Shown piece by piece: positions 1 to 64,000 of a DNA stretch of 64,000 bases; within the stretch, counting starts at the first letter, position 1, and every line of letters starts with the position of its first letter. The notes under the pieces are model-generated. The model did not search any database, had not been told where the DNA came from, and saw only the letters and a program-made list of their open reading frames with translations. Origin of the DNA: Catellatospora bangladeshensis (GTDB lineage: Bacteria; Actinomycetota; Actinomycetes; Mycobacteriales; Micromonosporaceae); NCBI RefSeq assembly GCF_016862575.1, contig NZ_BONF01000008.1, positions 248,001 through 312,000 of the forward strand, in the 5' to 3' direction. The translations under genes and the position numbers were made by a program.

Positions 1-632
1 ACCCGGTCGGGCCAGCCGGGCCAGTCCATGTCCACCAGGTCGTCCGGGCGGAACGTGGTGATCACGCGCCCACCGGGGCCGCCCCAGCCGTCCGCCGCGA
101 GCTTCGCGTGGCGGGACAGGTCGTCCAGCGGCGACTCGGTGGTGGCCAGCACCTCCAGGTTGAACCGCTGGAACAGCGCGCGCGGCCGGTACTGCGGCTC
201 GGCCAGCTTCGCGGCCAGCTCGTCGTAGACCCGGTCCGCCGTCTGCCCGTTGAACGGGGTCTCGATGCCGAAGACCGTGCGGAAGGTCTGCTCCAGCCAC
301 AGCCGCGACGGCGTGCCCCGGAACAGGTGCCAGTTCTCGGCCAGGCGGCGCCAGATCAGGCGCGGATCGGTCTCCGACTCGCCGCCGTCGATCCGCGGCA
401 CGCCCAGCTCGCTCGGCGGGATGCCCTGGCTGAGCAGCATCCGGGTGACGTAGTGGTCGGGCACCACGATCAGCCGCGCCGGGTCCGGGAACGGCGCGTC
501 GTCGGCCAGGATGCCCGGGTCCACGTGACCGTGCGGGCTGATCAGCGGCAGGTTCCGCGCGTGCGTGTACAGCTCGCGGGCGATCGCCCGGGTGCGCGCC
601 TCCGCCGGGAACAGCAGGTCGTCCACGGTCAC
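1..632 (-). CDS. uxaC: Glucuronate isomerase (UxaC), C-terminus cut by the window edge
   Basis: Isomerises D-glucuronate to D-fructuronate (or galacturonate to tagaturonate), the first cytoplasmic step of uronate breakdown. About 210 N-terminal codons are present, with no stop before base 1. The translation begins VTVDDLLFPAEARTRAIARE, followed by LISPHGHVDP (the metal-binding His-x-His of this amidohydrolase-fold family), PDHYVTRMLLSQGI, and RFNLEVLATTESPLDDL, which is characteristic of UxaC. The GTG start overlaps the TGA of the upstream oxidoreductase by 4 bases (GTGA at 629-632), so translation is probably coupled. It belongs to the left arm of a divergent sugar-acid locus opposite a LacI regulator. 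The family call is confident; substrate choice between glucuronate and galacturonate is not resolved. Confidence 0.85.
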   Translation of the reverse strand, partial: MTVDDLLFPAEARTRAIARELYTHARNLPLISPHGHVDPGILADDAPFPDPARLIVVPDHYVTRMLLSQGIPPSELGVPRIDGGESETDPRLIWRRLAENWHLFRGTPSRLWLEQTFRTVFGIETPFNGQTADRVYDELAAKLAEPQYRPRALFQRFNLEVLATTESPLDDLSRHAKLAADGWGGPGGRVITTFRPDDLVDMDWPGWPDR

Positions 633-1942
633 TCCCATTCTGAAAGATCGAGCAGGGCGGCCACGTCCACGCTGCGCCCGGAGGCGATCGAGGCGTTGGC
701 GGCCAGACCGGTCAGCAGCGAGCGCGCGCCGTCGAGCGCCGTGGCCGAGCGGTGCAGCGGGTCGGTGTCGCCGTTGAAGAGCACCCCGGTCATCCGGGCG
801 TCCGCGCCGCCGTGCCCCTGCCGGTCGTACGCGGCGACGGGCACGTCCACCGGCGGCTCCCAGTAGCGGCGCAGGCGCAGCGAGACGCCGCCCTGCTCGG
901 CGGCGGCCTCCACGCCGTGCAGCGCCGCCGAGTGCCCCTTGACCGCGCCGGCCACCCCCGGCGCGACGTGGTCGGACTCGACGATCTCCAGCTCCAGGCG
1001 GCCCCGGCTGCCGTTGAAGGCGATCCGGTAGCCCTCCCAGGGCGCGTACGCGGTGAGGTGGTAGCTCATCGTCGCGCCGGAGGCGTAGCGGACCAGCACC
1101 GCCATGTCGTCCTCGATGTCGGTGCCGGGAGCGAACACGTTGACGTCGCGGTGGTAGCCGTCGTGCCGCTCGGCGTCGAGGTACAGCTCGGCGAGGTTCG
1201 GGTTGTCCGCCAGGTGCAGCGCGAACGGGTCGCCCTGCGCCTCCGGGGAGCCGTGGGCGCGGGTGTAGTCGCGGGCGTAGCCGTGGCGGGCGCCGTCCGC
1301 GCCGTACAGGAACAGCCGTCCCTCGGCGGTGACCCGCACCGGGGTGCTGCCCAGCCACCAGTTGACCAGGTCGAAGTGGTGCGTCGCCTTGTGCACCAGC
1401 AGGCCGCCGGAGTGCGCCCGGTCGCGGTGCCAGCGGCGGAAGTAGTCCGCGCCGTGCCGCACGTCGAGCAGCCACTCGAAGTGCACCGAGCCGATCTCGC
1501 CGATGGCGCCCTCCGCCAGCAGCGTGCGCACCTGCTCGTGCACCGGGTGGAAGCGGTAGTTGAAGGCGACCTTGACGTCGCCGCCGGTGCGCCGCACGGC
1601 CTCCAGGATGCGGCGGCACTTCGGCACGTCGACCGTCATCGGCTTCTCGGTGACCACGGCGCAGCCGGCGTCGAGCGCCGCCACGATGTACTCGTCGTGG
1701 GTCGCGTCGACGCTGCACACCACGAGCGTGTCGACGCGCTCCTCGGCCAGCATCTTCGGCACGGCTGCGGCGTCGTATGCGACAGCGGGCGGCGCGCCCG
1801 CGGCCTGCAGCCGGCGCTGCTGCGCGGCGATCCGTGCGGGGTTGACGTCGGCGAGCGCCACCAGCTCGCCGTACCGGGTCAGGACCTGCGCGAACATCTG
1901 CGCACGAGCCCCGGTCCCCACGATCGCGTACCGCGTGGTCAT
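629..1942 (-). CDS. Gfo/Idh/MocA-family NAD(P)-dependent oxidoreductase
   Basis: 437 residues. The N-terminal Rossmann fold starts MTTRYAIVGTGARAQMFAQV (glycine-rich nucleotide loop) and contains the EKPMTVDV segment, whose EKP lysine is the family hallmark. The remainder is the alpha/beta dimerisation and substrate domain, with a DYTRAH/DPFALHLADNPNLAELYL region typical of the longer members. AGGAGG precedes the ATG by about four bases. It is the first gene of a leftward pair with uxaC, with a 4-base overlap, divergent from a LacI regulator across operators at 1966-1979 and 2118-2129. A role in oxidising or epimerising a sugar acid or uronide-derived sugar is inferred from context; the actual substrate cannot be read from sequence. 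Confidence 0.85.
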   Translation of the reverse strand: MTTRYAIVGTGARAQMFAQVLTRYGELVALADVNPARIAAQQRRLQAAGAPPAVAYDAAAVPKMLAEERVDTLVVCSVDATHDEYIVAALDAGCAVVTEKPMTVDVPKCRRILEAVRRTGGDVKVAFNYRFHPVHEQVRTLLAEGAIGEIGSVHFEWLLDVRHGADYFRRWHRDRAHSGGLLVHKATHHFDLVNWWLGSTPVRVTAEGRLFLYGADGARHGYARDYTRAHGSPEAQGDPFALHLADNPNLAELYLDAERHDGYHRDVNVFAPGTDIEDDMAVLVRYASGATMSYHLTAYAPWEGYRIAFNGSRGRLELEIVESDHVAPGVAGAVKGHSAALHGVEAAAEQGGVSLRLRRYWEPPVDVPVAAYDRQGHGGADARMTGVLFNGDTDPLHRSATALDGARSLLTGLAANASIASGRSVDVAALLDLSEWE

Positions 1943-1965
1943 CCGGCCTCCTGGGCCTCAGGGAC

Positions 1966-1979
1966 TACAAACGTTTGCA
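1966..1979. promoter_or_regulatory. LacI-family operator, proximal to the oxidoreductase
   Basis: The core CAAACGTTTG (1968-1977) is a perfect palindrome with a central CG, the classic LacI/PurR-family half-site layout. It lies about 25 bases upstream of the oxidoreductase start, where a bound repressor would block the leftward transcript. The neighbouring LacI gene is the obvious candidate regulator (inference). Confidence 0.7.
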
Positions 1980-2117
1980 GCAGAACTAACCATCGCGTTT
2001 CGATCGCGTCAATGGGCGTACCAGAATCAGCCTTGATTGTCCTAATTTTTACCCCCACGAAGGCGCGCAAGGTCCACTGTCGAAACCGGATCGTCATATT
2101 CGACCGTTGACAGAGGC

Positions 2118-2129
2118 GCAACCGTTTGC
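2118..2129. promoter_or_regulatory. LacI-family operator, proximal to the LacI gene
   Basis: GCAACCGTTTGC is a 10-of-12 match to a CG-centred palindrome and resembles the site at 1968-1977. It lies about 60 bases upstream of the lacI-type start. The two sites are about 150 bp centre to centre, compatible with looping or with separate control of the two divergent transcripts. Confidence 0.55.
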
Positions 2130-2187
2130 ATCTAATGGGTGACCACCGTGATAGCCACCACAGGCCCGTGTCCACAGAGGAGCGCAG

Positions 2188-3234
2188 GTGCCGGCCACAA
2201 TCCGCGACGTCGCCCGAGCAAGTGGCGTGCACGTCTCCACCGTGTCGCGTGCGTTCAGTGCACCGCACCTGGTGAACGCCGAGACCCGGGCGCACGTCCT
2301 CGCGGCGGCCGAAGAGCTCGGCTACCGCCCCAACCGGGCGGCCCGCGCGCTCATCACCGGGCGCACCCACAACATCGGGCTGATCGTGGCGGACATCGCC
2401 AACCCGTTCTTCCCGCCGCTCATCAAGGCGGCGGAGAGCCATGCGCGCGGCCGTGACTACCACGTCTTCGTCGCCGACACCAACGAGGACGCCGGCGTCG
2501 AGGAGGAGCTGGTGCTCGCCCTCGCCAAGCAGGTGGACGGCGTGCTGCTGTGCAGCCCGCGCATGAGCAACACCCAGATCGAGCAGCTGTCCCGCGAGGT
2601 CCCGCTGGTCGTGGTCAACCGGCCGGTGCCGGGCCTGCCCGCGGTCGTCATGGACGTCGCGCAGGGCGCCCGCCTGGCCGTCGAGCACCTGGTGAGCCTC
2701 GGCCACCGCTCGATCGCGCTGCTGGGCGGCCCGCGCGGCTCGTGGACCAACCGGGAGATCCGCCGGTCGGCCACCCTGGCCGCCCGCACCGCCGGGGCCG
2801 AGCTGGTGGTCGTCGGCCCCAACCCACCCACCGAGGAGAGCGGGTCGGCCGCGGCCGACGCCGTGCTGCGGGCCGGCGTCAGCGCCGTGCTCGCGTACAA
2901 CGACCTCATGGCCGTGGGCCTCATCGACGCGCTCGACCACCGCGGGGTCAAGGTCCCGGATCAGATCAGCGTCGTCGGAATAGACGACACCGCACTGAGC
3001 CGGCGCACCCGCCCCATGTTGACGACGGTGGCCACCCCTACGGCGGCCGCCGGACGGGCGGCCGTCGACATGCTGCTCCAGCATGGCGACGACCGCCGCA
3101 CCACCGCACTGGTAACGCTCCAGACCGAGTTGGTCATCCGCGACTCGTCAGGCCCGGGCCCGCATCGCACTGCGGGCCCGGGCGGACGGCACCAGCCGCC
3201 CGTTGACGGTGTCGCTTCCGAGAGCAGGGAGTGA
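2188..3234 (+). CDS. LacI-family transcriptional regulator
   Basis: 348 residues. The N-terminal LacI helix-turn-helix is plain: ATIRDVARASGVHVSTVSRAF, then the hinge helix region NRAARALITGRT. A periplasmic-binding-protein-like effector domain follows (IGLIVADIANPFFPPLIKAAE, later DQISVVGIDDTALSRR). The GTG start follows a GAGGAGCGCAG ribosome site. The last 25-30 residues (after VIRDSS) are a proline/glycine-rich tail beyond the usual family end and overlap a strong hairpin at 3152-3183. It lies between the divergent uxaC arm and the ABC importer it probably controls, with CG-centred operators in its own promoter. The inducer is likely a uronate or oligosaccharide (inference). Confidence 0.9.
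   Translation: MPATIRDVARASGVHVSTVSRAFSAPHLVNAETRAHVLAAAEELGYRPNRAARALITGRTHNIGLIVADIANPFFPPLIKAAESHARGRDYHVFVADTNEDAGVEEELVLALAKQVDGVLLCSPRMSNTQIEQLSREVPLVVVNRPVPGLPAVVMDVAQGARLAVEHLVSLGHRSIALLGGPRGSWTNREIRRSATLAARTAGAELVVVGPNPPTEESGSAAADAVLRAGVSAVLAYNDLMAVGLIDALDHRGVKVPDQISVVGIDDTALSRRTRPMLTTVATPTAAAGRAAVDMLLQHGDDRRTTALVTLQTELVIRDSSGPGPHRTAGPGGRHQPPVDGVASESRE
3152..3183 (+). terminator. Strong hairpin in the 3' end of the LacI gene
   Basis: A 13-bp perfect GC stem (3152-3164 with 3171-3183) with a 6-base loop lies inside the last codons of the LacI reading frame, about 50 bases before the binding-protein gene. No T-run follows. It may act as a partial terminator, or as an RNA-stability or translation element separating regulator from transporter expression. 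Confidence 0.55.
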
Positions 3235-3239
3235 AAGCT

Positions 3240-4601
3240 ATGCACCCAGCGACACCCGCGCCGGCCGACCAGCCGGCGCAGCTCCACGGTAGCCTGCCGG
3301 CGGGCGGCATGAATCGCCGCCACCTGCTGCGTATGCTCGCCGGAACGGCTATCGCCGTGCCCGCGGCCGGCCTGCTGGCCGCCTGCGGCGAGGAGGAGCC
3401 GGCGGCGGACCCGAACGCGCCGGTCAACATCTCCTTCTTCTGGTGGGGCGGCGAGGCCCGCGCCAAGCTCACCGAAGAGGCGCTGAAGCTCTACATGAGC
3501 AAGCACCCGAACGTCACGATCACGCCCACCTGGCAGGCGTTCACCGGCTACTACGACAAGCTCGCCACCATCGCGGCGGGCGGCAACGCGCCGGACATCT
3601 TCCAGATCGACGACAACGGCCTGGCCGAGTACGCCGGCCGCAACGTCACCCTGGACCTGTCCAAGTACACGTCGAGCAACAAGATCGACGTGTCCAAGCA
3701 CCCCGAGAGCCTCACCAAGTACGGCCAGCTCGGCGGCAAGCAGGTGGCCATCGCCACCGGCGAGAACACCCCGGCGATCATCTACGACAAGACCAAGCTG
3801 GGCGAGCTGGGCGTCGAGGCGCCCGCGGTCGGCTGGACGTACGAGCAGATCATCGCCTGGGGCCAGGGCATCACCACCAAGTCCGGCGGCAAGTACTGGG
3901 GCCTGATGGACCCGAGCTCGGACTACAAGGCGCTGTGGCTGTGGCTGCGCGCCCAGGGCAAGGAGTTCTACGACGGCCCGAAGCTCGCCTTCACCGAGGG
4001 CGACCTGGTCGGCTGGTTCAAGCTGTGGGTGGACGCGCGGGCCAAGGGCGCGATCCCGCCGGCCGACGTCTGCCACGAGGCGGTCACCGGCAGCGTCGCC
4101 ACCCAGCTCGTGGTGACCAAGAAGGCCGCCGTGTCGTTCATGTGGTCCAACCAGCTCTCCGAGATGCAGAAGGCCACCAAGAACGACCTGGCCATGACGG
4201 CATACCCGGGCGACCCGAAGGGCCAGTGGGCGCGCGCGTCGACGTACTGGGCCGCCTCGCGCACCACCAAGTCCCCGGACGTGGTGGCCGACATCATCAA
4301 CTTCCTGGTCAACGACGTGGAGGCCGGCAAGATCCTGGGTGTGGACCGGGGCCTGCCGAACAACCTCGACGTCCGCAAGGCGGTCTCCGACGCGCTGACC
4401 GACCAGAAGATGAAGGACACGGTCGCCTTCGAGAACGAGATCACGCCGAAGTTCGGCCCGGCCCCCGCGCCGCCGCCGAAGGGCCACAGCGGCCTGCGCA
4501 ACACGCTGCGCGACATCGCCGAGACGGTGGCGTACGGCAAGCAGACCCCCGAGGCCGCCGCCAAGCAGTTCTTCACCGAGGCCACCGCCGCCCTGGCGTG
4601 A
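3240..4601 (+). CDS. ABC sugar-importer solute-binding lipoprotein (CUT1 family)
   Basis: Extracellular lipid-anchored receptor of a CUT1 carbohydrate importer. The signal peptide contains a twin-arginine-like NRRHLLRM and a lipobox LLAAC. The mature part reads as a family-1 binding protein (VNISFFWWGGEARAKLTEEALKLY, GNAPDIFQIDDNGLAEYAG, TYWAASRTTKSPDVVADIINFLV). AGGGAG at 3226-3231 sits 8 bases before the ATG chosen here. A GTG at 3231 overlaps the lacI stop, and ATG 3309 (MNRRHLL) is a third option giving a more typical short signal peptide. Two permease genes follow after a strong hairpin at 4659-4692. Control by the upstream LacI protein is likely. Confidence 0.9.
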   Translation: MHPATPAPADQPAQLHGSLPAGGMNRRHLLRMLAGTAIAVPAAGLLAACGEEEPAADPNAPVNISFFWWGGEARAKLTEEALKLYMSKHPNVTITPTWQAFTGYYDKLATIAAGGNAPDIFQIDDNGLAEYAGRNVTLDLSKYTSSNKIDVSKHPESLTKYGQLGGKQVAIATGENTPAIIYDKTKLGELGVEAPAVGWTYEQIIAWGQGITTKSGGKYWGLMDPSSDYKALWLWLRAQGKEFYDGPKLAFTEGDLVGWFKLWVDARAKGAIPPADVCHEAVTGSVATQLVVTKKAAVSFMWSNQLSEMQKATKNDLAMTAYPGDPKGQWARASTYWAASRTTKSPDVVADIINFLVNDVEAGKILGVDRGLPNNLDVRKAVSDALTDQKMKDTVAFENEITPKFGPAPAPPPKGHSGLRNTLRDIAETVAYGKQTPEAAAKQFFTEATAALA

Positions 4602-4658
4602 CCCGGCCCGCCGCACCTGTACCGCAGCTCTGACGGACACCACCCTCGCCAGGAACGC

Positions 4659-4692
4659 CGTGGCCGCAACTCCTTCCCGAGTTGCGGCCACG
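4659..4692 (+). terminator. Intercistronic hairpin between binding-protein and permease genes
   Basis: A 14-bp perfect stem (4659-4672 with 4679-4692) has a 6-base loop and no T-run. Hairpins at this point in CUT1 operons commonly protect the binding-protein message or attenuate read-through, so the receptor is made in excess over the membrane subunits. That function is inferred here. Confidence 0.6.
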
Positions 4693-4741
4693 CGTCCGAG
4701 AGGGGCCCACCCACGTATCACAACCTGGAAGGGGACCGCGC

Positions 4742-5725
4742 GTGGCGCTCACCACGGCTTCCCGACCGGCCCTCACGGCCGCTGCGCCCACGCCGCCGCC
4801 GAAAAGGGGCCGGCGAAAGAATTATGCCTCCCGCCGCCAGGAGGGCCTGGCGGGCTATGTCTTCCTCTCCCCGTGGCTGATCGGCCTGATGGCCATCACC
4901 GCGTTCCCCATGCTCTTCTCGCTGTACCTGAGCTTCACCAACTACGACATCCTGTCGAGCTGGGAGTTCGTGGAGTGGGTCGGCTTCGACAACTACAAGA
5001 AGATCTTCACCGGTGATCCGATCTTCTGGAAGTCGGTGCGGGTCACCCTCACCTACGGCCTGATCGCGATCCCGCTGAAGCTCGCCGCCTCCCTGGGCGT
5101 CGCGCTGCTGCTCAACCGCGAGCGGCGCGGGGTCGGCCTGTTCCGCAGCATGTTCTACCTGCCGTCGCTGCTCGGCGGCTCGGTGGCGCTGGCCCTGGTC
5201 TGGGTCGCCATGTTCAACGGCGAGGGCTCCTTCAACGCCTTCCTCGGCCTGTTCGGCATCGAGGGCAAGCCGTGGATCAACGACCCGGACTGGGCCCTGG
5301 AGACCCTGATGGTGCTCACCATCTGGCAGTTCGGCGCCCCCATGGTGATCTTCCTGGCCGGCCTCAAGCAGGTCCCCAGCGAGCTGTACGAGGCCGCATC
5401 GGTGGACGGGGCCAGCAAGGTCCGGCAGTTCTTCCACATCACGCTGCCGATGCTGTCGCCGGTGATCTTCTTCAACCTGGTGCTGGAGACCATCAACGGC
5501 TTCCAGGGCTTCACCTCGGCCTTCGTCATCAGCAACGGCACCGGCGGGCCGGTGTACTCCACCAAGCTCTACACCCTGCACATCTACGACAAGGCGTTCA
5601 CCGACTTCCAGATGGGCTACTCGTCGGCCCTGGCCTGGATCTTCCTGGCCGCGATCGGCCTGATCACGGTGGTCTTCTTCAGCACCGGCAAGTTCTGGGT
5701 GCACTACTCGGACGGAGAGAACTGA
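4742..5725 (+). CDS. CUT1 ABC importer permease, MalF/UgpA-like
   Basis: 327 residues. After a basic cytoplasmic N-terminus (KRGRRKNYASRRQEG) there are about six membrane helices. The EAA loop that contacts the ATPase reads YEAASVDGASKVRQFFHITL. The start GTG 4742 is chosen because GGAAGGGG ends 7 bases upstream; a longer frame opens earlier but lacks a ribosome site and overlaps the hairpin. The TGA overlaps the next permease ATG by one base (TGATG). It forms a heterodimeric channel with the next product. No ATPase gene is adjacent, so a shared MsiK-like ATPase is implied. Confidence 0.92.
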   Translation: MALTTASRPALTAAAPTPPPKRGRRKNYASRRQEGLAGYVFLSPWLIGLMAITAFPMLFSLYLSFTNYDILSSWEFVEWVGFDNYKKIFTGDPIFWKSVRVTLTYGLIAIPLKLAASLGVALLLNRERRGVGLFRSMFYLPSLLGGSVALALVWVAMFNGEGSFNAFLGLFGIEGKPWINDPDWALETLMVLTIWQFGAPMVIFLAGLKQVPSELYEAASVDGASKVRQFFHITLPMLSPVIFFNLVLETINGFQGFTSAFVISNGTGGPVYSTKLYTLHIYDKAFTDFQMGYSSALAWIFLAAIGLITVVFFSTGKFWVHYSDGEN

Positions 5726-6558
5726 TGGCCCGCGTCCGTGGCTGGCTGCGCGTGCTCGCCCTGCTGGGCGTGCTCGCCGTCGTGCTGTACCCGCTCGTCT
5801 GGGTGCTGGGCTCGTCGCTGAAGTCGCCGACCGAGATCACCAGCAACCTGTCCGTGTGGCCGGAGGAGCTGACCTGGTCCAACTACTCGGACGGCTGGAA
5901 CTACATCCCCGGCCTCAGCTTCACCACGTTCATCACGAACAGCCTGGTGATCTCGCTCGCGACGGTGGTGGCCAACGCGCTGAGCTGCCTGGTCACCGCG
6001 TACGCGTTCGCGCGGCTGAAGTTCCGGGGCCGCGGCTTCTACTTCGCGCTCATGATCGCCACGCTGCTGCTGCCCGGCCATGTGCTGATCGTGCCGCAGT
6101 ACGTGCTGTTCAACGAGTTCGGCTGGATCGACACCCCGCTACCCCTGATCCTGCCGAAGCTGCTGGCCACCGAGGCGTTCTTCATCTTCCTCATGGTGCA
6201 GTTCATGCGGGGCATCCCGCGGGAGCTGGACGACGCGGCGAAGATCGACGGCTCCGGCCCGTACCGCACGTTCTGGCACGTCATCCTGCCGCTGTCCCGG
6301 CCGGCACTGATCACCACGGCGATCTTCTCGTTCATCTGGACCTGGAACGACTTCTTCACCCAGCTGGTGTACCTGCCCAGCGTGGAGAGCTACACGGTCC
6401 CGGTGGCGCTGCGGCTGTTCATCGACTCCAGCGGGCAGACCTCCATCGGCCCGATGCTGGCCATGTCGGTAGTCTCGCTGCTCCCGGTGTTCCTGTTCTT
6501 CCTCGGCTTCCAGCGCTTCCTGGTCCAGGGCATCAACACGAGCGGACTGAAGGGCTGA
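5725..6558 (+). CDS. CUT1 ABC importer permease, MalG/UgpE-like
   Basis: 277 residues, six predicted membrane helices. The EAA loop LDDAAKIDGSGPYRTFWHVILP is followed by LSRPALITTAIFSFIWTWNDFF, a standard MalG-type C-terminal half. The ATG overlaps the previous stop (TGATG), and GGAGAGA at 5712-5718 is the ribosome site. It is the second membrane subunit of the importer and probably pairs one-to-one with the upstream permease. The DUF624 gene begins 3 bases after its stop, so at least four genes appear to be one transcript. Confidence 0.92.
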   Translation: MARVRGWLRVLALLGVLAVVLYPLVWVLGSSLKSPTEITSNLSVWPEELTWSNYSDGWNYIPGLSFTTFITNSLVISLATVVANALSCLVTAYAFARLKFRGRGFYFALMIATLLLPGHVLIVPQYVLFNEFGWIDTPLPLILPKLLATEAFFIFLMVQFMRGIPRELDDAAKIDGSGPYRTFWHVILPLSRPALITTAIFSFIWTWNDFFTQLVYLPSVESYTVPVALRLFIDSSGQTSIGPMLAMSVVSLLPVFLFFLGFQRFLVQGINTSGLKG

Positions 6559-6561
6559 CCC

Positions 6562-7125
6562 ATGACGGCGACGACCACCACGGACTGGCGCGACACCCTG
6601 CGTGACGCGGCCGACCTCGCCCTGGTCGGCATCGTGGTGACCGTCGCGGCGGTGCCGGTCGTGACGACCGGCGCCGCCGTCGCCGCCGGCGCCGAAGCCG
6701 TGCACCTGCGCTTCGCCGAGGGCCGCTGGCCGGGCATCGGCGACCTGCTGCGCTCCTTCGGCCGCCGGCTGCTCCCCGGCTTCCTGGCCACGCTGGCGGT
6801 GGTCGCCGCCGCGTTGCTGCTCGGCCTGAACCTCTACTGGCTGCGCCAGGGCCTCGCGCCCGGCGGCGCGGCACTGACGGCCGTCACGGTCGCCGCGATC
6901 CTCGCGCTGGCGGGTGCGGTCTGCCTGGCCATCCCTTTCCTGGGCCGGGGGTATGGGTACCTGCGCGCGCTGCGTACCGCGTTCACCCGCCCGAAGCTGA
7001 TCCTGGCCTGCATCGGCGTCCTCGGCATCGCCGCCATGATCGGCTCGATCCTCCCGGTCACCGCACCCCTGCTCGCCGGCTACTTCCTCTTCGCCCTGTA
7101 CACCATCGCCCGCCGCGTCCCCTGA
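6562..7125 (+). CDS. DUF624/YesL-like membrane protein
   Basis: 187 residues with four to five hydrophobic helices (LVGIVVTVAAVPVVTTGAAVAAG; FLATLAVVAAALLLGLNLYW; LTAVTVAAILALAGAVCLAIPF; IGVLGIAAMIGSILPV) and an aromatic FLFALYTIARRVP tail. YesL-type DUF624 proteins recur as the last gene of CUT1 importer operons for complex sugars; their biochemical role is unproven. It starts 3 bases after the permease stop, so co-transcription is near certain. It carries no soluble catalytic motif. The family assignment rests on context plus topology. Confidence 0.7.
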   Translation: MTATTTTDWRDTLRDAADLALVGIVVTVAAVPVVTTGAAVAAGAEAVHLRFAEGRWPGIGDLLRSFGRRLLPGFLATLAVVAAALLLGLNLYWLRQGLAPGGAALTAVTVAAILALAGAVCLAIPFLGRGYGYLRALRTAFTRPKLILACIGVLGIAAMIGSILPVTAPLLAGYFLFALYTIARRVP

Positions 7126-7171
7126 CGCCGCATCGCGTTCCCCCGCCCGGTCGCCTCGCGCCGGGCGGTTT

Positions 7172-7231
7172 GCAGTTTCGGGGAAAGTGCAGTCATCCGA
7201 CGACGCATTCGTGCAGTTTCCCCGAAACTGC
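7172..7231. repeat. 60-nt intergenic inverted repeat (element C)
   Basis: A perfect 15-bp inverted repeat (7172-7186 with 7217-7231; arm GCAGTTTCGGGGAAA) encloses a 30-nt centre. The motif GTGCAG also recurs at both edges of the centre (7187 and 7211). It lies between converging genes and just before a separate terminator. Size and layout match the other palindromic elements of this window, but the arm sequence is different. Confidence 0.75.
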
Positions 7232-7254
7232 GGGCCGCCACTGGGCGTAAAGGG

Positions 7255-7284
7255 GGCGGGCGCCCCGGGAACGGGGCGCCCGCC
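7255..7284. terminator. Bidirectional terminator between DUF624 and cellulase genes
   Basis: A 13-bp perfect stem (7255-7267 with 7272-7284) has a GGAA-type tetraloop. It lies 20 bases beyond the cellulase stop on the minus strand and 130 bases beyond DUF624, so it could serve both converging transcripts. Confidence 0.75.
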
Positions 7285-7304
7285 TGAGGGGTGGCTGAGA
7301 GGGG

Positions 7305-10256
7305 TCAGCCGTTGGGGAACAGGGCGGCGAAGTCGGCGAAGGCCATCGCCACGTCGCTCTGGGCCCAGAAGCGGTGGTACGTGAACTGCGGCTCGGCGCC
7401 GCCGTTGAGGTAGGTCTGGACCTTCGACCACTCGGGGTCCTGCTTGTACCAGGAGCGGATGTCGATGAACGACTTGCCAGCGGTGATGATGTCACCGTTG
7501 GGCATGTCGCCCGTCCAGCCGGACGGGACGTAGATGCCCTGGCCGGTGGAGGTGTTGTAGGTGTCGTCGAACCGCCGGTAGTCGCCGCGGGTCTCCACGG
7601 TCGACACGCCCTTGCTCTCGGCCTTGGCGTACAGGGCGTCGATCAGGCCCTTGCCCGTGGTCTTGGCGGCGGCGTTGCCGGACTTGGCCGCGTAGAACAG
7701 CAGGGCGCGGGCGAGCGACGCGGTGACGCCGACGTCCTGGCCGGTGCTGGTCACCGTGACGTGCAGGTTGGTGTTGGCGGCCGGGCTGGACGGGTTCCAG
7801 GTGGTCGGCGCGCCGGACCAGGCCAGCTCGGACGGGACGGCGAAGTTCGTGCCGCTCACCGTGGTGTTCGCGATGGCCCACGGCACCCACTTGTCGAGCA
7901 GCGCCTTGGCCTTGGTGTTACCGGTGGCGTAGTACAGCTCGGCGATGCGGCCCATCGACCAGACCTGCATGCCGAACCACTGGTTCGACGGCGGGTCGTG
8001 GTAGACCGGCTTCTCGTCGTAGAACATGCCGTAGAACGTCGGCGTGCCCGCCGGCGGCTGGCCGTAGTTGCCGTTCCAGCTGTTGGTCGCGCCGCCGGCG
8101 ATGCCGCCCTCGGCCGACTGCAGCCACTGGTAGAACTCGAGCTGCCGGTTGAAGCTGTTGGTCCAGTCCGCGTTGGCGGTCGGCGACTGCGGCTTCAGCG
8201 CGGGGACGTTCGCCAGGGCGTACGCCGCCATCGGGTTCTGGTAGCCGAAGTGGTTGTGGCTGGAGCCGATGCGCCACGACCAGGCGGAGGTGAGGCCGCC
8301 GCCCCAGGCGTAGTACCAGGACATCAGGTAGTGCATCGAGTCACGGCCGGTGCCGGCGGCGCAGGTGGTCGCGCCGACGCAGTTGCCGATCTTCTTGAAG
8401 TACTTGTCGAACATGGCGTAGCGCAGGTAGTCGCCCATCTTCGCGGCCTTGCCGATGGTGGACGCGATCTGCGACTGCTTGCCCTGCTCGGTGGCCCAGG
8501 TCAGCGCCCAGTAGGCCGCCTCGATGGCGCGGGCGTCGGCGTCGGGCGCGTTGGTGTACTTCCACTGCGGCGCGGGCGCGCTGGACTCCTTGACGAACAG
8601 GTCCAGGTAGCCGTTGGGGCCGCCGAAGGCGAGGTTGTCACAGCTCGGCTGCGGGATGGTCTCCCACACCGACTCCTGCGGGCCCCGCTGGAAGGTGTTG
8701 ATGTACGCCGGGCGCGTGGTGCCGTTGCCGCAGCGGCCGAAGCCGTACTTGTTGTCGACGTCCAGCAGCCAGTGCATGCCGTAGATGTTGCCGTTGCCGT
8801 AGGTGCTGGTCAGCTCGCTGCGCAGCGGGTCGGCACCGACGGACACGCTGGGCTGCAGCTGCGCCGGGTAGTCGGCCGGGTTGAGGGACTCGGCCGCGTA
8901 CTGCGGGGTGCCGGCCACGCCCGCGTTGGGCTGGTCGGTCGCCGACGGGATGATGTACTGCTCCATCACGGTCCAGGCCTGGTTGAACTTGGTCCAGTCC
9001 TGCGTGAAGCGGCCGTAGTAGGCCTCCAGCCACAGCCAGTACGAGAACGCCTCGCTGGTGGTCTCGTGGCCGTAGTCGGGCGCCTCGACGATCAGCGTCT
9101 CGATCGAGTGGTACGGCACACCCTCGGGCGAGAAGTACCCGTTGGCCGTGTTCTTGATCTTGTTGTACTGGTCGATGAAGCGCTGGGTGTAGACGTTGAC
9201 CTCGTCGTCGGCCTCGGTCGCGGTGACCACGCCGGGGTCGTGCCCGGTCGCGCTGGCCGTGATGGTGGCGGTGCCGGAGGTGTTGTCCGCGTCCTGCGCC
9301 GCGGCCAGGGTCACCGTCTGCTCGGTGCCGTAGTTGGCCGGGGTGAACGTCAGCGTGGCGCCGGTGGAGACGGTCACGTCGGTGTCACCGGCGGTGCGGG
9401 CGACCGCGACGGTCACGTTCGCGGTCGGCGCGGCCGACAGCTTCACCTTGACCGTGTTGGTGCCGCCCTCGGGCACGCTCACCGCGGCCGTGCTCGCCCC
9501 GTTGACCAGCACCTTCGGGGCTACAGAGGCGTCGACCACGACGGTGGTGTTGGCGGTGGCGGTGGCGCCGCCGTTGTCGGTCGCCTTGGCCTGGAACACG
9601 TACGTGCCCACCGGCAGCGCCGAGACGTCCCAGGTGTACGGGGACGCGGTGTCCGAGCCGAGCAGCAGCCCGTCGCGGTAGAACTCGACCTTCGACACGG
9701 TGCCGGGCGCGGTGTCCGCCGCGGTCGCCGCGATGGTGAACGCGGCCGGCGCGGTGAAGTGGGTGTTGTTGGCCGGCGACGTGATGCTCACGGTCGGCGC
9801 CGGGTTGGCCCCGGTGCACGGGGTGCCGTTGATGCTGAACGACGTCGGCGACGAGTACGTGCCGCTCCAGCGGCCGTTGAAGCCGATGCCGGTCGAGCCG
9901 CCGGTGCCGACGTTGCCGTTGTAGTTGAGGTTCGTCGCGGTGATGTTCTGGCCGGACGCGGTGTAGTTGGCCGACCAGCCGGGCAGCGTGATCGACTGGC
10001 CGGAGGGCAGCGTGAAGCCGAGCGACCAGCTCGTCCACGGGTCGCCCAGGTTCTTCAGGGTGAGGCTGGCGGTGAAGCCGCCGGTGCCGGCGCCCTCAGT
10101 CCACGGGTTGGCGGTGTATACGACCTCGCAGGCGACTGCGGCCTGGGCCGGGCTCGCCGCCACCACCAGGCCGCCGACGGCGACGAGCGCCGCGGTGGCG
10201 ACGGCGCCGGAGCGCCGCAGGATTCTGTGGCGGGAACGCCGCAGTGTGTGCAACAA
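7305..10256 (-). CDS. Secreted multidomain cellulase: CBM2, Ig-like, Calx-beta-like, GH48
   Basis: Processive exocellulase, about 983 residues. In order: a signal peptide ending SPAQAA; a family-2 cellulose-binding module (CEVVYTANPWTEGAGTGGF, tryptophans and paired Cys); an Ig-like domain (ANPAPTVSITSPANNTHFTAPA); a Calx-beta-like domain (VPEGGTNTVKVKLSAAP); then the GH48 catalytic domain from VNVYTQRFIDQYNKIKN, with EAPDYGHETTSEAFSYWLWLEAYYG carrying the proposed acid Glu. The TTG start at 10256 is chosen because GAGGAG ends 6 bases before it and the signal peptide follows at once; the open frame continues to 10433 without a ribosome site. A CebR-like palindrome lies at 10414-10427, implying cello-oligosaccharide control. 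The linker region is duplicated-domain rich, not broken. Confidence 0.92.
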   Translation of the reverse strand: MLHTLRRSRHRILRRSGAVATAALVAVGGLVVAASPAQAAVACEVVYTANPWTEGAGTGGFTASLTLKNLGDPWTSWSLGFTLPSGQSITLPGWSANYTASGQNITATNLNYNGNVGTGGSTGIGFNGRWSGTYSSPTSFSINGTPCTGANPAPTVSITSPANNTHFTAPAAFTIAATAADTAPGTVSKVEFYRDGLLLGSDTASPYTWDVSALPVGTYVFQAKATDNGGATATANTTVVVDASVAPKVLVNGASTAAVSVPEGGTNTVKVKLSAAPTANVTVAVARTAGDTDVTVSTGATLTFTPANYGTEQTVTLAAAQDADNTSGTATITASATGHDPGVVTATEADDEVNVYTQRFIDQYNKIKNTANGYFSPEGVPYHSIETLIVEAPDYGHETTSEAFSYWLWLEAYYGRFTQDWTKFNQAWTVMEQYIIPSATDQPNAGVAGTPQYAAESLNPADYPAQLQPSVSVGADPLRSELTSTYGNGNIYGMHWLLDVDNKYGFGRCGNGTTRPAYINTFQRGPQESVWETIPQPSCDNLAFGGPNGYLDLFVKESSAPAPQWKYTNAPDADARAIEAAYWALTWATEQGKQSQIASTIGKAAKMGDYLRYAMFDKYFKKIGNCVGATTCAAGTGRDSMHYLMSWYYAWGGGLTSAWSWRIGSSHNHFGYQNPMAAYALANVPALKPQSPTANADWTNSFNRQLEFYQWLQSAEGGIAGGATNSWNGNYGQPPAGTPTFYGMFYDEKPVYHDPPSNQWFGMQVWSMGRIAELYYATGNTKAKALLDKWVPWAIANTTVSGTNFAVPSELAWSGAPTTWNPSSPAANTNLHVTVTSTGQDVGVTASLARALLFYAAKSGNAAAKTTGKGLIDALYAKAESKGVSTVETRGDYRRFDDTYNTSTGQGIYVPSGWTGDMPNGDIITAGKSFIDIRSWYKQDPEWSKVQTYLNGGAEPQFTYHRFWAQSDVAMAFADFAALFPNG

Positions 10257-10413
10257 GATGAACTCCTCGCGAATGCGCCGGGATCGGGCCCGGCGGGGAA
10301 ACCTTTCGCGCCGTCGATCGATGACGGCGATGGAGCGAAGCGGCTCGTCCATGCCCTGACGTGCCGTGTCGCGCGACGATGGCTCCCGGTCGCGAATTCG
10401 GATCAGTCTTACA

Positions 10414-10427
10414 TGGGAGCGCTTCCA
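10414..10427. promoter_or_regulatory. CebR/CelR-like operator
   Basis: TGGGAGCGCTTCCA differs by one base from the perfect palindrome TGGGAGCGCTCCCA, the published CebR/CelR box of Streptomyces and Thermobifida cellulase genes. It lies about 160 bases upstream of the GH48 start and 94 bases upstream of the divergent aldo/keto reductase, so it could control either or both. No cebR gene is in the window. Confidence 0.75.
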
Positions 10428-10520
10428 TAGCAAGGGCTCACTACCTCGCGCAACGTCCCGATCGTCACTCCTTTAGGTGTTGCGCCAGGCAGCCGGCGCG
10501 GGCGCTGGAAGAATGGACGC

Positions 10521-11354
10521 ATGATCGTTTCGGACGTGACGCTCAATAACGGGGTTCGGATGCCCCAGCTCGGGTTCGGCGTGTGGCAGGTCGACGACGA
10601 CACGGCGGAGAAGGCCGTGATCACGGCGCTGGAGTCGGGCTACCGCAGCATCGACACCGCCAAGATCTACTTCAACGAGGAGGGCGTCGGCCGCGCCATC
10701 CGGGCCGCCGGCGTGCCCCGCGAGGAACTGTTCGTCACCACCAAGCTGTGGAACACCGAGCACGAGTACGACAAGGCGCTGCGCGCGTTCGACGAGAGCC
10801 TGGCCAAGCTGGGCCTGGACTACCTGGACCTGTACCTGATCCACTGGCCGGTGCCGTCGCAGGACCGCTACACCGAGGCCTGGCGCGCGCTGGAGAAGCT
10901 GTACGCCGACCAGCGGGTGCGCGCCATCGGCGTCTCCAACTTCACCGTGCAGACCATGAGCCGCCTGCTGGACGAGTTCGAGGTGGTGCCCGCGGTCAAC
11001 CAGATCGAGCTGCACCCCCGCTTCACCCAGGAGGAGCTGCGCAAGCTGCACGCGGTGCACGACATCGCGACCGAGGCGTGGAGCCCGCTCGGCCAGGGCA
11101 AGGGCCTGCTCGACGAGCCGGTGCTCGCGCAGGTGGCGAGCAGGCACGGCAGGACCCCGGCGCAGGTGGTGCTGCGGTGGCACCTGCAGCTCGGCAACGT
11201 GGTCATCCCGAAGTCGGTCACCCCGTCGCGGATCGCGGAGAACCTGGCCGTCTTCGACTTCACCCTGGACGACGAGGACATGGCCGCGCTGTCCACCCTG
11301 GACACCGGCGCCCGGATCGGCCCCGACCCGGCGACCTTCGCCTGGATGGGCTGA
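10521..11354 (+). CDS. Aldo/keto reductase (2,5-diketo-D-gluconate reductase-like)
   Basis: NADPH-dependent carbonyl reductase of 277 residues, TIM-barrel fold. The four catalytic residues are visible: Asp and Tyr in SIDTAKIYFNEEGVG, Lys in VTTKLWN and His in YLIHWP. The cofactor end is GNVVIPKSVTPSRIAENL. The start ATG 10521 gives the typical N-terminus VTLNNGVRMPQLGFGVW. It diverges from the cellulase gene across a CebR-like box, so a link to sugar metabolism is possible but unproven; these enzymes are promiscuous. A strong terminator at 11368-11407 ends the transcript, so it is monocistronic. Confidence 0.92.
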   Translation: MIVSDVTLNNGVRMPQLGFGVWQVDDDTAEKAVITALESGYRSIDTAKIYFNEEGVGRAIRAAGVPREELFVTTKLWNTEHEYDKALRAFDESLAKLGLDYLDLYLIHWPVPSQDRYTEAWRALEKLYADQRVRAIGVSNFTVQTMSRLLDEFEVVPAVNQIELHPRFTQEELRKLHAVHDIATEAWSPLGQGKGLLDEPVLAQVASRHGRTPAQVVLRWHLQLGNVVIPKSVTPSRIAENLAVFDFTLDDEDMAALSTLDTGARIGPDPATFAWMG

Positions 11355-11367
11355 CCGGTCCACGCAC

Positions 11368-11407
11368 GACGGACGCCGCAGGTCGATTGGGACCGGCGGC
11401 GTCCGTC
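11368..11407 (+). terminator. Rho-independent-type terminator after the aldo/keto reductase
   Basis: A 12-bp perfect outer stem (11368-11379 with 11396-11407) with a stacked inner GGTC/GACC pair. It begins 14 bases after the stop. The -10-like TATGCT of the next gene begins 4 bases later. Confidence 0.8.
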
Positions 11408-11410
11408 TCG

Positions 11411-11416
11411 TATGCT
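11411..11416 (+). promoter_or_regulatory. -10-like hexamer of a probable leaderless transcript
   Basis: TATGCT is followed by exactly 7 bases and then GTG 11424, the spacing expected when transcription starts at the initiation codon. Confidence 0.5.
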
Positions 11417-11423
11417 CGCCGCT

Positions 11424-12152
11424 GTGTCGGTGACGGGGCGCGGCTCGCTGAGCCGCAGGCTGGGCAGAGGACTGCTGGACACGGCGGCGCCGCGGTTGCG
11501 CATGATCATCGTGGTGCTGGCGCTGGGGATCTCCGGGCTGTTCGGCGGGTGGGAGACGGTGCCCGCCGCGCCGGAGCCGCAGCACACCGCGGGCACCGCG
11601 ATCGGCGGCGGACCGTGGCAGGTCGAGGTGCTCGAGGCGAAAGTGGCCGGCGACATGCCCCCGCTGCGCCGCCAGGACGAGAACAACCGCTGGGTGTACG
11701 TCATCGCGAACGTCACCATCACCGCGCACGAGTCGATCACGCTCACCAAGCAGATCCTGCGGCTGTCCGGGGTGGAGGGCCTGCTCACCGAGGAGCCCTA
11801 CGACATGGCGCTCGACCGGGACAAGCGGGTGATCCGGCGGCTGCACCCGAACATGACCGAGAAGGTCGTCTTCTTCTGGGAGCAGGACGGCGACGCGCCG
11901 CTGCCCACCAGCCTCACCGTGCTGGTCCAGGCGCGCACCTACCGCGAGGACTCGCTCAGCCACGAGGCCAAGTGGATGGACGACGACGAGGTCGCCGGCC
12001 GGGTCACCCTCCCCGTGATCGACAACCGCGCCGCGGCCTCGCCCAGCGCCTCGCCGCGGCCCAGCGCGTCGGTGACCGCGAAGCCCGGCGCCTCGCCGAA
12101 GCCCAGCCGCTCGCCGCGGTCCGCCTCCCCGAGCGCGAGGGCCACCCCGTGA
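11424..12152 (+). CDS. Membrane-anchored exported protein, unknown function (gene 1 of 3)
   Basis: About 242 residues. A basic N-terminus and one helix (MIIVVLALGISGLFGGW) suggest an anchored extracytoplasmic protein. The body looks beta-rich (WQVEVLEAKVAGDMPPLRRQ, WVYVIANVTITAHESITL) like DUF4352-type Ig-fold domains. The C-terminus is a low-complexity Ser/Pro/Ala tail (SPSASPRPSASV...), probably wall-spanning. GTG 11424 is preferred because of the TATGCT-N7 spacing; ATG 11412 lies in the same frame but overlaps the hexamer. The stop overlaps the next gene by 4 bases (GTGA). I do not recognise a characterised homologue; coupling to the next two proteins suggests a complex. Confidence 0.75.
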   Translation: MSVTGRGSLSRRLGRGLLDTAAPRLRMIIVVLALGISGLFGGWETVPAAPEPQHTAGTAIGGGPWQVEVLEAKVAGDMPPLRRQDENNRWVYVIANVTITAHESITLTKQILRLSGVEGLLTEEPYDMALDRDKRVIRRLHPNMTEKVVFFWEQDGDAPLPTSLTVLVQARTYREDSLSHEAKWMDDDEVAGRVTLPVIDNRAAASPSASPRPSASVTAKPGASPKPSRSPRSASPSARATP

Positions 12153-12724
12153 GCCTGCTCCGCCGCCTGGGCGCGGCCCTCTTCGTGATCGCGGTGCTCG
12201 CCGCCGGGCATGCCCTGACCACCGCGCTGCCCGACCGCAACCAGCAGCTGCGCGCGTTCCCGGCCACGGGCGAGTTCGGCACCGACGTGACCGCGCGCGA
12301 GTTCACCGTGCGGGTCGGCGCGGTGCGCTGCGCCGCCGAGCTGAAGATCGGCACCGCGATCCTGACCACGCAGGGCGTGTGGATCGTGGTCAAGCTGCGG
12401 CTGACCGCGCGCAGCCAGGTGACGAGCATCCAGTACGCCGCCATCCGCGACGCCGAGGGCCGGGTCTACGAGGTGACCGACCGCTTCGAGCAGACGCTCG
12501 TCGCGGGCGGCCGCCGCCTCCAGCCCGGCATCGCGGTCGAGGGTGAGATCGCGCTGGAGGTGCCCGCCACCTCGACCGGCACGCTGACCCTGCTGCTGGC
12601 CTCCACCTTCGTCGACCACCGGATGGACTCGATGGCCGAGATCCCGCTGCCCATCGGCGACGTGAGAGCGGCGCTGGACAACCCTGCCTCCACCGAGGTC
12701 CTGGCGCCCAGGGTCGCGAAGTGA
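12149..12724 (+). CDS. Membrane-anchored exported protein, unknown function (gene 2 of 3)
   Basis: 191 residues. One N-terminal membrane helix (LGAALFVIAVLAAGHALTTAL) precedes an extracytoplasmic, probably Ig-like beta domain (REFTVRVGAVRCAAELKIG, GVWIVVKLRLTARSQVTSI, RRLQPGIAVEGEIALEVP). The last element resembles DUF4352 proteins, where a 'principal value greater than baseline' fold recurs. The GTG start overlaps the preceding TGA by 4 bases and its own TGA overlaps the next GTG by 4 bases, so the three products are made in step. No catalytic motif is seen. Function unknown. Confidence 0.75.
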   Translation: MSLLRRLGAALFVIAVLAAGHALTTALPDRNQQLRAFPATGEFGTDVTAREFTVRVGAVRCAAELKIGTAILTTQGVWIVVKLRLTARSQVTSIQYAAIRDAEGRVYEVTDRFEQTLVAGGRRLQPGIAVEGEIALEVPATSTGTLTLLLASTFVDHRMDSMAEIPLPIGDVRAALDNPASTEVLAPRVAK

Positions 12725-13278
12725 GGGGCCCGGACGCGCTCGGCCGCGGCTGGTGGCGGCGCAACCGGTGGGGCCTGGTCGTGGTGCTGCCCGCCTTCGC
12801 CGCGATGCTGTACGGCTCGGTGTACATCGACCTCGACAACTGGCAGCAGCGCGAGCCACGGCCGGTCGCGGCGGCCGCCGACGGCTGGGTCGACTTCGGC
12901 GGGGTGCGGCTGCACCTGGTCGAGATCGTGCCGGCCACCGACCTCAAGCGCTTCGGCGGGCAGCCGTTCACGGTGCCGCAGGGCGTGACCGCCTGGCGGG
13001 CGGTGTTCGAGATCGAGCCGTCCGGGGCCGAGGTGCCGTTCTGCTCGGTGCGGCTGGAGGACACGGCGGGCCGGGTGTACGACGACCGGCCCGACGAGTT
13101 GCTGCGCGCCGACGCGGACCGGGCCACCTGCGCTGTGGAGGACAGCCCGGTCCCGGCCGCGTCAGGCCGGCACCAGGCCGCCGCCTACTTCGTCACGCCC
13201 GCCGACGCCGAGCCCGTCGCGGTGCGCGTCACCTTCGGCGCGGTCGACCTGACCCGGTACGCCCGCCTCGGCCGCTGA
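12721..13278 (+). CDS. Membrane-anchored exported protein, unknown function (gene 3 of 3)
   Basis: 185 residues. A basic WWRRNRW segment leads into one helix (GLVVVLPAFAAMLYGSVYI), followed by an extracytoplasmic domain with two cysteines (VPFCSVRLEDTAG, RATCAVED) that could form a disulfide. It is translationally coupled to the previous gene by GTGA at 12721-12724. Its last 117 bases overlap, tail to tail, the 3' end of the opposite-strand membrane protein gene. It has the same layout as the two upstream genes (one helix plus beta domain), suggesting a small family that assembles together. Function unknown. Confidence 0.7.
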   Translation: MRGPDALGRGWWRRNRWGLVVVLPAFAAMLYGSVYIDLDNWQQREPRPVAAAADGWVDFGGVRLHLVEIVPATDLKRFGGQPFTVPQGVTAWRAVFEIEPSGAEVPFCSVRLEDTAGRVYDDRPDELLRADADRATCAVEDSPVPAASGRHQAAAYFVTPADAEPVAVRVTFGAVDLTRYARLGR

Positions 13279-14544
13279 GCCGCTGACCCGCAGCACCCGG
13301 TCCACCGCCGCGGCGACCAGGCACAGCTGCAGCACCATGGTGATCGACTCGTTGACCGCGGACAGCGGCCCGGACAGCGGCACCCACCAGGTGTCGAGCT
13401 GCCGCGGGCCGATGATGGTGCGCTCCAGCTCCCACAGCCACCGCGGCAGTCCCTGGGTGCACACGAAGAGCAGGCAGAACAGCAGGATGGGCACCATGCC
13501 GGCGTACGCCACCAGCCGGTAGGACCGGGCCAGCGGGCTCATCGCCTCGCGCATGTCGGCGGTGCCGCCCTTGGCGAGCCGGCGCACCGGCATGGGCACC
13601 CGCGTCCAGCGCCGCGCGGCGCGGCGCGCCCGCTGCACCTCCTTCTCGGTCAGCGGCGGGTCCTTCATGCCGTACACCGTGGTGGCCACGAAAAGCCAGG
13701 CCACGGGCACGATCAGCACGGTGTCCACGGAGGTGGCCAGGTCGAGCGCGAAGCGCCCGGCCACCTGCGCGGACTGCTCCAGCGGCCCGAGGTGCGCCAC
13801 CAGCGCGTGCCACGTGTCCAGCGACCATTGGTAGAACCGGCGCTGCTCCACGAACGGCATGACCTTGTCGGAGAGCCCGCTCACGAACACCACCACCAGG
13901 GTGATCGACAGCACCTCCAGGTATGCCCGGACGAAGTTGACCCAGTCCCACAGCCGCTTGGCCATCAGGCCGAGCACGAAGCGCAGCACCATGGCGACCA
14001 CGACCACGGTGACCAGGGCCGCGTTCAGCTCGAACGGCAGGCGCTCCTCGACGTTCACCGCGGACGGGTTGAGGAACGTGTCCGGATTGGCCAGCGTCTC
14101 GTCCCGGAAGACCTCGTAGATGTAGTTGTTGCGGTCCTCGGTGAAGTAGTCGAAGGACGCGTACACCGCGACGAACGGCAGCAGCACGCTGGCCGTGTTC
14201 GCCAGCAGCCGGAACCGCTCCCCCGGCTCGCCGTCGCCGGTCAGCGCGGGCAGCGAGCGGGACAGCGTGCGCATCATCAGCACCAGCGCGGTCATCACCA
14301 CGACGGGCACCAGTGCGAACACCAGGAAGCCGTAGACGCCGCCGAGCTTGCTGGCCTGCACCGCAAGGATGATCATGCCGCGCCGCACCGCGAAGGCGGC
14401 GAAGATCAGGGCGAACAGCACCGGCCAGTGCCGCAGCAGCAGCGCGCCGGTGGTCCGCAGCACGGCCGCGAGGTGCCGCAGCGACCAGGCCAGCCCGTGC
14501 TTGGGCGGCGTCACGACCGTGACCGGGGAGGGGATGTCCGTCAC
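13162..14544 (-). CDS. Polytopic membrane protein, unknown function
   Basis: 460 residues with roughly seven hydrophobic segments (VLFALIFAAFAVRRGMIIL, GFLVFALVPVVVMTALVLMM, LLANTASVLLPFVAVYASF, AALVTVVVVAMVLRFVLGLM, ITLVVVFVSGLSDKVM, TVLIVPVAWLFVATTVYG, MVPILLFCLLFVC). Basic arginine-rich loops (RRAARRWTRVPMPVRR) lie between the last segments. The roughly 39 C-terminal residues are encoded antisense to the converging gene and are glycine-rich and compositionally odd, so the natural end may once have been shorter. TACGGT-N7-GTG at the start suggests a leaderless message. No transporter motif is recognised. Confidence 0.7.
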   Translation of the reverse strand: MTDIPSPVTVVTPPKHGLAWSLRHLAAVLRTTGALLLRHWPVLFALIFAAFAVRRGMIILAVQASKLGGVYGFLVFALVPVVVMTALVLMMRTLSRSLPALTGDGEPGERFRLLANTASVLLPFVAVYASFDYFTEDRNNYIYEVFRDETLANPDTFLNPSAVNVEERLPFELNAALVTVVVVAMVLRFVLGLMAKRLWDWVNFVRAYLEVLSITLVVVFVSGLSDKVMPFVEQRRFYQWSLDTWHALVAHLGPLEQSAQVAGRFALDLATSVDTVLIVPVAWLFVATTVYGMKDPPLTEKEVQRARRAARRWTRVPMPVRRLAKGGTADMREAMSPLARSYRLVAYAGMVPILLFCLLFVCTQGLPRWLWELERTIIGPRQLDTWWVPLSGPLSAVNESITMVLQLCLVAAAVDRVLRVSGSAAEAGVPGQVDRAEGDAHRDGLGVGGRDEVGGGLVPA

Positions 14545-14551
14545 GTCGAAG

Positions 14552-14557
14552 ACCGTA
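14552..14557 (-). promoter_or_regulatory. -10-like hexamer of a probable leaderless transcript
   Basis: On the minus strand TACGGT is followed by 7 bases and the GTG start at 14544. This gives the membrane-protein gene its own promoter inside the 30-base gap after the TetR gene. Confidence 0.5.
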
Positions 14558-14574
14558 CCGTCTGTCCGTTCCGG

Positions 14575-15321
14575 TCAGCCGCCCGCCTGTTCGATGTGCA
14601 GCCCCACGCCGTCGAGGATGCGGTCGAGCCCGAACTCGAACTCGTCGTAGCCCTCCTCGGGGTGGTCGAACACGCCCGCGGCGAGCACCCTGCCCAGCGC
14701 CGGGAAGCGGGCCGGGTCGACGAGCAGCTTGAGCAGCCTGCCGTACGCGCCGATGGACTCGTCCAAGGAGGAGCCCGCCGCGTTCACCGCGGTCAGCATG
14801 TCCACGGCGGTGGTGGCCTCGTTCCGGACGTACCCGCTGAGCAGCAGGATCACCGAGAGCTTGCCCTCCTCCGGCAGCCGCGTGCCGCCGAGCACGGCGA
14901 GCCCGGCGTCCATCCAGGCGAGCTGGTGCGGGGTGGCGGGCGGGCCGCTGATCGGCACCCGCAGCATCCACGGCTGGCTCATGTAGACGTCGCGGCAGGC
15001 GGTGGCCCAGGCCAGCAGCCCGGCCCGCCAGCCGGCGGCGGCGTCGAGCGGCGGCGGGTCGCCGATGGCGGTGTCCACCATGAGTTCGAGCAGCTCGTCC
15101 TTGGCGCGTACGTAGCGGTAGAGCGCCATGGTGGAGGCGCCCGCCTCGGCGGCGACGCGGCTCATGGAGACCGCGCCGATGCCGTCGGCGGCGGCCACCC
15201 GGATGCCGGCGCGCACGATACCGTCCAGCGTCAGGCCGGGTTTCGGGCCCTTGCCGGGGCGCTCGCGCAGCCCCCAGGCCGCGGCGAGGTTCGCCGGCAC
15301 CGCAGCGCCGTCCAGCTCCAA
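14575..15321 (-). CDS. TetR-family transcriptional regulator
   Basis: 248 residues. The DNA-binding helix-turn-helix is in AVSMSRVAAEAGASTMALYRYVRAKDEL (roughly residues 49-76); the C-terminal ligand domain matches the TetR_C group typical of drug-efflux repressors (WRAGLLAWATACRDVYMSQPWML). It is divergently transcribed from a DHA2-type exporter. The 116-base gap contains three tandem 21-bp repeats, each with a GTAT...ATAC-type dyad (15365-15427), the likely operator array. Release of repression by an exported compound is the usual logic of such pairs. The regulated drug is unknown. Confidence 0.88.
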   Translation of the reverse strand: MELDGAAVPANLAAAWGLRERPGKGPKPGLTLDGIVRAGIRVAAADGIGAVSMSRVAAEAGASTMALYRYVRAKDELLELMVDTAIGDPPPLDAAAGWRAGLLAWATACRDVYMSQPWMLRVPISGPPATPHQLAWMDAGLAVLGGTRLPEEGKLSVILLLSGYVRNEATTAVDMLTAVNAAGSSLDESIGAYGRLLKLLVDPARFPALGRVLAAGVFDHPEEGYDEFEFGLDRILDGVGLHIEQAGG

Positions 15322-15364
15322 GGCTCACTCCTGCTCTCGTGTCTTGACTGCTCATCCTAGTACC

Positions 15365-15427
15365 GCGTATAACGTACACAGTACAGCGTATGGCATACAC
15401 AGAAGCGCGTATCACATACACAGAAGG
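15365..15427. repeat. Three tandem 21-bp operator-like repeats
   Basis: Units at 15365-15385, 15386-15406 and 15407-15427 follow the pattern GCGTATnnCATACACAGAAG plus one base. The last two units differ at only 3 of 21 positions; the first is more diverged. Each unit carries a dyad, best in the middle one (GTATG-G-CATAC). The 21-bp pitch places successive sites on the same DNA face. The array fills the TetR/MFS divergent promoter, so the TetR protein is the expected ligand. Confidence 0.8.
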
Positions 15428-15437
15428 TGGCCCCTCG

Positions 15438-16979
15438 ATGAACGAGCCAAGCCCGCCCCTCGCCGGACGCCGCGAGTGGATCGGCCTAGCCGTGCTGCTC
15501 CTGCCCCTGCTGCTCGTCTCGATGGACGTCTCGGTGCTCTACTTCGCCGTCCCGTTCATCAGCGCCGACCTCGCCCCCACCGCCACCCAGCAACTGTGGA
15601 TCTTCGACATCTACGGCTTCGTGCTGGCCGGCCTCCTGATCACCATGGGTGCGCTGGGCGACCGCATCGGGCGCCGCAGGCTGCTGATGATCGGCGCGGC
15701 CGCGTTCGGCGTCACCTCCGCCGCCGCGGCGTACGCGGGCAGCGCCGAGGCGCTCATCGCCACCCGCGCCCTGCTCGGCATCGGCGGCGCCACGCTGATG
15801 CCGTCCACGCTGGCCCTGATCCGCACCATGTTCCACGACGCGAAGCAGCGCGCCACCGCGATCGCGATCTGGACCGCCGCGCTCACCTTCGGCGTCGCGC
15901 TCGGGCCGATCCTGAGCGGATTCCTGCTGGAGCACTTCTGGTGGGGATCGGTCTTCCTGATCAACGTGCCGTTCATGCTGCTGCTGGTCGGGCTCGTGCC
16001 GGTGCTGGTGCCCGAGTCGCCCCGGCTCACCGAGGGACGTTTCGACCTGCCGGGTGCGGCCCTGTCGCTGGCCGCCGTGCTGCCCGTGATCTGGGGCGTC
16101 AAGGAGATCGCCGCCGAGGGCGACGGCACGCTCGCCGGTGCCGCGATCGTGACGGGCCTGGCCGTGGGTGCGGTGTTCCTGCACCGCCAGCGGACCTCGG
16201 CGTACCCGATGATCGACCTGGCCCTGTTCCGCCGCCGCTCGTTCAGCGGCGCGGTCGTCATCAACCTGCTCGCCATGTTCGGGCTGGTCGGCTTCGCCAT
16301 CTTCGCGACGCAGCTGCTGCAGACGGTGTGGGGCATGACCCCACTGGAGGCCGCGCTGTGGAGCCTGGCGCCGTCGCTGCTCGTCGGCGGTGCCGCGCCC
16401 CTGGCCACCAGCCTGGCCCAGCGCGGCGTGCCCCGCTCGCGGCTGGTCGCGGCAGGATTCGGCCTGGCCGCCGCCGGGTTCGCCGGAATGCTCACGATCG
16501 ACGTCGACACGCCACTATGGACGCTGATCGTCTGTTCCGCCTGCTACGCGGCCGGACTGATCGTGGTGATGGCGCTGAGCGCCGAGCTGATCGTCTGGGC
16601 CGCCCCGCCGGAACGGGCCGGTGCCGCGTCCGCCGTGTCGGAGACGTCGTCGGAGTTCGGCGGCGCGCTGGGCATGGCGGTGCTCGGCAGCCTGGGCACC
16701 GCCGTCTACCGCGCCGGCCTCGACCTGCCCGGCGGCCTGCCCGCCGAGGCCGCCCACGCCGCCCACGAGACCCTCGCCGGAGCGGCCGCCGCCTCCGCCG
16801 CGCTCCCCGGCGAGACCGGCGCGGCGCTGCTGACCGCCGCCCGCACGGCCTTCGTCGACGGCCTCCACGCCGCCGCGATCGGCGCCGCCCTGATCATGGC
16901 CACCGCCGCCGCCATCGCCCTGCTCACCCTCCGCGACCGAACCCCGGCCACCGCCACCGCCCCCGCACCACACCCCTGA
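15438..16979 (+). CDS. MFS drug exporter, DHA2 (14-helix, QacA-like) family
   Basis: 513 residues. Helix 1 carries MDVSVLYFAVPFI, motif A is LGDRIGRRRLLM, and motif C is FGVALGPILSGFLLEHFWWG, the signature of proton-driven drug antiporters. The overall length and late helices (LIVCSACYAAGLIVVMALS) fit the 14-helix DHA2 type. ATG 15438 is chosen because GAAGGTGG ends 7 bases upstream; the open frame extends back into the operator repeats. It probably exports a toxic small molecule under control of the divergent TetR regulator. The C-terminus has an Ala/Pro-rich tail. The next feature downstream is palindromic element A1. Confidence 0.92.
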   Translation: MNEPSPPLAGRREWIGLAVLLLPLLLVSMDVSVLYFAVPFISADLAPTATQQLWIFDIYGFVLAGLLITMGALGDRIGRRRLLMIGAAAFGVTSAAAAYAGSAEALIATRALLGIGGATLMPSTLALIRTMFHDAKQRATAIAIWTAALTFGVALGPILSGFLLEHFWWGSVFLINVPFMLLLVGLVPVLVPESPRLTEGRFDLPGAALSLAAVLPVIWGVKEIAAEGDGTLAGAAIVTGLAVGAVFLHRQRTSAYPMIDLALFRRRSFSGAVVINLLAMFGLVGFAIFATQLLQTVWGMTPLEAALWSLAPSLLVGGAAPLATSLAQRGVPRSRLVAAGFGLAAAGFAGMLTIDVDTPLWTLIVCSACYAAGLIVVMALSAELIVWAAPPERAGAASAVSETSSEFGGALGMAVLGSLGTAVYRAGLDLPGGLPAEAAHAAHETLAGAAAASAALPGETGAALLTAARTAFVDGLHAAAIGAALIMATAAAIALLTLRDRTPATATAPAPHP

Positions 16980-16996
16980 CCCCGCGATGATCGCGT

Positions 16997-17065
16997 CGAT
17001 CTTGCGCGAACTGTTAGGGATTTGTCCCATGTGGGCGTGTCGCACCCACAGTTCACGCAAGATCG
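16997..17065. repeat. 69-nt palindromic element A, copy 1
   Basis: 18-bp arms (16997-17014 with 17048-17065, one mismatch; arm begins CGATCTTGCG) enclose a 33-nt centre. The centre can form a GGGA/TCCC hairpin and a second hairpin around CGTGTCG. Copy 2 at 18062-18130 is identical at 63 of 69 positions and in the same orientation. Together they bracket the siderophore-interacting protein gene. It lies just after the MFS stop. Confidence 0.9.
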
Positions 17066-17092
17066 GCGCGGTGGAGGGGGCGGTTGACGGGG

Positions 17093-17111
17093 GGAGGTAA
17101 GGCTAACCTAA
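17093..17111. promoter_or_regulatory. IdeR/DmdR iron box
   Basis: The 19 bases match the DtxR-family consensus TTAGGTTAGGCTAACCTAA at 16 positions, with an intact AGGCTAACCTAA right side. It is 37 bases upstream of the siderophore-interacting protein start, where iron-loaded repressor would block transcription. No ideR gene is in the window. Confidence 0.85.
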
Positions 17112-17147
17112 GGTTGGCTTCATGGGCGGGGTTGGGGAGGGTGTGTT

Positions 17148-18038
17148 GTGACGACGATGGTCTGGCGGCTGTTCGCTGTCGAGGTGAAGGAGGTCAGGCC
17201 GCTTACGCCTACGTTCACGCGGTTCACCTTCAGCGGGCCGGAGCTGGCCGACTTCGCGGACTGCGGGTATGACCTGCGGCTCAAGCTGGTGCTGCCGGCG
17301 CCGGACGGCGGCTTCGACGCTCTAGACCGCGGGCCGGACTGGTACACCGTCTGGCGCGGTACGCCCGAGGAGAAGCGCAACCCGATCCGCACCTACACCG
17401 CCCGCCACGTGCGTGCCGAGGCCGGTGAGGTCGATGTGGACGTGGCGCTGCACGGTGACGCCGGTCCGGCGTCCCGCTGGGCCCGCGCCGCCAAGCCGGG
17501 TGACCGGATCGTGCTGATGGGGCCGAACGCCGCGCACCCCGGCCCGCACGGCGGCGTGGAGTTCGTCGCGCCCGCGCCGGGCGTGCCGGTGCTGCTGGCC
17601 GGCGACGAGACGGCGGTGCCCGCGATCGCGGCGATCCTGGAGCGGCTGCCCGCCGACACCCGGGGCGCGGCGCTGCTGGAGGTGCCGTACGCCGCCGACG
17701 CGCTCACCCTGAACGCCCCCGCGGGGGTGGACGTGCGCTGGCTGGCCCGCGAGGACCTGCCCCGCGGCAGCCTGCTGGTGCCCGCCGTGCAGGAGGCCGC
17801 CGCCTGGCTCGTCCCCGTGCCCGGCGCCGCCGCCACTGTCGAGGATGTCGACGTCGACGTCGACGTCCTCTGGGAGGTCCCCGAGACGAGCACCACCGGC
17901 GCCCTCTACGCCTGGCTCGCCGGCGAGGCCGCCGTCATCCGCACCCTGCGCCGCCACCTCGTCTCCGACCGCGGCCTGGACCGCAGATCCGTCGCCTTCA
18001 TGGGCTACTGGCGCCAGGGCCGCACCGAAGACGCCTGA
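17148..18038 (+). CDS. Siderophore-interacting FAD protein (ViuB/SIP family ferric-siderophore reductase)
   Basis: 296 residues. Releases iron from imported ferric siderophores by reduction. The N-terminal FAD barrel ends in the flavin-binding [11 protein letters not shown]. The C-terminal half has the SIP signature [17 protein letters not shown] and the family ending [16 protein letters not shown] 17148 is chosen because GGGAGG lies 7 bases upstream. An IdeR-type iron box at 17093-17111 indicates induction by iron starvation. A run EDVDVDVDV is encoded by a 30-bp near-perfect DNA palindrome (17841-17870). The gene stands alone between two same-orientation copies of a 69-nt palindromic element, with no siderophore biosynthesis genes nearby. 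Confidence 0.93.
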
Positions 18039-18061
18039 CCGCCCGCCCGCCAAGATCGCGA

Positions 18062-18130
18062 CGATCTTGCGTGAACTGTTAGGATTTTGTCCTATATGGG
18101 CGTGTCGTACCCACAGTTCACGCAAGATCG
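18062..18130. repeat. 69-nt palindromic element A, copy 2
   Basis: Perfect 18-bp arms (18062-18079 with 18113-18130) around a 33-nt centre. The 6 differences from copy 1 include changes that keep an internal hairpin paired (GGGA/TCCC there, TAGGA/TCCTA here). It lies between the converging siderophore-protein and GH76 genes and may also act as their terminator. Confidence 0.9.
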
Positions 18131-18147
18131 CCGGGGTGGGGGGTGGG

Positions 18148-19581
18148 TTACGGGGTGGCGTTCATGAGGTCAAGGGCGGAGTGCTGGCGGGCGGCGTCGA
18201 GTTTGTCGACGGGGCCGGACCAGCGCAGGCCGTAGAGGTCGAGGGGGGTGCGGTCGGCGGCGTAGGCGGTGTCGGCCTGGCGGCGCAGGTAGGCGGTGTA
18301 TGGGTGGTCGGGGAGGGTGGTGTTGAGGACGCCCAGGCCGCGGGCGTAGGGGCCCTTGAAGGAGGGGCCGTCGGCGCCGCAGTCGCCGTTCTCGCAGGGG
18401 TCGCGCAGGATGCCGTTGAGGTGGAGCTGGGTCGTGGTGGTGGAGGCGTCGGCGAGGCGGCGGGCGGTGGTGAGCAGGTTGTTGTCGCCGGTGGCGCGCC
18501 AGAGTTCGACGAGGCCGCCCAGGGGCACGCCCTGGTTGTAGGACCACACGGCCTGGCCGTTGTTGCGGCAGGTGGACAGGCTGATGCCGTCGTTGATCAG
18601 CGACGAGCCGTTGATCATGCCGGTGGCCTGGAACCAGGTCCACTCGGCGCGGGCCCGCTGCAGGTAGACCGTGTCGCCGGGCAGCCGGTTGTGCAGTGCG
18701 GCGTTGACGTGCAGGTAGAGGCTGTTGGAGATGGCGTTCTTGTAGGTGCGGGCGGTGCTCCACCAGATGCCGCCGCCGCAGACGCCGTCCCAGTACGCCG
18801 CCATGTGGTCGGCCGCGATCCGGGCCGTGCTCAGGTAACGGGCCTCGCCGGTGAGGTCGTACGCGGCGAGCCAGGCCAGCGCCCACCAGCCGGTGTCGTC
18901 GAGGTACTCGTTGCGGAAGTGGCCCAGCCGCGAGTTGACGTTCAGGTCGTAGGTGCGCGCGATGGCGTAGCGGTAGCTGCCCATGCCGGTGAGCCGGATG
19001 TTGTCGATCAGCGCGGTGAGCGCGTTCGCCGAGTTCCACCAGCCGGTGGTGCTGAACAGCCCGGTGCTCAGGCTGTACGACGTCATCAGGCCGGTGGCCG
19101 CGGCGGTGCGCCGGTTGCCGGCGTTCCAGGTGGTACGGGCCCAGGCCGTGCAGGCGATCTCGGGCCGGTCGCCGGCCTTGCCGCAGGCGCGCAGCGCCCC
19201 GACACCCAGCGCCGCCCAGTCGTCCACGTTGTACATGCCCGTGCGCCAGCCGCGCTGGCCGGCCGGGACGGCGGTGTCGCCCAGCAGGCCGGTCCAGGTG
19301 CGGCCGCCGTCGAAGGAGCGGTCGAGCCAGACGCGGTCGCCCGGGTTGCCGTTGGCGGTGCTCGCCCAGCCCATGGCGTCGGCGTCGTCGAAGTGCAGCA
19401 CTATCTGACGGCCCCAGACGGACGCGCTGACCGGGGTGCGATCGCCCGGCGACAGCGCCGGGTCGCGCCCGTCGCAGTAGCGGTTGCAGACGGGCGCCGC
19501 GGTGGCCGCCGTCGCCAGCGGCCCGGCCACCAGGCCCGCGACGGCGAGCCCGGCGGCTATGAGACGTGCCGGTAGACGCAT
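18148..19581 (-). CDS. Secreted GH76-family glycosidase (endo-alpha-1,6-mannanase type)
   Basis: 477 residues. The signal peptide is [20 protein letters not shown]... cut near TAATAAP. The GH76 (alpha/alpha)6 barrel is recognisable by the catalytic paired aspartates in [20 protein letters not shown], by [20 protein letters not shown], and by [20 protein letters not shown]. It would cut alpha-1,6-mannan backbones of fungal walls or actinobacterial lipomannan. A possible small N-terminal lectin-like section ([19 protein letters not shown]...) precedes the barrel. A perfect GAGAGCGCTCTC palindrome at 19617-19628 suggests control by a LacI-family sugar regulator not present here. It is monocistronic and convergent with the siderophore gene. 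Confidence 0.85.
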
Positions 19582-19616
19582 GTGAACCTCCTGCTCAGAG
19601 TCATTACTTGAGGCAG

Positions 19617-19628
19617 GAGAGCGCTCTC
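19617..19628. promoter_or_regulatory. Palindromic operator upstream of the GH76 gene
   Basis: GAGAGCGCTCTC is a perfect 12-bp palindrome with a central GC, 36 bases upstream of the GH76 start. It has the shape of actinobacterial LacI-family operators and shares the GAGCGCT core with the CebR-like box at 10414-10427. Confidence 0.6.
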
Positions 19629-19705
19629 ATCACGACCCATGAAACAGGAGGTTTACAATTTCGTCAACGTCGATGGAGTGCCAACCCTCTACCCGGCGGT
19701 GCGGC

Positions 19706-21523
<1,818 letters not shown>

Positions 21524-21529
21524 CCGTCG

Positions 21530-21535
21530 ATCCTA
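21530..21535 (-). promoter_or_regulatory. -10-like hexamer of the recQ promoter
   Basis: Minus-strand TAGGAT followed by 6 bases and the GTG start at 21523, consistent with a leaderless recQ transcript. Confidence 0.5.
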
Positions 21536-21556
21536 GGGACCGCGCCCGACGGAATG

Positions 21557-21626
21557 CATGCCGGAGCGGGTGAGAGAGGCGCCCGGCATGACGAAGGGCT
21601 CAGACCGGTGCCTCGGCCTGAGCCCT
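21557..21626. other. Two adjacent inverted repeats in the recQ/AfsR-like divergent gap
   Basis: An 8-bp inverted repeat (CATGCCGG, 21557-21564 with 21583-21590) is followed by a 9-bp terminator-like hairpin (AGGGCTCAG, 21595-21603 with 21618-21626). A terminator between two divergent promoters is unexpected. It may attenuate the AfsR-type leader or be the relic of a lost gene. Confidence 0.55.
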
Positions 21627-21696
21627 CCTGCCTCGGGCAGCATGAGATCTGCCCACCCCCGTAGGCACGGCCGGCAGCGGCCGGTCGGGTACCAGA

Positions 21697-21710
21697 TTCG
21701 CACGTGCGAA
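21697..21710. promoter_or_regulatory. 14-bp palindrome upstream of the AfsR-type regulator
   Basis: TTCGCACGTGCGAA is a perfect palindrome 48 bases upstream of the chosen start. It has the size of a dimer operator and could be an autoregulatory site. It does not match the LexA, ParB, IdeR or CebR boxes I know. Confidence 0.5.
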
Positions 21711-21757
21711 CTGCCGTGCTGTTGCCATCGGGTTGCCACGGGCGGGACCTCGTTATC

Positions 21758-24502
21758 ATGCAGCCCATGCAGTTCCGGGTTCTCGGGCCGTTCCGCGTGG
21801 AGTCCGGCGACGCGCCGGTGCCGCTGGGACGCCGCCGGGAACGCTGCCTGCTGGCCCTGCTGCTGCTGGAGCCCGGCCGGGCCATCCCGATGGACCGCCT
21901 GATCGACCTGCTCTGGGATGGCGAGCCGCCGGCCAAAGCCCGGCGTGCCGTGCAGGCGCACGTGGCCCGGCTGCGCGCCCAGCTCGCGGCGTACCCGGAC
22001 GCGCCCACCCTGCGCACCGAGGGCACCGGCTACGCGGTGAGCGTCGGCGACGACCGGGTCGACGCGCACCGGTTCCGGTCGCTGGTGGCGCAGGCGGTGC
22101 ACCGCTCGACCCCGGTGGAGCGGCGCGGCCCGCTGCTGGAGGAGGCGCTCGGGCTGTGGCGCGGGCCGGTGCTGGCCGACGTCGCCGGGGCGCGGGTGCG
22201 CGAGCGGGTCGGCCAGGAGCTGGAGGAGCTGCGCCTGGTCGCGCTGGAGAGCTGGCTGCAGGCCGAGCTGGAGCTGGGCCGGCACCGCGAGCGGATGCCC
22301 GAGCTGGCCCGTGCCGCGGCCGAGCACCCGGAGCGGGAGCGGTTCACCGCGCTGCACATGCTGGCGCTGCACCGCAGCGGCCAGACCGCGGGTGCGAGCG
22401 CCGCGTACGCCCGCTACCGCAGCCGCCTCATCGCGGGCACCGGCATCGAGCCGAGCAGCGAGCTGCGCGCCCTGCACACCTCGGTGCTGCGGGAGGACCC
22501 GCTGCTCTCGGTGCCCGCGGCGCGCTCCGAGGCGGCCGTCGTGGGAGCCCGTGACCTCCCCGCACCGATCCCCGACTTCGTGCCCCGTCCCGGCGAGCAG
22601 GCGGGGCTGGACGAGCTGCTCGACGCACCGCCCGGCGCGCGGCTGGCGGTGGTGCACGGCGTCGGCGGGGCGGGCAAGTCGACGCTGGTCGTACGGTGGG
22701 CGCACCTGCGCGCCGGGCACTTCCCGGGCGGCACGTACCACGCCGACCTCGGCCGGGACGGTGCCCGCCCGGCCGCCGACCTGCGCGAGCTGACCGGCCG
22801 CGCGCTGCTGATCCTGGACAACGCCGCCGACGCGGACACGGTGCGGGCCGCCCTGCCGGCTGACCCGGAGGTCACCGTGCTGGTGGTGTCCCGGGTGGCG
22901 CTGGAGAGCCTCGCCGTGCACGAGCGCGCCCGGCTGCTGCGGGTCGCCGGGCTGACTCCGGAGCAGGCTCTGGAGCTGCTGGGCACGGTGGGCCGGCTGG
23001 CCGGAGCCGAGCGCGGCACCCGCCTGGCGCGGATCGCCGACCTGTGCGACCGGCTGCCGCTGGCGCTGCGCATCGTCGGCTGCCGGCTGGCGGCCGACCC
23101 GCAGCACGGCATCGACCTGGTGCTGCAGGACCTTGTGCCGGAGGACCGGCGGCTCACCGCGCTGGAGATCGACGGCGGCGACGCCGGCATCCGCGCGATC
23201 CTGGACCAGTCCTACCGCGACCTCGCGCCCGCCCACGCCGAGCTGCTGCGGCTGCTCGCGGTGCACCCCGGCCGGGTGATCAGCGTGGCCAGCGCCGCGG
23301 CGCTCTGCGACCGCTCGCCCGGGGAGACGTACTCGCTGCTCACCTCGCTGGCGCGGAGCAACCTGGTGGTGCGCGACGGCACCGACTACCGCCTGCACGA
23401 CCTGGTGCGGATCCACGCTCTGGAGCGGGCCGCGGCCGAGGACCCGCCGCAGGCGCGCATCGACGCGGTACGCCGGGTCGCCGACTGGTACCTGGACACC
23501 GCGTACACGGCGTACCCCCTGCTGAGCCCGCGGGCGGCGGGGCCGCTGCCGGTCGAGGTGCGCACCCCGCGCTTCCCGCTGCGGTTCACCTCCCGCGCGC
23601 AGGCCACGGCCTGGTTCGAGACCGAGCGGGCCGGGCTGGCCGCCGCCGTGCGCGCGCTGGCCGCCGCGGGCCTGCACCGGCAGGCGTGGCAGCTGGCCAC
23701 GGCGCTGTTCGCGTACTACCACCGGCGCCGGATCTGGGCCGAGTGGCACGAGGTCTACCAGACCGCGCTGGCCTCCGCCCGCGCCGACGGGCACCTGCTC
23801 GGCCTCGCGAAGATCCTCAACGGGCTCGGCGTGGCCAGCAAGCAGCTCGGCCGGCGCGGCGAGGCCATCGCGTACTACCAGGAGGGGCTGGCCGTGGCCC
23901 GGCAGCACGGCGACCCGCTGACCATCGGCCCGCTTCTGATCAACCTGGGCGGCGTCTACAACGGAGCGGACGAGCCCGAACTCGCCCGGGAGCACCTGAC
24001 GGCGGCGCTGCACCTGGCCGGTTACGGCGACGATCCGCGTTACGCGACCCTGCTGCTGCTCAACCTGGGCCACCTCGACTACAACGACCACCGGTTCGAG
24101 CAGGCCGCCGGGCACATGCGGCGCGGGCTGGAGATGGCCGGGCACAGCGGCGACACGCACACCACGGTCTACTTGAACCACGGGCTGGGTGAGGTGGAAC
24201 TCCAGCTCGGACGGCCCGCGGCGGCCGCCCGGCACGCGCAGGTGGCGCTGGAGCTGGCGCAGGCGCTGGCCGACCCGCTGCGGCAGGCGTACGCCCTGGA
24301 TCTGCTCGCCTCGGCGACGGCCGGCACCGACTGGGCCGCCGCCCGGGCGCTGTGGCAGCAGGCGGCGCAGCTCAGCGACGGGCTCGGGCACGCGCTCGGG
24401 CCCGACATCCGCGCGGTGCTGGCAGAGGGGCCGGGCAGCTGCCCGGAGAGCCTGCGCGAGCAGCTGGCCAAGCGCCGGTTCGCGGTGAACCGGCTGCCCT
24501 GA
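21758..24502 (+). CDS. AfsR/SARP-type regulator: winged helix, BTAD, NB-ARC-like ATPase, TPR
   Basis: 914 residues, the full-length AfsR/DnrI-large architecture. An OmpR-like winged helix (MQFRVLGPFRVESGDAPVPLGRRRERCLLALL...) is followed by the BTAD helical domain (YAVSVGDDRVDAHRFRSLV), a STAND NTPase with Walker A VHGVGGAGKSTLVVRW and the LILDNAADADTVRAAL Walker B region, and C-terminal tetratricopeptide repeats (LAKILNGLGVASKQLGRRGEAIAYYQEGL...). Such proteins switch on secondary-metabolite or stress genes when ATP-driven oligomerisation is triggered. No biosynthetic cluster is next to it, so the target is unknown. ATG 21758 or 21767 is plausible; the frame is open further upstream across the palindrome. 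Confidence 0.9.
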   Translation: MQPMQFRVLGPFRVESGDAPVPLGRRRERCLLALLLLEPGRAIPMDRLIDLLWDGEPPAKARRAVQAHVARLRAQLAAYPDAPTLRTEGTGYAVSVGDDRVDAHRFRSLVAQAVHRSTPVERRGPLLEEALGLWRGPVLADVAGARVRERVGQELEELRLVALESWLQAELELGRHRERMPELARAAAEHPERERFTALHMLALHRSGQTAGASAAYARYRSRLIAGTGIEPSSELRALHTSVLREDPLLSVPAARSEAAVVGARDLPAPIPDFVPRPGEQAGLDELLDAPPGARLAVVHGVGGAGKSTLVVRWAHLRAGHFPGGTYHADLGRDGARPAADLRELTGRALLILDNAADADTVRAALPADPEVTVLVVSRVALESLAVHERARLLRVAGLTPEQALELLGTVGRLAGAERGTRLARIADLCDRLPLALRIVGCRLAADPQHGIDLVLQDLVPEDRRLTALEIDGGDAGIRAILDQSYRDLAPAHAELLRLLAVHPGRVISVASAAALCDRSPGETYSLLTSLARSNLVVRDGTDYRLHDLVRIHALERAAAEDPPQARIDAVRRVADWYLDTAYTAYPLLSPRAAGPLPVEVRTPRFPLRFTSRAQATAWFETERAGLAAAVRALAAAGLHRQAWQLATALFAYYHRRRIWAEWHEVYQTALASARADGHLLGLAKILNGLGVASKQLGRRGEAIAYYQEGLAVARQHGDPLTIGPLLINLGGVYNGADEPELAREHLTAALHLAGYGDDPRYATLLLLNLGHLDYNDHRFEQAAGHMRRGLEMAGHSGDTHTTVYLNHGLGEVELQLGRPAAAARHAQVALELAQALADPLRQAYALDLLASATAGTDWAAARALWQQAAQLSDGLGHALGPDIRAVLAEGPGSCPESLREQLAKRRFAVNRLP

Positions 24503-24503
24503 C

Positions 24504-24854
24504 TCAAGCCGGGCGCCGGGCCAGCAGGGCAGCGACCACCTGGGTGATCACGTCGTACGGGATCGCCTCGCGCAGCGGGAAGCGCAGCGTGCCCTTGGCC
24601 GCCCGGTACGGCGCGACGGCCGCCTCCAGCGACTCGTCCCCGTCGGGCACCGGGTAGAGCGAGATGTGGTGCTTCCAGCCCGCGAAGTAGACGAGGTAGC
24701 GGTCGTCGAGGGTGACCGTGGGGATGCCGTAGCTGATGGTCTGCCCGGCTTCGGGCGGCGCGGCGGCCAGGATCGTCTGCCGCACCCGCTCCAGGACCGG
24801 CCGGACGGCTTCGGGCTGCGCGCTGATGTACTCGTCGATGGTCCGCACTGCCAT
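24504..24854 (-). CDS. DUF1801-family protein (YdhG-like)
   Basis: 116 residues. MAVRTIDEYISAQPEAVRPVLERVRQTILAAAPPEAGQTISYGIPTV and YLVYFAGWKHHISLYPVPDG match the DUF1801/YdhG iron-chaperone-like fold, which resembles frataxin in shape. Biochemical function is not established. ATG 24854 is chosen; the open frame extends to 24878 into the tRNA terminator. It converges, one base apart, with the AfsR-type gene. Confidence 0.85.
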   Translation of the reverse strand: MAVRTIDEYISAQPEAVRPVLERVRQTILAAAPPEAGQTISYGIPTVTLDDRYLVYFAGWKHHISLYPVPDGDESLEAAVAPYRAAKGTLRFPLREAIPYDVITQVVAALLARRPA

Positions 24855-24877
24855 GCGGCCATTGTCCCGCGGAAACA

Positions 24878-24910
24878 CGAGACCCGGCTCCCTGAGGGAA
24901 CCGGGTCTCG
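24878..24910 (-). terminator. Terminator after the first initiator tRNA
   Basis: A 15-bp stem with a single mismatch (24878-24892 with 24896-24910) and TGA loop, 4 bases past the encoded CCA of the tRNA on the minus strand. Its sequence closely resembles the terminator of the second initiator tRNA (27540-27570). Confidence 0.85.
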
Positions 24911-24914
24911 ATCG

Positions 24915-24991
24915 TGGTAGCGGGGGCCAGATTTGAACTGACGACCTCTGGGTTATGAGCCCAGCGAGCTACCGAGCTGCTCCACCCCGCG
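24915..24991 (-). tRNA. Initiator tRNA-Met (CAU), CCA encoded
   Basis: A complete cloverleaf of 77 nt including a genomic CCA (24915-24917). The anticodon CAU sits in CTCATAA, flanked by the GGG/CCC base pairs that mark initiator tRNAs. The acceptor starts CGCGGGG, leaving C1 unpaired with U72, the second initiator hallmark. The T arm is GTCAG/CTGGC, different from the copy at 27577-27650. It is followed by a strong terminator. Confidence 0.93.
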
Positions 24992-25132
24992 TCGGCTGGT
25001 ACAGACTAGGTCACCGTTGTCGACCGTGTCCAATCCTTAAATCAACCACATTTGTGGACGCCATCCTCTTGGCAGGACGGCTTCCACGGTGTTCGATAAC
25101 TGGCAACCTTCCTTCGAGAAAGGAGCCAGTCG

Positions 25133-26629
25133 ATGCGACCCTTCCGCGCGGCCGCCGTCACGCTGGCCGCCGCCCTGCTGGGCGCCGCGGTGCCCTACCT
25201 GCTCACCCCCGCGCACGCGGCCGGGCCGGTGCTCACCGTCACGGTCACCCGGGTCAGCACGTGGAGCAGCGGGTACGGCGCCGACGTCACCATCACCAAC
25301 AGCGGCGACGCGGCCGCCACCGGCTGGACCGTCGAGTTCGACCTGCCCGCGGGCACCACGGTCAGCTCCTCGTGGAGCGCCACCCGCACCCAGACCGGCC
25401 AGCGCTACCGGTTCGTCAACGTGAGCTGGAACGGCACCGTCAACCCGGGCGCCTCGCAGACCTTCGGCTTCAACGCCGCCGGGCTGGGCCTGCCGCTCAA
25501 TTGCACGGTCAACGGCAGTGCCTGCGGCGGCGGCCCCGCGCCCTCGGCGTCCCCGTCCCGCACCGCCGGGCCGTCGGCCTCCCCCTCGGCACCGGCCTCG
25601 CCCTCGGCGTCCCCGTCGCCGTCGGTATCGCCGACCTCGACTCCCCCGCCGAACGGGCCGGTGGTCGACGTGGCCTCCGCCGCGCAGCTGACCAGTGCCC
25701 TTAACAGCGCGGTCCCGGGCGCCGTCATCAGGCTCGCGGCGGGCACCTACCGCGGCGCGTTCACCACCACCCGGCCCGGCACCGCGAGCCTGCCGATCAC
25801 GCTGACCGGGCCGCGCTCCGCGGTCCTGATCAACGACGGCCCGAGCGGCACCGCGCCCTCGTGCCCGCAGCCCACCGCAGGCTGGGACTCGGGTTACGGC
25901 CTGTGGCTGTTCGACGCGCCCTACTGGAAGCTCGACGGGTTCACCGTGGCCGAGTCCAAGAAGGGCATCGTGCTCGACAACTCGCACCACGTCACCATCA
26001 GCAACGTGTACGTGCACCACACCGAGGACGAGGGGGTGCACTTCCGCCGCTCCTCGGCCGACGGGGTGATCCGCGACTCGGTCATCGAGTACACCGGCCT
26101 GGTGCAGCCCGGCTACGGCGAGGGCGTCTACCTCGGCTCCGCCGGGTCCAACTGGGCCTGCCACGGCAACTCCGGCGGGGCGGACCGCTCGGACCGGGTG
26201 CAGGTGCTCAACAACCGGATCGGCCCGTACGTCGCCGCCGAGCACATCGACGTCAAGGAGGGCACGTTCAGCGGCGTCATCCGGGGCAACACCTTCGACG
26301 GGCGCGGCATCTCCGGGCAGAACTCGGCCGACTCCTGGATCGACGTCAAGGGCATCGGCTACCTCATCGAGAACAACACCGGCACGTTCGCCTCGCCCGG
26401 CACGTTCGTCAACGGCTACGAGACGCACAACCCGGCGACGACCCCGGCCTTCCTGAACGGGTGCGGCAACGTGTGGCGCGGCAACAGCTCGAACCTGGGC
26501 GGCGTCGGCCAGTACGCCATCCGGATCACCTCGACCTCGAAGTGCGCCGGCAACCTGAACGTGGTGTACGCCTCGAACACGGTCGCCAACGCCACGGCCG
26601 GCCTGACGAACATCGCCGTCACGCCCTGA
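25133..26629 (+). CDS. Secreted CBM2 protein with right-handed beta-helix domain
   Basis: 498 residues. Signal peptide (AAAVTLAAALLGAAVPYLLTPAHA), then a family-2 carbohydrate-binding module (LTVTVTRVSTWSSGYGADVT ... CTVNGSACGG), a Ser/Pro linker, and a parallel beta-helix (VDVASAAQLTSALNSAVPGAVIRLAAGTYRG; FTVAESKKGIVLDNSHHVTISNVYVHHTEDEGVHF). The helix resembles polysaccharide lyases or the pectate-lyase-like fold (PL9/Beta_helix), suggesting plant-wall attack. The catalytic residues cannot be assigned by eye. AAAGGAG lies 7-8 bases before the ATG. It is monocistronic between two initiator tRNA genes. Confidence 0.8.
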   Translation: MRPFRAAAVTLAAALLGAAVPYLLTPAHAAGPVLTVTVTRVSTWSSGYGADVTITNSGDAAATGWTVEFDLPAGTTVSSSWSATRTQTGQRYRFVNVSWNGTVNPGASQTFGFNAAGLGLPLNCTVNGSACGGGPAPSASPSRTAGPSASPSAPASPSASPSPSVSPTSTPPPNGPVVDVASAAQLTSALNSAVPGAVIRLAAGTYRGAFTTTRPGTASLPITLTGPRSAVLINDGPSGTAPSCPQPTAGWDSGYGLWLFDAPYWKLDGFTVAESKKGIVLDNSHHVTISNVYVHHTEDEGVHFRRSSADGVIRDSVIEYTGLVQPGYGEGVYLGSAGSNWACHGNSGGADRSDRVQVLNNRIGPYVAAEHIDVKEGTFSGVIRGNTFDGRGISGQNSADSWIDVKGIGYLIENNTGTFASPGTFVNGYETHNPATTPAFLNGCGNVWRGNSSNLGGVGQYAIRITSTSKCAGNLNVVYASNTVANATAGLTNIAVTP

Positions 26630-26671
26630 GCAGCGCGGCCGGGGCTCCACGCGGGAGCCCCGGCCCGCACG

Positions 26672-27079
26672 TCACTTGGGCTGGTTGATGCGGCACATGT
26701 TGCCGGACGGGTCGCGGAACGCGCAGTCGCGCACCCCGTACGGCTGGTCGATCGGCTCCTGGAGCACCTCGGCGCCGGTCGCGGCGACCCGCTCGAAGAC
26801 CGCGTCCACGTCGTCGGTGGTGAGCACGATGCCGCCGAGCACGCCCTTGGCCATCAGCTCGGCGATGGCCGCGTTGTCCTCGGCCGAGGCGGCCGGGCTG
26901 GCGGCCGGGGTCAGCACGATGCTCACCTCGGGCTGTTCCGGGGAGCCGAGGGTGATCCAGCGCATCTTGCCACCGCCGACGTCGGTGCGGACCTCCAGGC
27001 CCAGCGCGTCGCGGTAGAAGGCAAGTGCCTCGTCGTGGTCGTCGGTGAACAGGAAGCTGTGCGCGATTTTCAGATCCAT
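26672..27079 (-). CDS. VOC-superfamily (glyoxalase/bleomycin-resistance-like) protein
   Basis: About 135 residues. MDLKIAHSFLFTDDHDEALAFYRDALGLEV and GIVLTTDDVDAVFERVAATGAEV, ending FRDPSGNMCRINQ, fit the two beta-alpha-beta-beta-beta modules of the VOC fold. A metal-ligand Glu/His set is only partly visible, so it could be an enzyme or a binding protein. It is the second gene of an AraC-VOC pair. ATG 27079 is chosen; a GTG nine bases upstream (27088) is the alternative. The usual annotation is 'VOC family protein'; substrate unknown. Confidence 0.85.
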   Translation of the reverse strand: MDLKIAHSFLFTDDHDEALAFYRDALGLEVRTDVGGGKMRWITLGSPEQPEVSIVLTPAASPAASAEDNAAIAELMAKGVLGGIVLTTDDVDAVFERVAATGAEVLQEPIDQPYGVRDCAFRDPSGNMCRINQPK

Positions 27080-27095
27080 GCAGCTCACGCTACGG

Positions 27096-27521
27096 TCAGG
27101 CGCCCGTCGTGGCTTCTCCGTTCCTGACGGGTCGGGTGAAAATCTTGGCGACGCAGGCCGGGACCCCGGCCAGCCAGGCGTGGTCGTCCCGGGCCCGGTA
27201 CGCGCTCGGGCTCTGCCCCACCAGCTCGGTGAACCTGCTGCTGAACGAGCCGAGCGAGGTGAACCCGACCGCCATGCACACGTCGGTCACGCTGAGGTCG
27301 CCGCGGCGCAGCAGCGCCTTGGCCCGCTCGATGCGGCGGGTCATCAGGTAGCTGTACGGCGTCTCGCCGAAGGCGGCCCGGAAGCTGCGCGAGAAGTGGC
27401 CGGGCGACATGAGCGCGGTGCGGGCCAGCGCGGGCACGTCCAGCGGCTGGGCGTAGTCGCGGTCCATCCGGTCGCGCGCCCGGCGCAGCCGGATCAGGTC
27501 CTCCCTGGTCACAGCGGTCAC
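27096..27521 (-). CDS. AraC-family transcriptional regulator (small, DNA-binding domain only)
   Basis: 141 residues. Two helix-turn-helix units are visible: LDVPALARTALMSPGHFSRSFRAAFGETPYSYL and DLSVTDVCMAVGFTSLGSFSSRFTELVGQSPSAYR. There is no N-terminal effector domain, so it is a stand-alone MarA/SoxS-sized activator with a short basic C-terminal tail. It precedes the VOC protein with a gap of 7-16 bases, depending on the VOC start, and probably regulates its own operon. GTG 27521 is the start. It lies directly downstream of the second initiator tRNA terminator. Confidence 0.85.
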   Translation of the reverse strand: MTAVTREDLIRLRRARDRMDRDYAQPLDVPALARTALMSPGHFSRSFRAAFGETPYSYLMTRRIERAKALLRRGDLSVTDVCMAVGFTSLGSFSSRFTELVGQSPSAYRARDDHAWLAGVPACVAKIFTRPVRNGEATTGA

Positions 27522-27539
27522 CCCCAGCCGGAGAAAGAA

Positions 27540-27570
27540 GAAGACCCGGCTCCAGGGGAACCGGGTCTTC
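27540..27570 (-). terminator. Terminator after the second initiator tRNA
   Basis: A 14-bp stem with one mismatch (27540-27553 with 27557-27570), AGG loop, followed on the minus strand by a pyrimidine-rich CTTCTTTCTCC tail. It is 6 bases beyond the tRNA end. Confidence 0.88.
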
Positions 27571-27576
27571 TGTTCG

Positions 27577-27650
27577 TAGCGGGGACAGGATTTGAACCTG
27601 CGACCTCTGGGTTATGAGCCCAGCGAGCTACCGAGCTGCTCCACCCCGCG
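27577..27650 (-). tRNA. Initiator tRNA-Met (CAU), CCA not encoded
   Basis: 74 nt cloverleaf with the same acceptor, D and anticodon arms as the copy at 24915-24991: CAU anticodon, GGG/CCC anticodon-stem pairs, unpaired C1-U72. The T arm is GCAGG/CCTGT and no CCA is encoded. This T arm is the form I associate with the standard actinobacterial initiator. Confidence 0.93.
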
Positions 27651-27697
27651 TCGGTTCCTAAACACTAGCGCGTAGATCGCACCGGCCGCAAATCGAC

Positions 27698-27730
27698 ACG
27701 GGGTGAGCGCCGTCTCAGCGCTCACCCCGT
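27698..27730 (-). terminator. Terminator of the UPF0182 gene
   Basis: A 12-bp perfect stem (27698-27709 with 27719-27730) and 9-base loop starting 6 bases after the stop on the minus strand. Confidence 0.75.
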
Positions 27731-27736
27731 GCTCGA

Positions 27737-30658
27737 TCAGCCCGTCGTGGCCGGTGTCGGCGTCGGCGTGGGCGGGGCCGGGCTCGCCGGGGTCTGCGGC
27801 TGGTTGCCGCCGGCCGCCTCGAACTCCTTGATCGCCGCCTCCAGCGCCGCCAGCGCCTTGCCGTACGCCTCGAAGTTGCCGGACTGCTGGGCCGCGCGCA
27901 GGTCGGCGATGGCCTGTTTCACCTTGGCCGCGGCGGCGGCCAAGGTGGGCGATCCGGTGGTCGGCGGCGGCGGCTGCTCCGGGGTGACCACCGGTGGCGT
28001 GGTGGTCGTCCCGACCAGCTTCTGGATGCCCTGCTGCAGGGTGTCCTCGAAGGCGATCTTGTCGCCGTAGCTGACCAGCACCTTCTTCATCAGCGGGTAC
28101 GGGTTGTCGTTGCTGGACTTCAGGTAGATCGGCTCGACGTAGAGCATGCCGCCGCCGTACGGCAGGGACAGCAGGTTGCCCTTGACGACGTTGGTGCCCC
28201 AGATGTTGAGCTGGGTACGCGCCGCGTCGAAGTTCTCCATGAGCTGCTGCGCCTGGCCCGGTCCGGGGATCCGGCCGTCCTTGTTCAGCTCCAGCACCTC
28301 CAGGTGCGGCTTGCCGTCGACGTACGACCCGGAGATCAGCGCGGCCAGGTTCTGCTTCTCGCGCGGGGTCACCGCGGCGGTCAGCTGGAAGCGCGGCTCG
28401 GTCTGCCCCGGCAGCTGCGTGAGCAGGTAGTACGGCGGCTGCTTGGCGTCCGCGCGACCCGCCGGGTCGTTCGGCACGGCCCAGAAGTCCGGCGCGTTGA
28501 AGAAGTCGTTGGCGTTGTTCACGTGGAACCGGGTGAGCAGGTCGCGCTGCACCTTGAACATGTCCGCCGGGTAGCGGAAGTGGCTGGCCAGCTCCGCCGG
28601 GATCTGGTCCTTCTTCGTGATCAGGTCGCCGCCGAAGGCGTCGTTCCACGCCTGCAGGATCGGGTCGGTGTCGTCGAACTCGTACAGCTTGACCGTGCCG
28701 TCGTACGCGTCGACGGTCGCCTTGACCGAGTTGCGGATGTAGTTGATCTCCTGCCGGGCGAGCCGGAAGGTGCCGTCGCCGGTCAGCGAGTCGCTGGTCG
28801 CGTCCTGCAGGTCCACCCGCTGCGCGTACGGGAAGTTCGCGCTGGTGGTGTAACCGTCGACGATCCACACGATGCGCCCGTTCACGGCGGCCGGGTAGGG
28901 GTCGCCGTCCAGCGTCAGGAACGGGGCCACCTTCTGCACGCGGGTGCGCGGGTCGCGCTCGTAGAGGATCTTCGAGTTGTCGTTGACGGCGTCGGCGAGC
29001 AGGAAGTTCGACTCCGCGTACTTGATCGAGTAGAGCAGCCGGCGCCAGGTCGAGCCGATGTCCACGCCGCCGGACCCGGTGTAGGTGTACCGGGCGTCGC
29101 TGGCCTCACCGGTGGGCCGGTCGTACTCGGCGCTCTGGCCGCCGTCGGGCTTGCCGACGATGGCGTACTCGTCGCCCATGCGCTCGCCGTAGTAGATGCG
29201 CGGCTGCTCGACCGGCAGCTTGTCGGTCGCCGACGAGCAGCCCTGGTCGCTGCCCTGCGCCTGGCCGGTGAAGAAGCCGGAGACGAAGTACGGCTGCCCG
29301 GCGCAGACGGTGGTGTTGGCGGGCGCCGCGACCAGGCCGTAGCCGTGCGTGTAGACCGTGTGCTTGTTGATCCAGTTGCTCTGGGCCGAGGTCAGCTTGC
29401 CGTACTCGATCTCGCGCAGGCCCACCACGTAGTCGGCGGTCTTGCCGTCGATGGTGTACCGGTCGATGTCCAGCTTGTCACCGAACTGGTAGAAGCTGCG
29501 CACCTGCGACAGCTGCGTGTAGCTGTCGGCGACCACGGACGGGTCGAGCAGTCGGATGTTCGGCACGATCGTCTTGTCCTGCGCCAGCGTGGCCGGCGGC
29601 ACGACGGTGTCCGACACGTACGGCGTGTTCTTGGCCGCGTCCAGGCCGTAGGCCGCGCGGGTGGCCGCGATGGTGCGGTCGATGTACTGCGCTTCCTTGA
29701 CGTTGCGGCTCGGGTCGACCTGGAACGTCTGCACGCCCCACGGGTAGATGCCGCCGATGGCCACCGCGGAGATGGCCAGCAGGCCCAGCGCCACGCCCGG
29801 CCACACCAGGTTGCGCATCACCGCGTTCGAGAAGACCAGGATCGCGATGACCACGATCACGGAGATGTAGGTGAGCATCTCCTTGGCCGGCAGCAGCGCC
29901 TGGATGTCGGTGTAACCGGCGCCGGTCAGGTCGGTGCCCGCGATGGTGTCCAGCAGCAGCGCCCGGCGGTCCAGCACGTACGCGACCGCCTTGAGGCTCA
30001 CGAACAGCGCGACCAGCCCGGTCAGGTGGGCACGGGCGCCGGTGGTCATCCGGTCGCCGGGGCCGGACAGCCGCACCCCGCCGTAGAGGTAGTGCACGCC
30101 CAGCGCGCCGATCAGCGCCAGCACGGTCACCGTGAAGCCGGTGTTCAGCAGGTACTGCCAGAACGGCAGCTTGAACACGTAGAAGCCGACGTCGATGCCG
30201 AACTGCGGGTCCTTCTGGTTGAAGGGCTTCGCGTGCTCGAACAGCAGCCACTGCTGCCAGTGGCCCTGCGCGGCCAGGCCGGCGAAGAAGGCCACCGCGC
30301 CCGCGGCCAGCGCGAACCAGCGGATCAGGTGCGGCCCGAGCACGTACCGGTAGCGCTCCAGCGCCTGCTGCTCCACCCCGGTGGGCGGCAGGAACGGGCG
30401 CAGCCGGTACGCCAGGTACAGGTTGCCGAAGATGAACGCCCCGATGATCAGGCCGAACACCGCGAACAGGCCTATCCGGGTGCCGAGCTGCCCGGAGAAG
30501 ACCTGGGTCGCGCCCAGTTCGTCGAACCAGAGCCACTCGGTCCAGGCCTCCACCACCCAGCCCAGGACGGCGAAGAAGATCAGCAGGCCGGTCAGCACGA
30601 TGAGCCACGCGCGACCGCGCCGGCTCATGTGCGGCAGTTGACTTGATCGGTTGACCAC
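27737..30658 (-). CDS. UPF0182-family large membrane protein
   Basis: 973 residues. Seven or so N-terminal helices (AWLIVLTGLLIFFAVLGWVV, GLFAVFGLIIGAFIFGNLYL, WFALAAGAVAFFAGLAAQG, ...) are followed by a large extracytoplasmic region with family motifs QVDPSRNVKEAQYIDRTI, THGYGLVAAP and IYYGERMGDEYAIVG. The C-terminus is a Pro/Thr-rich tail. UPF0182 proteins are universal in actinobacteria and functionally obscure. It sits beside a PDZ-Lon-type protease, the same pairing as (from memory) Rv3193c/Rv3194c in M. tuberculosis. TAGGCT-N6-GTG at the start suggests a leaderless message. Confidence 0.93.
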   Translation of the reverse strand: MVNRSSQLPHMSRRGRAWLIVLTGLLIFFAVLGWVVEAWTEWLWFDELGATQVFSGQLGTRIGLFAVFGLIIGAFIFGNLYLAYRLRPFLPPTGVEQQALERYRYVLGPHLIRWFALAAGAVAFFAGLAAQGHWQQWLLFEHAKPFNQKDPQFGIDVGFYVFKLPFWQYLLNTGFTVTVLALIGALGVHYLYGGVRLSGPGDRMTTGARAHLTGLVALFVSLKAVAYVLDRRALLLDTIAGTDLTGAGYTDIQALLPAKEMLTYISVIVVIAILVFSNAVMRNLVWPGVALGLLAISAVAIGGIYPWGVQTFQVDPSRNVKEAQYIDRTIAATRAAYGLDAAKNTPYVSDTVVPPATLAQDKTIVPNIRLLDPSVVADSYTQLSQVRSFYQFGDKLDIDRYTIDGKTADYVVGLREIEYGKLTSAQSNWINKHTVYTHGYGLVAAPANTTVCAGQPYFVSGFFTGQAQGSDQGCSSATDKLPVEQPRIYYGERMGDEYAIVGKPDGGQSAEYDRPTGEASDARYTYTGSGGVDIGSTWRRLLYSIKYAESNFLLADAVNDNSKILYERDPRTRVQKVAPFLTLDGDPYPAAVNGRIVWIVDGYTTSANFPYAQRVDLQDATSDSLTGDGTFRLARQEINYIRNSVKATVDAYDGTVKLYEFDDTDPILQAWNDAFGGDLITKKDQIPAELASHFRYPADMFKVQRDLLTRFHVNNANDFFNAPDFWAVPNDPAGRADAKQPPYYLLTQLPGQTEPRFQLTAAVTPREKQNLAALISGSYVDGKPHLEVLELNKDGRIPGPGQAQQLMENFDAARTQLNIWGTNVVKGNLLSLPYGGGMLYVEPIYLKSSNDNPYPLMKKVLVSYGDKIAFEDTLQQGIQKLVGTTTTPPVVTPEQPPPPTTGSPTLAAAAAKVKQAIADLRAAQQSGNFEAYGKALAALEAAIKEFEAAGGNQPQTPASPAPPTPTPTPATTG

Positions 30659-30664
30659 GGTGGA

Positions 30665-30670
30665 AGCCTA
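30665..30670 (-). promoter_or_regulatory. -10-like hexamer of the UPF0182 gene
   Basis: Minus-strand TAGGCT, 6 bases before the GTG start at 30658. Confidence 0.45.
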
Positions 30671-30729
30671 CGTTGCCGTGCAAGAGCGCGGCAGGGAGGA
30701 AGGCCTCCCACCGGGGCGTTCTCAGCTTC

Positions 30730-31809
30730 TTAACAGGAAGGCGGCGTACCGCCCGAGTTGATGGTCTTCAGCGCGGCCAGCGCGTCGTCCAGCGTGGCGA
30801 CCTTCACCAGGGGCAGGCCCGGCAGCGCGTTCGCCTTTGCCTCTGCGCAGTTGTCGACCGGGGTGAGGAACCACTTCGCGCCCGCGTCCTTGGCGCCGTA
30901 CAGCTTCTGCGGGATGCCGCCGATCGGGCCGACGTTGCCCTCGTCGTCGATGGTGCCGGTGCCCGCGATGACCTTGCCGCCGGTGAGGTCCTCCGGCGTC
31001 AGCTTGTCGATGATGCCCAGCGCGAACATCAGGCCCGCGCTCGGCCCGGCGATGTCGTCCAGCTTGATGTTCAGCGTGAACGGGTGCGGCTGCTTGGTGT
31101 CCACCTCGATGCCCACGCGCGGGGTGCTGTCGGTGTCCGAGGCGGCCTTCGTGGTGACCTCCACGGTGGCCGGCGCGCCGTCGCGGGTCACGCCGAGCTT
31201 CAGCGTGGTGCCGGCCGGCTTGGCCTGGATCAGCTCCAGCAGCTTGCCGTTCGAGGTGACCGCGGTGCCGTCGACCGTGTCGATGACGTCGTTCACCTTG
31301 AGCTTCCCGGCGGACGGGCCGCCGTCGACGACCTTGCTCACGGTCACCCGCACCGGGTAGCCCAGCTCGCGCAGCGCCGCGGTCTCCGCGCTGGTCTGCG
31401 AGTTCTTGAACGCCTCCTGGCCCTGCTGGTCGATCTCCTCGCGGGTCTGGTCCGGCGGGTAGAGCAGCTCGTAGGGCACCACCGCCTCCTCGTCGGACCA
31501 CCAGCCGCGGATGATCGACAGCAGGTCCGTCGACGACTGCACGTTGACCGTGACCAGGCGCAGCTGCCCGTCGGACTTCGAGACCGCGGGGCCGCCGTCG
31601 CCGGTGACCGAGATGACCTCGTGGCAGCCCTTCGCCGCGTCCTTCGCCGCCGGGTCGCACAGCTCGCCGTTCTCGTCGACGGCGGTCAGCGTGTCCACGG
31701 TGGGGCCGGCGCTCTCCACGACGTACGGCACCCGCACCTGGCCGATGCCCAGCAGCAGCAGCACGGCAAAGGCGGCGCCCAGCACCACAGTCAACCCGCG
31801 ACGTCTCAT
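30730..31809 (-). CDS. Membrane-anchored PDZ/Lon-type serine protease (YlbL-like)
   Basis: 359 residues. One N-terminal helix (RGLTVVLGAAFAVLLLLGIGQV) anchors an extracytoplasmic PDZ domain (GYPVRVTVSKVVDGGPSAGKLKVNDVIDTV) and a C-terminal Lon proteolytic fold. The Lon Ser-Lys dyad is present: Ser in DDIAGPSAGLMFALGII and Lys in GGIPQKLYGAKDAGAKWFL. ATG 31809 is chosen over the longer frame to 31869 because TAGGCT lies 7 bases before it. It is probably a surface quality-control protease, adjacent to UPF0182 and diverging from the DUF2342 gene. It belongs to a set of conserved actinobacterial envelope genes. Confidence 0.9.
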   Translation of the reverse strand: MRRRGLTVVLGAAFAVLLLLGIGQVRVPYVVESAGPTVDTLTAVDENGELCDPAAKDAAKGCHEVISVTGDGGPAVSKSDGQLRLVTVNVQSSTDLLSIIRGWWSDEEAVVPYELLYPPDQTREEIDQQGQEAFKNSQTSAETAALRELGYPVRVTVSKVVDGGPSAGKLKVNDVIDTVDGTAVTSNGKLLELIQAKPAGTTLKLGVTRDGAPATVEVTTKAASDTDSTPRVGIEVDTKQPHPFTLNIKLDDIAGPSAGLMFALGIIDKLTPEDLTGGKVIAGTGTIDDEGNVGPIGGIPQKLYGAKDAGAKWFLTPVDNCAEAKANALPGLPLVKVATLDDALAALKTINSGGTPPSC

Positions 31810-31816
31810 GGCGGCC

Positions 31817-31822
31817 AGCCTA
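31817..31822 (-). promoter_or_regulatory. -10-like hexamer of the PDZ-Lon gene
   Basis: Minus-strand TAGGCT, 7 bases before the ATG at 31809. It shares the divergent gap with the hexamer at 31905-31910. Confidence 0.5.
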
Positions 31823-31904
31823 GCCGGGCACCCCCGCGACCCGCCGGACCCTGACTCGTCCCCGATCATCCCCCCGCTATGAGTCAGTCGGACTCAAGTG
31901 CGCG

Positions 31905-31910
31905 TACGGT
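31905..31910 (+). promoter_or_regulatory. -10-like hexamer of the DUF2342 gene
   Basis: TACGGT followed by GGAGGGC (7 bases) and GTG 31918. The N7 segment itself resembles a ribosome site but is too close to the start to act as one. Confidence 0.5.
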
Positions 31911-31917
31911 GGAGGGC

Positions 31918-33198
31918 GTGCCTGACACCCCGTTCGGGTTCGCCCTTCCGGGCGGCCAACCGCCAGATCCCAACGACCCGCAGCAGATGCAGCAGTTCCT
32001 CGCCGGGTTGCAACAGCTCATGGCCATGTCCCAGTCCGGCGGCGGCCCCGTCAACTGGGACCTGGCCCGCCAGGTCGCCACCACCTCGCTCAACAGCGAG
32101 GGCGACCCCGCCGTGTCCGCCGCCGACCGCGCCGAGGTGGACGAGGCGCTGCGGCTGGCCGACCTGTGGCTCAACCCCGCCACCGCGCTGCCGAGCGGCC
32201 TGGTCACCACCGCCGCCTGGAATCGCAACGAGTGGATCTTCAACACGCTGGACGTGTGGCGCAAGCTCGCCGACCCCGTCGCCGAGCGCATGGTCGCCGC
32301 CATGGGCGACCTGGTCCCACCGGAGGCCCGCGCCCAGCTCGGCCCGATGGCCTCGATGATCAGCAGCCTGGGCGGCGCCCTGTTCGGCGGCCAGTTCGGC
32401 GCCGCGCTGGCCAAGCTCGCCGTCGAGGTGCTGTCCGCCGGCGACATCGGCCTGCCGCTCGGCCCCCGGGGCACCGCCGCCCTGGTGCCGGCCAACATCA
32501 AGGCGTACGGCGCCGGCCTCGAACTCGATCCCGGCGAGCTGCGCCTGTTCGTCTCCCTGCGGGAGACCGCCCACCAGCGCCTCTTCGGCCACGTGCCGTG
32601 GCTGCGCGGGCACGTGCTCACCGCCGTCGAGACGTACGCCAACGGCATCCGGGTCGACCGGGAGGCCATCGAGGAGGCGCTGTCCCGGGTCAACCCCGCC
32701 GACCCCGAGTCGATGAGCGAGCTGCAGCTCGAGGGCATCTTCACCCCCGACGACAGCCCGCAGCAGCAGGCCGCCCTGCGCCGCCTGGAGACGGTGCTCG
32801 CCCTGGTCGAGGGCTGGGTCACCCACGTCGTCGAGGGCGCCGCCGAGGGCCGCCTGCCCAACGTGGTGCGCCTGTCCGAGACGTTCCGCCGCCGCCGTGC
32901 CGCGGGCGGGCCGGCCGAGCAGACGTTCGCCGCGCTGGTCGGCCTGGAGCTGCGGCCGCGGCGGCTGCGCGAGGCCGCCGCGCTGTGGGCCGCGCTCACC
33001 GAGCACCGGGGCGTGGACGGCCGGGACGCCCTCTGGGCCCACCCCGACCTGCTGCCCGACGAGGAGGCGTTCGCCGACCCCGCCGGTTACGCCACCGGCG
33101 CCGACAGCGCCGTCTTCGACCTCAGCGCCCTGGACGACCTCGACCTCCCGCCCACCGAGGAGGGCCCCGCCCCGCAGGACGGCCCCAAGCAGCCCTGA
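31918..33198 (+). CDS. DUF2342-family putative zinc-dependent metalloprotease-like protein
   Basis: 426 residues. Recognisable by FGFALPGGQPPDPNDPQQMQQF, SLGGALFGGQFGAALAKLA and the metalloprotease-like helix SLRETAHQRLFGHVPWL. That helix reads ETAHQRLF, with a His but no plain HExxH, so hydrolytic activity is uncertain. It ends with an acidic Pro-rich tail. The usual label is zinc-dependent metalloprotease or coenzyme F420 biosynthesis-associated protein. GTG 31918 is preferred to ATG 31879 because of TACGGT-N7-GTG. It corresponds by position to (from memory) Rv3195 in the conserved WhiB7 neighbourhood. Confidence 0.8.
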   Translation: MPDTPFGFALPGGQPPDPNDPQQMQQFLAGLQQLMAMSQSGGGPVNWDLARQVATTSLNSEGDPAVSAADRAEVDEALRLADLWLNPATALPSGLVTTAAWNRNEWIFNTLDVWRKLADPVAERMVAAMGDLVPPEARAQLGPMASMISSLGGALFGGQFGAALAKLAVEVLSAGDIGLPLGPRGTAALVPANIKAYGAGLELDPGELRLFVSLRETAHQRLFGHVPWLRGHVLTAVETYANGIRVDREAIEEALSRVNPADPESMSELQLEGIFTPDDSPQQQAALRRLETVLALVEGWVTHVVEGAAEGRLPNVVRLSETFRRRRAAGGPAEQTFAALVGLELRPRRLREAAALWAALTEHRGVDGRDALWAHPDLLPDEEAFADPAGYATGADSAVFDLSALDDLDLPPTEEGPAPQDGPKQP

Positions 33199-33206
33199 CC
33201 GTCGCC

Positions 33207-33250
33207 GGCGTCGGCCTGTCACCTCTCACCCGAGGTGGCGGGCCGACGCC
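33207..33250. terminator. Two-stage terminator between converging genes
   Basis: An outer 10-bp stem (33207-33216 with 33241-33250) encloses an inner 6-bp stem (CACCTC 33220-33225 with GAGGTG 33232-33237). It lies between the converging DUF2342 and YgjP-type genes and may serve both. Confidence 0.75.
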
Positions 33251-33278
33251 GTTGCCGGGCCGGGCGGCGCGGGTGGGG

Positions 33279-33803
33279 TTACTCCGCGCGGGCGTCGGCG
33301 GCGGCGATGCCCTCGAGGTAGCCGCGGGCGCGCTCGGTGCGGGGGTAGCGGCCGACCAGCTCCCAGAAGCGGGCGTTGTGGCTGGGCACGATCAGGTGCA
33401 CCAGCTCGTGCAGCAGCACGTAGTCGCTGACCCAGGACGGCATGTCGCGGACCCGCTCGGACAGCCGGATGGTGCGGTCGGCGGGCGTGCAGGAACCCCA
33501 GCGTCCGTGCTGATTGGAGACCCAGCGCACGCTGGCGGGCACCGCGATCGCGCCGAACTCGGTCAGGTAGCGGCCGGCCAGCTGCCGGGCGCGCACCGCC
33601 AGGTCGGCATCACTGCGCTGGCTGCGCTGGTCGCGGGCGGCGAGCCGGGCGAGCATCTTGCCGACCCACTCGCTCTCCTCCGCGCGGGAGAACTGGCTGG
33701 GGATGAGCACCACGACCCGCTCGCCCTCCCGGTAGGCGGACACCGTCCGCCGCCGGCGCTCGCTGCGCCGTACCTCAACCACGGGTTTGCGTGCGGCGGC
33801 CAT
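33279..33803 (-). CDS. YgjP/DUF45-type M48-like metallopeptidase
   Basis: 174 residues. The zinc helix HELVHLIVPSHNARFW supplies HExxH, and NQHGRWGSCTPADRTIRLS is the WGSC signature of the YgjP family. The N-terminus (VVEVRRSERRRRTVSAYREGERVVVLIP) is the usual strand-rich lead. These are cytoplasmic SprT-like metallopeptidases, sometimes linked to protein or DNA-crosslink repair; the substrate is unknown. No clear ribosome site precedes the ATG. A 360-base gene-free stretch follows upstream on this strand. Confidence 0.88.
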   Translation of the reverse strand: MAAARKPVVEVRRSERRRRTVSAYREGERVVVLIPSQFSRAEESEWVGKMLARLAARDQRSQRSDADLAVRARQLAGRYLTEFGAIAVPASVRWVSNQHGRWGSCTPADRTIRLSERVRDMPSWVSDYVLLHELVHLIVPSHNARFWELVGRYPRTERARGYLEGIAAADARAE

Positions 33804-34165
33804 CTAGTGACCGGCGCAGGCCAGGGGGCACCCGGGGGCGACCAGGGGGGTGTTGCTCACGGCAAGGACGCTAGCGGCCCGATGCCAGGGTTCCGCAAGG
33901 GTCAATCTTGTGATCATCGCCAGAATTGCTGGGATTTGCCGAGTTCGCCAAGAAAATTCTTCCGGCTGGTACGGCCCCGGCCTGTCCGCATAAGGGGACA
34001 TTGCTCAATGCGCAGGCGACTTCCAGAAAATGCCTCATTTTCTACAAGCGTGATGACTCCGGCGTGTCCCGCGTAACCTGACTTATCTGATCGATCAGGG
34101 CAGGCAGACTTCCACCGTCACAGCGCGAGCGCCGGACGAGTCACCGTGGATCATGAGGAGGAACC
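33804..34165. other. Gene-free stretch with small palindromes
   Basis: This 362-base interval is visibly richer in A/T than the flanking genes (33900-34060). It holds an AT-rich 8-bp hairpin (AGAAAATG, 34025-34032 with 34036-34043) and a perfect palindrome CTGATCGATCAG (34087-34098), about 70 bases before the DUF5679 start. A strong ribosome site (GAGGAGGAA, about 34155-34163) closes it. Short open frames here have no coding character. It is best read as the promoter and leader of the DUF5679 gene. Confidence 0.6.
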
Positions 34166-34321
34166 GTGGCCGAAGAGAAGTACAACGGCTACTGCGTGAA
34201 GTGCAAGGAAAAGCGTGATTTCACCGGCAAGGTGGAGATCTCCAAGACTGGCATGCGGATGGCCAAGGGGCCCTGCCCCGTCTGCGGCACGACCGTGAAC
34301 CGCATTCTCGGCAAGGCCTGA
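34166..34321 (+). CDS. Small zinc-ribbon protein, DUF5679-like
   Basis: 51 residues: MAEEKYNGYCVKCKEKRDF ... GPCPVCGTTVNRILGKA. Two CxxC knuckles (YCVKC and PCPVC) make a small zinc ribbon, and the basic middle (KVEISKTGMRMAKG) suggests RNA or DNA contact. The GTG start is fixed by a near-ideal GAGGAGGAA ribosome site. It has its own terminator at 34335-34365, so it is monocistronic. The same compact protein is widely conserved in actinobacteria, but its role is unknown. It is too short for many gene finders. Confidence 0.85.
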   Translation: MAEEKYNGYCVKCKEKRDFTGKVEISKTGMRMAKGPCPVCGTTVNRILGKA

Positions 34322-34334
34322 GGAACAACGGCAG

Positions 34335-34365
34335 ACAGGAGCCCGCGGTCACCGCGGGCTCCTGT
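34335..34365 (+). terminator. Terminator of the zinc-ribbon gene
   Basis: A 15-bp perfect complementarity (34335-34349 with 34351-34365), in practice a 13-bp stem with a 5-base loop, 13 bases after the stop. Confidence 0.85.
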
Positions 34366-34494
34366 CGTCTACCCGACAGTTTTCCCCAAGATCTGTGGAC
34401 AACGCAGGTCAGGCCTGTGGAAAACCTGATGATCACGGGGGACGGCCTGTGGAAAACGCCTCCGGGCCGCGCGCGGCTGGCACCGTGACCGGCT

Positions 34495-35472
34495 GTGAAC
34501 CGCCCGCCGATGACCCGCCCGGCCCTGCTGCCGGGCCTGCGCCCGATGTGGCGCGACCCGCTCACCGTCCAGCTGGGCACCGATCCCGAGTACGCGGTCG
34601 TGCTCGAACTGCCGCACCGCTCCGCCGCCCGGCTGCTGGAGCTGCTCGACGGGTCCCGGACGGAGCGCGCGCTGCTCGGCGAGATGAGCCGGCTGGGCAT
34701 GCGCGCCGACGACGTGTACGCGGTGCTGGCCGCCCTCGCCGAGCGCGGTCTGGTGGTGCCCGCCCAGGCCCTGATGCCCGCCGCGCTGCCCCCGTCCCGC
34801 CGGGAGCGGCTGGGTGACGAGGCCGCCGCACTGGCGCTGCGCCAGGGCGAGACGGCGGGCACTCCGGCCCGCGTGCTGCAGCGCCGCTCCCAGGCGCGGG
34901 TGATCGTGGCCGGCACCGGACCGCTCGCCCGGCTGGTCGCCACCACGCTGGCGGACGCCGGGGTGGGCAAGGTCGGCGTGGTGGCCGCCGCGGGTGAGTC
35001 GGCGGCGGTGGCCGAGGGCCGGCCGGAGGCGCCGCCCGCCGGGCCCCCGGGCACGCTGCGGGCCACCGACGCCACCTTCCGGGTGCAGGTCGGGTACGCG
35101 GTGTCCAGCCGCGGCACGCGCCGCCGGGTGCCGCACCTGGCGCTCGCCGTACGCGACGGGATCGCGGTGGTCGGGCCGCTGGTGCCCGCCTCCGGCGGCC
35201 CCTGCCTGCGCTGCCTGGACCTGCACCGCACCGATCGGGACCCGGACTGGCCCGCGCTCGCCGCACAGCTCGCCGCGGGGCCGGGCCGCGATCCGTGCGC
35301 CGCCGCGACCCGCCTCACCGCCGCCGGGTTCGCCGCGGCCGAGGTGCTCGCCTACCTCGATGGCGCCGAGCCGACCACCGTCGGCACCACCGTGGAGATC
35401 AACGGGGTACGGCCCTGGCGGCGGCGCACCTGGACCCCGCATCCCGCGTGCGACTGCACCCGGCGCCGGTGA
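34495..35472 (+). CDS. E1-like/TOMM leader-binding-type protein (ThiF fold), no partner cyclase nearby
   Basis: 325 residues. The N-terminal half (LLPGLRPMWRDPLTVQLGTDPEYAVVLELP; LLELLDGSRTERALLGEM) looks like the winged-helix precursor-recognition domain found on azoline-forming E1-like proteins. A Rossmann segment follows (RVIVAGTGPLARLVATTLADAGVGKVGVV), with paired cysteines in PCLRCLDLHRTDRDPDWPAL and the terminal HPACDC, the zinc tetrad of that family. Clear ATP-adenylation residues are not visible. It sits between the zinc-ribbon gene and the ABC1 kinase at the position of (from memory) Rv3196. Function is unknown, and a peptide-modifying role is only an analogy. Confidence 0.7.
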   Translation: MNRPPMTRPALLPGLRPMWRDPLTVQLGTDPEYAVVLELPHRSAARLLELLDGSRTERALLGEMSRLGMRADDVYAVLAALAERGLVVPAQALMPAALPPSRRERLGDEAAALALRQGETAGTPARVLQRRSQARVIVAGTGPLARLVATTLADAGVGKVGVVAAAGESAAVAEGRPEAPPAGPPGTLRATDATFRVQVGYAVSSRGTRRRVPHLALAVRDGIAVVGPLVPASGGPCLRCLDLHRTDRDPDWPALAAQLAAGPGRDPCAAATRLTAAGFAAAEVLAYLDGAEPTTVGTTVEINGVRPWRRRTWTPHPACDCTRRR

Positions 35473-35543
35473 CCTCGACATCTCCACACGGTCTTCACCG
35501 CTCAGGAGCGGCCGAAACGCGGCGAGTCGGCCACAATGGCACG

Positions 35544-36875
35544 GTGACCGACATCCCGCGCCGCGCCGTGTCCCGTACCGCCAAGCTGGCCTCGCTGCCC
35601 CTGGGTTTCGCCGGGCGCACCGTGCTCGGCTTCGGCAAGCGGGTCACCGGCCTGGCCTCCGACGTGATCTCGGCGGAGATCCAGGAGCGCACGGCCGAGC
35701 AGCTGTTCAGCGTGCTCGGCCAGCTCAAGGGCGGCGCGATGAAGCTCGGCCAGGCGCTGAGCGTGTTCGAGGCGGCCCTGCCGGACGCGCTGGCCGAGCC
35801 GTACCGGGAGGCGCTGGTCAAGCTGCAGGAGGCGGCTCCGCCGCTGCCCGCGGCGACCGTGCACAAGGTGCTGGCCGAGCAGCTGGGCGCGGACTGGCGG
35901 GGGCTGTTCCGCGAGTTCGACGACGCCCCGGCCGCGGCGGCCAGCATCGGCCAGGTGCACCGGGCCGAGTGGAAGCTGCCACGCAAGCGGGCGGGCATCC
36001 CGGTCGCGGTGAAGGTGCAGTACCCCGGGGCGGGGGACGCGCTCATCGCGGACCTGACCCAGCTGTCCCGGCTGGCCGGCCTGTTCAAGGTGATCCAGCC
36101 CGGCCTGGACGTGAAACCGCTGGTCACCGAGCTGCGCGAGCGGGTCGTGGAGGAGCTGGACTACGAGCTGGAGGCGGCCAGCCAGCGCGCTTTCGCCGAG
36201 GCCTACGCCGGGGACGAGGACTTCCTGGTGCCGCGGGTGATGGCCGCGGCGCCCCGGGTGATCGTCACCGAGTGGGTGGAGGGCATCCCGCTCTCGAAGA
36301 TCATCGGCTCGGGCACCGTGGCGCAGCGCGACCGGGCCGGGGAGCTGATGGCCACGCTCCACTTCTCCGCGCCGGAGCGGGCCGGGCTGCTGCACGCCGA
36401 CCCGCACCCCGGCAACTACCGGCTGCTGCCCGACGGGCGGCTGGCCGTGATCGACTTCGGGGCCGTGGCCCGAGTGCCGCAGGGGCTGCCGGAACCGGTC
36501 GGCCGGATCACCCGGCTGGCGCTGGCCGGCCGGGCCGACGAGGTGCTGGCCGGGCTGCGTGGCGAGGGTTTCCTGCGCAAGGACTCCGACATCGACGCGC
36601 AGGCGGTGCTCGACTACGTGCGCCCCATGCTGGACCCGCTGGCCGAGGAGGAGTTCCGGTTCAGCCGTGCCTGGCTGCGGGAGGAGGCGGCCCGGCTGGC
36701 GAGCCCGCGCAGCCCCGCGTACCAGCTGGGACGGCAGCTCAACCTGCCCCCGTCGTACCTGATGATCCACCGGGTGACGCTGGGCTCCATCGGCGTGCTC
36801 TGCCAGCTGGAGGCCAAGGCCCCCTACCGGGCCATCCTGGAACGCTGGCTCCCCGGCTTCGCCGACCCGGAGTGA
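35544..36875 (+). CDS. ABC1/AarF-UbiB-family atypical kinase
   Basis: 443 residues. The family-defining KxGQ helix is in KGGAMKLGQALSVFEAALPD. The Ala-rich nucleotide loop AAAASIGQVHRAEW, VAVKVQYPG lysine, catalytic LLHADPHPGNYRLL and metal-binding VIDFGAVARVP all follow in order. Members tune isoprenoid-quinone or lipid metabolism; the actinobacterial one next to WhiB7 is not well characterised. GTG 35544 gives TDIPRRAVSRTAKLAS as N-terminus. It starts 71 bases after the E1-like gene and is followed by palindromic element B1 and a terminator. Confidence 0.92.
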   Translation: MTDIPRRAVSRTAKLASLPLGFAGRTVLGFGKRVTGLASDVISAEIQERTAEQLFSVLGQLKGGAMKLGQALSVFEAALPDALAEPYREALVKLQEAAPPLPAATVHKVLAEQLGADWRGLFREFDDAPAAAASIGQVHRAEWKLPRKRAGIPVAVKVQYPGAGDALIADLTQLSRLAGLFKVIQPGLDVKPLVTELRERVVEELDYELEAASQRAFAEAYAGDEDFLVPRVMAAAPRVIVTEWVEGIPLSKIIGSGTVAQRDRAGELMATLHFSAPERAGLLHADPHPGNYRLLPDGRLAVIDFGAVARVPQGLPEPVGRITRLALAGRADEVLAGLRGEGFLRKDSDIDAQAVLDYVRPMLDPLAEEEFRFSRAWLREEAARLASPRSPAYQLGRQLNLPPSYLMIHRVTLGSIGVLCQLEAKAPYRAILERWLPGFADPE

Positions 36876-36890
36876 TCCACCCCGCGCCAT

Positions 36891-36951
36891 GATCGCGGTC
36901 TCGTGTCGGAATGTGCGGCTGGGCCGCAGGTTTGGACACGAGACCGCGATC
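36891..36951. repeat. 61-nt palindromic element B, copy 1
   Basis: Perfect 17-bp arms (36891-36907 with 36935-36951; arm GATCGCGGTCTCGTGTC) around a 27-nt centre that contains a 6-bp hairpin TGCGGC/GCCGCA. A second copy lies at 55734-55794. It occupies the 3' side of the ABC1 kinase gene, before its terminator. Confidence 0.88.
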
Positions 36952-36979
36952 TTCACCCGGGGCGGAGCCCTGATACGAG

Positions 36980-37019
36980 CGAAGCTCCCGCCCGGCTGGA
37001 CAGCCCGGCGGGAGCTTCG
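36980..37019. terminator. Bidirectional terminator between ABC1 kinase and the 47-residue gene
   Basis: A 13-bp stem (CGAAGCTCCCGCC, 36980-36992 with 37007-37019) plus an inner GGCT/AGCC. It lies between converging genes. The same stem sequence recurs at 57700-57743. Confidence 0.85.
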
Positions 37020-37031
37020 GTCATCACTTGC

Positions 37032-37175
37032 TTAGCGCTGCGACAGCTCACGAGCGCGCTTACGCGCGCGAACCATGATCTGGCGGGCGGAACGGGAAGC
37101 CTCAGAGGGGATGGTCTGAGGCTCAAGCATTCGGGCCCGGCTCATGACTTCGTGGATCATATAGATGTCGCTCAT
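37032..37175 (-). CDS. Small basic protein of 47 residues downstream of whiB7
   Basis: MSDIYMIHEVMSRARMLEP ... SRSARQIMVRARKRARELSQR: an acidic/neutral helix followed by a strongly basic helical tail (RKRARELSQR). ATG 37175 is preceded by GAAGCGAG; an in-frame ATG at 37190 has poorer spacing. It lies 82 bases downstream of whiB7 on the same strand, with a terminator 12 bases past its stop, so it is probably co-transcribed and shares WhiB7's antibiotic-stress induction. No recognised domain. Third-position composition is less biased than the neighbours, but the clear terminator and ribosome site favour a real gene. Confidence 0.6.
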   Translation of the reverse strand: MSDIYMIHEVMSRARMLEPQTIPSEASRSARQIMVRARKRARELSQR

Positions 37176-37257
37176 CTCGCTTCTCATTTCCTTCGTTTCC
37201 GTTCTCGAGTAGTTGCGTAGCCGGCAGGCGGCTGGATCGGTGTTGCGGAGTTGCTGC

Positions 37258-37617
37258 TCAGGCAGCGAGCCGGACCGACTCGCGAGCGGTGACCGCGGCG
37301 ACGCGCGCCTCGGTCTCGGCCACCAGGGCCGCCTCGCGAGCGAGGTCGTCCTTACGCGGACGGCCACGCGGACGCTTGCGCGCCACGACCGCACCACGCT
37401 CGAAGATCTCGCCGCCCCAGACGCCCCAGGGCTCCTCGCGCTCCAGAGCGCCGGAGAGGCACTCGACCTTGAGCGGGCACTCGCCGCAGAGCGACTTCGC
37501 CAGCTCAAGCTCCGCAGGAGCGTCGGAGAACCAGAGGTCCGGGTCGAACTTCCGGCAGGGCAGCTCCGCACCCAGCTCGACGCTGAAGTCGAGGGCTGGG
37601 GCCAATGCCAGACTCAT
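37258..37617 (-). CDS. whiB7: WhiB7-type redox-sensing transcription factor
   Basis: 119 residues. Cysteines C21, C44, C47 and C53 (PCRKFDPDLWF ... LCGECPLKVEC) would hold the [4Fe-4S] cluster. EPWGVWGGE is the sigma-contact beta-turn and KRPRGRPRKD is the AT-hook that distinguishes WhiB7/WblC from other WhiB proteins. It activates intrinsic-resistance genes together with SigA. The neighbours (uvrD2 upstream, ABC1 kinase downstream) match the conserved whiB7 locus. A GGAAGG-type site precedes ATG 37617, and a strong hairpin with U-rich tail lies 66 bases upstream, consistent with the attenuation known to control this gene. Confidence 0.95.
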   Translation of the reverse strand: MSLALAPALDFSVELGAELPCRKFDPDLWFSDAPAELELAKSLCGECPLKVECLSGALEREEPWGVWGGEIFERGAVVARKRPRGRPRKDDLAREAALVAETEARVAAVTARESVRLAA

Positions 37618-37682
37618 CTTCCGGTCACCTTCCTTTCATCGCGATCTCGTGGATCGGCTTTCCATGGGGGTGGAAATAACTA

Positions 37683-37717
37683 AGGCCGCGGATCCCGGTG
37701 TACGGGTTCCGCGGCCT
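37683..37717 (-). terminator. Terminator or attenuator between the 117-residue gene and whiB7
   Basis: A 10-bp stem (37683-37692 with 37708-37717) with an inner CCCG/CGGG extension, followed on the minus strand by TTAGTTATTT. It lies 21 bases after the stop of the 117-residue gene and 66 bases before whiB7, so it must either end the upstream transcript or act as the whiB7 leader attenuator. Confidence 0.8.
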
Positions 37718-37738
37718 CGAGGTGAGCCGGTGGTCTGG

Positions 37739-38092
37739 TCAGACCTTTGGTTTACCTCGAGGTGGAACACCGCCGAATCCATCGAGCTTGACGCCCGTGG
37801 ACTCCTGGACCCGGTAGGCCAGGGTGGTGCTGATGGTGCTGGGGGTGGTGCTCTTCAGGGTCATGGCGCCCGCCGGAGCGGCCGCCTTGATCTCGATCGG
37901 GGTCCACGCCAGCTGTCGCAGGACGGGCAGCTGGGCCACCGGCAGCAGGCCGGCGACGGCCGGGGCCGCGAAGCCACGGGTGGCGTGGCCACCGATGACG
38001 GCACGGTTCCTCGGCGAGACGGTGACCGACGGCGCGCAGGCAGCGGCGAGCGACGGCAACACAGCGTTCGGGGTCATGAACGTGATCTCCAT
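37739..38092 (-). CDS. Conserved-position hypothetical protein of 117 residues upstream of whiB7
   Basis: MEITFMTPNAVLPSLAAAC ... AVIGGHATRGFAAPAVAGLLPVAQLPVLRQLAWTPIEIKAAAPAGAMTLKS ... Translation is strongly supported by AGGAGG 8 bases before the ATG and by GC-rich third positions through most of the frame. The last dozen codons (GGVPPRGKPKV) switch to low-GC third bases, and this segment contains an ACCTCGAGG repeat that could pair with the whiB7-side hairpin. There is no membrane helix and no known domain. It might be an independent gene or a regulatory leader frame for whiB7. Confidence 0.65.
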   Translation of the reverse strand: MEITFMTPNAVLPSLAAACAPSVTVSPRNRAVIGGHATRGFAAPAVAGLLPVAQLPVLRQLAWTPIEIKAAAPAGAMTLKSTTPSTISTTLAYRVQESTGVKLDGFGGVPPRGKPKV

Positions 38093-38224
38093 GGGACTCG
38101 CCTCCTCTCCAACGCACCCTAGAATCGAACAGAACGTGAATCACCGCTCAGGAGCAGCACTGATGCGCGCTCTTGAAGGTGTGACCGAAGGTTATGCCTC
38201 CCGGGCGGGAGCGCGCAAACGGTT

Positions 38225-40399
38225 TTACGGCTCTGTTGCCAAATCTTTTTGAAGATCTTCTGAGCCGGGTTCGGCGGGCAGTAGTTCATCGGGCGTCGCG
38301 CCGTTGAGCAGGGCCAGCACAGCCTGGCCGTACTTCTCCAGTTTGCGCGGACCGATGCCCGCGATCTGGACCAGGCCCGCGTTGTCGGAAGGCTGACGTT
38401 CGGCCAGCGCGGTCAGCGTCGCGTCGGTGAAGACGACGTACGCCGGCACGCTCTCCGCCTTCGCGGCCCGCGCCCGCCAGTCGGTCAGCCGCTCCAGCAG
38501 CTCCTCGTCCAGCGAGGACGGGCAGCCGGCGCACCGGCCGAGCTTGCGCTCCGCCCCCCCGAACAGGGTCGCCCCGCACACCCGGCAGCTCACGATCACC
38601 GTCTTGCGGGGCAGGCGCTGGGCCGGGCGCTCCGCCCGCTCGGCGCGCGGCGCGGTGGTGTGCCCGCCGAAACCCGACAGCACCCCCTGCAGGAAGCGGC
38701 ACGGGCGCCGGGGCCGCCCGCCCGGTGAGCGGGCCTCGCCGTAGCTCAGCCAGAGCAGGCGCCGGGCCCGGGTCACCCCGACGTACAGCAGGCGCCGCTC
38801 CTCCTCCAGCGCCTCGGGGGTGCGGGCGTACGCCGTGGGCAGGGTGCCCTCGGCGAGCCCGACCAGGAACACCGCGTCCCACTCCAGGCCCTTGGCCGAG
38901 TGCAGGCTGGCCAGGGTCACCCCGTCCACGGCCGGGGCGTGCTGCGCCTGGGCGCGCCGGGCCAGCTCGGCGTTGAACCCGGCCAGCCCGTCCTCGCCGC
39001 CCGGCTCCGGGCGGAACTCGGCGGCCAGGCGCACCAGCGCGGCCAGCGCCTCCCACTGCTCGCGCGCCGCACCGCCGGCCGGCTGGCGCTCGGGCTGCCA
39101 GCCCAGGCCAGTGAGCACCGCGCTGACCGTGCCGGGCAGGTCGTCCAGGCCGTCCTCGGTGCGTGAGGCGCCGCGCAGGGTCACCATCGCCCGGCGGATC
39201 TCGGCCCGCTCGAAGAAGCGCTCGCCGCCGCGCAGCACGTACGGCACCCCGGCCTCGGCCAGCGCCTCCTCGTACGTCTCCGACTGGGCGTTGGCGCGGA
39301 ACAGCACGGCGATCCCGGCCGCGGGGGTGCCCGCAGCGATCAGCTCGGCGCAGCGGCGGGCCACCGCGACCGCCTCGGTGTGCTCGTCGGCGAACACCCG
39401 CGCGTCCGGCTCCGGCCCGGCCGGGCGCTGGCCCACCAGGTCCAGCCGCAGCCGGGCCTCGCTGCCCTTCGCCTGCCGGATGACCGCGTTGGCCAGGCCC
39501 ACCACCTGCGGCGTGGACCGGTAGTCGCGGACCAGCCGGACCACGGTGGCGTCACGGTGGGTCCGCGCGAAGTCCACCAGGTAGGCCGACGTCGCGCCGG
39601 TGAACGAGTAGATGGTCTGCGCCGCGTCGCCGACCACGGTGAGGTCGCGCCGCCCGCCCAGCCACGCCTCCAGCAGCCGCTGCTGCAGCGGGTTCACGTC
39701 CTGGTACTCGTCGACGACGAAGTGCCGGTACTGCGCGCGGACCTGCTCGGCGACGTCGGGGTGCTCCTCGATGCCCCAGCACATGGCGCGCAGCAGGTCC
39801 TCGAAGTCGATCACGCTCTGCTGCCGCTTGACCTGCTCGTACGCCGTGTAGACGGCGGCGACCTGGGCCGGGTCGAGCGGGGTCTCCCGGCCCGCCTTGG
39901 CCGCCGCGACGGCGTACTCCCCCGGCTCGACCAGGCAGGCCTTGGCCCACTCGATCTCGGCGGCGAGGTCACGGGTGCCGGTGCGGTCGACCCGCACCCC
40001 GGCGCGCGCCGTGGCCAGGGTGACCAGCTTCGCCTTGCTCTCCTCCAGCGGCGGCATGTCCCGGCCGCGCAGCAGCCGCGGCGCGAAGTAGCGCAGCTGG
40101 CGCAGGGCGGCGGCGTGGAAGGTGCGCGCCTGTACGCCGTGCGCGCCCAGCCCGATCAGCCGCTCCCGCAGCTGCGCGGCGGCCCGCGCGGTGAACGTGA
40201 CCGCGAGCACGTGCTTCGGCTGGATCTGCCCGCTGACGACGCGGTGCGCGATCCGGCTGGTGATCGCCCGGGTCTTGCCGGTGCCCGCGCCGGCCAGGAT
40301 GCAGACCGGGCCGGCGGGCGCGACGACCGCAGCCCGCTGCTCCTCGTCCAGGCCGGCGAGCACCTGCGAGGCCGTGTCGGCGTCGGCGAATCGGGTCAC
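38225..40399 (-). CDS. uvrD2: ATP-dependent DNA helicase UvrD2
   Basis: 724 residues. SF1A helicase with Walker A ILAGAGTGKTRAITSR (residues 36-43), DEYQD box FVVDEYQDVNPLQQ, and motif VI YVGVTRARRLLWLSYGEA. A four-cysteine zinc element (CRVCGATLFGGAERKLGRC...C) and a C-terminal HRDC domain (ESVPAYVVFTDATLTALAERQ) follow, exactly the UvrD2 layout. 3'-5' translocase in DNA repair; essential in mycobacteria. GTG 40399 is the start. It diverges from mycoredoxin and precedes the 117-residue gene and whiB7, the standard actinobacterial order. Confidence 0.95.
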   Translation of the reverse strand: MTRFADADTASQVLAGLDEEQRAAVVAPAGPVCILAGAGTGKTRAITSRIAHRVVSGQIQPKHVLAVTFTARAAAQLRERLIGLGAHGVQARTFHAAALRQLRYFAPRLLRGRDMPPLEESKAKLVTLATARAGVRVDRTGTRDLAAEIEWAKACLVEPGEYAVAAAKAGRETPLDPAQVAAVYTAYEQVKRQQSVIDFEDLLRAMCWGIEEHPDVAEQVRAQYRHFVVDEYQDVNPLQQRLLEAWLGGRRDLTVVGDAAQTIYSFTGATSAYLVDFARTHRDATVVRLVRDYRSTPQVVGLANAVIRQAKGSEARLRLDLVGQRPAGPEPDARVFADEHTEAVAVARRCAELIAAGTPAAGIAVLFRANAQSETYEEALAEAGVPYVLRGGERFFERAEIRRAMVTLRGASRTEDGLDDLPGTVSAVLTGLGWQPERQPAGGAAREQWEALAALVRLAAEFRPEPGGEDGLAGFNAELARRAQAQHAPAVDGVTLASLHSAKGLEWDAVFLVGLAEGTLPTAYARTPEALEEERRLLYVGVTRARRLLWLSYGEARSPGGRPRRPCRFLQGVLSGFGGHTTAPRAERAERPAQRLPRKTVIVSCRVCGATLFGGAERKLGRCAGCPSSLDEELLERLTDWRARAAKAESVPAYVVFTDATLTALAERQPSDNAGLVQIAGIGPRKLEKYGQAVLALLNGATPDELLPAEPGSEDLQKDLATEP

Positions 40400-40483
40400 A
40401 ACAAGGAATCATCCCAGGTGTTGTGGATGTTGAGTTGCGTAGAGTCCCCCGGAGCCCCCGCTCCCCCGACCCGAGGATCGTCC

Positions 40484-40744
40484 ATGCTGACCATGTACTC
40501 GACCACGTGGTGTGGTTACTGCCACCGGCTGCGCTCTCAGCTCGACCGGGAGGGCATCGACTACACCGTGATCGACATCGAGCAGGACCCGAACGCGGCC
40601 GACTTCGTGATGAGCGTGAACGGCGGCAACCAGACCGTCCCGACGGTCCGCTTCGCCGACGGCTCCGCGCTCACCAACCCCAGCATCATCCAGGTCAAGG
40701 AGCGCCTGGCGGCCATCGCGGACACCGCCGCCGAGCCTGCCTGA
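40484..40744 (+). CDS. mrx1: Mycoredoxin-type glutaredoxin-like protein
   Basis: 86 residues. Active-site TWCGYC (C10, C13) at the start of a thioredoxin fold, cis-Pro in GNQTVPTVRFADG. This is the mycoredoxin arrangement that reduces mycothiol mixed disulfides. GAGGA precedes ATG 40484. It diverges from uvrD2, as in other actinobacteria. In the cytoplasm it would work with mycothiol and mycothione reductase. The symbol is by position and motif. Confidence 0.9.
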   Translation: MLTMYSTTWCGYCHRLRSQLDREGIDYTVIDIEQDPNAADFVMSVNGGNQTVPTVRFADGSALTNPSIIQVKERLAAIADTAAEPA

Positions 40745-40765
40745 CACCTGCCCCGCCGGCCGGGC

Positions 40766-41014
40766 TCAGCTCGGCCAGCGGGGCGCGTCGAGGCGTACGA
40801 CCTTGACGCGCTGGCGGCCGGAGCGCACGGCGCCCACCGAGGCCAGGGCACGGGCGAGCTGGAGCGCGGCGTCGAGGGTGTCCGCCTCGGCGACCTGTCG
40901 TCGCTGCTCGGGGCTGCTGGTCTCATCGCGCAGCGGCGATTCGTCGAGGAACGACGCGACCACTTCCTCGGGCGCGAAGGGTCGTACCTCGGTGCGAACG
41001 ATCAGGTACCGCAT
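40766..41014 (-). CDS. Hypothetical protein of 82 residues
   Basis: MRYLIVRTEVRPFAPEEVVASFLDESPLRDETSS ... ALQLARALASVGAVRSGRQRVKVVRLDAPRWPS. A mixed alpha/beta small protein with no membrane helix, signal or catalytic motif that I recognise. ATG 41014 is chosen because GGAG lies 7 bases upstream; the frame is open to 41077. It ends 21 bases from the converging mycoredoxin stop. A 9-bp inverted repeat (41048-41056 with 41074-41082) upstream may be an operator. Function unknown. Confidence 0.7.
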   Translation of the reverse strand: MRYLIVRTEVRPFAPEEVVASFLDESPLRDETSSPEQRRQVAEADTLDAALQLARALASVGAVRSGRQRVKVVRLDAPRWPS

Positions 41015-41047
41015 GCGCTGCTCCGTCACTGTCTGCCGGGCGGAGGT

Positions 41048-41082
41048 CGAATGTGGGTCCATGGGTGGAAGTTCCACATTCG
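41048..41082. promoter_or_regulatory. 9-bp inverted repeat upstream of the 82-residue gene
   Basis: CGAATGTGG (41048-41056) and CCACATTCG (41074-41082) are 17 bases apart and lie 34 bases before the small gene. This is possibly a binding site for the neighbouring XRE regulator. Confidence 0.45.
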
Positions 41083-41175
41083 GCTGATGTCATGCTTGTG
41101 CATTTCCCGAGCTGGAATCAAGCAAGACGCGACGATCGGCGAGCAGCACCGCCCGAACGGGTGACGGAGCGTAGT

Positions 41176-42114
41176 TTACTTCCGGCGCGAATCTTCGATG
41201 CGGGCGCTGATCCACGATCGGGATCGGATCGGGTCGAGCGCGGCGTCAGTTAGCCAGCCGAACACCGTGGCGTACCGGTCGACGCTGTTGCGGTCGGTGA
41301 GAACCAGCTCACGGGCCAGCGTTTCCACCGCGACGGTCTCCGGGTCCCCCGGGTCGGGAAAGTGATAGATAGAAAATCCCGTATACGGTACGAAGTGGCG
41401 GCCGACCGTCGCGGTGCGCGGCAGTACTCTGATCGTCACGTTGGGTAACAACGCGAGATCGGCGAGGTGGACCAGCTGCGCGTCGCGCACCTCGTCCGGC
41501 GCGCCGCGGCCGGTCAGCGCCTGCTCGTCGAGGATCGCCTCGTAGCGCGGCGGATCGGGCGCCCGGGTGAGGATCGCCTGGCGGGCCAGCCGCGCGGCCA
41601 CCTCGGTCTCCGGCTCCTGCGGCGCGGGCGGCTCGGCCACCGGCCCGATCGCGGGCCGCTGGGCGGGCACGGGCGCGGACACCCCGGCCGACAGCGACCA
41701 CGAGGACAGGATGCGCACCCGCGCGTAGTCCGGCGTCTGCAGCAGGCCGGGCACCACGCCCAAGCCGTACTCCCTGATCCGGGCGCTGCCCGCCTCCAGT
41801 TCGGCGTACCCCCGCTGCCGCTGGGTCATCACCGGGTAGGCCCGCAGCCAGGCCCGGGTGTTGCCGGCGTCGCGGGCGATCGCGACCAGCTGCTCGCGGT
41901 CGCGGCCGCGCACGCGGTAGAGGTCGAGCAGGTCCAGCACGTCGGCCAGGTCGGGGCGGCTGCGGCCGTTCTCCAGCCGGGACAGCTTGGACTTCGCCGC
42001 CCAGCCGACCCGCTCGACGACCTGCTCCCCGGTGAGCCCGGCGACCTCGCGCAGGCGGCGCAGCTCCACGCCGAGGCGCTGGCGGCGGACGATCGGGCTG
42101 GATCCTCGCGGCAA
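41176..42114 (-). CDS. XRE-family regulator with C-terminal DUF5753
   Basis: 312 residues. Helix-turn-helix in LGVELRRLREVAGLTGEQVVERVGWAAKSKLSRLENG (roughly residues 14-50). The C-terminal DUF5753 region is typical: IREYGLGVVPGLLQTPDYARV, RLARQAILTR, YEAILDEQALTG, VTIRVLPRTATVGRHF, GFSIYHFPD. The start is TTG 42114, fixed by GGAGGT 5 bases upstream. Members usually sit beside a DUF397 partner gene; none is evident within 1 kb here, so this one is an orphan. Confidence 0.9.
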   Translation of the reverse strand: MPRGSSPIVRRQRLGVELRRLREVAGLTGEQVVERVGWAAKSKLSRLENGRSRPDLADVLDLLDLYRVRGRDREQLVAIARDAGNTRAWLRAYPVMTQRQRGYAELEAGSARIREYGLGVVPGLLQTPDYARVRILSSWSLSAGVSAPVPAQRPAIGPVAEPPAPQEPETEVAARLARQAILTRAPDPPRYEAILDEQALTGRGAPDEVRDAQLVHLADLALLPNVTIRVLPRTATVGRHFVPYTGFSIYHFPDPGDPETVAVETLARELVLTDRNSVDRYATVFGWLTDAALDPIRSRSWISARIEDSRRK

Positions 42115-42197
42115 GGGGGACCTCCGTCGGGGCGACCGGCCCCCAGGCTAAGCCGCCACCCCCACCCCTCCCCCGCTCCGACACACCCTTTTCCCAG

Positions 42198-42258
42198 GTT
42201 GATCACGGTCCCGGGGTGGCGACACGCCGCCCATCACGTCCATAAGTTCATGATCAAC
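42198..42258 (-). repeat. 61-nt palindromic element D, sharing the element-A core
   Basis: Read on the minus strand it begins GTTGATCATGAACTTATGG and ends CCGTGATCAAC (8-bp outer arms). Its centre folds as GGCG-TGT-CGCC, flanked by GGG/CCC. Element A has GGG-CG-TGT-CG-CA-CCC at the same place. It lies between the nudC stop and the XRE gene's upstream region. Confidence 0.65.
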
Positions 42259-42271
42259 GCGACGGAAGGCG

Positions 42272-43177
42272 TCAGGCGTGGCCGTGGAGCCAGTGGAGGA
42301 CCAGGCGGTAGGCGATGGAGGAGCGGTTGGGGAGGGTGAAGGAGGTGTCGGAGCCGTCGGTGACGGCGGCGATCTCGGCGCGGGTGAACCAGCGGGCGTC
42401 GATCAGCTCCTCGGGGTCGGTGCGGATCGGGTCGGCGGCGGGGTCGGCGGTCGCGGTGAAGCCCAGCATCAGCGAGCGGGGGTACGGGAACGCCTGGCTG
42501 GCCAGGTAGCGCACCTCGTGGACGCGGACGCCGGATTCCTCGTAGACCTCGCGGGCCACCGCGTCCTCGGCGGTCTCGCCCGCCTCGACGAAACCGGCCA
42601 GGGTCGAGTAGCGGCGCTTGTCGGCCTTGGCCCAGATGACGTTGGAGCCGAGCAGCGCGCGGCCGTCCGGGCCGGGCACTCCGTCGTGGACCAGCATGAT
42701 GACGGCCGGGTCGGTGCGGGGGAAGTGCAGCTCGCCCTCGCTGTCGCGGCGGACCCAGCCGCCCTGCTCCACCGTGGTGGGGCGGCCGGTGCGCGGCGCG
42801 AAGAGGTGGTCGCGGTGCCAGCGGACCAGCGCCAGCGCCTGGGTGAGCAGCGCGGTCTCCCGGGGCGGCAGGTCGGCGCCCACCTCCCACAGGTGCCGTG
42901 GCGCCGCGCCGGGCACCTCGGGCAGGGTGCGGTTGACCGCGAAGTACGGCATGCCCTCGGCGTCCACCGCGAGGAACAGCGGCTCGCCCGCGGCGTCGCC
43001 GGGGCCCACCTCGGCCGAGGTGAACAGCACCAGCCGGTCGTCGCGGATCAGCGCTCTGCCGTCGTCGCCGACCACGACCACGCGGCCGCGCTGCCAGGCG
43101 TCGGCGAGCCACTGCGGGTCGGCGCGGCGGAACGCGGCCCGGTCGAGGTCCGACCGGGCCGCCTCATGCTCGTTCAC
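42272..43177 (-). CDS. nudC: NAD(H) diphosphatase / deNADing-type Nudix hydrolase NudC
   Basis: 301 residues. The Nudix box is GFVEAGETAEDAVAREVYEESG. The NudC-specific SQAFPYPRSLMLGF follows 16 residues after the box, in place of SQPWPFP. FPRTDPAVIMLVHD precedes it, as in true NudC. The central zinc-ribbon region (LFAPRTGRPTTVEQGGWVRRDSEG) has no cysteines, so structural zinc is absent. It hydrolyses NADH/NAD+ and possibly NAD-capped RNA. GTG 43177 overlaps the stop of the second M16 gene (GTGA), so it is the third gene of a coupled leftward operon. Confidence 0.92.
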   Translation of the reverse strand: MNEHEAARSDLDRAAFRRADPQWLADAWQRGRVVVVGDDGRALIRDDRLVLFTSAEVGPGDAAGEPLFLAVDAEGMPYFAVNRTLPEVPGAAPRHLWEVGADLPPRETALLTQALALVRWHRDHLFAPRTGRPTTVEQGGWVRRDSEGELHFPRTDPAVIMLVHDGVPGPDGRALLGSNVIWAKADKRRYSTLAGFVEAGETAEDAVAREVYEESGVRVHEVRYLASQAFPYPRSLMLGFTATADPAADPIRTDPEELIDARWFTRAEIAAVTDGSDTSFTLPNRSSIAYRLVLHWLHGHA

Positions 43178-44496
43178 GGCTTCGACTCGACCTCGACCGG
43201 CACGATCGCCGCGACCGCGGCCTGGATCTTCTCGGCGTCGCCGAGGATCACCGGGGCCGCCACGGCGGGCGCCAGGTACGTCGCCGCGGCGCGGTGCACG
43301 TCCTCCAGCGTGGCCGCGACGAGCCGCTCCGAGTAGTCGGCCAGGTAGGTCAGGCGCAGCCCGAACCCGGCGTAGGAGCTGGCCAGCCCGGCCAGGCCGG
43401 CCTGCGTGGACATGCCCAGCTGCAGCGTGCCCAGGGTGTACTGGCGTGCCTGCTCCAGCTCGGCCTCGGCCACCGGCAGCGCCGCGATGCGGCCCAGCTC
43501 GTACAGCGTCTCGACCAGCGCCGGGGCGGTGACCTCGGTGGCCACCTCGGCGGAGACGGTCAGCGTGGAGCCGGCCACGGAGTGCTCGATCACCGAGTGC
43601 GGGCCGTAGGTGTACCCCTTGTCCTCGCGGATGTTCTCCACCCAGCGGGACGAGAAGTAGCCACCGAAGATCATGTTGGCCAGCTGCAGCGCCGCGTGGT
43701 CCGGGTGGGTACGCGGCACCGCGGGCAGCGCGATGCGCAGCGACGACTGCACCGCGCCGGGCCGGTCCACCAGCAGCAGCGGCCCCGGCGTCAGCGCCGG
43801 GATCGGCGGCAGCTCGGCGGTCTCGCCCCGGCCGTCCCAGCCGCCCAGCCGCTTGGCCGCGATCTCGACCGCCTGCTCCGGGTCCAGGTCGCCGACCAGC
43901 ACCAGGGTCGCCCCGGCCGGGTGCAGGCGGCGGGCGTGCAGCGCGCGCAGGCCCGCTGGGGTCACCGCGCGCACCTCCTCCACCGACGGCGTCTGCACCG
44001 CGTACGGGTGGCCCGGATAGATGCGCTTGAGCAGCGCGACCCGCGCCAGGTGGGCGGGCTGGCTCTGGGCCACCTGGATCCGGTCGGCCAGGCGCTCGGA
44101 CTCGGTCGCCACCTCACCCTCCGGGTAGGCGGCGTCGTGGAGCACCTCGGCGAGCAGCTCCAGCAGCCGGTCCAGCCCGGACACCAGCGAGTTGCCGCTG
44201 ATCAGCAGCCGGTCCGGGTCGATGCCCGCGCCCAGGCCGCCGCCGACCGCCTGCAGGTCCGCGGCGATCTGGACGGTGGTCTTGGTGCTGGTGCCGGAGA
44301 ACAGCGTCTGCGCCAGCACCGCGGCCTCGGCCAGCTCGGTGCGGGCGAACGGCACCCGCAGCCGCACCTCGGCCAGCGGCACGCTCGGCCGGCGGATGGC
44401 CAGCACGGTCAGCCCGTTGGGCAGCGTCCGCTCGGCCTGCAGCGGCAGCGACAGCGGCCGGGTCTCGTCGAGCTCCGGCAGAGCGATCGTCGTCAC
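43174..44496 (-). CDS. M16-family peptidase-like subunit lacking the zinc motif
   Basis: 440 residues. M16 fold (RTLPNGLTVLAIRRPSVPLAEVRLRVPF), but the segment where HxxEH should be reads ELAEAAVLAQTLFSGT, so it cannot bind zinc. The C-terminal RWVENIREDKGYTYGPHSV supplies the Arg/Tyr pair that completes the active site of its partner. This is the classic inactive beta-type subunit of a heterodimeric pitrilysin. GTG 44496 overlaps the TGA of the catalytic subunit (GTGA), and its TGA overlaps nudC. The two M16 subunits should clamp shut around small peptides. Confidence 0.9.
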   Translation of the reverse strand: MTTIALPELDETRPLSLPLQAERTLPNGLTVLAIRRPSVPLAEVRLRVPFARTELAEAAVLAQTLFSGTSTKTTVQIAADLQAVGGGLGAGIDPDRLLISGNSLVSGLDRLLELLAEVLHDAAYPEGEVATESERLADRIQVAQSQPAHLARVALLKRIYPGHPYAVQTPSVEEVRAVTPAGLRALHARRLHPAGATLVLVGDLDPEQAVEIAAKRLGGWDGRGETAELPPIPALTPGPLLLVDRPGAVQSSLRIALPAVPRTHPDHAALQLANMIFGGYFSSRWVENIREDKGYTYGPHSVIEHSVAGSTLTVSAEVATEVTAPALVETLYELGRIAALPVAEAELEQARQYTLGTLQLGMSTQAGLAGLASSYAGFGLRLTYLADYSERLVAATLEDVHRAAATYLAPAVAAPVILGDAEKIQAAVAAIVPVEVESKP

Positions 44497-45806
44497 TGGT
44501 TTCCTCCGGGCACGACCTCGATGGAAGCCCGGCGGTGCGGGCGCAGGGCGGCGGCGGCCGACCGGATCTGCTCCTCGGTCACCTCCGCGATCAGGTGCGG
44601 CAGGTCGTTGAGCAGGCCCGGGTTGCCCCGCTGGAGCTCCAGCACGGCCATCCGCAGCGCGCGGCCCAGCACGGCGTCCGTCTCGCGGAGCAGGTGCGTC
44701 GCCATGCGGGCCTGGGTGCGGGCCAGCTCGCCCGGGGTGAGCCCGTCGGTGGCCAGCCGGTCCAGCTCCTCGTCGATGGTGACCAGCACCTTGTCCACGC
44801 TGCCGCCGGGCGGCAGGTGCGACTGGAGCAGCAGCGCGGTGGGGTCGCGCACCTCGAACGGCTCGCCCATGAAGCCGAGGTAGCCGCCGACGCTGGTGAC
44901 CGTGCGGTCCTTCAGCACCAGGCGCTCCACCAGCCGGGACGCGTCGCCGTCGGTGAGCACCTCGGCCAGGACCACGTACGGCAGGTAGCCGGCGAAGTCG
45001 GTGATCGGGTTCGGCACCCGCCACGCCGAGGCAACCGCGGGCAGCGGCGCGAGCCGGTCCACGTAGGACTCGCGGCGCTCGGCGGTCAGGTCCGGCTCGT
45101 CGAAGTCGGCCAGCTGCGGCGCCGGGCGCGCGGGCACGTCGCCGAAGTGCCGCTCGATCAGGGTCCGGGCGTACGCTGAGTCGAAGTCGCCGGACACGCT
45201 GAGCGTCGCGTTGCCGCAGGCGTAGTAGCGGTCGAAGAACTCGGCCGCGTCGGCCACGGTCGCGGCCTCCAGGTCGCTGAACGACCCGTAGCCGTCGTGC
45301 GCGTTGGGGAACGTGTCGAACATGACCGGCGGGAGCTTGAGCCACGGGAACCCGCCGTACGGCCGGTTCAGCACGTTGACCCGGATCTCCTCCTTGACCA
45401 CGTCGATCTGGTTCTTGAGGTTCTCCTCGGTCAGGCGCGGCCCGCGCATGCGGTCGGCCTCCAGGAAGAGCATCCGCTCCAGCGCGTTGCTGGGCACCGT
45501 CTCGAAGTAGTCGGTGTAGTCCAGGTGGGTCGAGCCGTTGAAGGTGCCGCCCGCGCCCTGCACGTGCCGGAAGTGGGCGAGCTTCTCCAGGTTGGCCGAG
45601 CCCTGGAACATCAGGTGCTCGAAGAGGTGCGCGAATCCGGTGCGGCCCTCGGGCTCGGACCGGATGCCCACGTCGTAGACGACCGCGACACCGATCACCG
45701 GTGCGCTGCGGTCCGGGCTGAGCACGACGCGCAGGCCGTTGGGGAGCGTGAACCGCTCCACCTCGTATGCCGTGCGCGGGATCTGGATGCTGGTCTCGGT
45801 GGACAC
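44493..45806 (-). CDS. M16-family zinc peptidase, catalytic subunit
   Basis: 437 residues. Zinc ligands in GFAHLFEHLMFQGSAN (H60-L-F-E-H64) with the distal Glu in QIDVVKEEIRVNVLNRP, the inverted HxxEH of the pitrilysin/processing-peptidase family. GTG 45806 is chosen over the frame to 45848 because TAGGGT lies 7 bases upstream on the minus strand. It is translationally coupled to its inactive partner. Substrate unknown; related bacterial pairs process peptides or PQQ-like precursors, but no precursor gene is evident here. Confidence 0.92.
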   Translation of the reverse strand: MSTETSIQIPRTAYEVERFTLPNGLRVVLSPDRSAPVIGVAVVYDVGIRSEPEGRTGFAHLFEHLMFQGSANLEKLAHFRHVQGAGGTFNGSTHLDYTDYFETVPSNALERMLFLEADRMRGPRLTEENLKNQIDVVKEEIRVNVLNRPYGGFPWLKLPPVMFDTFPNAHDGYGSFSDLEAATVADAAEFFDRYYACGNATLSVSGDFDSAYARTLIERHFGDVPARPAPQLADFDEPDLTAERRESYVDRLAPLPAVASAWRVPNPITDFAGYLPYVVLAEVLTDGDASRLVERLVLKDRTVTSVGGYLGFMGEPFEVRDPTALLLQSHLPPGGSVDKVLVTIDEELDRLATDGLTPGELARTQARMATHLLRETDAVLGRALRMAVLELQRGNPGLLNDLPHLIAEVTEEQIRSAAAALRPHRRASIEVVPGGNQ

Positions 45807-45813
45807 AAGGCCG

Positions 45814-45819
45814 ACCCTA
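45814..45819 (-). promoter_or_regulatory. -10-like hexamer of the M16 operon
   Basis: Minus-strand TAGGGT, 7 bases before the GTG at 45806, the first gene of the M16-M16-nudC operon. Confidence 0.5.
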
Positions 45820-45887
45820 GCAACATGTCCGAGTGCGCGTCCGCACACGCGGGGTGTGACATGCGCGCGGGTGCCCGCCGGGAATTT

Positions 45888-47342
45888 CTACGACTCCACG
45901 CACTCGGCGACCGGTGCCAGGTCACGGCCGACCGCGCCGGCCAGTGCCCGCGCCAGCGCCCTCGCCTGCGCGCGGATCTCCGGTGCGGCGGTGGTCTCCC
46001 ACAGCACGCCGCGGCGGGTGGGCCCGAGTGTCCACAGCGCCGGGTGCGCCGAGCCGTCGCGGCGCAGCAGCGCGCCGTGCGGGTCGGTGTCCAGGCCCAG
46101 GCCGTACGGGCCCGGCCGGGCCATGCCCTCGGCCACCAGCGCCCGGACCAGCGGATCGGACTCGACCAGCCGGCCCGGCCCGGTACAGTTCACCACCGCC
46201 GCGTAGCCGGTCGTGGTGATCGCGCCGCCGTGCCGCTCGCGCAGCACCACGCTGACCCCGCCGCCCGCCGCGGGCGCCAGCCCGCACAGCTCGGCCGCCT
46301 GGATACGCAGCTCGCCACGCTCGCGCAGCCCGTCGATCTCGTCCGCCACGGCCGGGGCCATCCGGTGCCGGTGCACCTCCCAGTAACGGGCCAGGTGCCG
46401 CAGGAAACGCCGCTGGTCCGGCTCGGGCAGGCCCTGCCACAGCGCGTCCCAGTGCGGCCGCAGCGCGTCCAGCACCGCACGCCAGTCGCCGGTCTGCTCG
46501 GTGATCGCGCGCAGGGTCCGGACCGTCCGCGCGAGCGAACCGGCGCCCAGCAGCTCGGCCAGCGCTGCCAGCGTCGCGGCCTGAGCAGCCGCCACCGCCC
46601 CGGTGCCGGACACCGCCCGCGCACCGGCCTGCGCGCCCGCCGTCCCCGCGCCCGCTGCCGGAGCGGGCCGGTGCGGCTGCGGCAGCAGGCCGTGCCGGGA
46701 CACGGCGGTCAGCTCGCGGCGGCCCGCCTGGGACAGGCTCAGCGCCACGTCGACCGCGGTCAGGCCGGTGCCGATGAGCAGGATCGGCCCGTCCGGCAGA
46801 TTCGCCAGCGCGCCCGGCCGCCACGGATCGGCGACGTAGCCGCCCGAGCGGGTCAGCGCCGGGTCGAGCCGGGCGGGCGCGGACGGGGCCGGGTGGCCCA
46901 GCGCCAGCACCACCCGGTCGGCCGGGATGACCACGTCGTCGCTGAGCAGCACGGTGAGCGGGCCGCCCGCGGCGGACGGCTCGAACACCCGGGCCACCCG
47001 GCCGCGCTGCACGGTGAGCCGCCCCTGCGCGGTGCGGTCCGCGTCGCGCAGCACCTCGGTGAGGTAGTCGCCGTACCAGGTGCGGGGCACGAACGCGCCG
47101 GGCGCGGTCCGCGGGTCGCGGGCGCGGCACCAGCGCAGGAAGTCCTCGGGCTGATCGGGGTCGGCGCTCATCGCCGCGGCGGGCGAGTTGAGCAGGTGCC
47201 ACGGGGCGGCGGTGCCGTAGGCCAGCCCCCGGCCCGGCCGCGCGCCCGGGTCGACCATGACCACGTGCCAGCCGGTCCGCAGCAGCTCACGAGTGGCCAG
47301 TACACCGCTGCAACCGCCGCCGACCACCACCGCGATGCCCAT
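45888..47342 (-). CDS. FAD/NAD(P)-binding oxidoreductase (NAD_binding_9 type)
   Basis: 484 residues. FAD dinucleotide fold MGIAVVVGGGCSGVLATREL with GRGLAYGTAAPWHLLNSPAAAMSADPD, then a second nucleotide fold GPILLIGTGLTAVDVALSL. This is the arrangement of FAD-NAD(P)-binding 'hydroxyacylglutathione hydrolase'-mislabelled flavoproteins related to YdhS. GAGGAGG precedes the ATG by 6 bases. Nothing adjacent names a partner, and it is in the inserted section between nudC and adnB. Substrate unknown. Confidence 0.85.
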   Translation of the reverse strand: MGIAVVVGGGCSGVLATRELLRTGWHVVMVDPGARPGRGLAYGTAAPWHLLNSPAAAMSADPDQPEDFLRWCRARDPRTAPGAFVPRTWYGDYLTEVLRDADRTAQGRLTVQRGRVARVFEPSAAGGPLTVLLSDDVVIPADRVVLALGHPAPSAPARLDPALTRSGGYVADPWRPGALANLPDGPILLIGTGLTAVDVALSLSQAGRRELTAVSRHGLLPQPHRPAPAAGAGTAGAQAGARAVSGTGAVAAAQAATLAALAELLGAGSLARTVRTLRAITEQTGDWRAVLDALRPHWDALWQGLPEPDQRRFLRHLARYWEVHRHRMAPAVADEIDGLRERGELRIQAAELCGLAPAAGGGVSVVLRERHGGAITTTGYAAVVNCTGPGRLVESDPLVRALVAEGMARPGPYGLGLDTDPHGALLRRDGSAHPALWTLGPTRRGVLWETTAAPEIRAQARALARALAGAVGRDLAPVAECVES

Positions 47343-47476
47343 GGCCGTACCTCCTCGTATCGCTGATCAAGTTAGGGCGCAGCCCGCCGGACCGGCCAGG
47401 CAGCCCGGCCCAAAACCTATATAACCTACCGACACGATAGGAGATGTCAGCGGCACTTGCCACCCCCACGCGCGCG

Positions 47477-47520
47477 CAAGGCTCCCACCAGGCCGCCCGC
47501 GCGGCATGAGGGGAGCCTTG
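47477..47520 (-). terminator. Terminator of the mycosin-like gene
   Basis: A 10-bp outer stem (47477-47486 with 47511-47520) and an inner GCCGC/GCGGC stem, 14 bases beyond the stop on the minus strand. Confidence 0.8.
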
Positions 47521-47534
47521 GCGCGAAGCAGCGG

Positions 47535-48758
47535 TCAGCGGGCGGCAGCCGGGGTGCGCGAGGCGCGGCCCGCCCACACGCCCAGGCCGGTGAAGAACAG
47601 CAGCAGCGGCAGCACCACCAGCCAGCGCCGCCAGTCACTGCTGTCGGCCAGGGCGACCGGCAGCGGCGAGGCACTCGGCGCGGCGCTGGGGCTCGGCGCC
47701 GCCGGCGACGGGGCCGGGCTCGCCGGGGTGTCCTCCGGCAGCGCCACGGTCAGCGCGGCGGACAGGTTCAGCAGGCCGGTGCCGAACCGGCTGTCCGGGC
47801 CGGGCGCGCCCAGGTCCTGCGCGGACAGCCGCAGCCGCTGCACCACCTGCAGGGCGGTCGCCTTCGGGTAGGCCGACCAGACCACGGCGGCGGCACCGGC
47901 CAGCACCGCCGCGGCCCCGGCCCCGCCGTCGATGCGGTAGCCCGCGCCGGGACCGGTGGTGACCAGGTCCACGCCGGGCGCGGTGAGACCGGTGGTGCGC
48001 CCGCTCAGCGGCGCGACCGGCACCTGACCCGAGCGGTCGGCCGGGATGGCGTTGAGCACCCCCGGGTACGACGCCGGCCAGGGCGTGAACGGCAGCCCGG
48101 CCCGGTCCGCGTCAGCCGCGATGACCAGCACCCCGGCCGCGACGGCGGCCTCGACGGACGCCTCCAGCCGGGCGCTCGGCGCCACGCCCCGGGCCACGCA
48201 GATGATCTTCGCGCCCCCGGCCACCGCCCGGTCCACGGCCGCGGCCAGCAGGTCCGGGTCACCGCTCGCACCCGGCTCCGGCGCGAACGCGACCGGCAGG
48301 ATCTTCGCGCCCGGCGCCACGCCCAGCACCCCGGCCGTACGCGGATTCGCCACAGCCTGCGGGGAGGGCTCCGGCGACGCCGACCCGGCTGCCGACGGGG
48401 ATGGGGACGGCGACGTGCCCGGGGCCACCGGCACGACCGGCGGAACGTGGCCGTGACCTGCGATGAGACCGGCCAGCCCGGTGCCGCGTCCGTCCACATC
48501 GGTGCCCGAGGCGGCGTCCGCGCCCGGCAGCACCTGCCCGGTCAGGTCCGGGTGGGCGCCGTCCACCCCGGAATCGATCACGGCGACGATGATGCCCTCG
48601 CCGGTGGCGCGCTGGTGCACGGCGGCGAGGTCGAGGTCGGTGAGCTGCCACTGGGAGCTGCGGACGAGGTCGGGTTCGGCCGCCACGGCCGGGCCCGCGC
48701 CCGCGACCAGCACGGTGACCAGAACGGCCGCCGTCACCAGGGAAATCCGACTGAACAT
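47535..48758 (-). CDS. Mycosin-like subtilase homologue lacking catalytic His and Ser (pseudoprotease)
   Basis: 407 residues with signal peptide (FSRISLVTAAVLVTVLVAGAGPAVAA), a mycosin-like S8 fold, a Pro/Ser linker and a C-terminal membrane helix (WLVVLPLLLFFTGLGVWAG). The catalytic Asp is present (IIVAVIDSGVDGAHPDL). The His block reads DGRGTGLAGLIAG instead of GHGTxVAG, and the Ser block reads DGGAGAAAVLAG instead of GTSxxxP, so two triad residues are gone. Mycosins normally belong to type VII secretion loci, but no such genes are here. ATG 48758 is chosen because GGAG lies 8 bases upstream; GTG 48827 is an in-frame alternative. It is probably a binding or scaffold protein at the cell surface. 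Confidence 0.8.
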   Translation of the reverse strand: MFSRISLVTAAVLVTVLVAGAGPAVAAEPDLVRSSQWQLTDLDLAAVHQRATGEGIIVAVIDSGVDGAHPDLTGQVLPGADAASGTDVDGRGTGLAGLIAGHGHVPPVVPVAPGTSPSPSPSAAGSASPEPSPQAVANPRTAGVLGVAPGAKILPVAFAPEPGASGDPDLLAAAVDRAVAGGAKIICVARGVAPSARLEASVEAAVAAGVLVIAADADRAGLPFTPWPASYPGVLNAIPADRSGQVPVAPLSGRTTGLTAPGVDLVTTGPGAGYRIDGGAGAAAVLAGAAAVVWSAYPKATALQVVQRLRLSAQDLGAPGPDSRFGTGLLNLSAALTVALPEDTPASPAPSPAAPSPSAAPSASPLPVALADSSDWRRWLVVLPLLLFFTGLGVWAGRASRTPAAAR

Positions 48759-48846
48759 CGCGCCACTCCGGCAGGTATCGAGGAACCGCCGGTCCAGGGG
48801 GAACGGGCCGGGTTCCGAGGCGTTCACAGCTTCAGCTCCATCCGGC

Positions 48847-48990
48847 TCACGGCAGCGCCGGCGGATGCACCTCGACGACGATACCGGCCTGCGCCGCATG
48901 CCACGGCGCGAGCACCACGGCCCCGGCGATGCCCAGCCCGGCGAGCGCGAGCAGCATCACCAGGAGCAGTTCCCGGACCGACGACTCCAC
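48847..48990 (-). CDS. Small single-pass membrane protein, 47 residues
   Basis: VESSVRELLLVMLLALAGL... with one helix (LLLVMLLALAGLGIAGAVVL) and a short outside tail APWHAAQAGIVVEVHPPALP. GTG 48990 follows GGGAGG by 6 bases, a near-perfect ribosome site, and the hydrophobic pattern argues against chance. It lies just upstream of the mycosin-like gene on the same strand (19-88 bases depending on its start), so the two are probably co-expressed and may interact at the membrane. No known family. Confidence 0.65.
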   Translation of the reverse strand: MESSVRELLLVMLLALAGLGIAGAVVLAPWHAAQAGIVVEVHPPALP

Positions 48991-49111
48991 GGCGCGCCTC
49001 CCAGCGGATGCGTGTTTCCGCACCCACAATGCCCGTTCCGTACGACATCACGCTGTCGGTTCGACGACTCGTTCCGTCCGGCGTTCGGCCGATCTCCGAT
49101 GGCACGGACCG

Positions 49112-52100
49112 TCAGTCGGTGTCCTGGGTGGGCAGTGCGGTCAGCAGCGCGGCCAGGCCCGCCGCGTCGAGCAGGTCCGCCGGGCGCACGGTGTGGTTGT
49201 CGCGTACGTAGTGGAACGCGGCGCTGACCTGGGACACCGGCACCCCCGCCAGGGCCGCCCAGGCCAGCCGGTAGGCCGCGAGCTGCACGGCGGCCGCGGT
49301 GGCCGCCGCACCGGTGGGCACCCGGCCCGTCTTCCAGTCCACCACCTCGTAACCGTCGCCCGAGCGGAACACCGCGTCCATCCGTCCACGCACGACGGTG
49401 CCACCCAGCTCGACCACGAACGGCGTCTCCACCTCGACCGGCACCCGGTCCGCCCAGACGCTCTGCTCGAAGCGCTCCTTCAGCACCGCCAGCTCCTCGT
49501 CGGGAGCGGCGTCCTCGTCGGCCGCGCCGGGCAGGTCGTCCAGGTCGAGCAGCTGGTCGGCGCCGTAGCGCTGCTCCAGCCAGTGGTGGAAGGCGGTGCC
49601 GCGGCGCGCGTACGGGTCGGGCGCGGCGGGCAGCGGGCGGCGCAGCCGCCGGGCCAGCGCCACCGGATCCTTGCGCAGCGCCACCAGCTGCGACACCGAC
49701 AGGTGGGCGGGCAGCACCACGTCGGCCCGCTGCGCGCGGCGCGTCTGCTCGGCCCGCTCGACCAGCAGCAGGTCGGCCTCCTGCCGCCAGCGCCGGGTCA
49801 CCTCGTCGTGCTCGGCGAGCGCCACCCCGCCGTCCGGGTCGTCGAGCATCGCCCGGACCAGGTCCGCAGCGCCCTCGACCTGGGCTCGGCGCGCGCCGAG
49901 CGGATCGCTGGGCCAGGTGGACACGACCTCACCGCTGGTCGGGTTGACCGCGTCGGGCTCCGGCTCGGGCGCCCACACGTCCACGTGGCCCTCGCCGGCC
50001 CGGCACACCGCGACGATCTCCTCCAGCAGCGGCGACGGGCCGCGCGGCTTGCGCACCTTGTCGCCCCACCAGTAGCCGGAGGCGAACAGCCAGGTCCGGG
50101 GACGGGTGACGGCGACGTACGCCAGGCGGCGCTCCTCGCGGGCGTCGTGCTCCTTCCAGTCCCGCTCGAAGTCGGCGACGGCGCGGCCCAGCTCCTTCTG
50201 GTCCCCGGCCCGCTGCACGTGCAGGGCGGGCAGGCCGTCGCGGTCGCCGCGCAGCGGGAACGGCAGCACGCCCAGGCCCTTGAGGTAGTGGTCACTCGCT
50301 TTGCTCGGCCCCGGCCACACGTCCTTGGTCAGCCCGGCCACGGCGACGACGTCCCACTCCAGGCCCTTGGCCGCGTGCGCGGTGAGGATCTGCACCGCGC
50401 CCTCGGCCACGTCGATCTCACCGGGGGCCAGCCCGCGCTCCTCGTCCTCGGCCGCGGCCAGGTAGGACAGGAACGCGCCCAGCGGCGCCCCGTCGGTCTC
50501 GATCGCGAACCGCGCCGCGACCTCGCCGAGGGTGTCCAGGTGGGCGCGGGCCAGGCCGACCTCACCGGCCCGCACCGCGACCTCGACGTCCAGGCCGGTG
50601 GTGCGCTCGATGTCGGCGATCAGGTCGCTCACCGGCTGGTCCAGCCGCGCCCGCAGGGCGGCCAGCTCCCGGGCGTACGCCGACAGCCGGGTGAACGCGG
50701 CGGGCGAGTACTGCTCGGCCGGGCCGAGGTCGTCCAGCGCCTCGGACAGCGCCGCGTCGTCCAGCCGGTCGGTGACGATCTCCGCGTCGGGCCCGGCGTG
50801 CTCGCGCCGCTCGTGCGCGATCGCGCGGGCGCGCCGGTGCAGCGCCACCAGATCGCGCGGCCCGATCCGCCAGCGCGCGCCGGTGAGCAGCCGCAGCAGG
50901 CTCGCCCCGTCCATCGGGTCGTTGAGCACCCGCAGCGTGCACACCACGTCGCGCACCTCGGGGGTGTCCAGCAGGCCGCCCAGGCCGACCACCTCGACCG
51001 GCAGCCCGCGGGCGCGCAGCGCGGCCTCGATCGGCGCGATCTGCGAGCGCACCCGCACCAGCACCGCCGAGGTGGGCCGCCGCTCGACCGGGATGTGCGC
51101 CGGGTTCTGGTCGTCGGCGACCTTCGCCTCGGTGCGCCAGGCGGTCACGATCTGGTCGGCGATCCAGTCCGCCTCGTCCAGGTGCGACTCCAGCAGCGCG
51201 CACTGCACGATGCCGGGCGCGTCGCTGCCCGAGGTCAGCGACACGACCCGGGCGCCCCGGTCGCGCAGCGGCGCCGAGATCGCGTTGGCCACCGACAGGA
51301 TCTCCGACCGGTTGCGGAAGCTCCGGCCGAGCTGCGCGGTCGCCGCGGGCTCGCCGTTCACGTCGGGGAACTCGGCCGGGAACCGGTCCAGGGTGCCCGC
51401 GCTGGCCCCGCGCCAGCCGTAGATGGACTGGCACGGGTCGCCCACGGCGGTGACCGGATGCCCGCGCCCGGTCGCGCCGCCCTCGACCACGGCCACGTCC
51501 CCGGCGAACAGCGCCCGCAGCAGCGTCACCTGCGCGTGGCTGGTGTCCTGGTACTCGTCGAGCAGGACCACCCGGAAGCGGTCCCGCTCGGCCGCCCCGA
51601 CCTCGGGATGGTCGCGGGCGACGCGGGCCGCGCGCGACATCTGGTCGCCGAAGTCCATCGCCTCCAGCACCTGCTTGCGCTGGTCGTACGCGCGCACCAG
51701 CGGCAGCAGCTGGAGCCGGGCGCGCTGGCGGGCCAGCAGGTCGCGCACGTCCGCGGTGACCTTCCCCGGCTTCGCGCTGAGCGTGGCGTGGAAGCGGCCG
51801 GTCCAGGCGGCCAGGCTGTCCGGGGTGACCAGGTGCTCGGCCAGCTCCCCGGCCAGCGCCAGCACCGCCGACACGACTGTGCTCGGCGCGGCCTCCACCG
51901 CCGTCATGTCCCCGGTGTACGAGCGCACCACCTCGTCGGCCAGCTGCCAGCAGGACGCCTCGGTGAGCAGCCGGGTGCTGGGCTCGTACCCGGCGCGCAG
52001 GCCGTGCTCGGTGACGATGCGCGCGGCGAAGGAGTGGTACGTCGCGATGGTCGGCTCGCCGTCCAGCCCACCCGGGATCCGGTCGCCCGCGTGCCGGCGC

Positions 52101-52399
52101 AGCTGGCCGAGGCGTACCCGCACCCGGTGCGCCAGCTCGCCCGCGGCCTTGCGGGTGAACGTCAGGCCCAGCACGTGCTCGGGGCGTACGTGCTGGTTGG
52201 CGACCAGCCACAGCACCCGGGCGGCCATCGTCTCGGTCTTGCCCGAACCCGCGCCCGCGACGACCAGCAGCGGCGCGACCGGCGCGCTGATCACGGCGGA
52301 CTGCTCGGCCGTCGGCTCCTTCAGCTCCAGCCGCGCGGCCAGCTCCTCCGGCGTCCACCGCGGACCGTCCTCGACCAGCGGCTTCGTCGTCAGCGTCAC
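49112..52399 (-). CDS. adnB: AdnB subunit of the AdnAB helicase-nuclease
   Basis: 1095 residues. Double-strand-break end-resection motor of actinobacteria. SF1A helicase: Walker A VAGAGSGKTET (residues 49-55), DEYQD in VVLLDEYQDTSHAQVTLL, motif VI YVAVTRPRTWLFASGYWWG. The C-terminal RecB-like nuclease has RMDAVFRSGDGYEVVDWKTGRVP, with the catalytic Asp and Lys of the PD-(D/E)xK core. GTG 52399 overlaps the adnA stop by 4 bases (GTGA), so subunits are made stoichiometrically. No Cys-rich staple is seen here, unlike AdnA. Size and order match the mycobacterial operon. Confidence 0.94.
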   Translation of the reverse strand: MTLTTKPLVEDGPRWTPEELAARLELKEPTAEQSAVISAPVAPLLVVAGAGSGKTETMAARVLWLVANQHVRPEHVLGLTFTRKAAGELAHRVRVRLGQLRRHAGDRIPGGLDGEPTIATYHSFAARIVTEHGLRAGYEPSTRLLTEASCWQLADEVVRSYTGDMTAVEAAPSTVVSAVLALAGELAEHLVTPDSLAAWTGRFHATLSAKPGKVTADVRDLLARQRARLQLLPLVRAYDQRKQVLEAMDFGDQMSRAARVARDHPEVGAAERDRFRVVLLDEYQDTSHAQVTLLRALFAGDVAVVEGGATGRGHPVTAVGDPCQSIYGWRGASAGTLDRFPAEFPDVNGEPAATAQLGRSFRNRSEILSVANAISAPLRDRGARVVSLTSGSDAPGIVQCALLESHLDEADWIADQIVTAWRTEAKVADDQNPAHIPVERRPTSAVLVRVRSQIAPIEAALRARGLPVEVVGLGGLLDTPEVRDVVCTLRVLNDPMDGASLLRLLTGARWRIGPRDLVALHRRARAIAHERREHAGPDAEIVTDRLDDAALSEALDDLGPAEQYSPAAFTRLSAYARELAALRARLDQPVSDLIADIERTTGLDVEVAVRAGEVGLARAHLDTLGEVAARFAIETDGAPLGAFLSYLAAAEDEERGLAPGEIDVAEGAVQILTAHAAKGLEWDVVAVAGLTKDVWPGPSKASDHYLKGLGVLPFPLRGDRDGLPALHVQRAGDQKELGRAVADFERDWKEHDAREERRLAYVAVTRPRTWLFASGYWWGDKVRKPRGPSPLLEEIVAVCRAGEGHVDVWAPEPEPDAVNPTSGEVVSTWPSDPLGARRAQVEGAADLVRAMLDDPDGGVALAEHDEVTRRWRQEADLLLVERAEQTRRAQRADVVLPAHLSVSQLVALRKDPVALARRLRRPLPAAPDPYARRGTAFHHWLEQRYGADQLLDLDDLPGAADEDAAPDEELAVLKERFEQSVWADRVPVEVETPFVVELGGTVVRGRMDAVFRSGDGYEVVDWKTGRVPTGAAATAAAVQLAAYRLAWAALAGVPVSQVSAAFHYVRDNHTVRPADLLDAAGLAALLTALPTQDTD

Positions 52400-55300
52400 G
52401 GTTCGACCACCTGGCGGCCCTTGCCGGAGACCGGGCAGCTGCTCTTCACCGGGCACATCCGGCACTTGTCGTTGATCTTCGCGACGAACGTGGACGCCGC
52501 CATGGTCGCCGCGGTGCGGTGCACCATCGCGTGCGCCCACTGCGGATCCTCCGCGCCGCCGATCGCGTCCTGCACCTGCTCCTTGGCGTCCTTGTGGGTC
52601 GTCCCAAGCTGCACCAGCGCCGCCCCGCCGGACTCGTCGCCCTCCGGGAACGCGCCCGCCTCCACGGCCACCTGGTATGCCCCCAGCTGCGGGTGCTCGG
52701 GCAGCTCCTCGCGGGTGGCGGTGGTGGTCTTGCCGGTCTTCAGGTCGATCACCACGAGCCGGCCCTGCTCGTCGACCTCCAGCCGGTCCACCCGGCCCAC
52801 CAGGTCGATCGGCGGCTCGGCGTCCAGCCGTACGGTGAACTCGCGCTCGATCGCGACCAGGCGGCGCGGGTTCTCGGCCAGCCAGCGGGTCAGCTTGCCC
52901 AGCATCTCCTGTGACCGGTCCCGCTCCCGGCCCGCCAGCCAGGCGGCGGCCAGCTCGATCGCGTCGAAGCGCGCGGCGACGTACTCCACCAGCACCGACG
53001 GGTCGGTCATCGCCTCGTCGGCCAGCATCGCCGCGGCGTGCACCAGATTGCCCACGCCCTGCGCGCTGGACGAGGCGGGCGCGCCGCCGTGCCGCTCCAG
53101 CAGCCAGCGCAGGCCGCAGCGCAGCGCGCTCTCCATGGTGGACGGGGTGACCCGCACCGGCTCGTCCGGGCCGTGCAGCGGGCCGTCGTCGGACAGCTCC
53201 GGCAGCCCCCACCAGCTGTCCGGGTGCGCGCCGGGCACCCCGGCGGCGGCCAGCCGGGCCAGCTCCCGGGCCGCCGCGTGCCGCCGGGCCGGATCCGGTC
53301 CCGCCACGGCGGTGCGCAGCTCGGCGACCAGCGCGGGCAGCGTCAGCGCCCGCGGCGGCCGGGCCAGCTCCAGCTCGGCGACCTCGTCCTCGTCCACCTT
53401 GACCGGCGGCGCCAGCTCGAACAGGAAGCGGCTGGGCCGGTCCTCGCCGTCCGCGCCGCCGACCGCGCCCGAGTCGACCGCGGTGACCACCAGCCGCCGC
53501 CGGGCCCGGGTCGCCGCCACGTAGAACAGCCGCCGCTCCTCGTGCAGCAGCGCCGCGGTCTGCGCCACCCGCTGTGCCCGGTCGCCGGTGAACGCGCGCT
53601 GCGCCACCTCGTCGACGAGCTGCTCCGAGCCGAGCAGGCTGCCGCGCAGCCGCAGGTCCGGCCAGACGCCCTCCTGCACCCCGGCCACCACGACCACGTC
53701 CCACTCCAGGCCCTTGGCCGCGTGCGCGGTGAGCAGCCGCACCGCCTCGCCCCGGTCGCCGCTGGCGGCCAGCGAGTCGGCGGGCAGCTGCTGGTCGGCG
53801 ACGTGCTCCAGGAACGTGTCGATCCGCGCGCCGGGCAGCCGGTCGGTGAACCGGGCGGCCGCGTCGAACAGCACCATGATCGCGTCCAGGTCGCGGTCGG
53901 CGGTCTCGGCGCGGCGCTGCTGGTCCAGCCCCAGCGCGGGCGCGGTGGCCAGCGCCGCCCAGCGCTCGGCCAGGCCCGCGGCACGCCATACGGCCCACAG
54001 CACCTCCTCGGCGGTGGCCCGCGGGCGCGCCGCCGCCTCCCGCCCGGTGGCCAGCAGCTTCGCGATCCGGGTCGCGGGTTCGGCCCAGCGCCGGTCCAGC
54101 GCGGCCAGCTCCGCCGGGTCGCGCAGCGCCTCCACCAGCAGCTCGCCCGAGCCGCGCGGGTCGCCGCCGGCCATCGCCAGCGCGCGCAGGCCCTGGCGCA
54201 GCCGCCGCTCGGCCATCGGGTCGGCCCCGCCCAGCGGCGAGTGCAGCAGCGCGACCGCCGCCTCCTCGGTGAGCTGGTCCGGCCGCAGCGCGCAGCGCAG
54301 CAGCAGGAGCAGCGGTTTCACCGCCGGCTGCTGGTGCAGCGGCAGGTCCTCGGCCAGCACCTTGGTCGGCACGCCCGCCTGGCGCAGCGCCCGCTCGTAC
54401 GCCGGGAGCTGCGCGTTCGTGGAGCGCATGATGACCGCCATGCGCGACCAGGGCACCCCGTCCACCAGGTGCGACCGGCGCAGCCGGTGGGCCACGAACG
54501 CGGCCTCGCTGACCCGGCTGCGCAGCGCCACCACCTCGACGCCGACGTCGGGATCGTCGACCTCCTCGGCGGCGACCGCCGCGTCGAGCACGGCCGTGGC
54601 GAGCAGCGGAACCGTGTCGGGATCGGGCTCGCGAGGCGCGGGCACGAGCGGCAGGTGGCTCGGCAGCCGCCGGGCGACGCGTGCGGTGGCCTTCCGGATG
54701 GCGGGCGCGGCCCGGTGGGCGGTGGCCAGCAGCACCTGCCCGGCGCCGGGGAACAGCTCGCCGAAGGTGCGCACGATCTCCGGGTCGGCGCCCCGGAACG
54801 CGTAGGTCGACGAGTCCGGGTCGGCGAAGGCCACCAGCGGCAGCCCCTGCGCGATCAGCTGGAGCAGCTCCACCTGCGCCGGGTCGGTGTCGGCCAGCTC
54901 GTCGACGTAGACCGCCGACAGCCGGGAGCGTTCGGCGGCCAGCAGCTCCGGGTCGCGGCGCAGCGTCGCGGTGGCGGCCCGGACCAGCTCGGCGTGGTCG
55001 TAGCCGGCCGAGCCGCGGGTGCTCGCGTCGCGCAGCGCCATCGTCTGCTCGTACTCGTGCAGGAAACGTGCGGCGGCCTGCCAGTCGTCGCGCCGCTGCC
55101 AGAGCGGGTCCTCGGGGCCGATGCCGCGCTCGGCGGCCCGCAGCAGCAGGTCGCGCAGCTGCTCGGCGAAGGCGCGGGTGCCCAGGGCGGGCTGCAGCCG
55201 CGCGGGCCAGGCGGCGTCCTCGCCGGGCAGCAGCTCGCGGATGACGAGGTCCTGCTCCGGGCCGGACAGCAGGCGCGGGGACGGGTCGCCCAGCAGCGCG

Positions 55301-55692
55301 GCCGAGCGGCGCAGCAGGCCGAAGGCGTACGCCGGAAAGGTCCTGACCAGCGGCTCGTGGCCGACACCGCGCGCGATGCGGGACTCGATGCGGCGGCGCA
55401 GCGACTGCGAACCGCGCCGGCCGAAGGTCAGCACCAGGATGCGCTGCGGGTCGGTGCCCTCGGCCACCCGCCGTGCGACCGCCTCGACCAGGGTCGTCGT
55501 CTTGCCCGTGCCCGGCCCGCCACGCACCAGCAGCGCACCGGCCTCGTGCTCGATGGCCCGGAGCTGGGCCGGATCGGCATGCAGCGGCGGCCGGTCGGGG
55601 CCGCCGGCCCGGACCAGCCGCCAGTTCCGCTGCGCGCCGCTGCTCACGCCGAACATTCCAGCACGCCGGGGCGACACCGCCCCACTAGCCAT
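52396..55692 (-). CDS. adnA: AdnA subunit of the AdnAB helicase-nuclease
   Basis: 1098 residues. Walker A LLVRGGPGTGKTTTLVE (residues 58-65), a divergent Walker B YVDELADTDPAQVELL, motif VI YVAATRARRRLVVTAV. The C-terminal nuclease shows RVDRLEVDEQGRLVVIDLKTGK, and a four-cysteine pattern (ALRCGLRW ... KCRMCPVKSSC) resembling the iron-sulfur staple of AddB-type nucleases. ATG 55692 is chosen because upstream codons look non-coding; ATG 55656 is an alternative. First gene of the adnAB operon, diverging from a sigma-factor gene across element B2. Confidence 0.94.
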   Translation of the reverse strand: MASGAVSPRRAGMFGVSSGAQRNWRLVRAGGPDRPPLHADPAQLRAIEHEAGALLVRGGPGTGKTTTLVEAVARRVAEGTDPQRILVLTFGRRGSQSLRRRIESRIARGVGHEPLVRTFPAYAFGLLRRSAALLGDPSPRLLSGPEQDLVIRELLPGEDAAWPARLQPALGTRAFAEQLRDLLLRAAERGIGPEDPLWQRRDDWQAAARFLHEYEQTMALRDASTRGSAGYDHAELVRAATATLRRDPELLAAERSRLSAVYVDELADTDPAQVELLQLIAQGLPLVAFADPDSSTYAFRGADPEIVRTFGELFPGAGQVLLATAHRAAPAIRKATARVARRLPSHLPLVPAPREPDPDTVPLLATAVLDAAVAAEEVDDPDVGVEVVALRSRVSEAAFVAHRLRRSHLVDGVPWSRMAVIMRSTNAQLPAYERALRQAGVPTKVLAEDLPLHQQPAVKPLLLLLRCALRPDQLTEEAAVALLHSPLGGADPMAERRLRQGLRALAMAGGDPRGSGELLVEALRDPAELAALDRRWAEPATRIAKLLATGREAAARPRATAEEVLWAVWRAAGLAERWAALATAPALGLDQQRRAETADRDLDAIMVLFDAAARFTDRLPGARIDTFLEHVADQQLPADSLAASGDRGEAVRLLTAHAAKGLEWDVVVVAGVQEGVWPDLRLRGSLLGSEQLVDEVAQRAFTGDRAQRVAQTAALLHEERRLFYVAATRARRRLVVTAVDSGAVGGADGEDRPSRFLFELAPPVKVDEDEVAELELARPPRALTLPALVAELRTAVAGPDPARRHAAARELARLAAAGVPGAHPDSWWGLPELSDDGPLHGPDEPVRVTPSTMESALRCGLRWLLERHGGAPASSSAQGVGNLVHAAAMLADEAMTDPSVLVEYVAARFDAIELAAAWLAGRERDRSQEMLGKLTRWLAENPRRLVAIEREFTVRLDAEPPIDLVGRVDRLEVDEQGRLVVIDLKTGKTTTATREELPEHPQLGAYQVAVEAGAFPEGDESGGAALVQLGTTHKDAKEQVQDAIGGAEDPQWAHAMVHRTAATMAASTFVAKINDKCRMCPVKSSCPVSGKGRQVVEP

Positions 55693-55733
55693 GCGTCCCC
55701 CGTGACCCCCACCGCCCCGCCCCCGGTGGGGAT

Positions 55734-55794
55734 GATCGCCGTTTCGTGTCACAAAGTGGGGTGTGGCCGCAGGTTTCGACACGAGACACCGATC
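55734..55794. repeat. 61-nt palindromic element B, copy 2
   Basis: 17-base arms with 14 pairing positions (55734-55750 with 55778-55794) around a 27-nt centre. Centre and arm lengths are identical to copy 1 (36891-36951), and GCCGCAGGTTT is conserved in the centre. It lies in the adnA/sigma-factor divergent gap, 42 bases beyond the adnA start. Confidence 0.85.
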
Positions 55795-55888
55795 TTCGGC
55801 CCGACCAGACACCCGTCCGCGCCCCGGCGATACAACCCGCCGCGCGCCCGGACCCGTCCAAGGGCAAACACCTACCACGGGGCGGGCG

Positions 55889-56419
55889 ATGGCATCGAAG
55901 AACGAGCAACGGGACGCGGAGTACACCGAGTTCGTGTCGGCGCAGCTGACGTCGCTGCGCCGGACGGCCTTCCTGCTCTGCGGCGACACGCACCGGGCCG
56001 ACGACCTGGTCCAGCAGGCGATCACGAAGCTCTACGTGCGCTGGCACCGCACGCGCGACGTGGTCCACCTCGACCGGTACGTGCGCACCATGCTCGTCCG
56101 CGAGTTCCTGGACGAGCGCCGCCTGTCCTGGGCGAAGGTGCGGCTGTTCGGGCACACGCCCGACGAGCGCCGCCAGCCCGAGCCCAACACCGACCTGCGG
56201 CTGGTCGTCCGCGCCGCGCTGGAACAGGTCCCCCGCCGCCAGCGGGCCGTCCTGGTCCTGCGCTTCCTGTGCGACCTGCCCGTGGACGAGGTGGCCCAAC
56301 TGCTGGGGTGCTCCCCCGGCACGGTCAAGAGCCAGACCTCGCACGGTCTGGCCGCGCTGCGCCGCCACCTCGGCGGGGCGGCCGACTTTCCCCTGACGAC
56401 AGCAGCCAGGAGTCACTGA
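55889..56419 (+). CDS. SigE-family ECF RNA polymerase sigma factor
   Basis: 176 residues. Region 2 reads YTEFVSAQLTSLRRTAFLLCGDTHRADDLVQQAITKLYVRW (core-binding and -10 recognition); region 4 is LEQVPRRQRAVLVLRFLCDLPVDEVAQLLGCSPGTVKSQTSHGLAAL (helix-turn-helix for -35). The size and MASKNEQRDAEYTEFVSAQ start match the actinobacterial 'SigE family' (ECF41-unrelated, short) proteins. ATG 55889. The next gene begins 2 bases after its stop and encodes a membrane protein with extracellular repeats, the likely regulator or sensor. Confidence 0.92.
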   Translation: MASKNEQRDAEYTEFVSAQLTSLRRTAFLLCGDTHRADDLVQQAITKLYVRWHRTRDVVHLDRYVRTMLVREFLDERRLSWAKVRLFGHTPDERRQPEPNTDLRLVVRAALEQVPRRQRAVLVLRFLCDLPVDEVAQLLGCSPGTVKSQTSHGLAALRRHLGGAADFPLTTAARSH

Positions 56420-56421
56420 AT

Positions 56422-57681
56422 ATGAACGACGAGGAGTACGGGCACCGCATCCTGCGGCCGCTCGACGAGGAGCCGGACGCGCCGTCCCGGGTGGACGTGA
56501 CCGCTGCCGTGGTCGCGGGCACCCGCCACCGGCGCCGGCGGCGGCTGGCCGTCACCGCCGCCGCGGCGGCCGTGGGGCTGGCCGCCGCGAGCATCCCGGT
56601 GGTGCTCAGCCAGGCCGCCGAGGTGACGCCGGACGCGGCCGGGCGGCCGAGCGCGTCGGCCAGGCCCAGCAGCTCGCCCAAGCCGAAGTACGACCGCACG
56701 GTGAGCGTGTCGTTCCCGACCTCCTGCACCGGCGAGGCGCTGCCGGTGCCCGGCGGCGGGCAGAGCCACGCCAGCGCCCTGGACCCCACCGGCCGGTACG
56801 CCACCTACCGCACCTACTCGGCGGGCCGGCAGCCGATCATCTGGCACGACGGCGTGGTGACGAAGGTCGGCGAGCCGGGCGACGACGACAGCCTGGGCAG
56901 CATCAACTCCAACGGCGTCGCCGTCGGCCAGGTGTGGGGCAACGGCGGCCCCAGCGCGGTGGTCGCGGTCGGCAAGAGCTCGAAGGTGCTGCCCGGCGGC
57001 AAGGGCCGGGACGCCCGCGCCATCAACGAGTTCGGTGTCATCGTCGGCGGCAGCGCGGACGAGAACGCCCCGGTGCGCTGGGACTCGGCGACGTCGCAGC
57101 CGACGAAGCTGCCCCTGCCCAAGGGCGTCAAGCGCGGTCATGCGTATGACGTCGACTCCGACGGCATCGTCGTCGGCTACGTCGAGCTGCCCGGCGAGGC
57201 CACCGACGACATGAAGGCGGCCGGGGTACGCGCCGAGCGCGTGGCCTACCTGTGGCCGGCCAAGGGGCCGGGCCGGGTGCTGGAGCGCCCGGTGCTGCCC
57301 GGCGGCGTACCGGCCGACTACTACGACGCCCGCGGGATCAGCAACGGCTGGGTGGTCGGCTACGCGTCGTCGGCGAAGGCCGTCGGTACGCCCGTCGGCG
57401 TGCGCTGGGACCTGGTCACCGGCAAGGCGGAGGTGCTGCCCGAGCTGGAGTGGAGCAACGGCGTCAACGCGCACGGCTGGGTCGCCGGGATGGGCAGGGA
57501 CCAGCACGCGGTGCTCACCGACGGCACCCGCACCGTGCGGCTGCCCGACGTGTTCCCGTTCCCGGAGCACGGCATGAACTTCGCGCAGGCGGTCAGCGAC
57601 GACGGCCGCACCGTGGTCGGCAACGCCGACGACGGCACCCGCGACGGCCTCCAGCAGGCGGTGCTCTGGCGCTGCTCCTGA
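56422..57681 (+). CDS. Membrane protein with extracellular HAF-like repeats, probable sigma-factor partner
   Basis: 419 residues. A short acidic cytoplasmic N-terminus (MNDEEYGHRILRPLDEEPD) is followed by a basic stop and one helix (RRRRRLAVTAAAAAVGLAAASIPVVL), then a Ser/Pro linker and about 300 residues of repeats of the type GRYATYRTYSAGRQPIIWHDG, NSNGVAVGQVWG, NEFGVIVGGSA, SDGIVVGYVE, SNGWVVGYAS, DDGRTVVGNAD. These are the HAF (extracellular repeat) motif and likely form a propeller. CAGGAG sits 9 bases before the ATG, which follows the sigma stop by 2 bases. The cytoplasmic part is short for a zinc anti-sigma domain, so the mechanism is unclear. Confidence 0.8.
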   Translation: MNDEEYGHRILRPLDEEPDAPSRVDVTAAVVAGTRHRRRRRLAVTAAAAAVGLAAASIPVVLSQAAEVTPDAAGRPSASARPSSSPKPKYDRTVSVSFPTSCTGEALPVPGGGQSHASALDPTGRYATYRTYSAGRQPIIWHDGVVTKVGEPGDDDSLGSINSNGVAVGQVWGNGGPSAVVAVGKSSKVLPGGKGRDARAINEFGVIVGGSADENAPVRWDSATSQPTKLPLPKGVKRGHAYDVDSDGIVVGYVELPGEATDDMKAAGVRAERVAYLWPAKGPGRVLERPVLPGGVPADYYDARGISNGWVVGYASSAKAVGTPVGVRWDLVTGKAEVLPELEWSNGVNAHGWVAGMGRDQHAVLTDGTRTVRLPDVFPFPEHGMNFAQAVSDDGRTVVGNADDGTRDGLQQAVLWRCS

Positions 57682-57699
57682 GCCGTACCCCCGGAAGAA

Positions 57700-57743
57700 C
57701 GAAGCTCCCGCCACGCTGTGTCGACAGCATGGCGGGAGCTTCG
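57700..57743. terminator. Bidirectional terminator between HAF and LamG/PKD genes
   Basis: A 14-bp stem (CGAAGCTCCCGCCA, 57700-57713 with 57730-57743) plus inner GCTGT/ACAGC. The first 13 bases of the stem are identical to the terminator at 36980-37019. Confidence 0.88.
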
Positions 57744-57757
57744 CCGTGTGACGGGGT

Positions 57758-59401
57758 TTACGCGGGCTGCAGGATCACGGTCCACGTGGTGGTCGTGGTG
57801 CTGGCCGCGGCGCCGGTGGCGGTGAGGCCGCCGTACGTGCCGGTCGGCAGCGAGCTGCCGGAGTCGGCCAGCAGGCCGGTGACCCGGCCACCGCCGGTCT
57901 GCGAGCCGTTGCTGCGCACCTCCACCCCGGCCGGAGCCGTCAGCGCGGTGGACGCGGCGTCGCCGTGCATCCAGTACGACACGCCCCAGCTCTGCGCCGC
58001 GGTGACCGCGGCGTTCGGCGTGATGCGGGCGGCCGCGCTGGCCGTGTCGGCGGCGTTCGCGAAGACGACCGGCGCCGACGTGTCCACGCCGCGGTAGGCG
58101 GCGAGCACGAAGTTGCCCTTCGACTGCGCCCCGAGCGTCACCTGCACGGTGCTGCCCGCCATGCCGGCCGTGGCGGTCTTGCGCCACACCGTCGTGGTGG
58201 CGTAGCCGCCGTCGAGCCGGTCGAGCTGGGTCCAGCCGCCGCCGGTGGGCGTGCCCGTGGTGGCGTGGGTGTTCTGGCTCAGGAACAGCAGCAGCTGGTC
58301 GCCCGCCTGCACGCCGGACGGCACCGTCACCGTGTGCGTGGTGACGTTGGCGTTCGAGGTGGCCTGCCCGACGAAGGAGATCTTCTCCGGGATCGGCGCG
58401 ACGGTGACCTGCTGCGTGTCCGTGTCGACGGCTCCGTCGTCGTCGGTCACGGTCAGCGTGACGTTGTAGGTGCCCGCCGCCGCGAACGTGTGCGACGTGG
58501 TCGGCACGCTGTCGGTGTCGGCGGTGGCGCCGTCGCCGAAGTTCCAGGCGTAGTTCTGCACCGCGCCGTCGGCGTCGGTCGAGCCCGCGCCGGACAGCGC
58601 GCAGACCAGGCCGGTGCACGAGGCCGCGACGTTCGCGACCGGGGCCGCGTTCGACGTGCCGCCGGAGCCCTTCATGAGCTTGATGTAGTCGATGTCGCCG
58701 ACGAAGTAGTCGCAGGTGACCTCGACGCCGTCGCAGGCGCTCTTGCCCGCGATCGACAGCTGCCAGTTGTTCGCGATGGTGCCGGTCGGGCCGGTCAGGC
58801 GGCTGGTGCGCACCCCGTCGACGTACATCTCGACGTAGGTCGAGGTGCGGTTACAGGTGATGGTGTGCCACTGGCCGTCGTTGATCGTGCCGTCGAAGTA
58901 CCCGGTGCGCGACGCGCCGTTGCCGCCGCGGAACAGGCACTTCGGGCTGCCACCCGGGGCCTCGAACTTCCAGTAGCCGCCCGCGGTCGCGCCCTGCCCC
59001 TTCTGCATGATGTTGCCGAAGGAGTAGGTCGTGCGCAGGCGGACGGTGAACGAGAAGTCGCCGGCGTCCGGGTTGAAGTCGCTGTGCGCGGGCACCAGGT
59101 CGACGTGTCCCGGACGGTACGCGTTCTCGCTGGGCAGCACCGTCGCGAAACGATGCCCGGTCGCACCGGCGTACAGCGTGCCCGGGGTCACGTCGGACCC
59201 GATGGTGCCGTTGCGCCCGTTGCCGCTGCTGTCCACGAGCACCGACGCGCCGTCCGGCTCGTCCATGCTCCAGAAGGCGACCGTTCTGGTGGCGACCGCG
59301 TGCGCCGGGGAGGCTCCCACGATCAGACCGGTGGCCACCAGCGCGCCCGCTACGCCCAGTCGTACGACAGAGCGCAGCCAACGCCCCTTGCTCATTGACA
59401 T
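57758..59401 (-). CDS. Secreted LamG/concanavalin-like plus PKD-domain protein
   Basis: 547 residues. Signal peptide (VVRLGVAGALVATGLIVGASPAHA), then a LamG/concanavalin-A-like jelly roll (AFWSMDEPDGASVLVDSSGN; DFSFTVRLRTTYSFGNIMQKG; WHTITCNRTSTYVEMYVDGVR; DIDYIKLM), a PKD domain (AASCTGLVCALSGAGSTDADGAVQNYAWNFGDG), and a C-terminal beta domain (ISFVGQATSNANVTTHTVTVP...). No glycosidase motif is visible, so it is probably a carbohydrate- or matrix-binding surface protein. ATG 59401 with GGGGGA nearby; a second Met two codons on is equally good. Monocistronic. Confidence 0.85.
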   Translation of the reverse strand: MSMSKGRWLRSVVRLGVAGALVATGLIVGASPAHAVATRTVAFWSMDEPDGASVLVDSSGNGRNGTIGSDVTPGTLYAGATGHRFATVLPSENAYRPGHVDLVPAHSDFNPDAGDFSFTVRLRTTYSFGNIMQKGQGATAGGYWKFEAPGGSPKCLFRGGNGASRTGYFDGTINDGQWHTITCNRTSTYVEMYVDGVRTSRLTGPTGTIANNWQLSIAGKSACDGVEVTCDYFVGDIDYIKLMKGSGGTSNAAPVANVAASCTGLVCALSGAGSTDADGAVQNYAWNFGDGATADTDSVPTTSHTFAAAGTYNVTLTVTDDDGAVDTDTQQVTVAPIPEKISFVGQATSNANVTTHTVTVPSGVQAGDQLLLFLSQNTHATTGTPTGGGWTQLDRLDGGYATTTVWRKTATAGMAGSTVQVTLGAQSKGNFVLAAYRGVDTSAPVVFANAADTASAAARITPNAAVTAAQSWGVSYWMHGDAASTALTAPAGVEVRSNGSQTGGGRVTGLLADSGSSLPTGTYGGLTATGAAASTTTTTWTVILQPA

Positions 59402-59607
59402 GGATCCCCCTAGTCGTGGCCGGCCTTCACCTAAACACGCGGTAACGAACGGGCTCTATTGCCCGATGAGCCGATAGGTGAGGTCATCCGGTCGCATGCC
59501 CGTCGACCTCGACGTGCTCTGACCTCACCGAACGCACGGGCCAAAAGAGACGGCCGGGGTCCCCCACAGGGAGCGTCGGGAACTTGTCATAAGAGGCTGG
59601 ACATGCC

Positions 59608-59649
59608 GCGGGCGGGCGCCCGGTGCCGTGCACTCGAACGCCCGCCCGC
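59608..59649 (-). terminator. Terminator of the GH87-like gene
   Basis: An 11-bp perfect stem (59608-59618 with 59639-59649) with a 20-base loop, 34 bases past the stop on the minus strand. The rest of 59402-59683 holds the LamG/PKD gene's promoter; nothing else is recognisable. Confidence 0.65.
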
Positions 59650-59683
59650 TTCCCTTATCCGGTATGGCCTTACGACCGGCCCG

Positions 59684-61735
59684 TCACCACGCGGACGGGG
59701 CCGGGGGCACGACGACCGGCGGCCGGTCGTCGCAGGTGATCGTGTTCGGCAGCTCCCACGACGCCATCCAGGGGCCCGTGGTGCCCCCGCCGTCGTTGCC
59801 GCCCAGGTCGGTCACGACGAACTCGGAACCGGCCGGGGTGAAGTGGAACGAGCCGCAGTTGTTGATGCCGACCGCGCCGACGTTGCGGGCGTCGACGTTC
59901 TCGAACGACGCGCCGCCCTCGACCCGGGCGCTGAGCACCGAGGTGCCGGTGCCGTCGATCCGCAGGTCCTTGAACTTGACGCCGCGGATCTGGTACAGGT
60001 CCTTAACACTCCACTCGCTGACCATCATGATCGCGTTGTAGGTGCTGTCGAGGTAGTGGTCCCCGGTCACCTGGATGTCCGCGTCGATCGTCTTGTCCAG
60101 CGCGTAGATCCAGATGGCGCCAAGGCCGATGTTCCAGTTCAGCTCGTACGTGCCGGACCGGACCGCCGTGTTGTTCGTGAACTTCAGCTGCCCGGCGAAC
60201 GGGGTGGCCCCGAAGCGCGAGCCGGCGTGCAGGCCCGAGCCCTCGCGGACCGGGTCGGCGACCAGGTTGTGCGACACGGTGTTGTCCGTGCCGCCGTAGA
60301 TCGCGATGCCGTTGGCCAGCGACGGGCTCTGCACCGTGTTGTGCTCGTAGACGTTGTTCGCGTCCGCGACCCCGTCGGACCACATGGCCAGGCCGTCGTC
60401 ACCGGTGTTGCGGATGAAGTTGTGCGACACCAGCGAGTTGGTGACGCCCTTGCGGAAGTTCAGGGCGTCGGCCATCTGGTCCACGATGATGTTGTTCGTG
60501 ACCTTGATGCCGTCCATCGGGCCGTCGAACCACATGCCCACCTTGGTGTGCCGGATGTAGAGGCCGTCGATGGTGGAGTCGCTCATCGCGCCGCCGATGC
60601 CGTTCACCTGGTCGGTGTCGATGCGCTCGCGCACGTCGCCCTCGATGGTGAAGCCGGACAGGTGCACGTTGCTGCTGCCGCCGTCCTCGGCGTACTTGCC
60701 GTAGAAGCCGACGCCGGTGTGCACCGAGCCGTCCTCGGCCGGCTCGCTGAGCGCGACCTGCTTCCCCTTGATGATCGTGTACCAGTTGCCGGCGCCCTCG
60801 ATCGTCACGTCGTCGACGATGATGTGCCGGTTGACCTGGAACACGCCCGGCGGGACGTAGACCTTGAGCTTCCACTTCTTCGCGAACGCGATCGCCTTGT
60901 CGAACGCGTCCGACGACTCCTTACGGCCCGTCGGGTCCGCGCCGAAGGCGAGCACGTTGGCCGCGAACAGCCGCCCGTGCGGGGCGCCGACCAGCTCGGA
61001 GTCGAGCAGGTCGATCACGGTCCAGGCGGCGTTGCTGCCGCTCGGCACCGTCAGCCGGACCTTGTCGCCCGCCTTGTAGGTCTTGCCGAGCAGCAGGCGC
61101 TGCTCGTCGTAGAAGTGCATCGGGCGGAACGGCTTGCTGATGACCGGCTTCGGCTCGGTGAACGCCGGCACGCACGCGCACTCGGTGATCCACCAGTCCT
61201 CGTGCAGCAGGCCTGCGTTGGGGTCGTTGGTGAACGGGTACTGGTTGTACAGCCAGGAGAACTCGGAGGTCAGCGTCATGACCTTCTTGTTCTTGCCGTT
61301 GACGGTGACGTTCAGCGGCGCGGTGATGCCGCCGCCGTTCGGCGCGTCGGGGATGCTGTAGCGCACCGTGATCGCGTTCGCGGCGGCGGGCAGCGTGAAC
61401 TCGACGTACTGGCCGGGGACGAGCTTGACCGCCTTGCGGCCGGAGGCCTCGGCGGGCAGCGTGTACGCGGTACGGTCCGGCCCGATGAGGGTGCCGTCGG
61501 TGGCCGCGTTCTCGGCCTCCTGCTCAAGGAAGGCGACGTCGGCGCCCCGGCCCGCGACCAGCGCGGGGTCGAGGGCGGCGCGCGTCACCACGGGTCCGGT
61601 GGCGCTGGTTCCGGCGTTGGCGACGCCGGCGCTGCCGACGAGGGTCAGGCCGACGGCCGCGACGGTCGCCGAGGCGACCACCGCCGGGGCCCAGCGGCGG
61701 GACCTCGTTGCAGCTCCTGTGATGCTCCGTGTCAT
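59684..61735 (-). CDS. Secreted beta-helix glycosidase, GH87 (alpha-1,3-glucanase/mycodextranase)-like
   Basis: 683 residues. Signal peptide (AVVASATVAAVGLTLVGSAGVANA), a CBM6/35-like domain (DVAFLEQEAENAATDGTLIG; KAVKLVPGQYVEFTLPAAANAITVRYSIPDAP), then a right-handed beta-helix (VLAFGADPTGRKESSDAFDKAIAFAKKWKLKVYVPPGVFQV; NWYTIIKGKQVAL; FIRNTGDDGLAMWSDGV). GDDGLAMWSD resembles the catalytic Asp cluster of GH87 enzymes acting on fungal alpha-1,3-glucan. Endo-pectinase-like families share the fold, so the substrate is inferred. ATG 61735. Monocistronic with a terminator at 59608-59649. Confidence 0.7.
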   Translation of the reverse strand: MTRSITGAATRSRRWAPAVVASATVAAVGLTLVGSAGVANAGTSATGPVVTRAALDPALVAGRGADVAFLEQEAENAATDGTLIGPDRTAYTLPAEASGRKAVKLVPGQYVEFTLPAAANAITVRYSIPDAPNGGGITAPLNVTVNGKNKKVMTLTSEFSWLYNQYPFTNDPNAGLLHEDWWITECACVPAFTEPKPVISKPFRPMHFYDEQRLLLGKTYKAGDKVRLTVPSGSNAAWTVIDLLDSELVGAPHGRLFAANVLAFGADPTGRKESSDAFDKAIAFAKKWKLKVYVPPGVFQVNRHIIVDDVTIEGAGNWYTIIKGKQVALSEPAEDGSVHTGVGFYGKYAEDGGSSNVHLSGFTIEGDVRERIDTDQVNGIGGAMSDSTIDGLYIRHTKVGMWFDGPMDGIKVTNNIIVDQMADALNFRKGVTNSLVSHNFIRNTGDDGLAMWSDGVADANNVYEHNTVQSPSLANGIAIYGGTDNTVSHNLVADPVREGSGLHAGSRFGATPFAGQLKFTNNTAVRSGTYELNWNIGLGAIWIYALDKTIDADIQVTGDHYLDSTYNAIMMVSEWSVKDLYQIRGVKFKDLRIDGTGTSVLSARVEGGASFENVDARNVGAVGINNCGSFHFTPAGSEFVVTDLGGNDGGGTTGPWMASWELPNTITCDDRPPVVVPPAPSAW

Positions 61736-62054
61736 CGACAGACTCGTTTCTGGAGGGACAGAGGATCGCCTGAGACGCTCGAGGCGGAGCGGACGCCAGG
61801 AGGTGTAGGTGACTTTAGATTCGCGGTGACGGCGCGCACAAGGTTCTGCGTAATCTTTTCGTAACGACCATGCGCCACATACAACTAGCCATTAGGTTGT
61901 TGCGTTCTAGTTGCAAGTAGTTGCATCAGCGCGGGGCGATGCGCGGTGGCCGATAGGGCCACGTAGGGGCCAACCCCGACAACCCACGGACAGACAGACC
62001 GCGTGTGTTCACCGGAGTATGGACGGCACCCCACCCGGCGCTAAGGAGCTCGGC
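61736..62054. other. Gene-free divergent region upstream of the DUF4407 gene
   Basis: Contains an AT-richer stretch (61811-61925), an inverted repeat CAACTAG/CTAGTTG (61882-61888 with 61907-61913) and a 10-bp-spaced direct repeat (61908-61925). The open frame across 61911-62054 lacks a ribosome site and codon bias. I read the interval as promoters for the GH87-like gene and the DUF4407 gene. Confidence 0.6.
61908..61925. repeat. Direct repeat TAGTTGCA at 10-bp pitch
   Basis: TAGTTGCA occurs at 61908-61915 and 61918-61925, one helical turn apart, and overlaps the right arm of the CAACTAG/CTAGTTG inverted repeat. It is 130-147 bases upstream of the DUF4407 start. This layout suits a response-regulator-type tandem site. 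Confidence 0.55.
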
Positions 62055-63356
62055 GTGCACCCCACCGAACCACTGCCCCAGCCCGACCCCGAGCCCGCAC
62101 CGCCGCCCGACCGGCCGCGCCGCCCGATGCCCCGCCTTCAGCTCGGCCGCCGCCTGCGGGTTCTCGCCGGAGTCGACGAGCGCCTGCTGGACCGGGTGCC
62201 CCAGGAGCGGGCCTGGTACACCTCGCTCGGCGGGGTGGTGCTCGGCACCGCCACCATCGCGGCGATCTCCATGTACTTCGCCATCACCCAGGCCATGGGC
62301 GCGGCGAGCTGGCTCGCGGTCTTCCCGGTGCTGGTCTGGTTCCTGTTCATCCTCAACGTGGACCGCTGGCTGGTGTCCAGCCGCCTCGGCGAGGGCTGGT
62401 TCCGGCGGGTGCCGGTGCTGCTCATGCGGGTGCTGATGGCGGTCTTCTTCGGCGTGATCATCGCTGAACCGCTGGTGCTGCGCATCTTCGAGACGGCCGT
62501 GGTGCAGCACGTCGCCGACCAGCGCACCGAGGCGCTGGCCCAGCTGTCGGGGCGGCTCAAAGCCTGCAACCCGGTGCCCGGCTCCACGGAACTCGCCGCA
62601 CCCGCCGACTGCAAGGCCATGGAGGTCTTCAACTTCGACCAATCCCCGGTGGCGACCCTGCGTGAGCTGGCGACCCGCCGCACCGACGCCGCCGCGCTGC
62701 AGAAGACCGTGGACGCCGACCAGGCGCAGCTGCGCGCGATCAACGACCTGGCCCGCCGCGAGTGCGTCGGCGACTCCGGCGCCGGCCTGACCGGGCAGCG
62801 CGGCGTCGGGCCGAACTGCCGACGGCTGCGCGCCGAGGCGGACGCGTTCGCGCGCACCCGCCAGATCAACGCCAACAACGTGAAGCTGGCGGGCCTGCGT
62901 ACCCGGATCTCGGAGCTGGAGGTGTCGGCGAACACCAGCCACGCCGCCTTCGAGGCCGAACGCGAGACGAAGATCGAGGCGCGGGTCGCCGAGGAGCGCA
63001 GCCATCAGGGCCCGATCGGCCTGCTGGAGCGGCTCGGCGCGCTGCACGACCTGGCCGACTCCAGCGGCGTGCTCGCGGTCGGCATCTGGGCCGTGCGCAT
63101 CTTCTTCATCCTGGTCGACTGCATGCCGATCCTGGTCAAGTTCGTGGGCGGCTCGACCACGTACGACCGCCTGGTCAGCGCCCAGCTCGCGGTGGCCGAG
63201 CGCGACCTGAACCACGACATCGAGACCGAGTACGCCGAGCGCGAGGCCGTCCTGCGCAAACGCCGCGCCGAGATCGACCTGGAGATCCTCGAACACAAGG
63301 CGGAACTCAACCACCGCCTCCACCGCGCCGCCGACCGCCTCTCCGACCGCGTCTAG
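62055..63356 (+). CDS. DUF4407-family membrane protein
   Basis: 433 residues. A Pro-rich cytoplasmic N-terminus precedes two helix pairs (GGVVLGTATIAAISMYFAITQAMG; WLAVFPVLVWFLFILNVDRWL; VLLMRVLMAVFFGVIIAEPLVL), a long coiled coil (TEALAQLSGRLKAC..., ADQAQLRAINDLA), a second helix pair (GIWAVRIFFILVDCMPILVKFVG) and a C-terminal coiled coil (ERDLNHDIETEYAEREAVLRKRRAEIDLEILEHKAEL). This is the DUF4407 pattern. GTG 62055 is chosen because AAGGAG lies 6 bases upstream; the open frame to 61911 has no ribosome site. Function unknown, possibly a stress or envelope scaffold. Confidence 0.85.
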   Translation: MHPTEPLPQPDPEPAPPPDRPRRPMPRLQLGRRLRVLAGVDERLLDRVPQERAWYTSLGGVVLGTATIAAISMYFAITQAMGAASWLAVFPVLVWFLFILNVDRWLVSSRLGEGWFRRVPVLLMRVLMAVFFGVIIAEPLVLRIFETAVVQHVADQRTEALAQLSGRLKACNPVPGSTELAAPADCKAMEVFNFDQSPVATLRELATRRTDAAALQKTVDADQAQLRAINDLARRECVGDSGAGLTGQRGVGPNCRRLRAEADAFARTRQINANNVKLAGLRTRISELEVSANTSHAAFEAERETKIEARVAEERSHQGPIGLLERLGALHDLADSSGVLAVGIWAVRIFFILVDCMPILVKFVGGSTTYDRLVSAQLAVAERDLNHDIETEYAEREAVLRKRRAEIDLEILEHKAELNHRLHRAADRLSDRV

Positions 63357-63358
63357 AG

Positions 63359-63389
63359 AAGCAGGGGCACCCGAAGGGTGCCCCTGCTT
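63359..63389. terminator. Bidirectional terminator between DUF4407 and LOG-family genes
   Basis: A 14-bp perfect stem (63359-63372 with 63376-63389) with a GAA loop and TTC tail. It begins 2 bases after one stop and abuts the other. Confidence 0.92.
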
Positions 63390-64000
63390 TCAGCCGAGGG
63401 GGTCGCCGGTGAGGAGGGCGTGCTGCTCGGCGGTGAGGACCTTGTCGGCGTCGACGATGTGGGTGATCGCCTCGTCGACGTCGTCGGTGCAGATGAGCAG
63501 GTCCAGGTCGGCGACGTTGATCTTGCCGTCGGCGAGCATGGTGTCGCGCATCCAGGCGATCAGGCCGCTCCAGTAGTCCTTGCCCATCATGACCACGGGG
63601 AAGCGGGTGACCTTCTCCGTCTGCACCAGGGTGAGCGCCTCGAACAGCTCGTCCATGGTGCCCAGCCCGCCGGGCAGCACCACGAAGGCCTGGGCGTACT
63701 TCACGAACATGGTCTTGCGTACGAAGAAGTAGCGGAAGTCGATGCCGACGTCCACCCACTCGTTGATGCCCTGCTCGAACGGCAGCTCGATGCCCAGCCC
63801 CACGGACAGGCCGCCCGCCTCGGTGCAGCCGCGGTTGGCCGCCTCCATCACGCCCGGCCCGCCGCCGGTGATCACGGCGTACCCGGCGCGGGCCAGGGCG
63901 GCGCCGAGGCGCTGGGCCAGCTCGCACTCGGGCGAGTCGGGGGCGCTGCGCGCGGAGCCGAACACGCTGACCGCCGGGGGCAGTTCACTCAGGGTGTCGA
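63390..64000 (-). CDS. LOG-family (TIGR00730) Rossmann protein, 5' end beyond the window
   Basis: At least 202 residues, N-terminus cut off by the window edge (the frame continues from DTLSELPPAVSVFGSARSA). Motifs AVITGGGPGVMEAANRGCTEAGG and VVLPGGLGTMDELFEALTLVQ are the two phosphate-binding signatures of LOG proteins, which as phosphoribohydrolases release cytokinin-like bases or act on nucleoside monophosphates. The GTG at 63965 is internal, not the start. It converges with the DUF4407 gene across a 31-base terminator. Confidence 0.9.
   Translation of the reverse strand, partial: DTLSELPPAVSVFGSARSAPDSPECELAQRLGAALARAGYAVITGGGPGVMEAANRGCTEAGGLSVGLGIELPFEQGINEWVDVGIDFRYFFVRKTMFVKYAQAFVVLPGGLGTMDELFEALTLVQTEKVTRFPVVMMGKDYWSGLIAWMRDTMLADGKINVADLDLLICTDDVDEAITHIVDADKVLTAEQHALLTGDPLG

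Follow-up and report, generated by a model that had tools for sequence, protein, structure and literature searches.

The gene for a siderophore-interacting protein (SIP) in Catellatospora bangladeshensis stands between two copies of a palindromic repeat, both of which are ordinary members of a dispersed family rather than a special pair. This family, for which the name F1 was coined in the present analysis, is best read as a REP/REPIN-like palindrome of gene ends that was dispersed in the past and is now static. Judging from sequence, it probably serves as a two-way terminator that works without a U tract, or as a hairpin that protects RNA 3' ends.

The window, a 64,000-nt stretch at positions 248001-312000 of contig C8 in the source genome (G000), contains both copies on its forward strand. 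The 69-nt core of copy 1 (16997..17065) is located in a tandem gap, 17 nt past the stop codon of an MFS transporter gene (15390..16979, forward strand, PF07690; 15390 is the first ATG, and the codon-usage gene caller favoured 15492). The core of copy 2 (18062..18130) is located in a convergent gap, 23 nt past the stop codon of SIP and 17 nt from that of a glycoside hydrolase family 76-type (GH76) gene (18148..19581, reverse strand, PF03663). With their outer 11-nt extensions, the copies take the 91-nt form at 16986..17076 (left outer end GATGATCGCGT) and 18051..18141 (left outer end CAAGATCGCGA). As the sequence-only reading of this DNA had stated, exactly one gene lies between them, SIP itself (17148..18038, forward strand, SIP and FAD_binding_9 domains), together with a candidate operator at about 17093..17111 on the same strand, which is iron-box-like by its match to the consensus. 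By eye, a GGCTAACCTAA-type site of this kind is retained before SIP in 10 congeners, the remainder of the gap having diverged.

The two same-strand cores are indeed identical at 63 of 69 positions (the differences being at 17007, 17019, 17020, 17028, 17031 and 17043), and the earlier description of 18-nt arms around a 33-nt centre also stands: 18 of 18 arm positions pair in copy 2 and 17 of 18 in copy 1, where the sole unpaired site is a C opposite an A at arm position 11. A longer alignment extends the repeat to 98 nt at 88% identity; the likeness runs past 69 nt owing to the family's outer extension of 11 nt, which is better retained on the left. A 22-nt element end, with up to three mismatches allowed, had no match in 100 shuffles of the window, and the folding z-scores of the window elements against shuffles ranged from -5.8 to -9.5 (RNA) and from -5.7 to -9.8 (DNA), which together exclude a chance origin of the repeat. 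Three sub-threshold Rfam matches were obtained between 16900 and 18300, none of them on the F1 elements; with no match above the gathering score, a known Rfam RNA family was ruled out for the window copies. Canonical terminator-like sites numbered zero between 15300 and 19700.

The proposal that the repeat is a REP- or MITE-like dispersed palindrome was borne out, as F1 occupies at least 120 places in the source genome. An initial genome search returned at least 40 copies that lacked no more than one of the 69 positions (the best 40 of 131 candidates were scored). A covariance model built from 37 copies and run on G000 gave 145 matches, 25 of which were reverse readings of places already counted; the resulting 120 distinct places are a lower bound, as scoring covered 150 of 6775 candidates. 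When 93 fetched regions totalling 1.05 Mb were scanned without gaps, 116 copies were recovered, and 4 places of the 120 given by the model were not among them. A single degenerate copy (score 40.3) was omitted from the counts of covariation, context, strand and stability, subfamily and outer ends, leaving 115. The nearest relative, G007, has 114 distinct sites, unevenly spread along its contig C1: 29 of the 114 are between 2 and 3 Mb, and the two megabases from 5 to 7 Mb contain only 5 and 4. Another congener, G002, is poorer in F1, with 8 copies in approximately 400 kb versus 19 in the corresponding G007 sample. F1 copies or arms are also found at the starts of three G000 contigs, C1 (from 85), C31 (from 15) and C49 (from 15), which suggests that the assembly breaks at the repeat.

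F1 spans exactly 91 model positions at most places and 92 at six, and two subfamilies are distinguished by their centres, TAGGGATATGCCCG versus TGCCCTTTTGCCCG. The arm sequence is near-invariant among the 37 copies, which were collected by similarity, and an arm pattern matched 224 times, about twice per known copy, the reversed-pattern control giving none. In congeners, the intact element is palindromic over 91 nt and has a short inverted palindrome at each end. The left outer end (7 of 8 letters) is present in 67 of 115 G000 copies and the right in 4; the left GATC is found in 11 of 11 G002 copies and 86 of 115 G000 copies, and 5 of the 11 G002 copies retain the right outer end. CGTC-like letters occupy columns 9-12; at column 11, T is found in at least 78 of 115 copies, and congeners often have A.

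The placement of F1 relative to genes, as called with our own codon-usage caller, is far from even. The 116 G000 copies comprise 54 in tandem gaps, 47 in convergent gaps, 8 in divergent gaps, 5 overlapping called genes and 2 at edges. The same regions offer 236 tandem, 65 convergent and 148 divergent free gaps of 69 nt or more, against which F1 is enriched in convergent gaps (p=2e-10) and depleted in divergent ones (p=6e-9); these rates are relative to gaps of the same regions because the regions had been chosen for F1. The five overlaps were judged to be gene-caller read-through: two copies enter last codons, and three are located at dips of the coding score in long merged frames. Tandem copies have a median distance of 28 nt to the stop codon and 99 nt to the next start, and 47 of 53 are closer to the stop (p=4e-9). 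Their orientation is the reverse of the gene's in 39 of 53 cases (p=8e-4); copy 1 of the window has the minority orientation. No gap of at least 60 nt contained two F1 copies among the 109 that bear the element. The stretch from stop codon to F1 is 61% C, with a C/G ratio of 2.56 (106 segments) versus 1.16 in control gaps (187), and in tandem gaps the side after F1 is 50% G. A U tract is absent: of 149 gene-element cases, 4 have TTTT within 30 nt.

Several differences between the window copies had been read as changes that preserve pairing, and this reading failed in the larger family. The supposed compensatory pair at 17031/17043 (columns 46/58) pairs in only 15 of 37 copies, the GGGA/TCCC hairpin pairs in 56% of cells, and the proposed pairs taken jointly pair in 53.0% of cells, compared with 53.3% in shuffles of the same 37 copies. 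Covariation beyond all 2000 shuffles was found for column pair 11:81 together with the outer extension, and the helix X1:X2 scored 185 against a shuffle mean of 166 and maximum of 187, both tests ignoring relatedness; for the inner stem and the centre helix X2:X3 nothing rose above shuffles. Mean folding energies, averaged over both strands, were -48.8, -44.0 and -37.3 kcal/mol in convergent, tandem and divergent gaps, respectively (p=2e-4). This gradient is partly an effect of subfamily: within subfamily B, convergent copies differ from tandem ones at p=0.29 and from divergent ones at p=0.02. The two strands fold about equally well (means of -35.1 and -35.5 kcal/mol). A choice of strand through a G.U versus A.C bias or through stability of the sense strand was not significant: the sense strand of tandem copies is the more stable in 31 of 53 (p=0.08), and the C.A mismatch at arm position 11 is independent of gene orientation (p=0.52).

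In convergent gaps, F1 and other long palindromes largely exclude each other. Among G000 convergent gaps of at least 60 nt, 39 have F1 only, 55 another palindrome only, 8 both and 15 neither. Another long palindrome accompanies F1 in 8 of 49 convergent F1 gaps, as against 31.2 expected from length-matched free gaps (in bins of 4 to 18 gaps); for the 44 gaps with at least 20 nt of room the expectation is 30.4, and none of 200000 draws was as low as 8. Samples of approximately 400 kb gave, in the same order, 8, 22, 0 and 13 convergent gaps of this length in G007 and 3, 25, 0 and 8 in G002 (combined Fisher 1e-5, with gap lengths unmatched); these samples follow C8 by synteny and skip stretches opposite its F1-free part. 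Exclusion in tandem gaps is weak, with 11 double occupancies versus 16.0 expected, and both kinds of palindrome are found in 2 of 8 tandem F1 gaps in G007 and 1 of 3 in G002. Most but not all convergent gaps contain a long palindrome, those without one being 15 of 117 in the F1-chosen regions of G000, 13 of 43 in G007, 8 of 36 in G002 and 2 of 6 in the window.

Six more dispersed palindrome families, of 6 to 30 members each, were recognized in 1.05 Mb of G000 by the motifs TTTCGTGTC, CGACTTGCCTGGCA, AGTTTCGGGGAAA, GAAGCTCCCGCC, GGGCACCTTC and TCATGAACTTA. They are found mostly in convergent and tandem gaps, several with outer CA[AT]GATC ends by eye; examples from regions L084-L176 are L092:14230, L095:151, L128:989, L089:7379, L095:12077 and L113:8827. 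The TCATGAACTTA family has GCGACACGCC and TTAGGG stretches in common with the F1 centre (L113:8827-8881, L124:13868, L138:2121) and, by this resemblance, may be related to F1. Of the genomes sampled, 9 of the 11 from Catellatospora and none of the 289 others have the F2 family (AAGATCGCGGTTTCGTGTC...).

Occupancy of sites is nearly the same in G000 and G007: all 18 F1 sites of C8 are filled in both, as are 25 of 26 comparable sites, a comparison that left out 8 G000 sites with one matching flank and sites outside the fetched G007 sequence. Eight sites outside C8 were visible because the G007 regions had been picked for F1. In 23 orthologous pairs (2 of 25 were dropped because their anchors failed), mismatches amount to 4.0% in the F1 core, 9% in the intergenic flanks and 4-5% in the coding flanks, and gap columns to 4 in the core and 655 in the intergenic flanks. 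The core thus changes more slowly than its flanks, at about the pace of coding DNA. Site-specific oddities are shared by orthologous copies of the two genomes by eye, and their persistence argues against homogenisation. In G002, 12 of the 18 C8 sites could be compared, 6 lacking syntenic neighbours; F1 is present at 5, one of them in an interval expanded to 4.1 kb, and absent from 7. By eye, two of these seven have an F2-type palindrome instead, and a third has an ordinary hairpin.

Among 300 sampled genomes of the Micromonosporaceae, F1 turned up in 8, all of them among the 11 from Catellatospora, and in none of the 289 from 43 other genera (with up to three candidates scored per genome; a smaller survey gave 8 of 61); it is therefore restricted to Catellatospora among the sampled genomes. 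Within the genus, it was not found in the group of G004, G008 and G009.

Vehicles of dispersal were sought in several collections and loci. Viral, plasmid and phage collections contained no exact or similar match, and carriage of F1 by such elements was rejected. The Y1 transposase domain PF01797 has no match in G000; matches exist in 6 of 11 congeners, two of them (in G002 and G005) containing a stop. The four congener loci that were read (L314-L317, in G003, G001, G007 and G002) have no F1 core within about 1.5 kb, and a link of F1 to a Y1/RAYT transposase was likewise rejected. No autonomous parent transposon with F1 ends was seen among the arm matches listed, from which single arms could escape. 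Target-site duplications were not evident by eye in the F1 flanks, and the empty sites are too diverged to align. An integron attC identity was set aside by eye, the motif being one-sided and many copies being in convergent gaps.

That the pair of repeats might form mobile borders of the SIP gene is suggested by its arrangement, two copies in the same orientation around one gene, in G007 as in the source genome. However, the SIP gene was found in 10 of 10 congeners (orthologues with 81-82% identity are present in C. methionotrophica, C. sichuanensis, C. coxensis, C. vulcania and C. paridis, to which contig positions tie G001, G003, G005, G006 and G010, respectively), and only G007 has F1 at the same two places; in the other nine, no copy lies closer to SIP than about 1.5 kb. 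Six of these nine (G001, G002, G003, G005, G006 and G010) have an unchanged order of called genes around SIP (protein-level homology of the neighbours was checked for G002 only), a situation that the sequence-only reading had itself named as refuting the cassette. Neither a duplication around a cassette nor a hotspot for transfer, both of which the sequence-only reading had entertained, is supported. The spacing of pairs, computed on G007, agrees with local density. Within 2.5 kb, 7 adjacent pairs were observed, whereas 6.3 are expected if the local density is retained (p=0.45) and 3.6 if sites are placed uniformly (p=0.08); within 1.5 kb, 6 were observed, against 3.8 (p=0.17) and 2.2 (p=0.03) expected in the same two ways. 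Clustering is at most mild and is explained by the uneven density. With no viral, plasmid or phage match besides, a cassette or transfer unit bordered by F1 was rejected as extremely improbable, and the flanking of SIP by two copies is, we infer, a coincidence. In several congeners, the SIP 3' gap contains another palindrome with GATC-type ends by eye. An inverted-repeat score of at least 17 was reached by the best repeat of this gap in 7 of 11 genomes, with different families, compared with 1 of 11 for the MFS-SIP gap (8 and 6 of 11, respectively, at the laxer score of 12). The presence of SIP in all congeners, with differing palindromes at its 3' gap, indicates that the gene is inherited vertically while its gene-end hairpin switches identity. 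The same gap in G006 (L187) has a long run of CGCGGCT-type tandem units ahead of the palindrome.

Two further explanations concern the family as a whole. F1 could be a selfish REPIN- or MITE-like element with no role in the host, which made copies of itself and survives only in those 3' intergenic gaps where it does no harm; the similarity of dispersed copies to one another, the intact 91-nt form with its inverted outer palindromes in REPIN fashion, and the preference of REPs elsewhere for the same gaps (PMC3733652) would all agree with this. The lack of a linked transposase, in G000 and at the four congener loci, and the static occupancy of sites between close species speak against it, and harmless insertion predicts neither the exclusion of palindromes from convergent gaps nor a core that changes more slowly than its flanks, which makes this explanation unlikely. 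A role at the level of DNA, as a cruciform or a site for gyrase or another protein that handles supercoiling between converging genes, predicts much of what termination predicts, including the strong convergent enrichment, and the near-invariant arms and the equal folding of both strands are in keeping with it. The REP/BIME elements of Escherichia coli have such a role in supercoiling and gyrase action. However, tandem copies of F1 are located beside the stop codon instead of at the centre of the gap, and the presence of unrelated palindromes in the same gap of other species fits a requirement for structure better than one for a binding sequence; a DNA-level role is accordingly considered quite improbable.

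A function of F1 in termination or RNA stability, which was also among the earlier suggestions, fits the position, exclusivity and conservation of the family. Transcribed F1 would form a stable hairpin of 69-91 nt between a C-rich leader and a G-rich stretch. Because it has no U tract, it would either terminate transcription itself in the manner of U-less (I-shaped) terminators or form the stable 3' end left by trimming of Rho-terminated or longer transcripts, and its palindromic form would let it serve the two genes of a convergent pair alike. In the window, copy 1 may end transcription of the MFS gene ahead of the putative iron-regulated promoter of SIP, and copy 2 may end both the SIP and the GH76 transcripts. 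F1 may have arisen after the split from the group of G004, G008 and G009 (or, alternatively, have been lost there) and then spread, to become essentially static between close species. More tentatively, the few dispersed palindrome families of Catellatospora might be interchangeable terminators, a newcomer replacing the resident, such that gene-end hairpins would turn over by exchange of families and not by local point mutation.

F1 is dispersed, palindromic, extragenic and downstream of genes, and is thus REP-like in the broad sense. REP elements, too, are dispersed extragenic palindromes that lie downstream of genes, mainly in convergent and tandem gaps (PMC3733652), and intact F1, a hairpin with two inverted short palindromes at its ends, may share the architecture of REPINs (PMC3116915). 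Unlike these, F1 has a near-fixed length of 69-91 nt, apparently no fixed GTAG/CGTC tag, a right outer palindrome mostly lost in the G000 species, and no RAYT found in G000; for want of transposase linkage at the loci examined, it is not a REP/RAYT element in the strict sense. Nor is it a canonical intrinsic terminator, in which a stem is followed by a U tract. A U tract is missing from 353 of the 535 highly structured 3' ends described for Streptomyces clavuligerus, in which two-way ends also exist; the U-lacking ends are interpreted as I-shaped terminators or trimmed Rho-dependent ends, and enrichment of C at -30 and G at -10 is given for the U-rich class (PMC8269248). F1 shares with these U-lacking ends a stable GC-rich stem and the missing U tract (PMC8269248), but the Streptomyces ends are individual hairpins, whereas F1 is one repeated sequence. 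In the uptake-signal pairs of Haemophilus and Neisseria that act as terminators, a repeated sequence is the gene-end hairpin, as proposed for F1 (PMC5217627, PMC2267715); F1 differs in being a single long palindrome at the at least 120 places in G000, with no sign of an uptake role.

Stem-loop repeat families were reportedly described by Cozzuto et al. in 2008. Families of this kind, as described, are intergenic and defined by a common stem-loop, as is F1 (PMC2267715); the main text of that source mentions neither Streptomyces nor Actinobacteria by name. No description of F1 was found in titles and abstract openings, mostly outside subscription journals, on Catellatospora or on actinobacterial REP, MITE or terminator palindromes. 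The type of repeat is known; what stands out in F1 is that other palindromes are largely excluded from its convergent gaps and that families are exchanged at some sites.

A gene with repeats on either side should not be called a cassette until the genome-wide density of the repeat and the state of relatives have been checked. If F1 does act in termination, the mutual exclusion of palindromes from convergent gaps would be a functional signature that can be measured without transcript data, and repeats supposed to be selfish would be an important source of gene-end structures in a genus of high G+C content.
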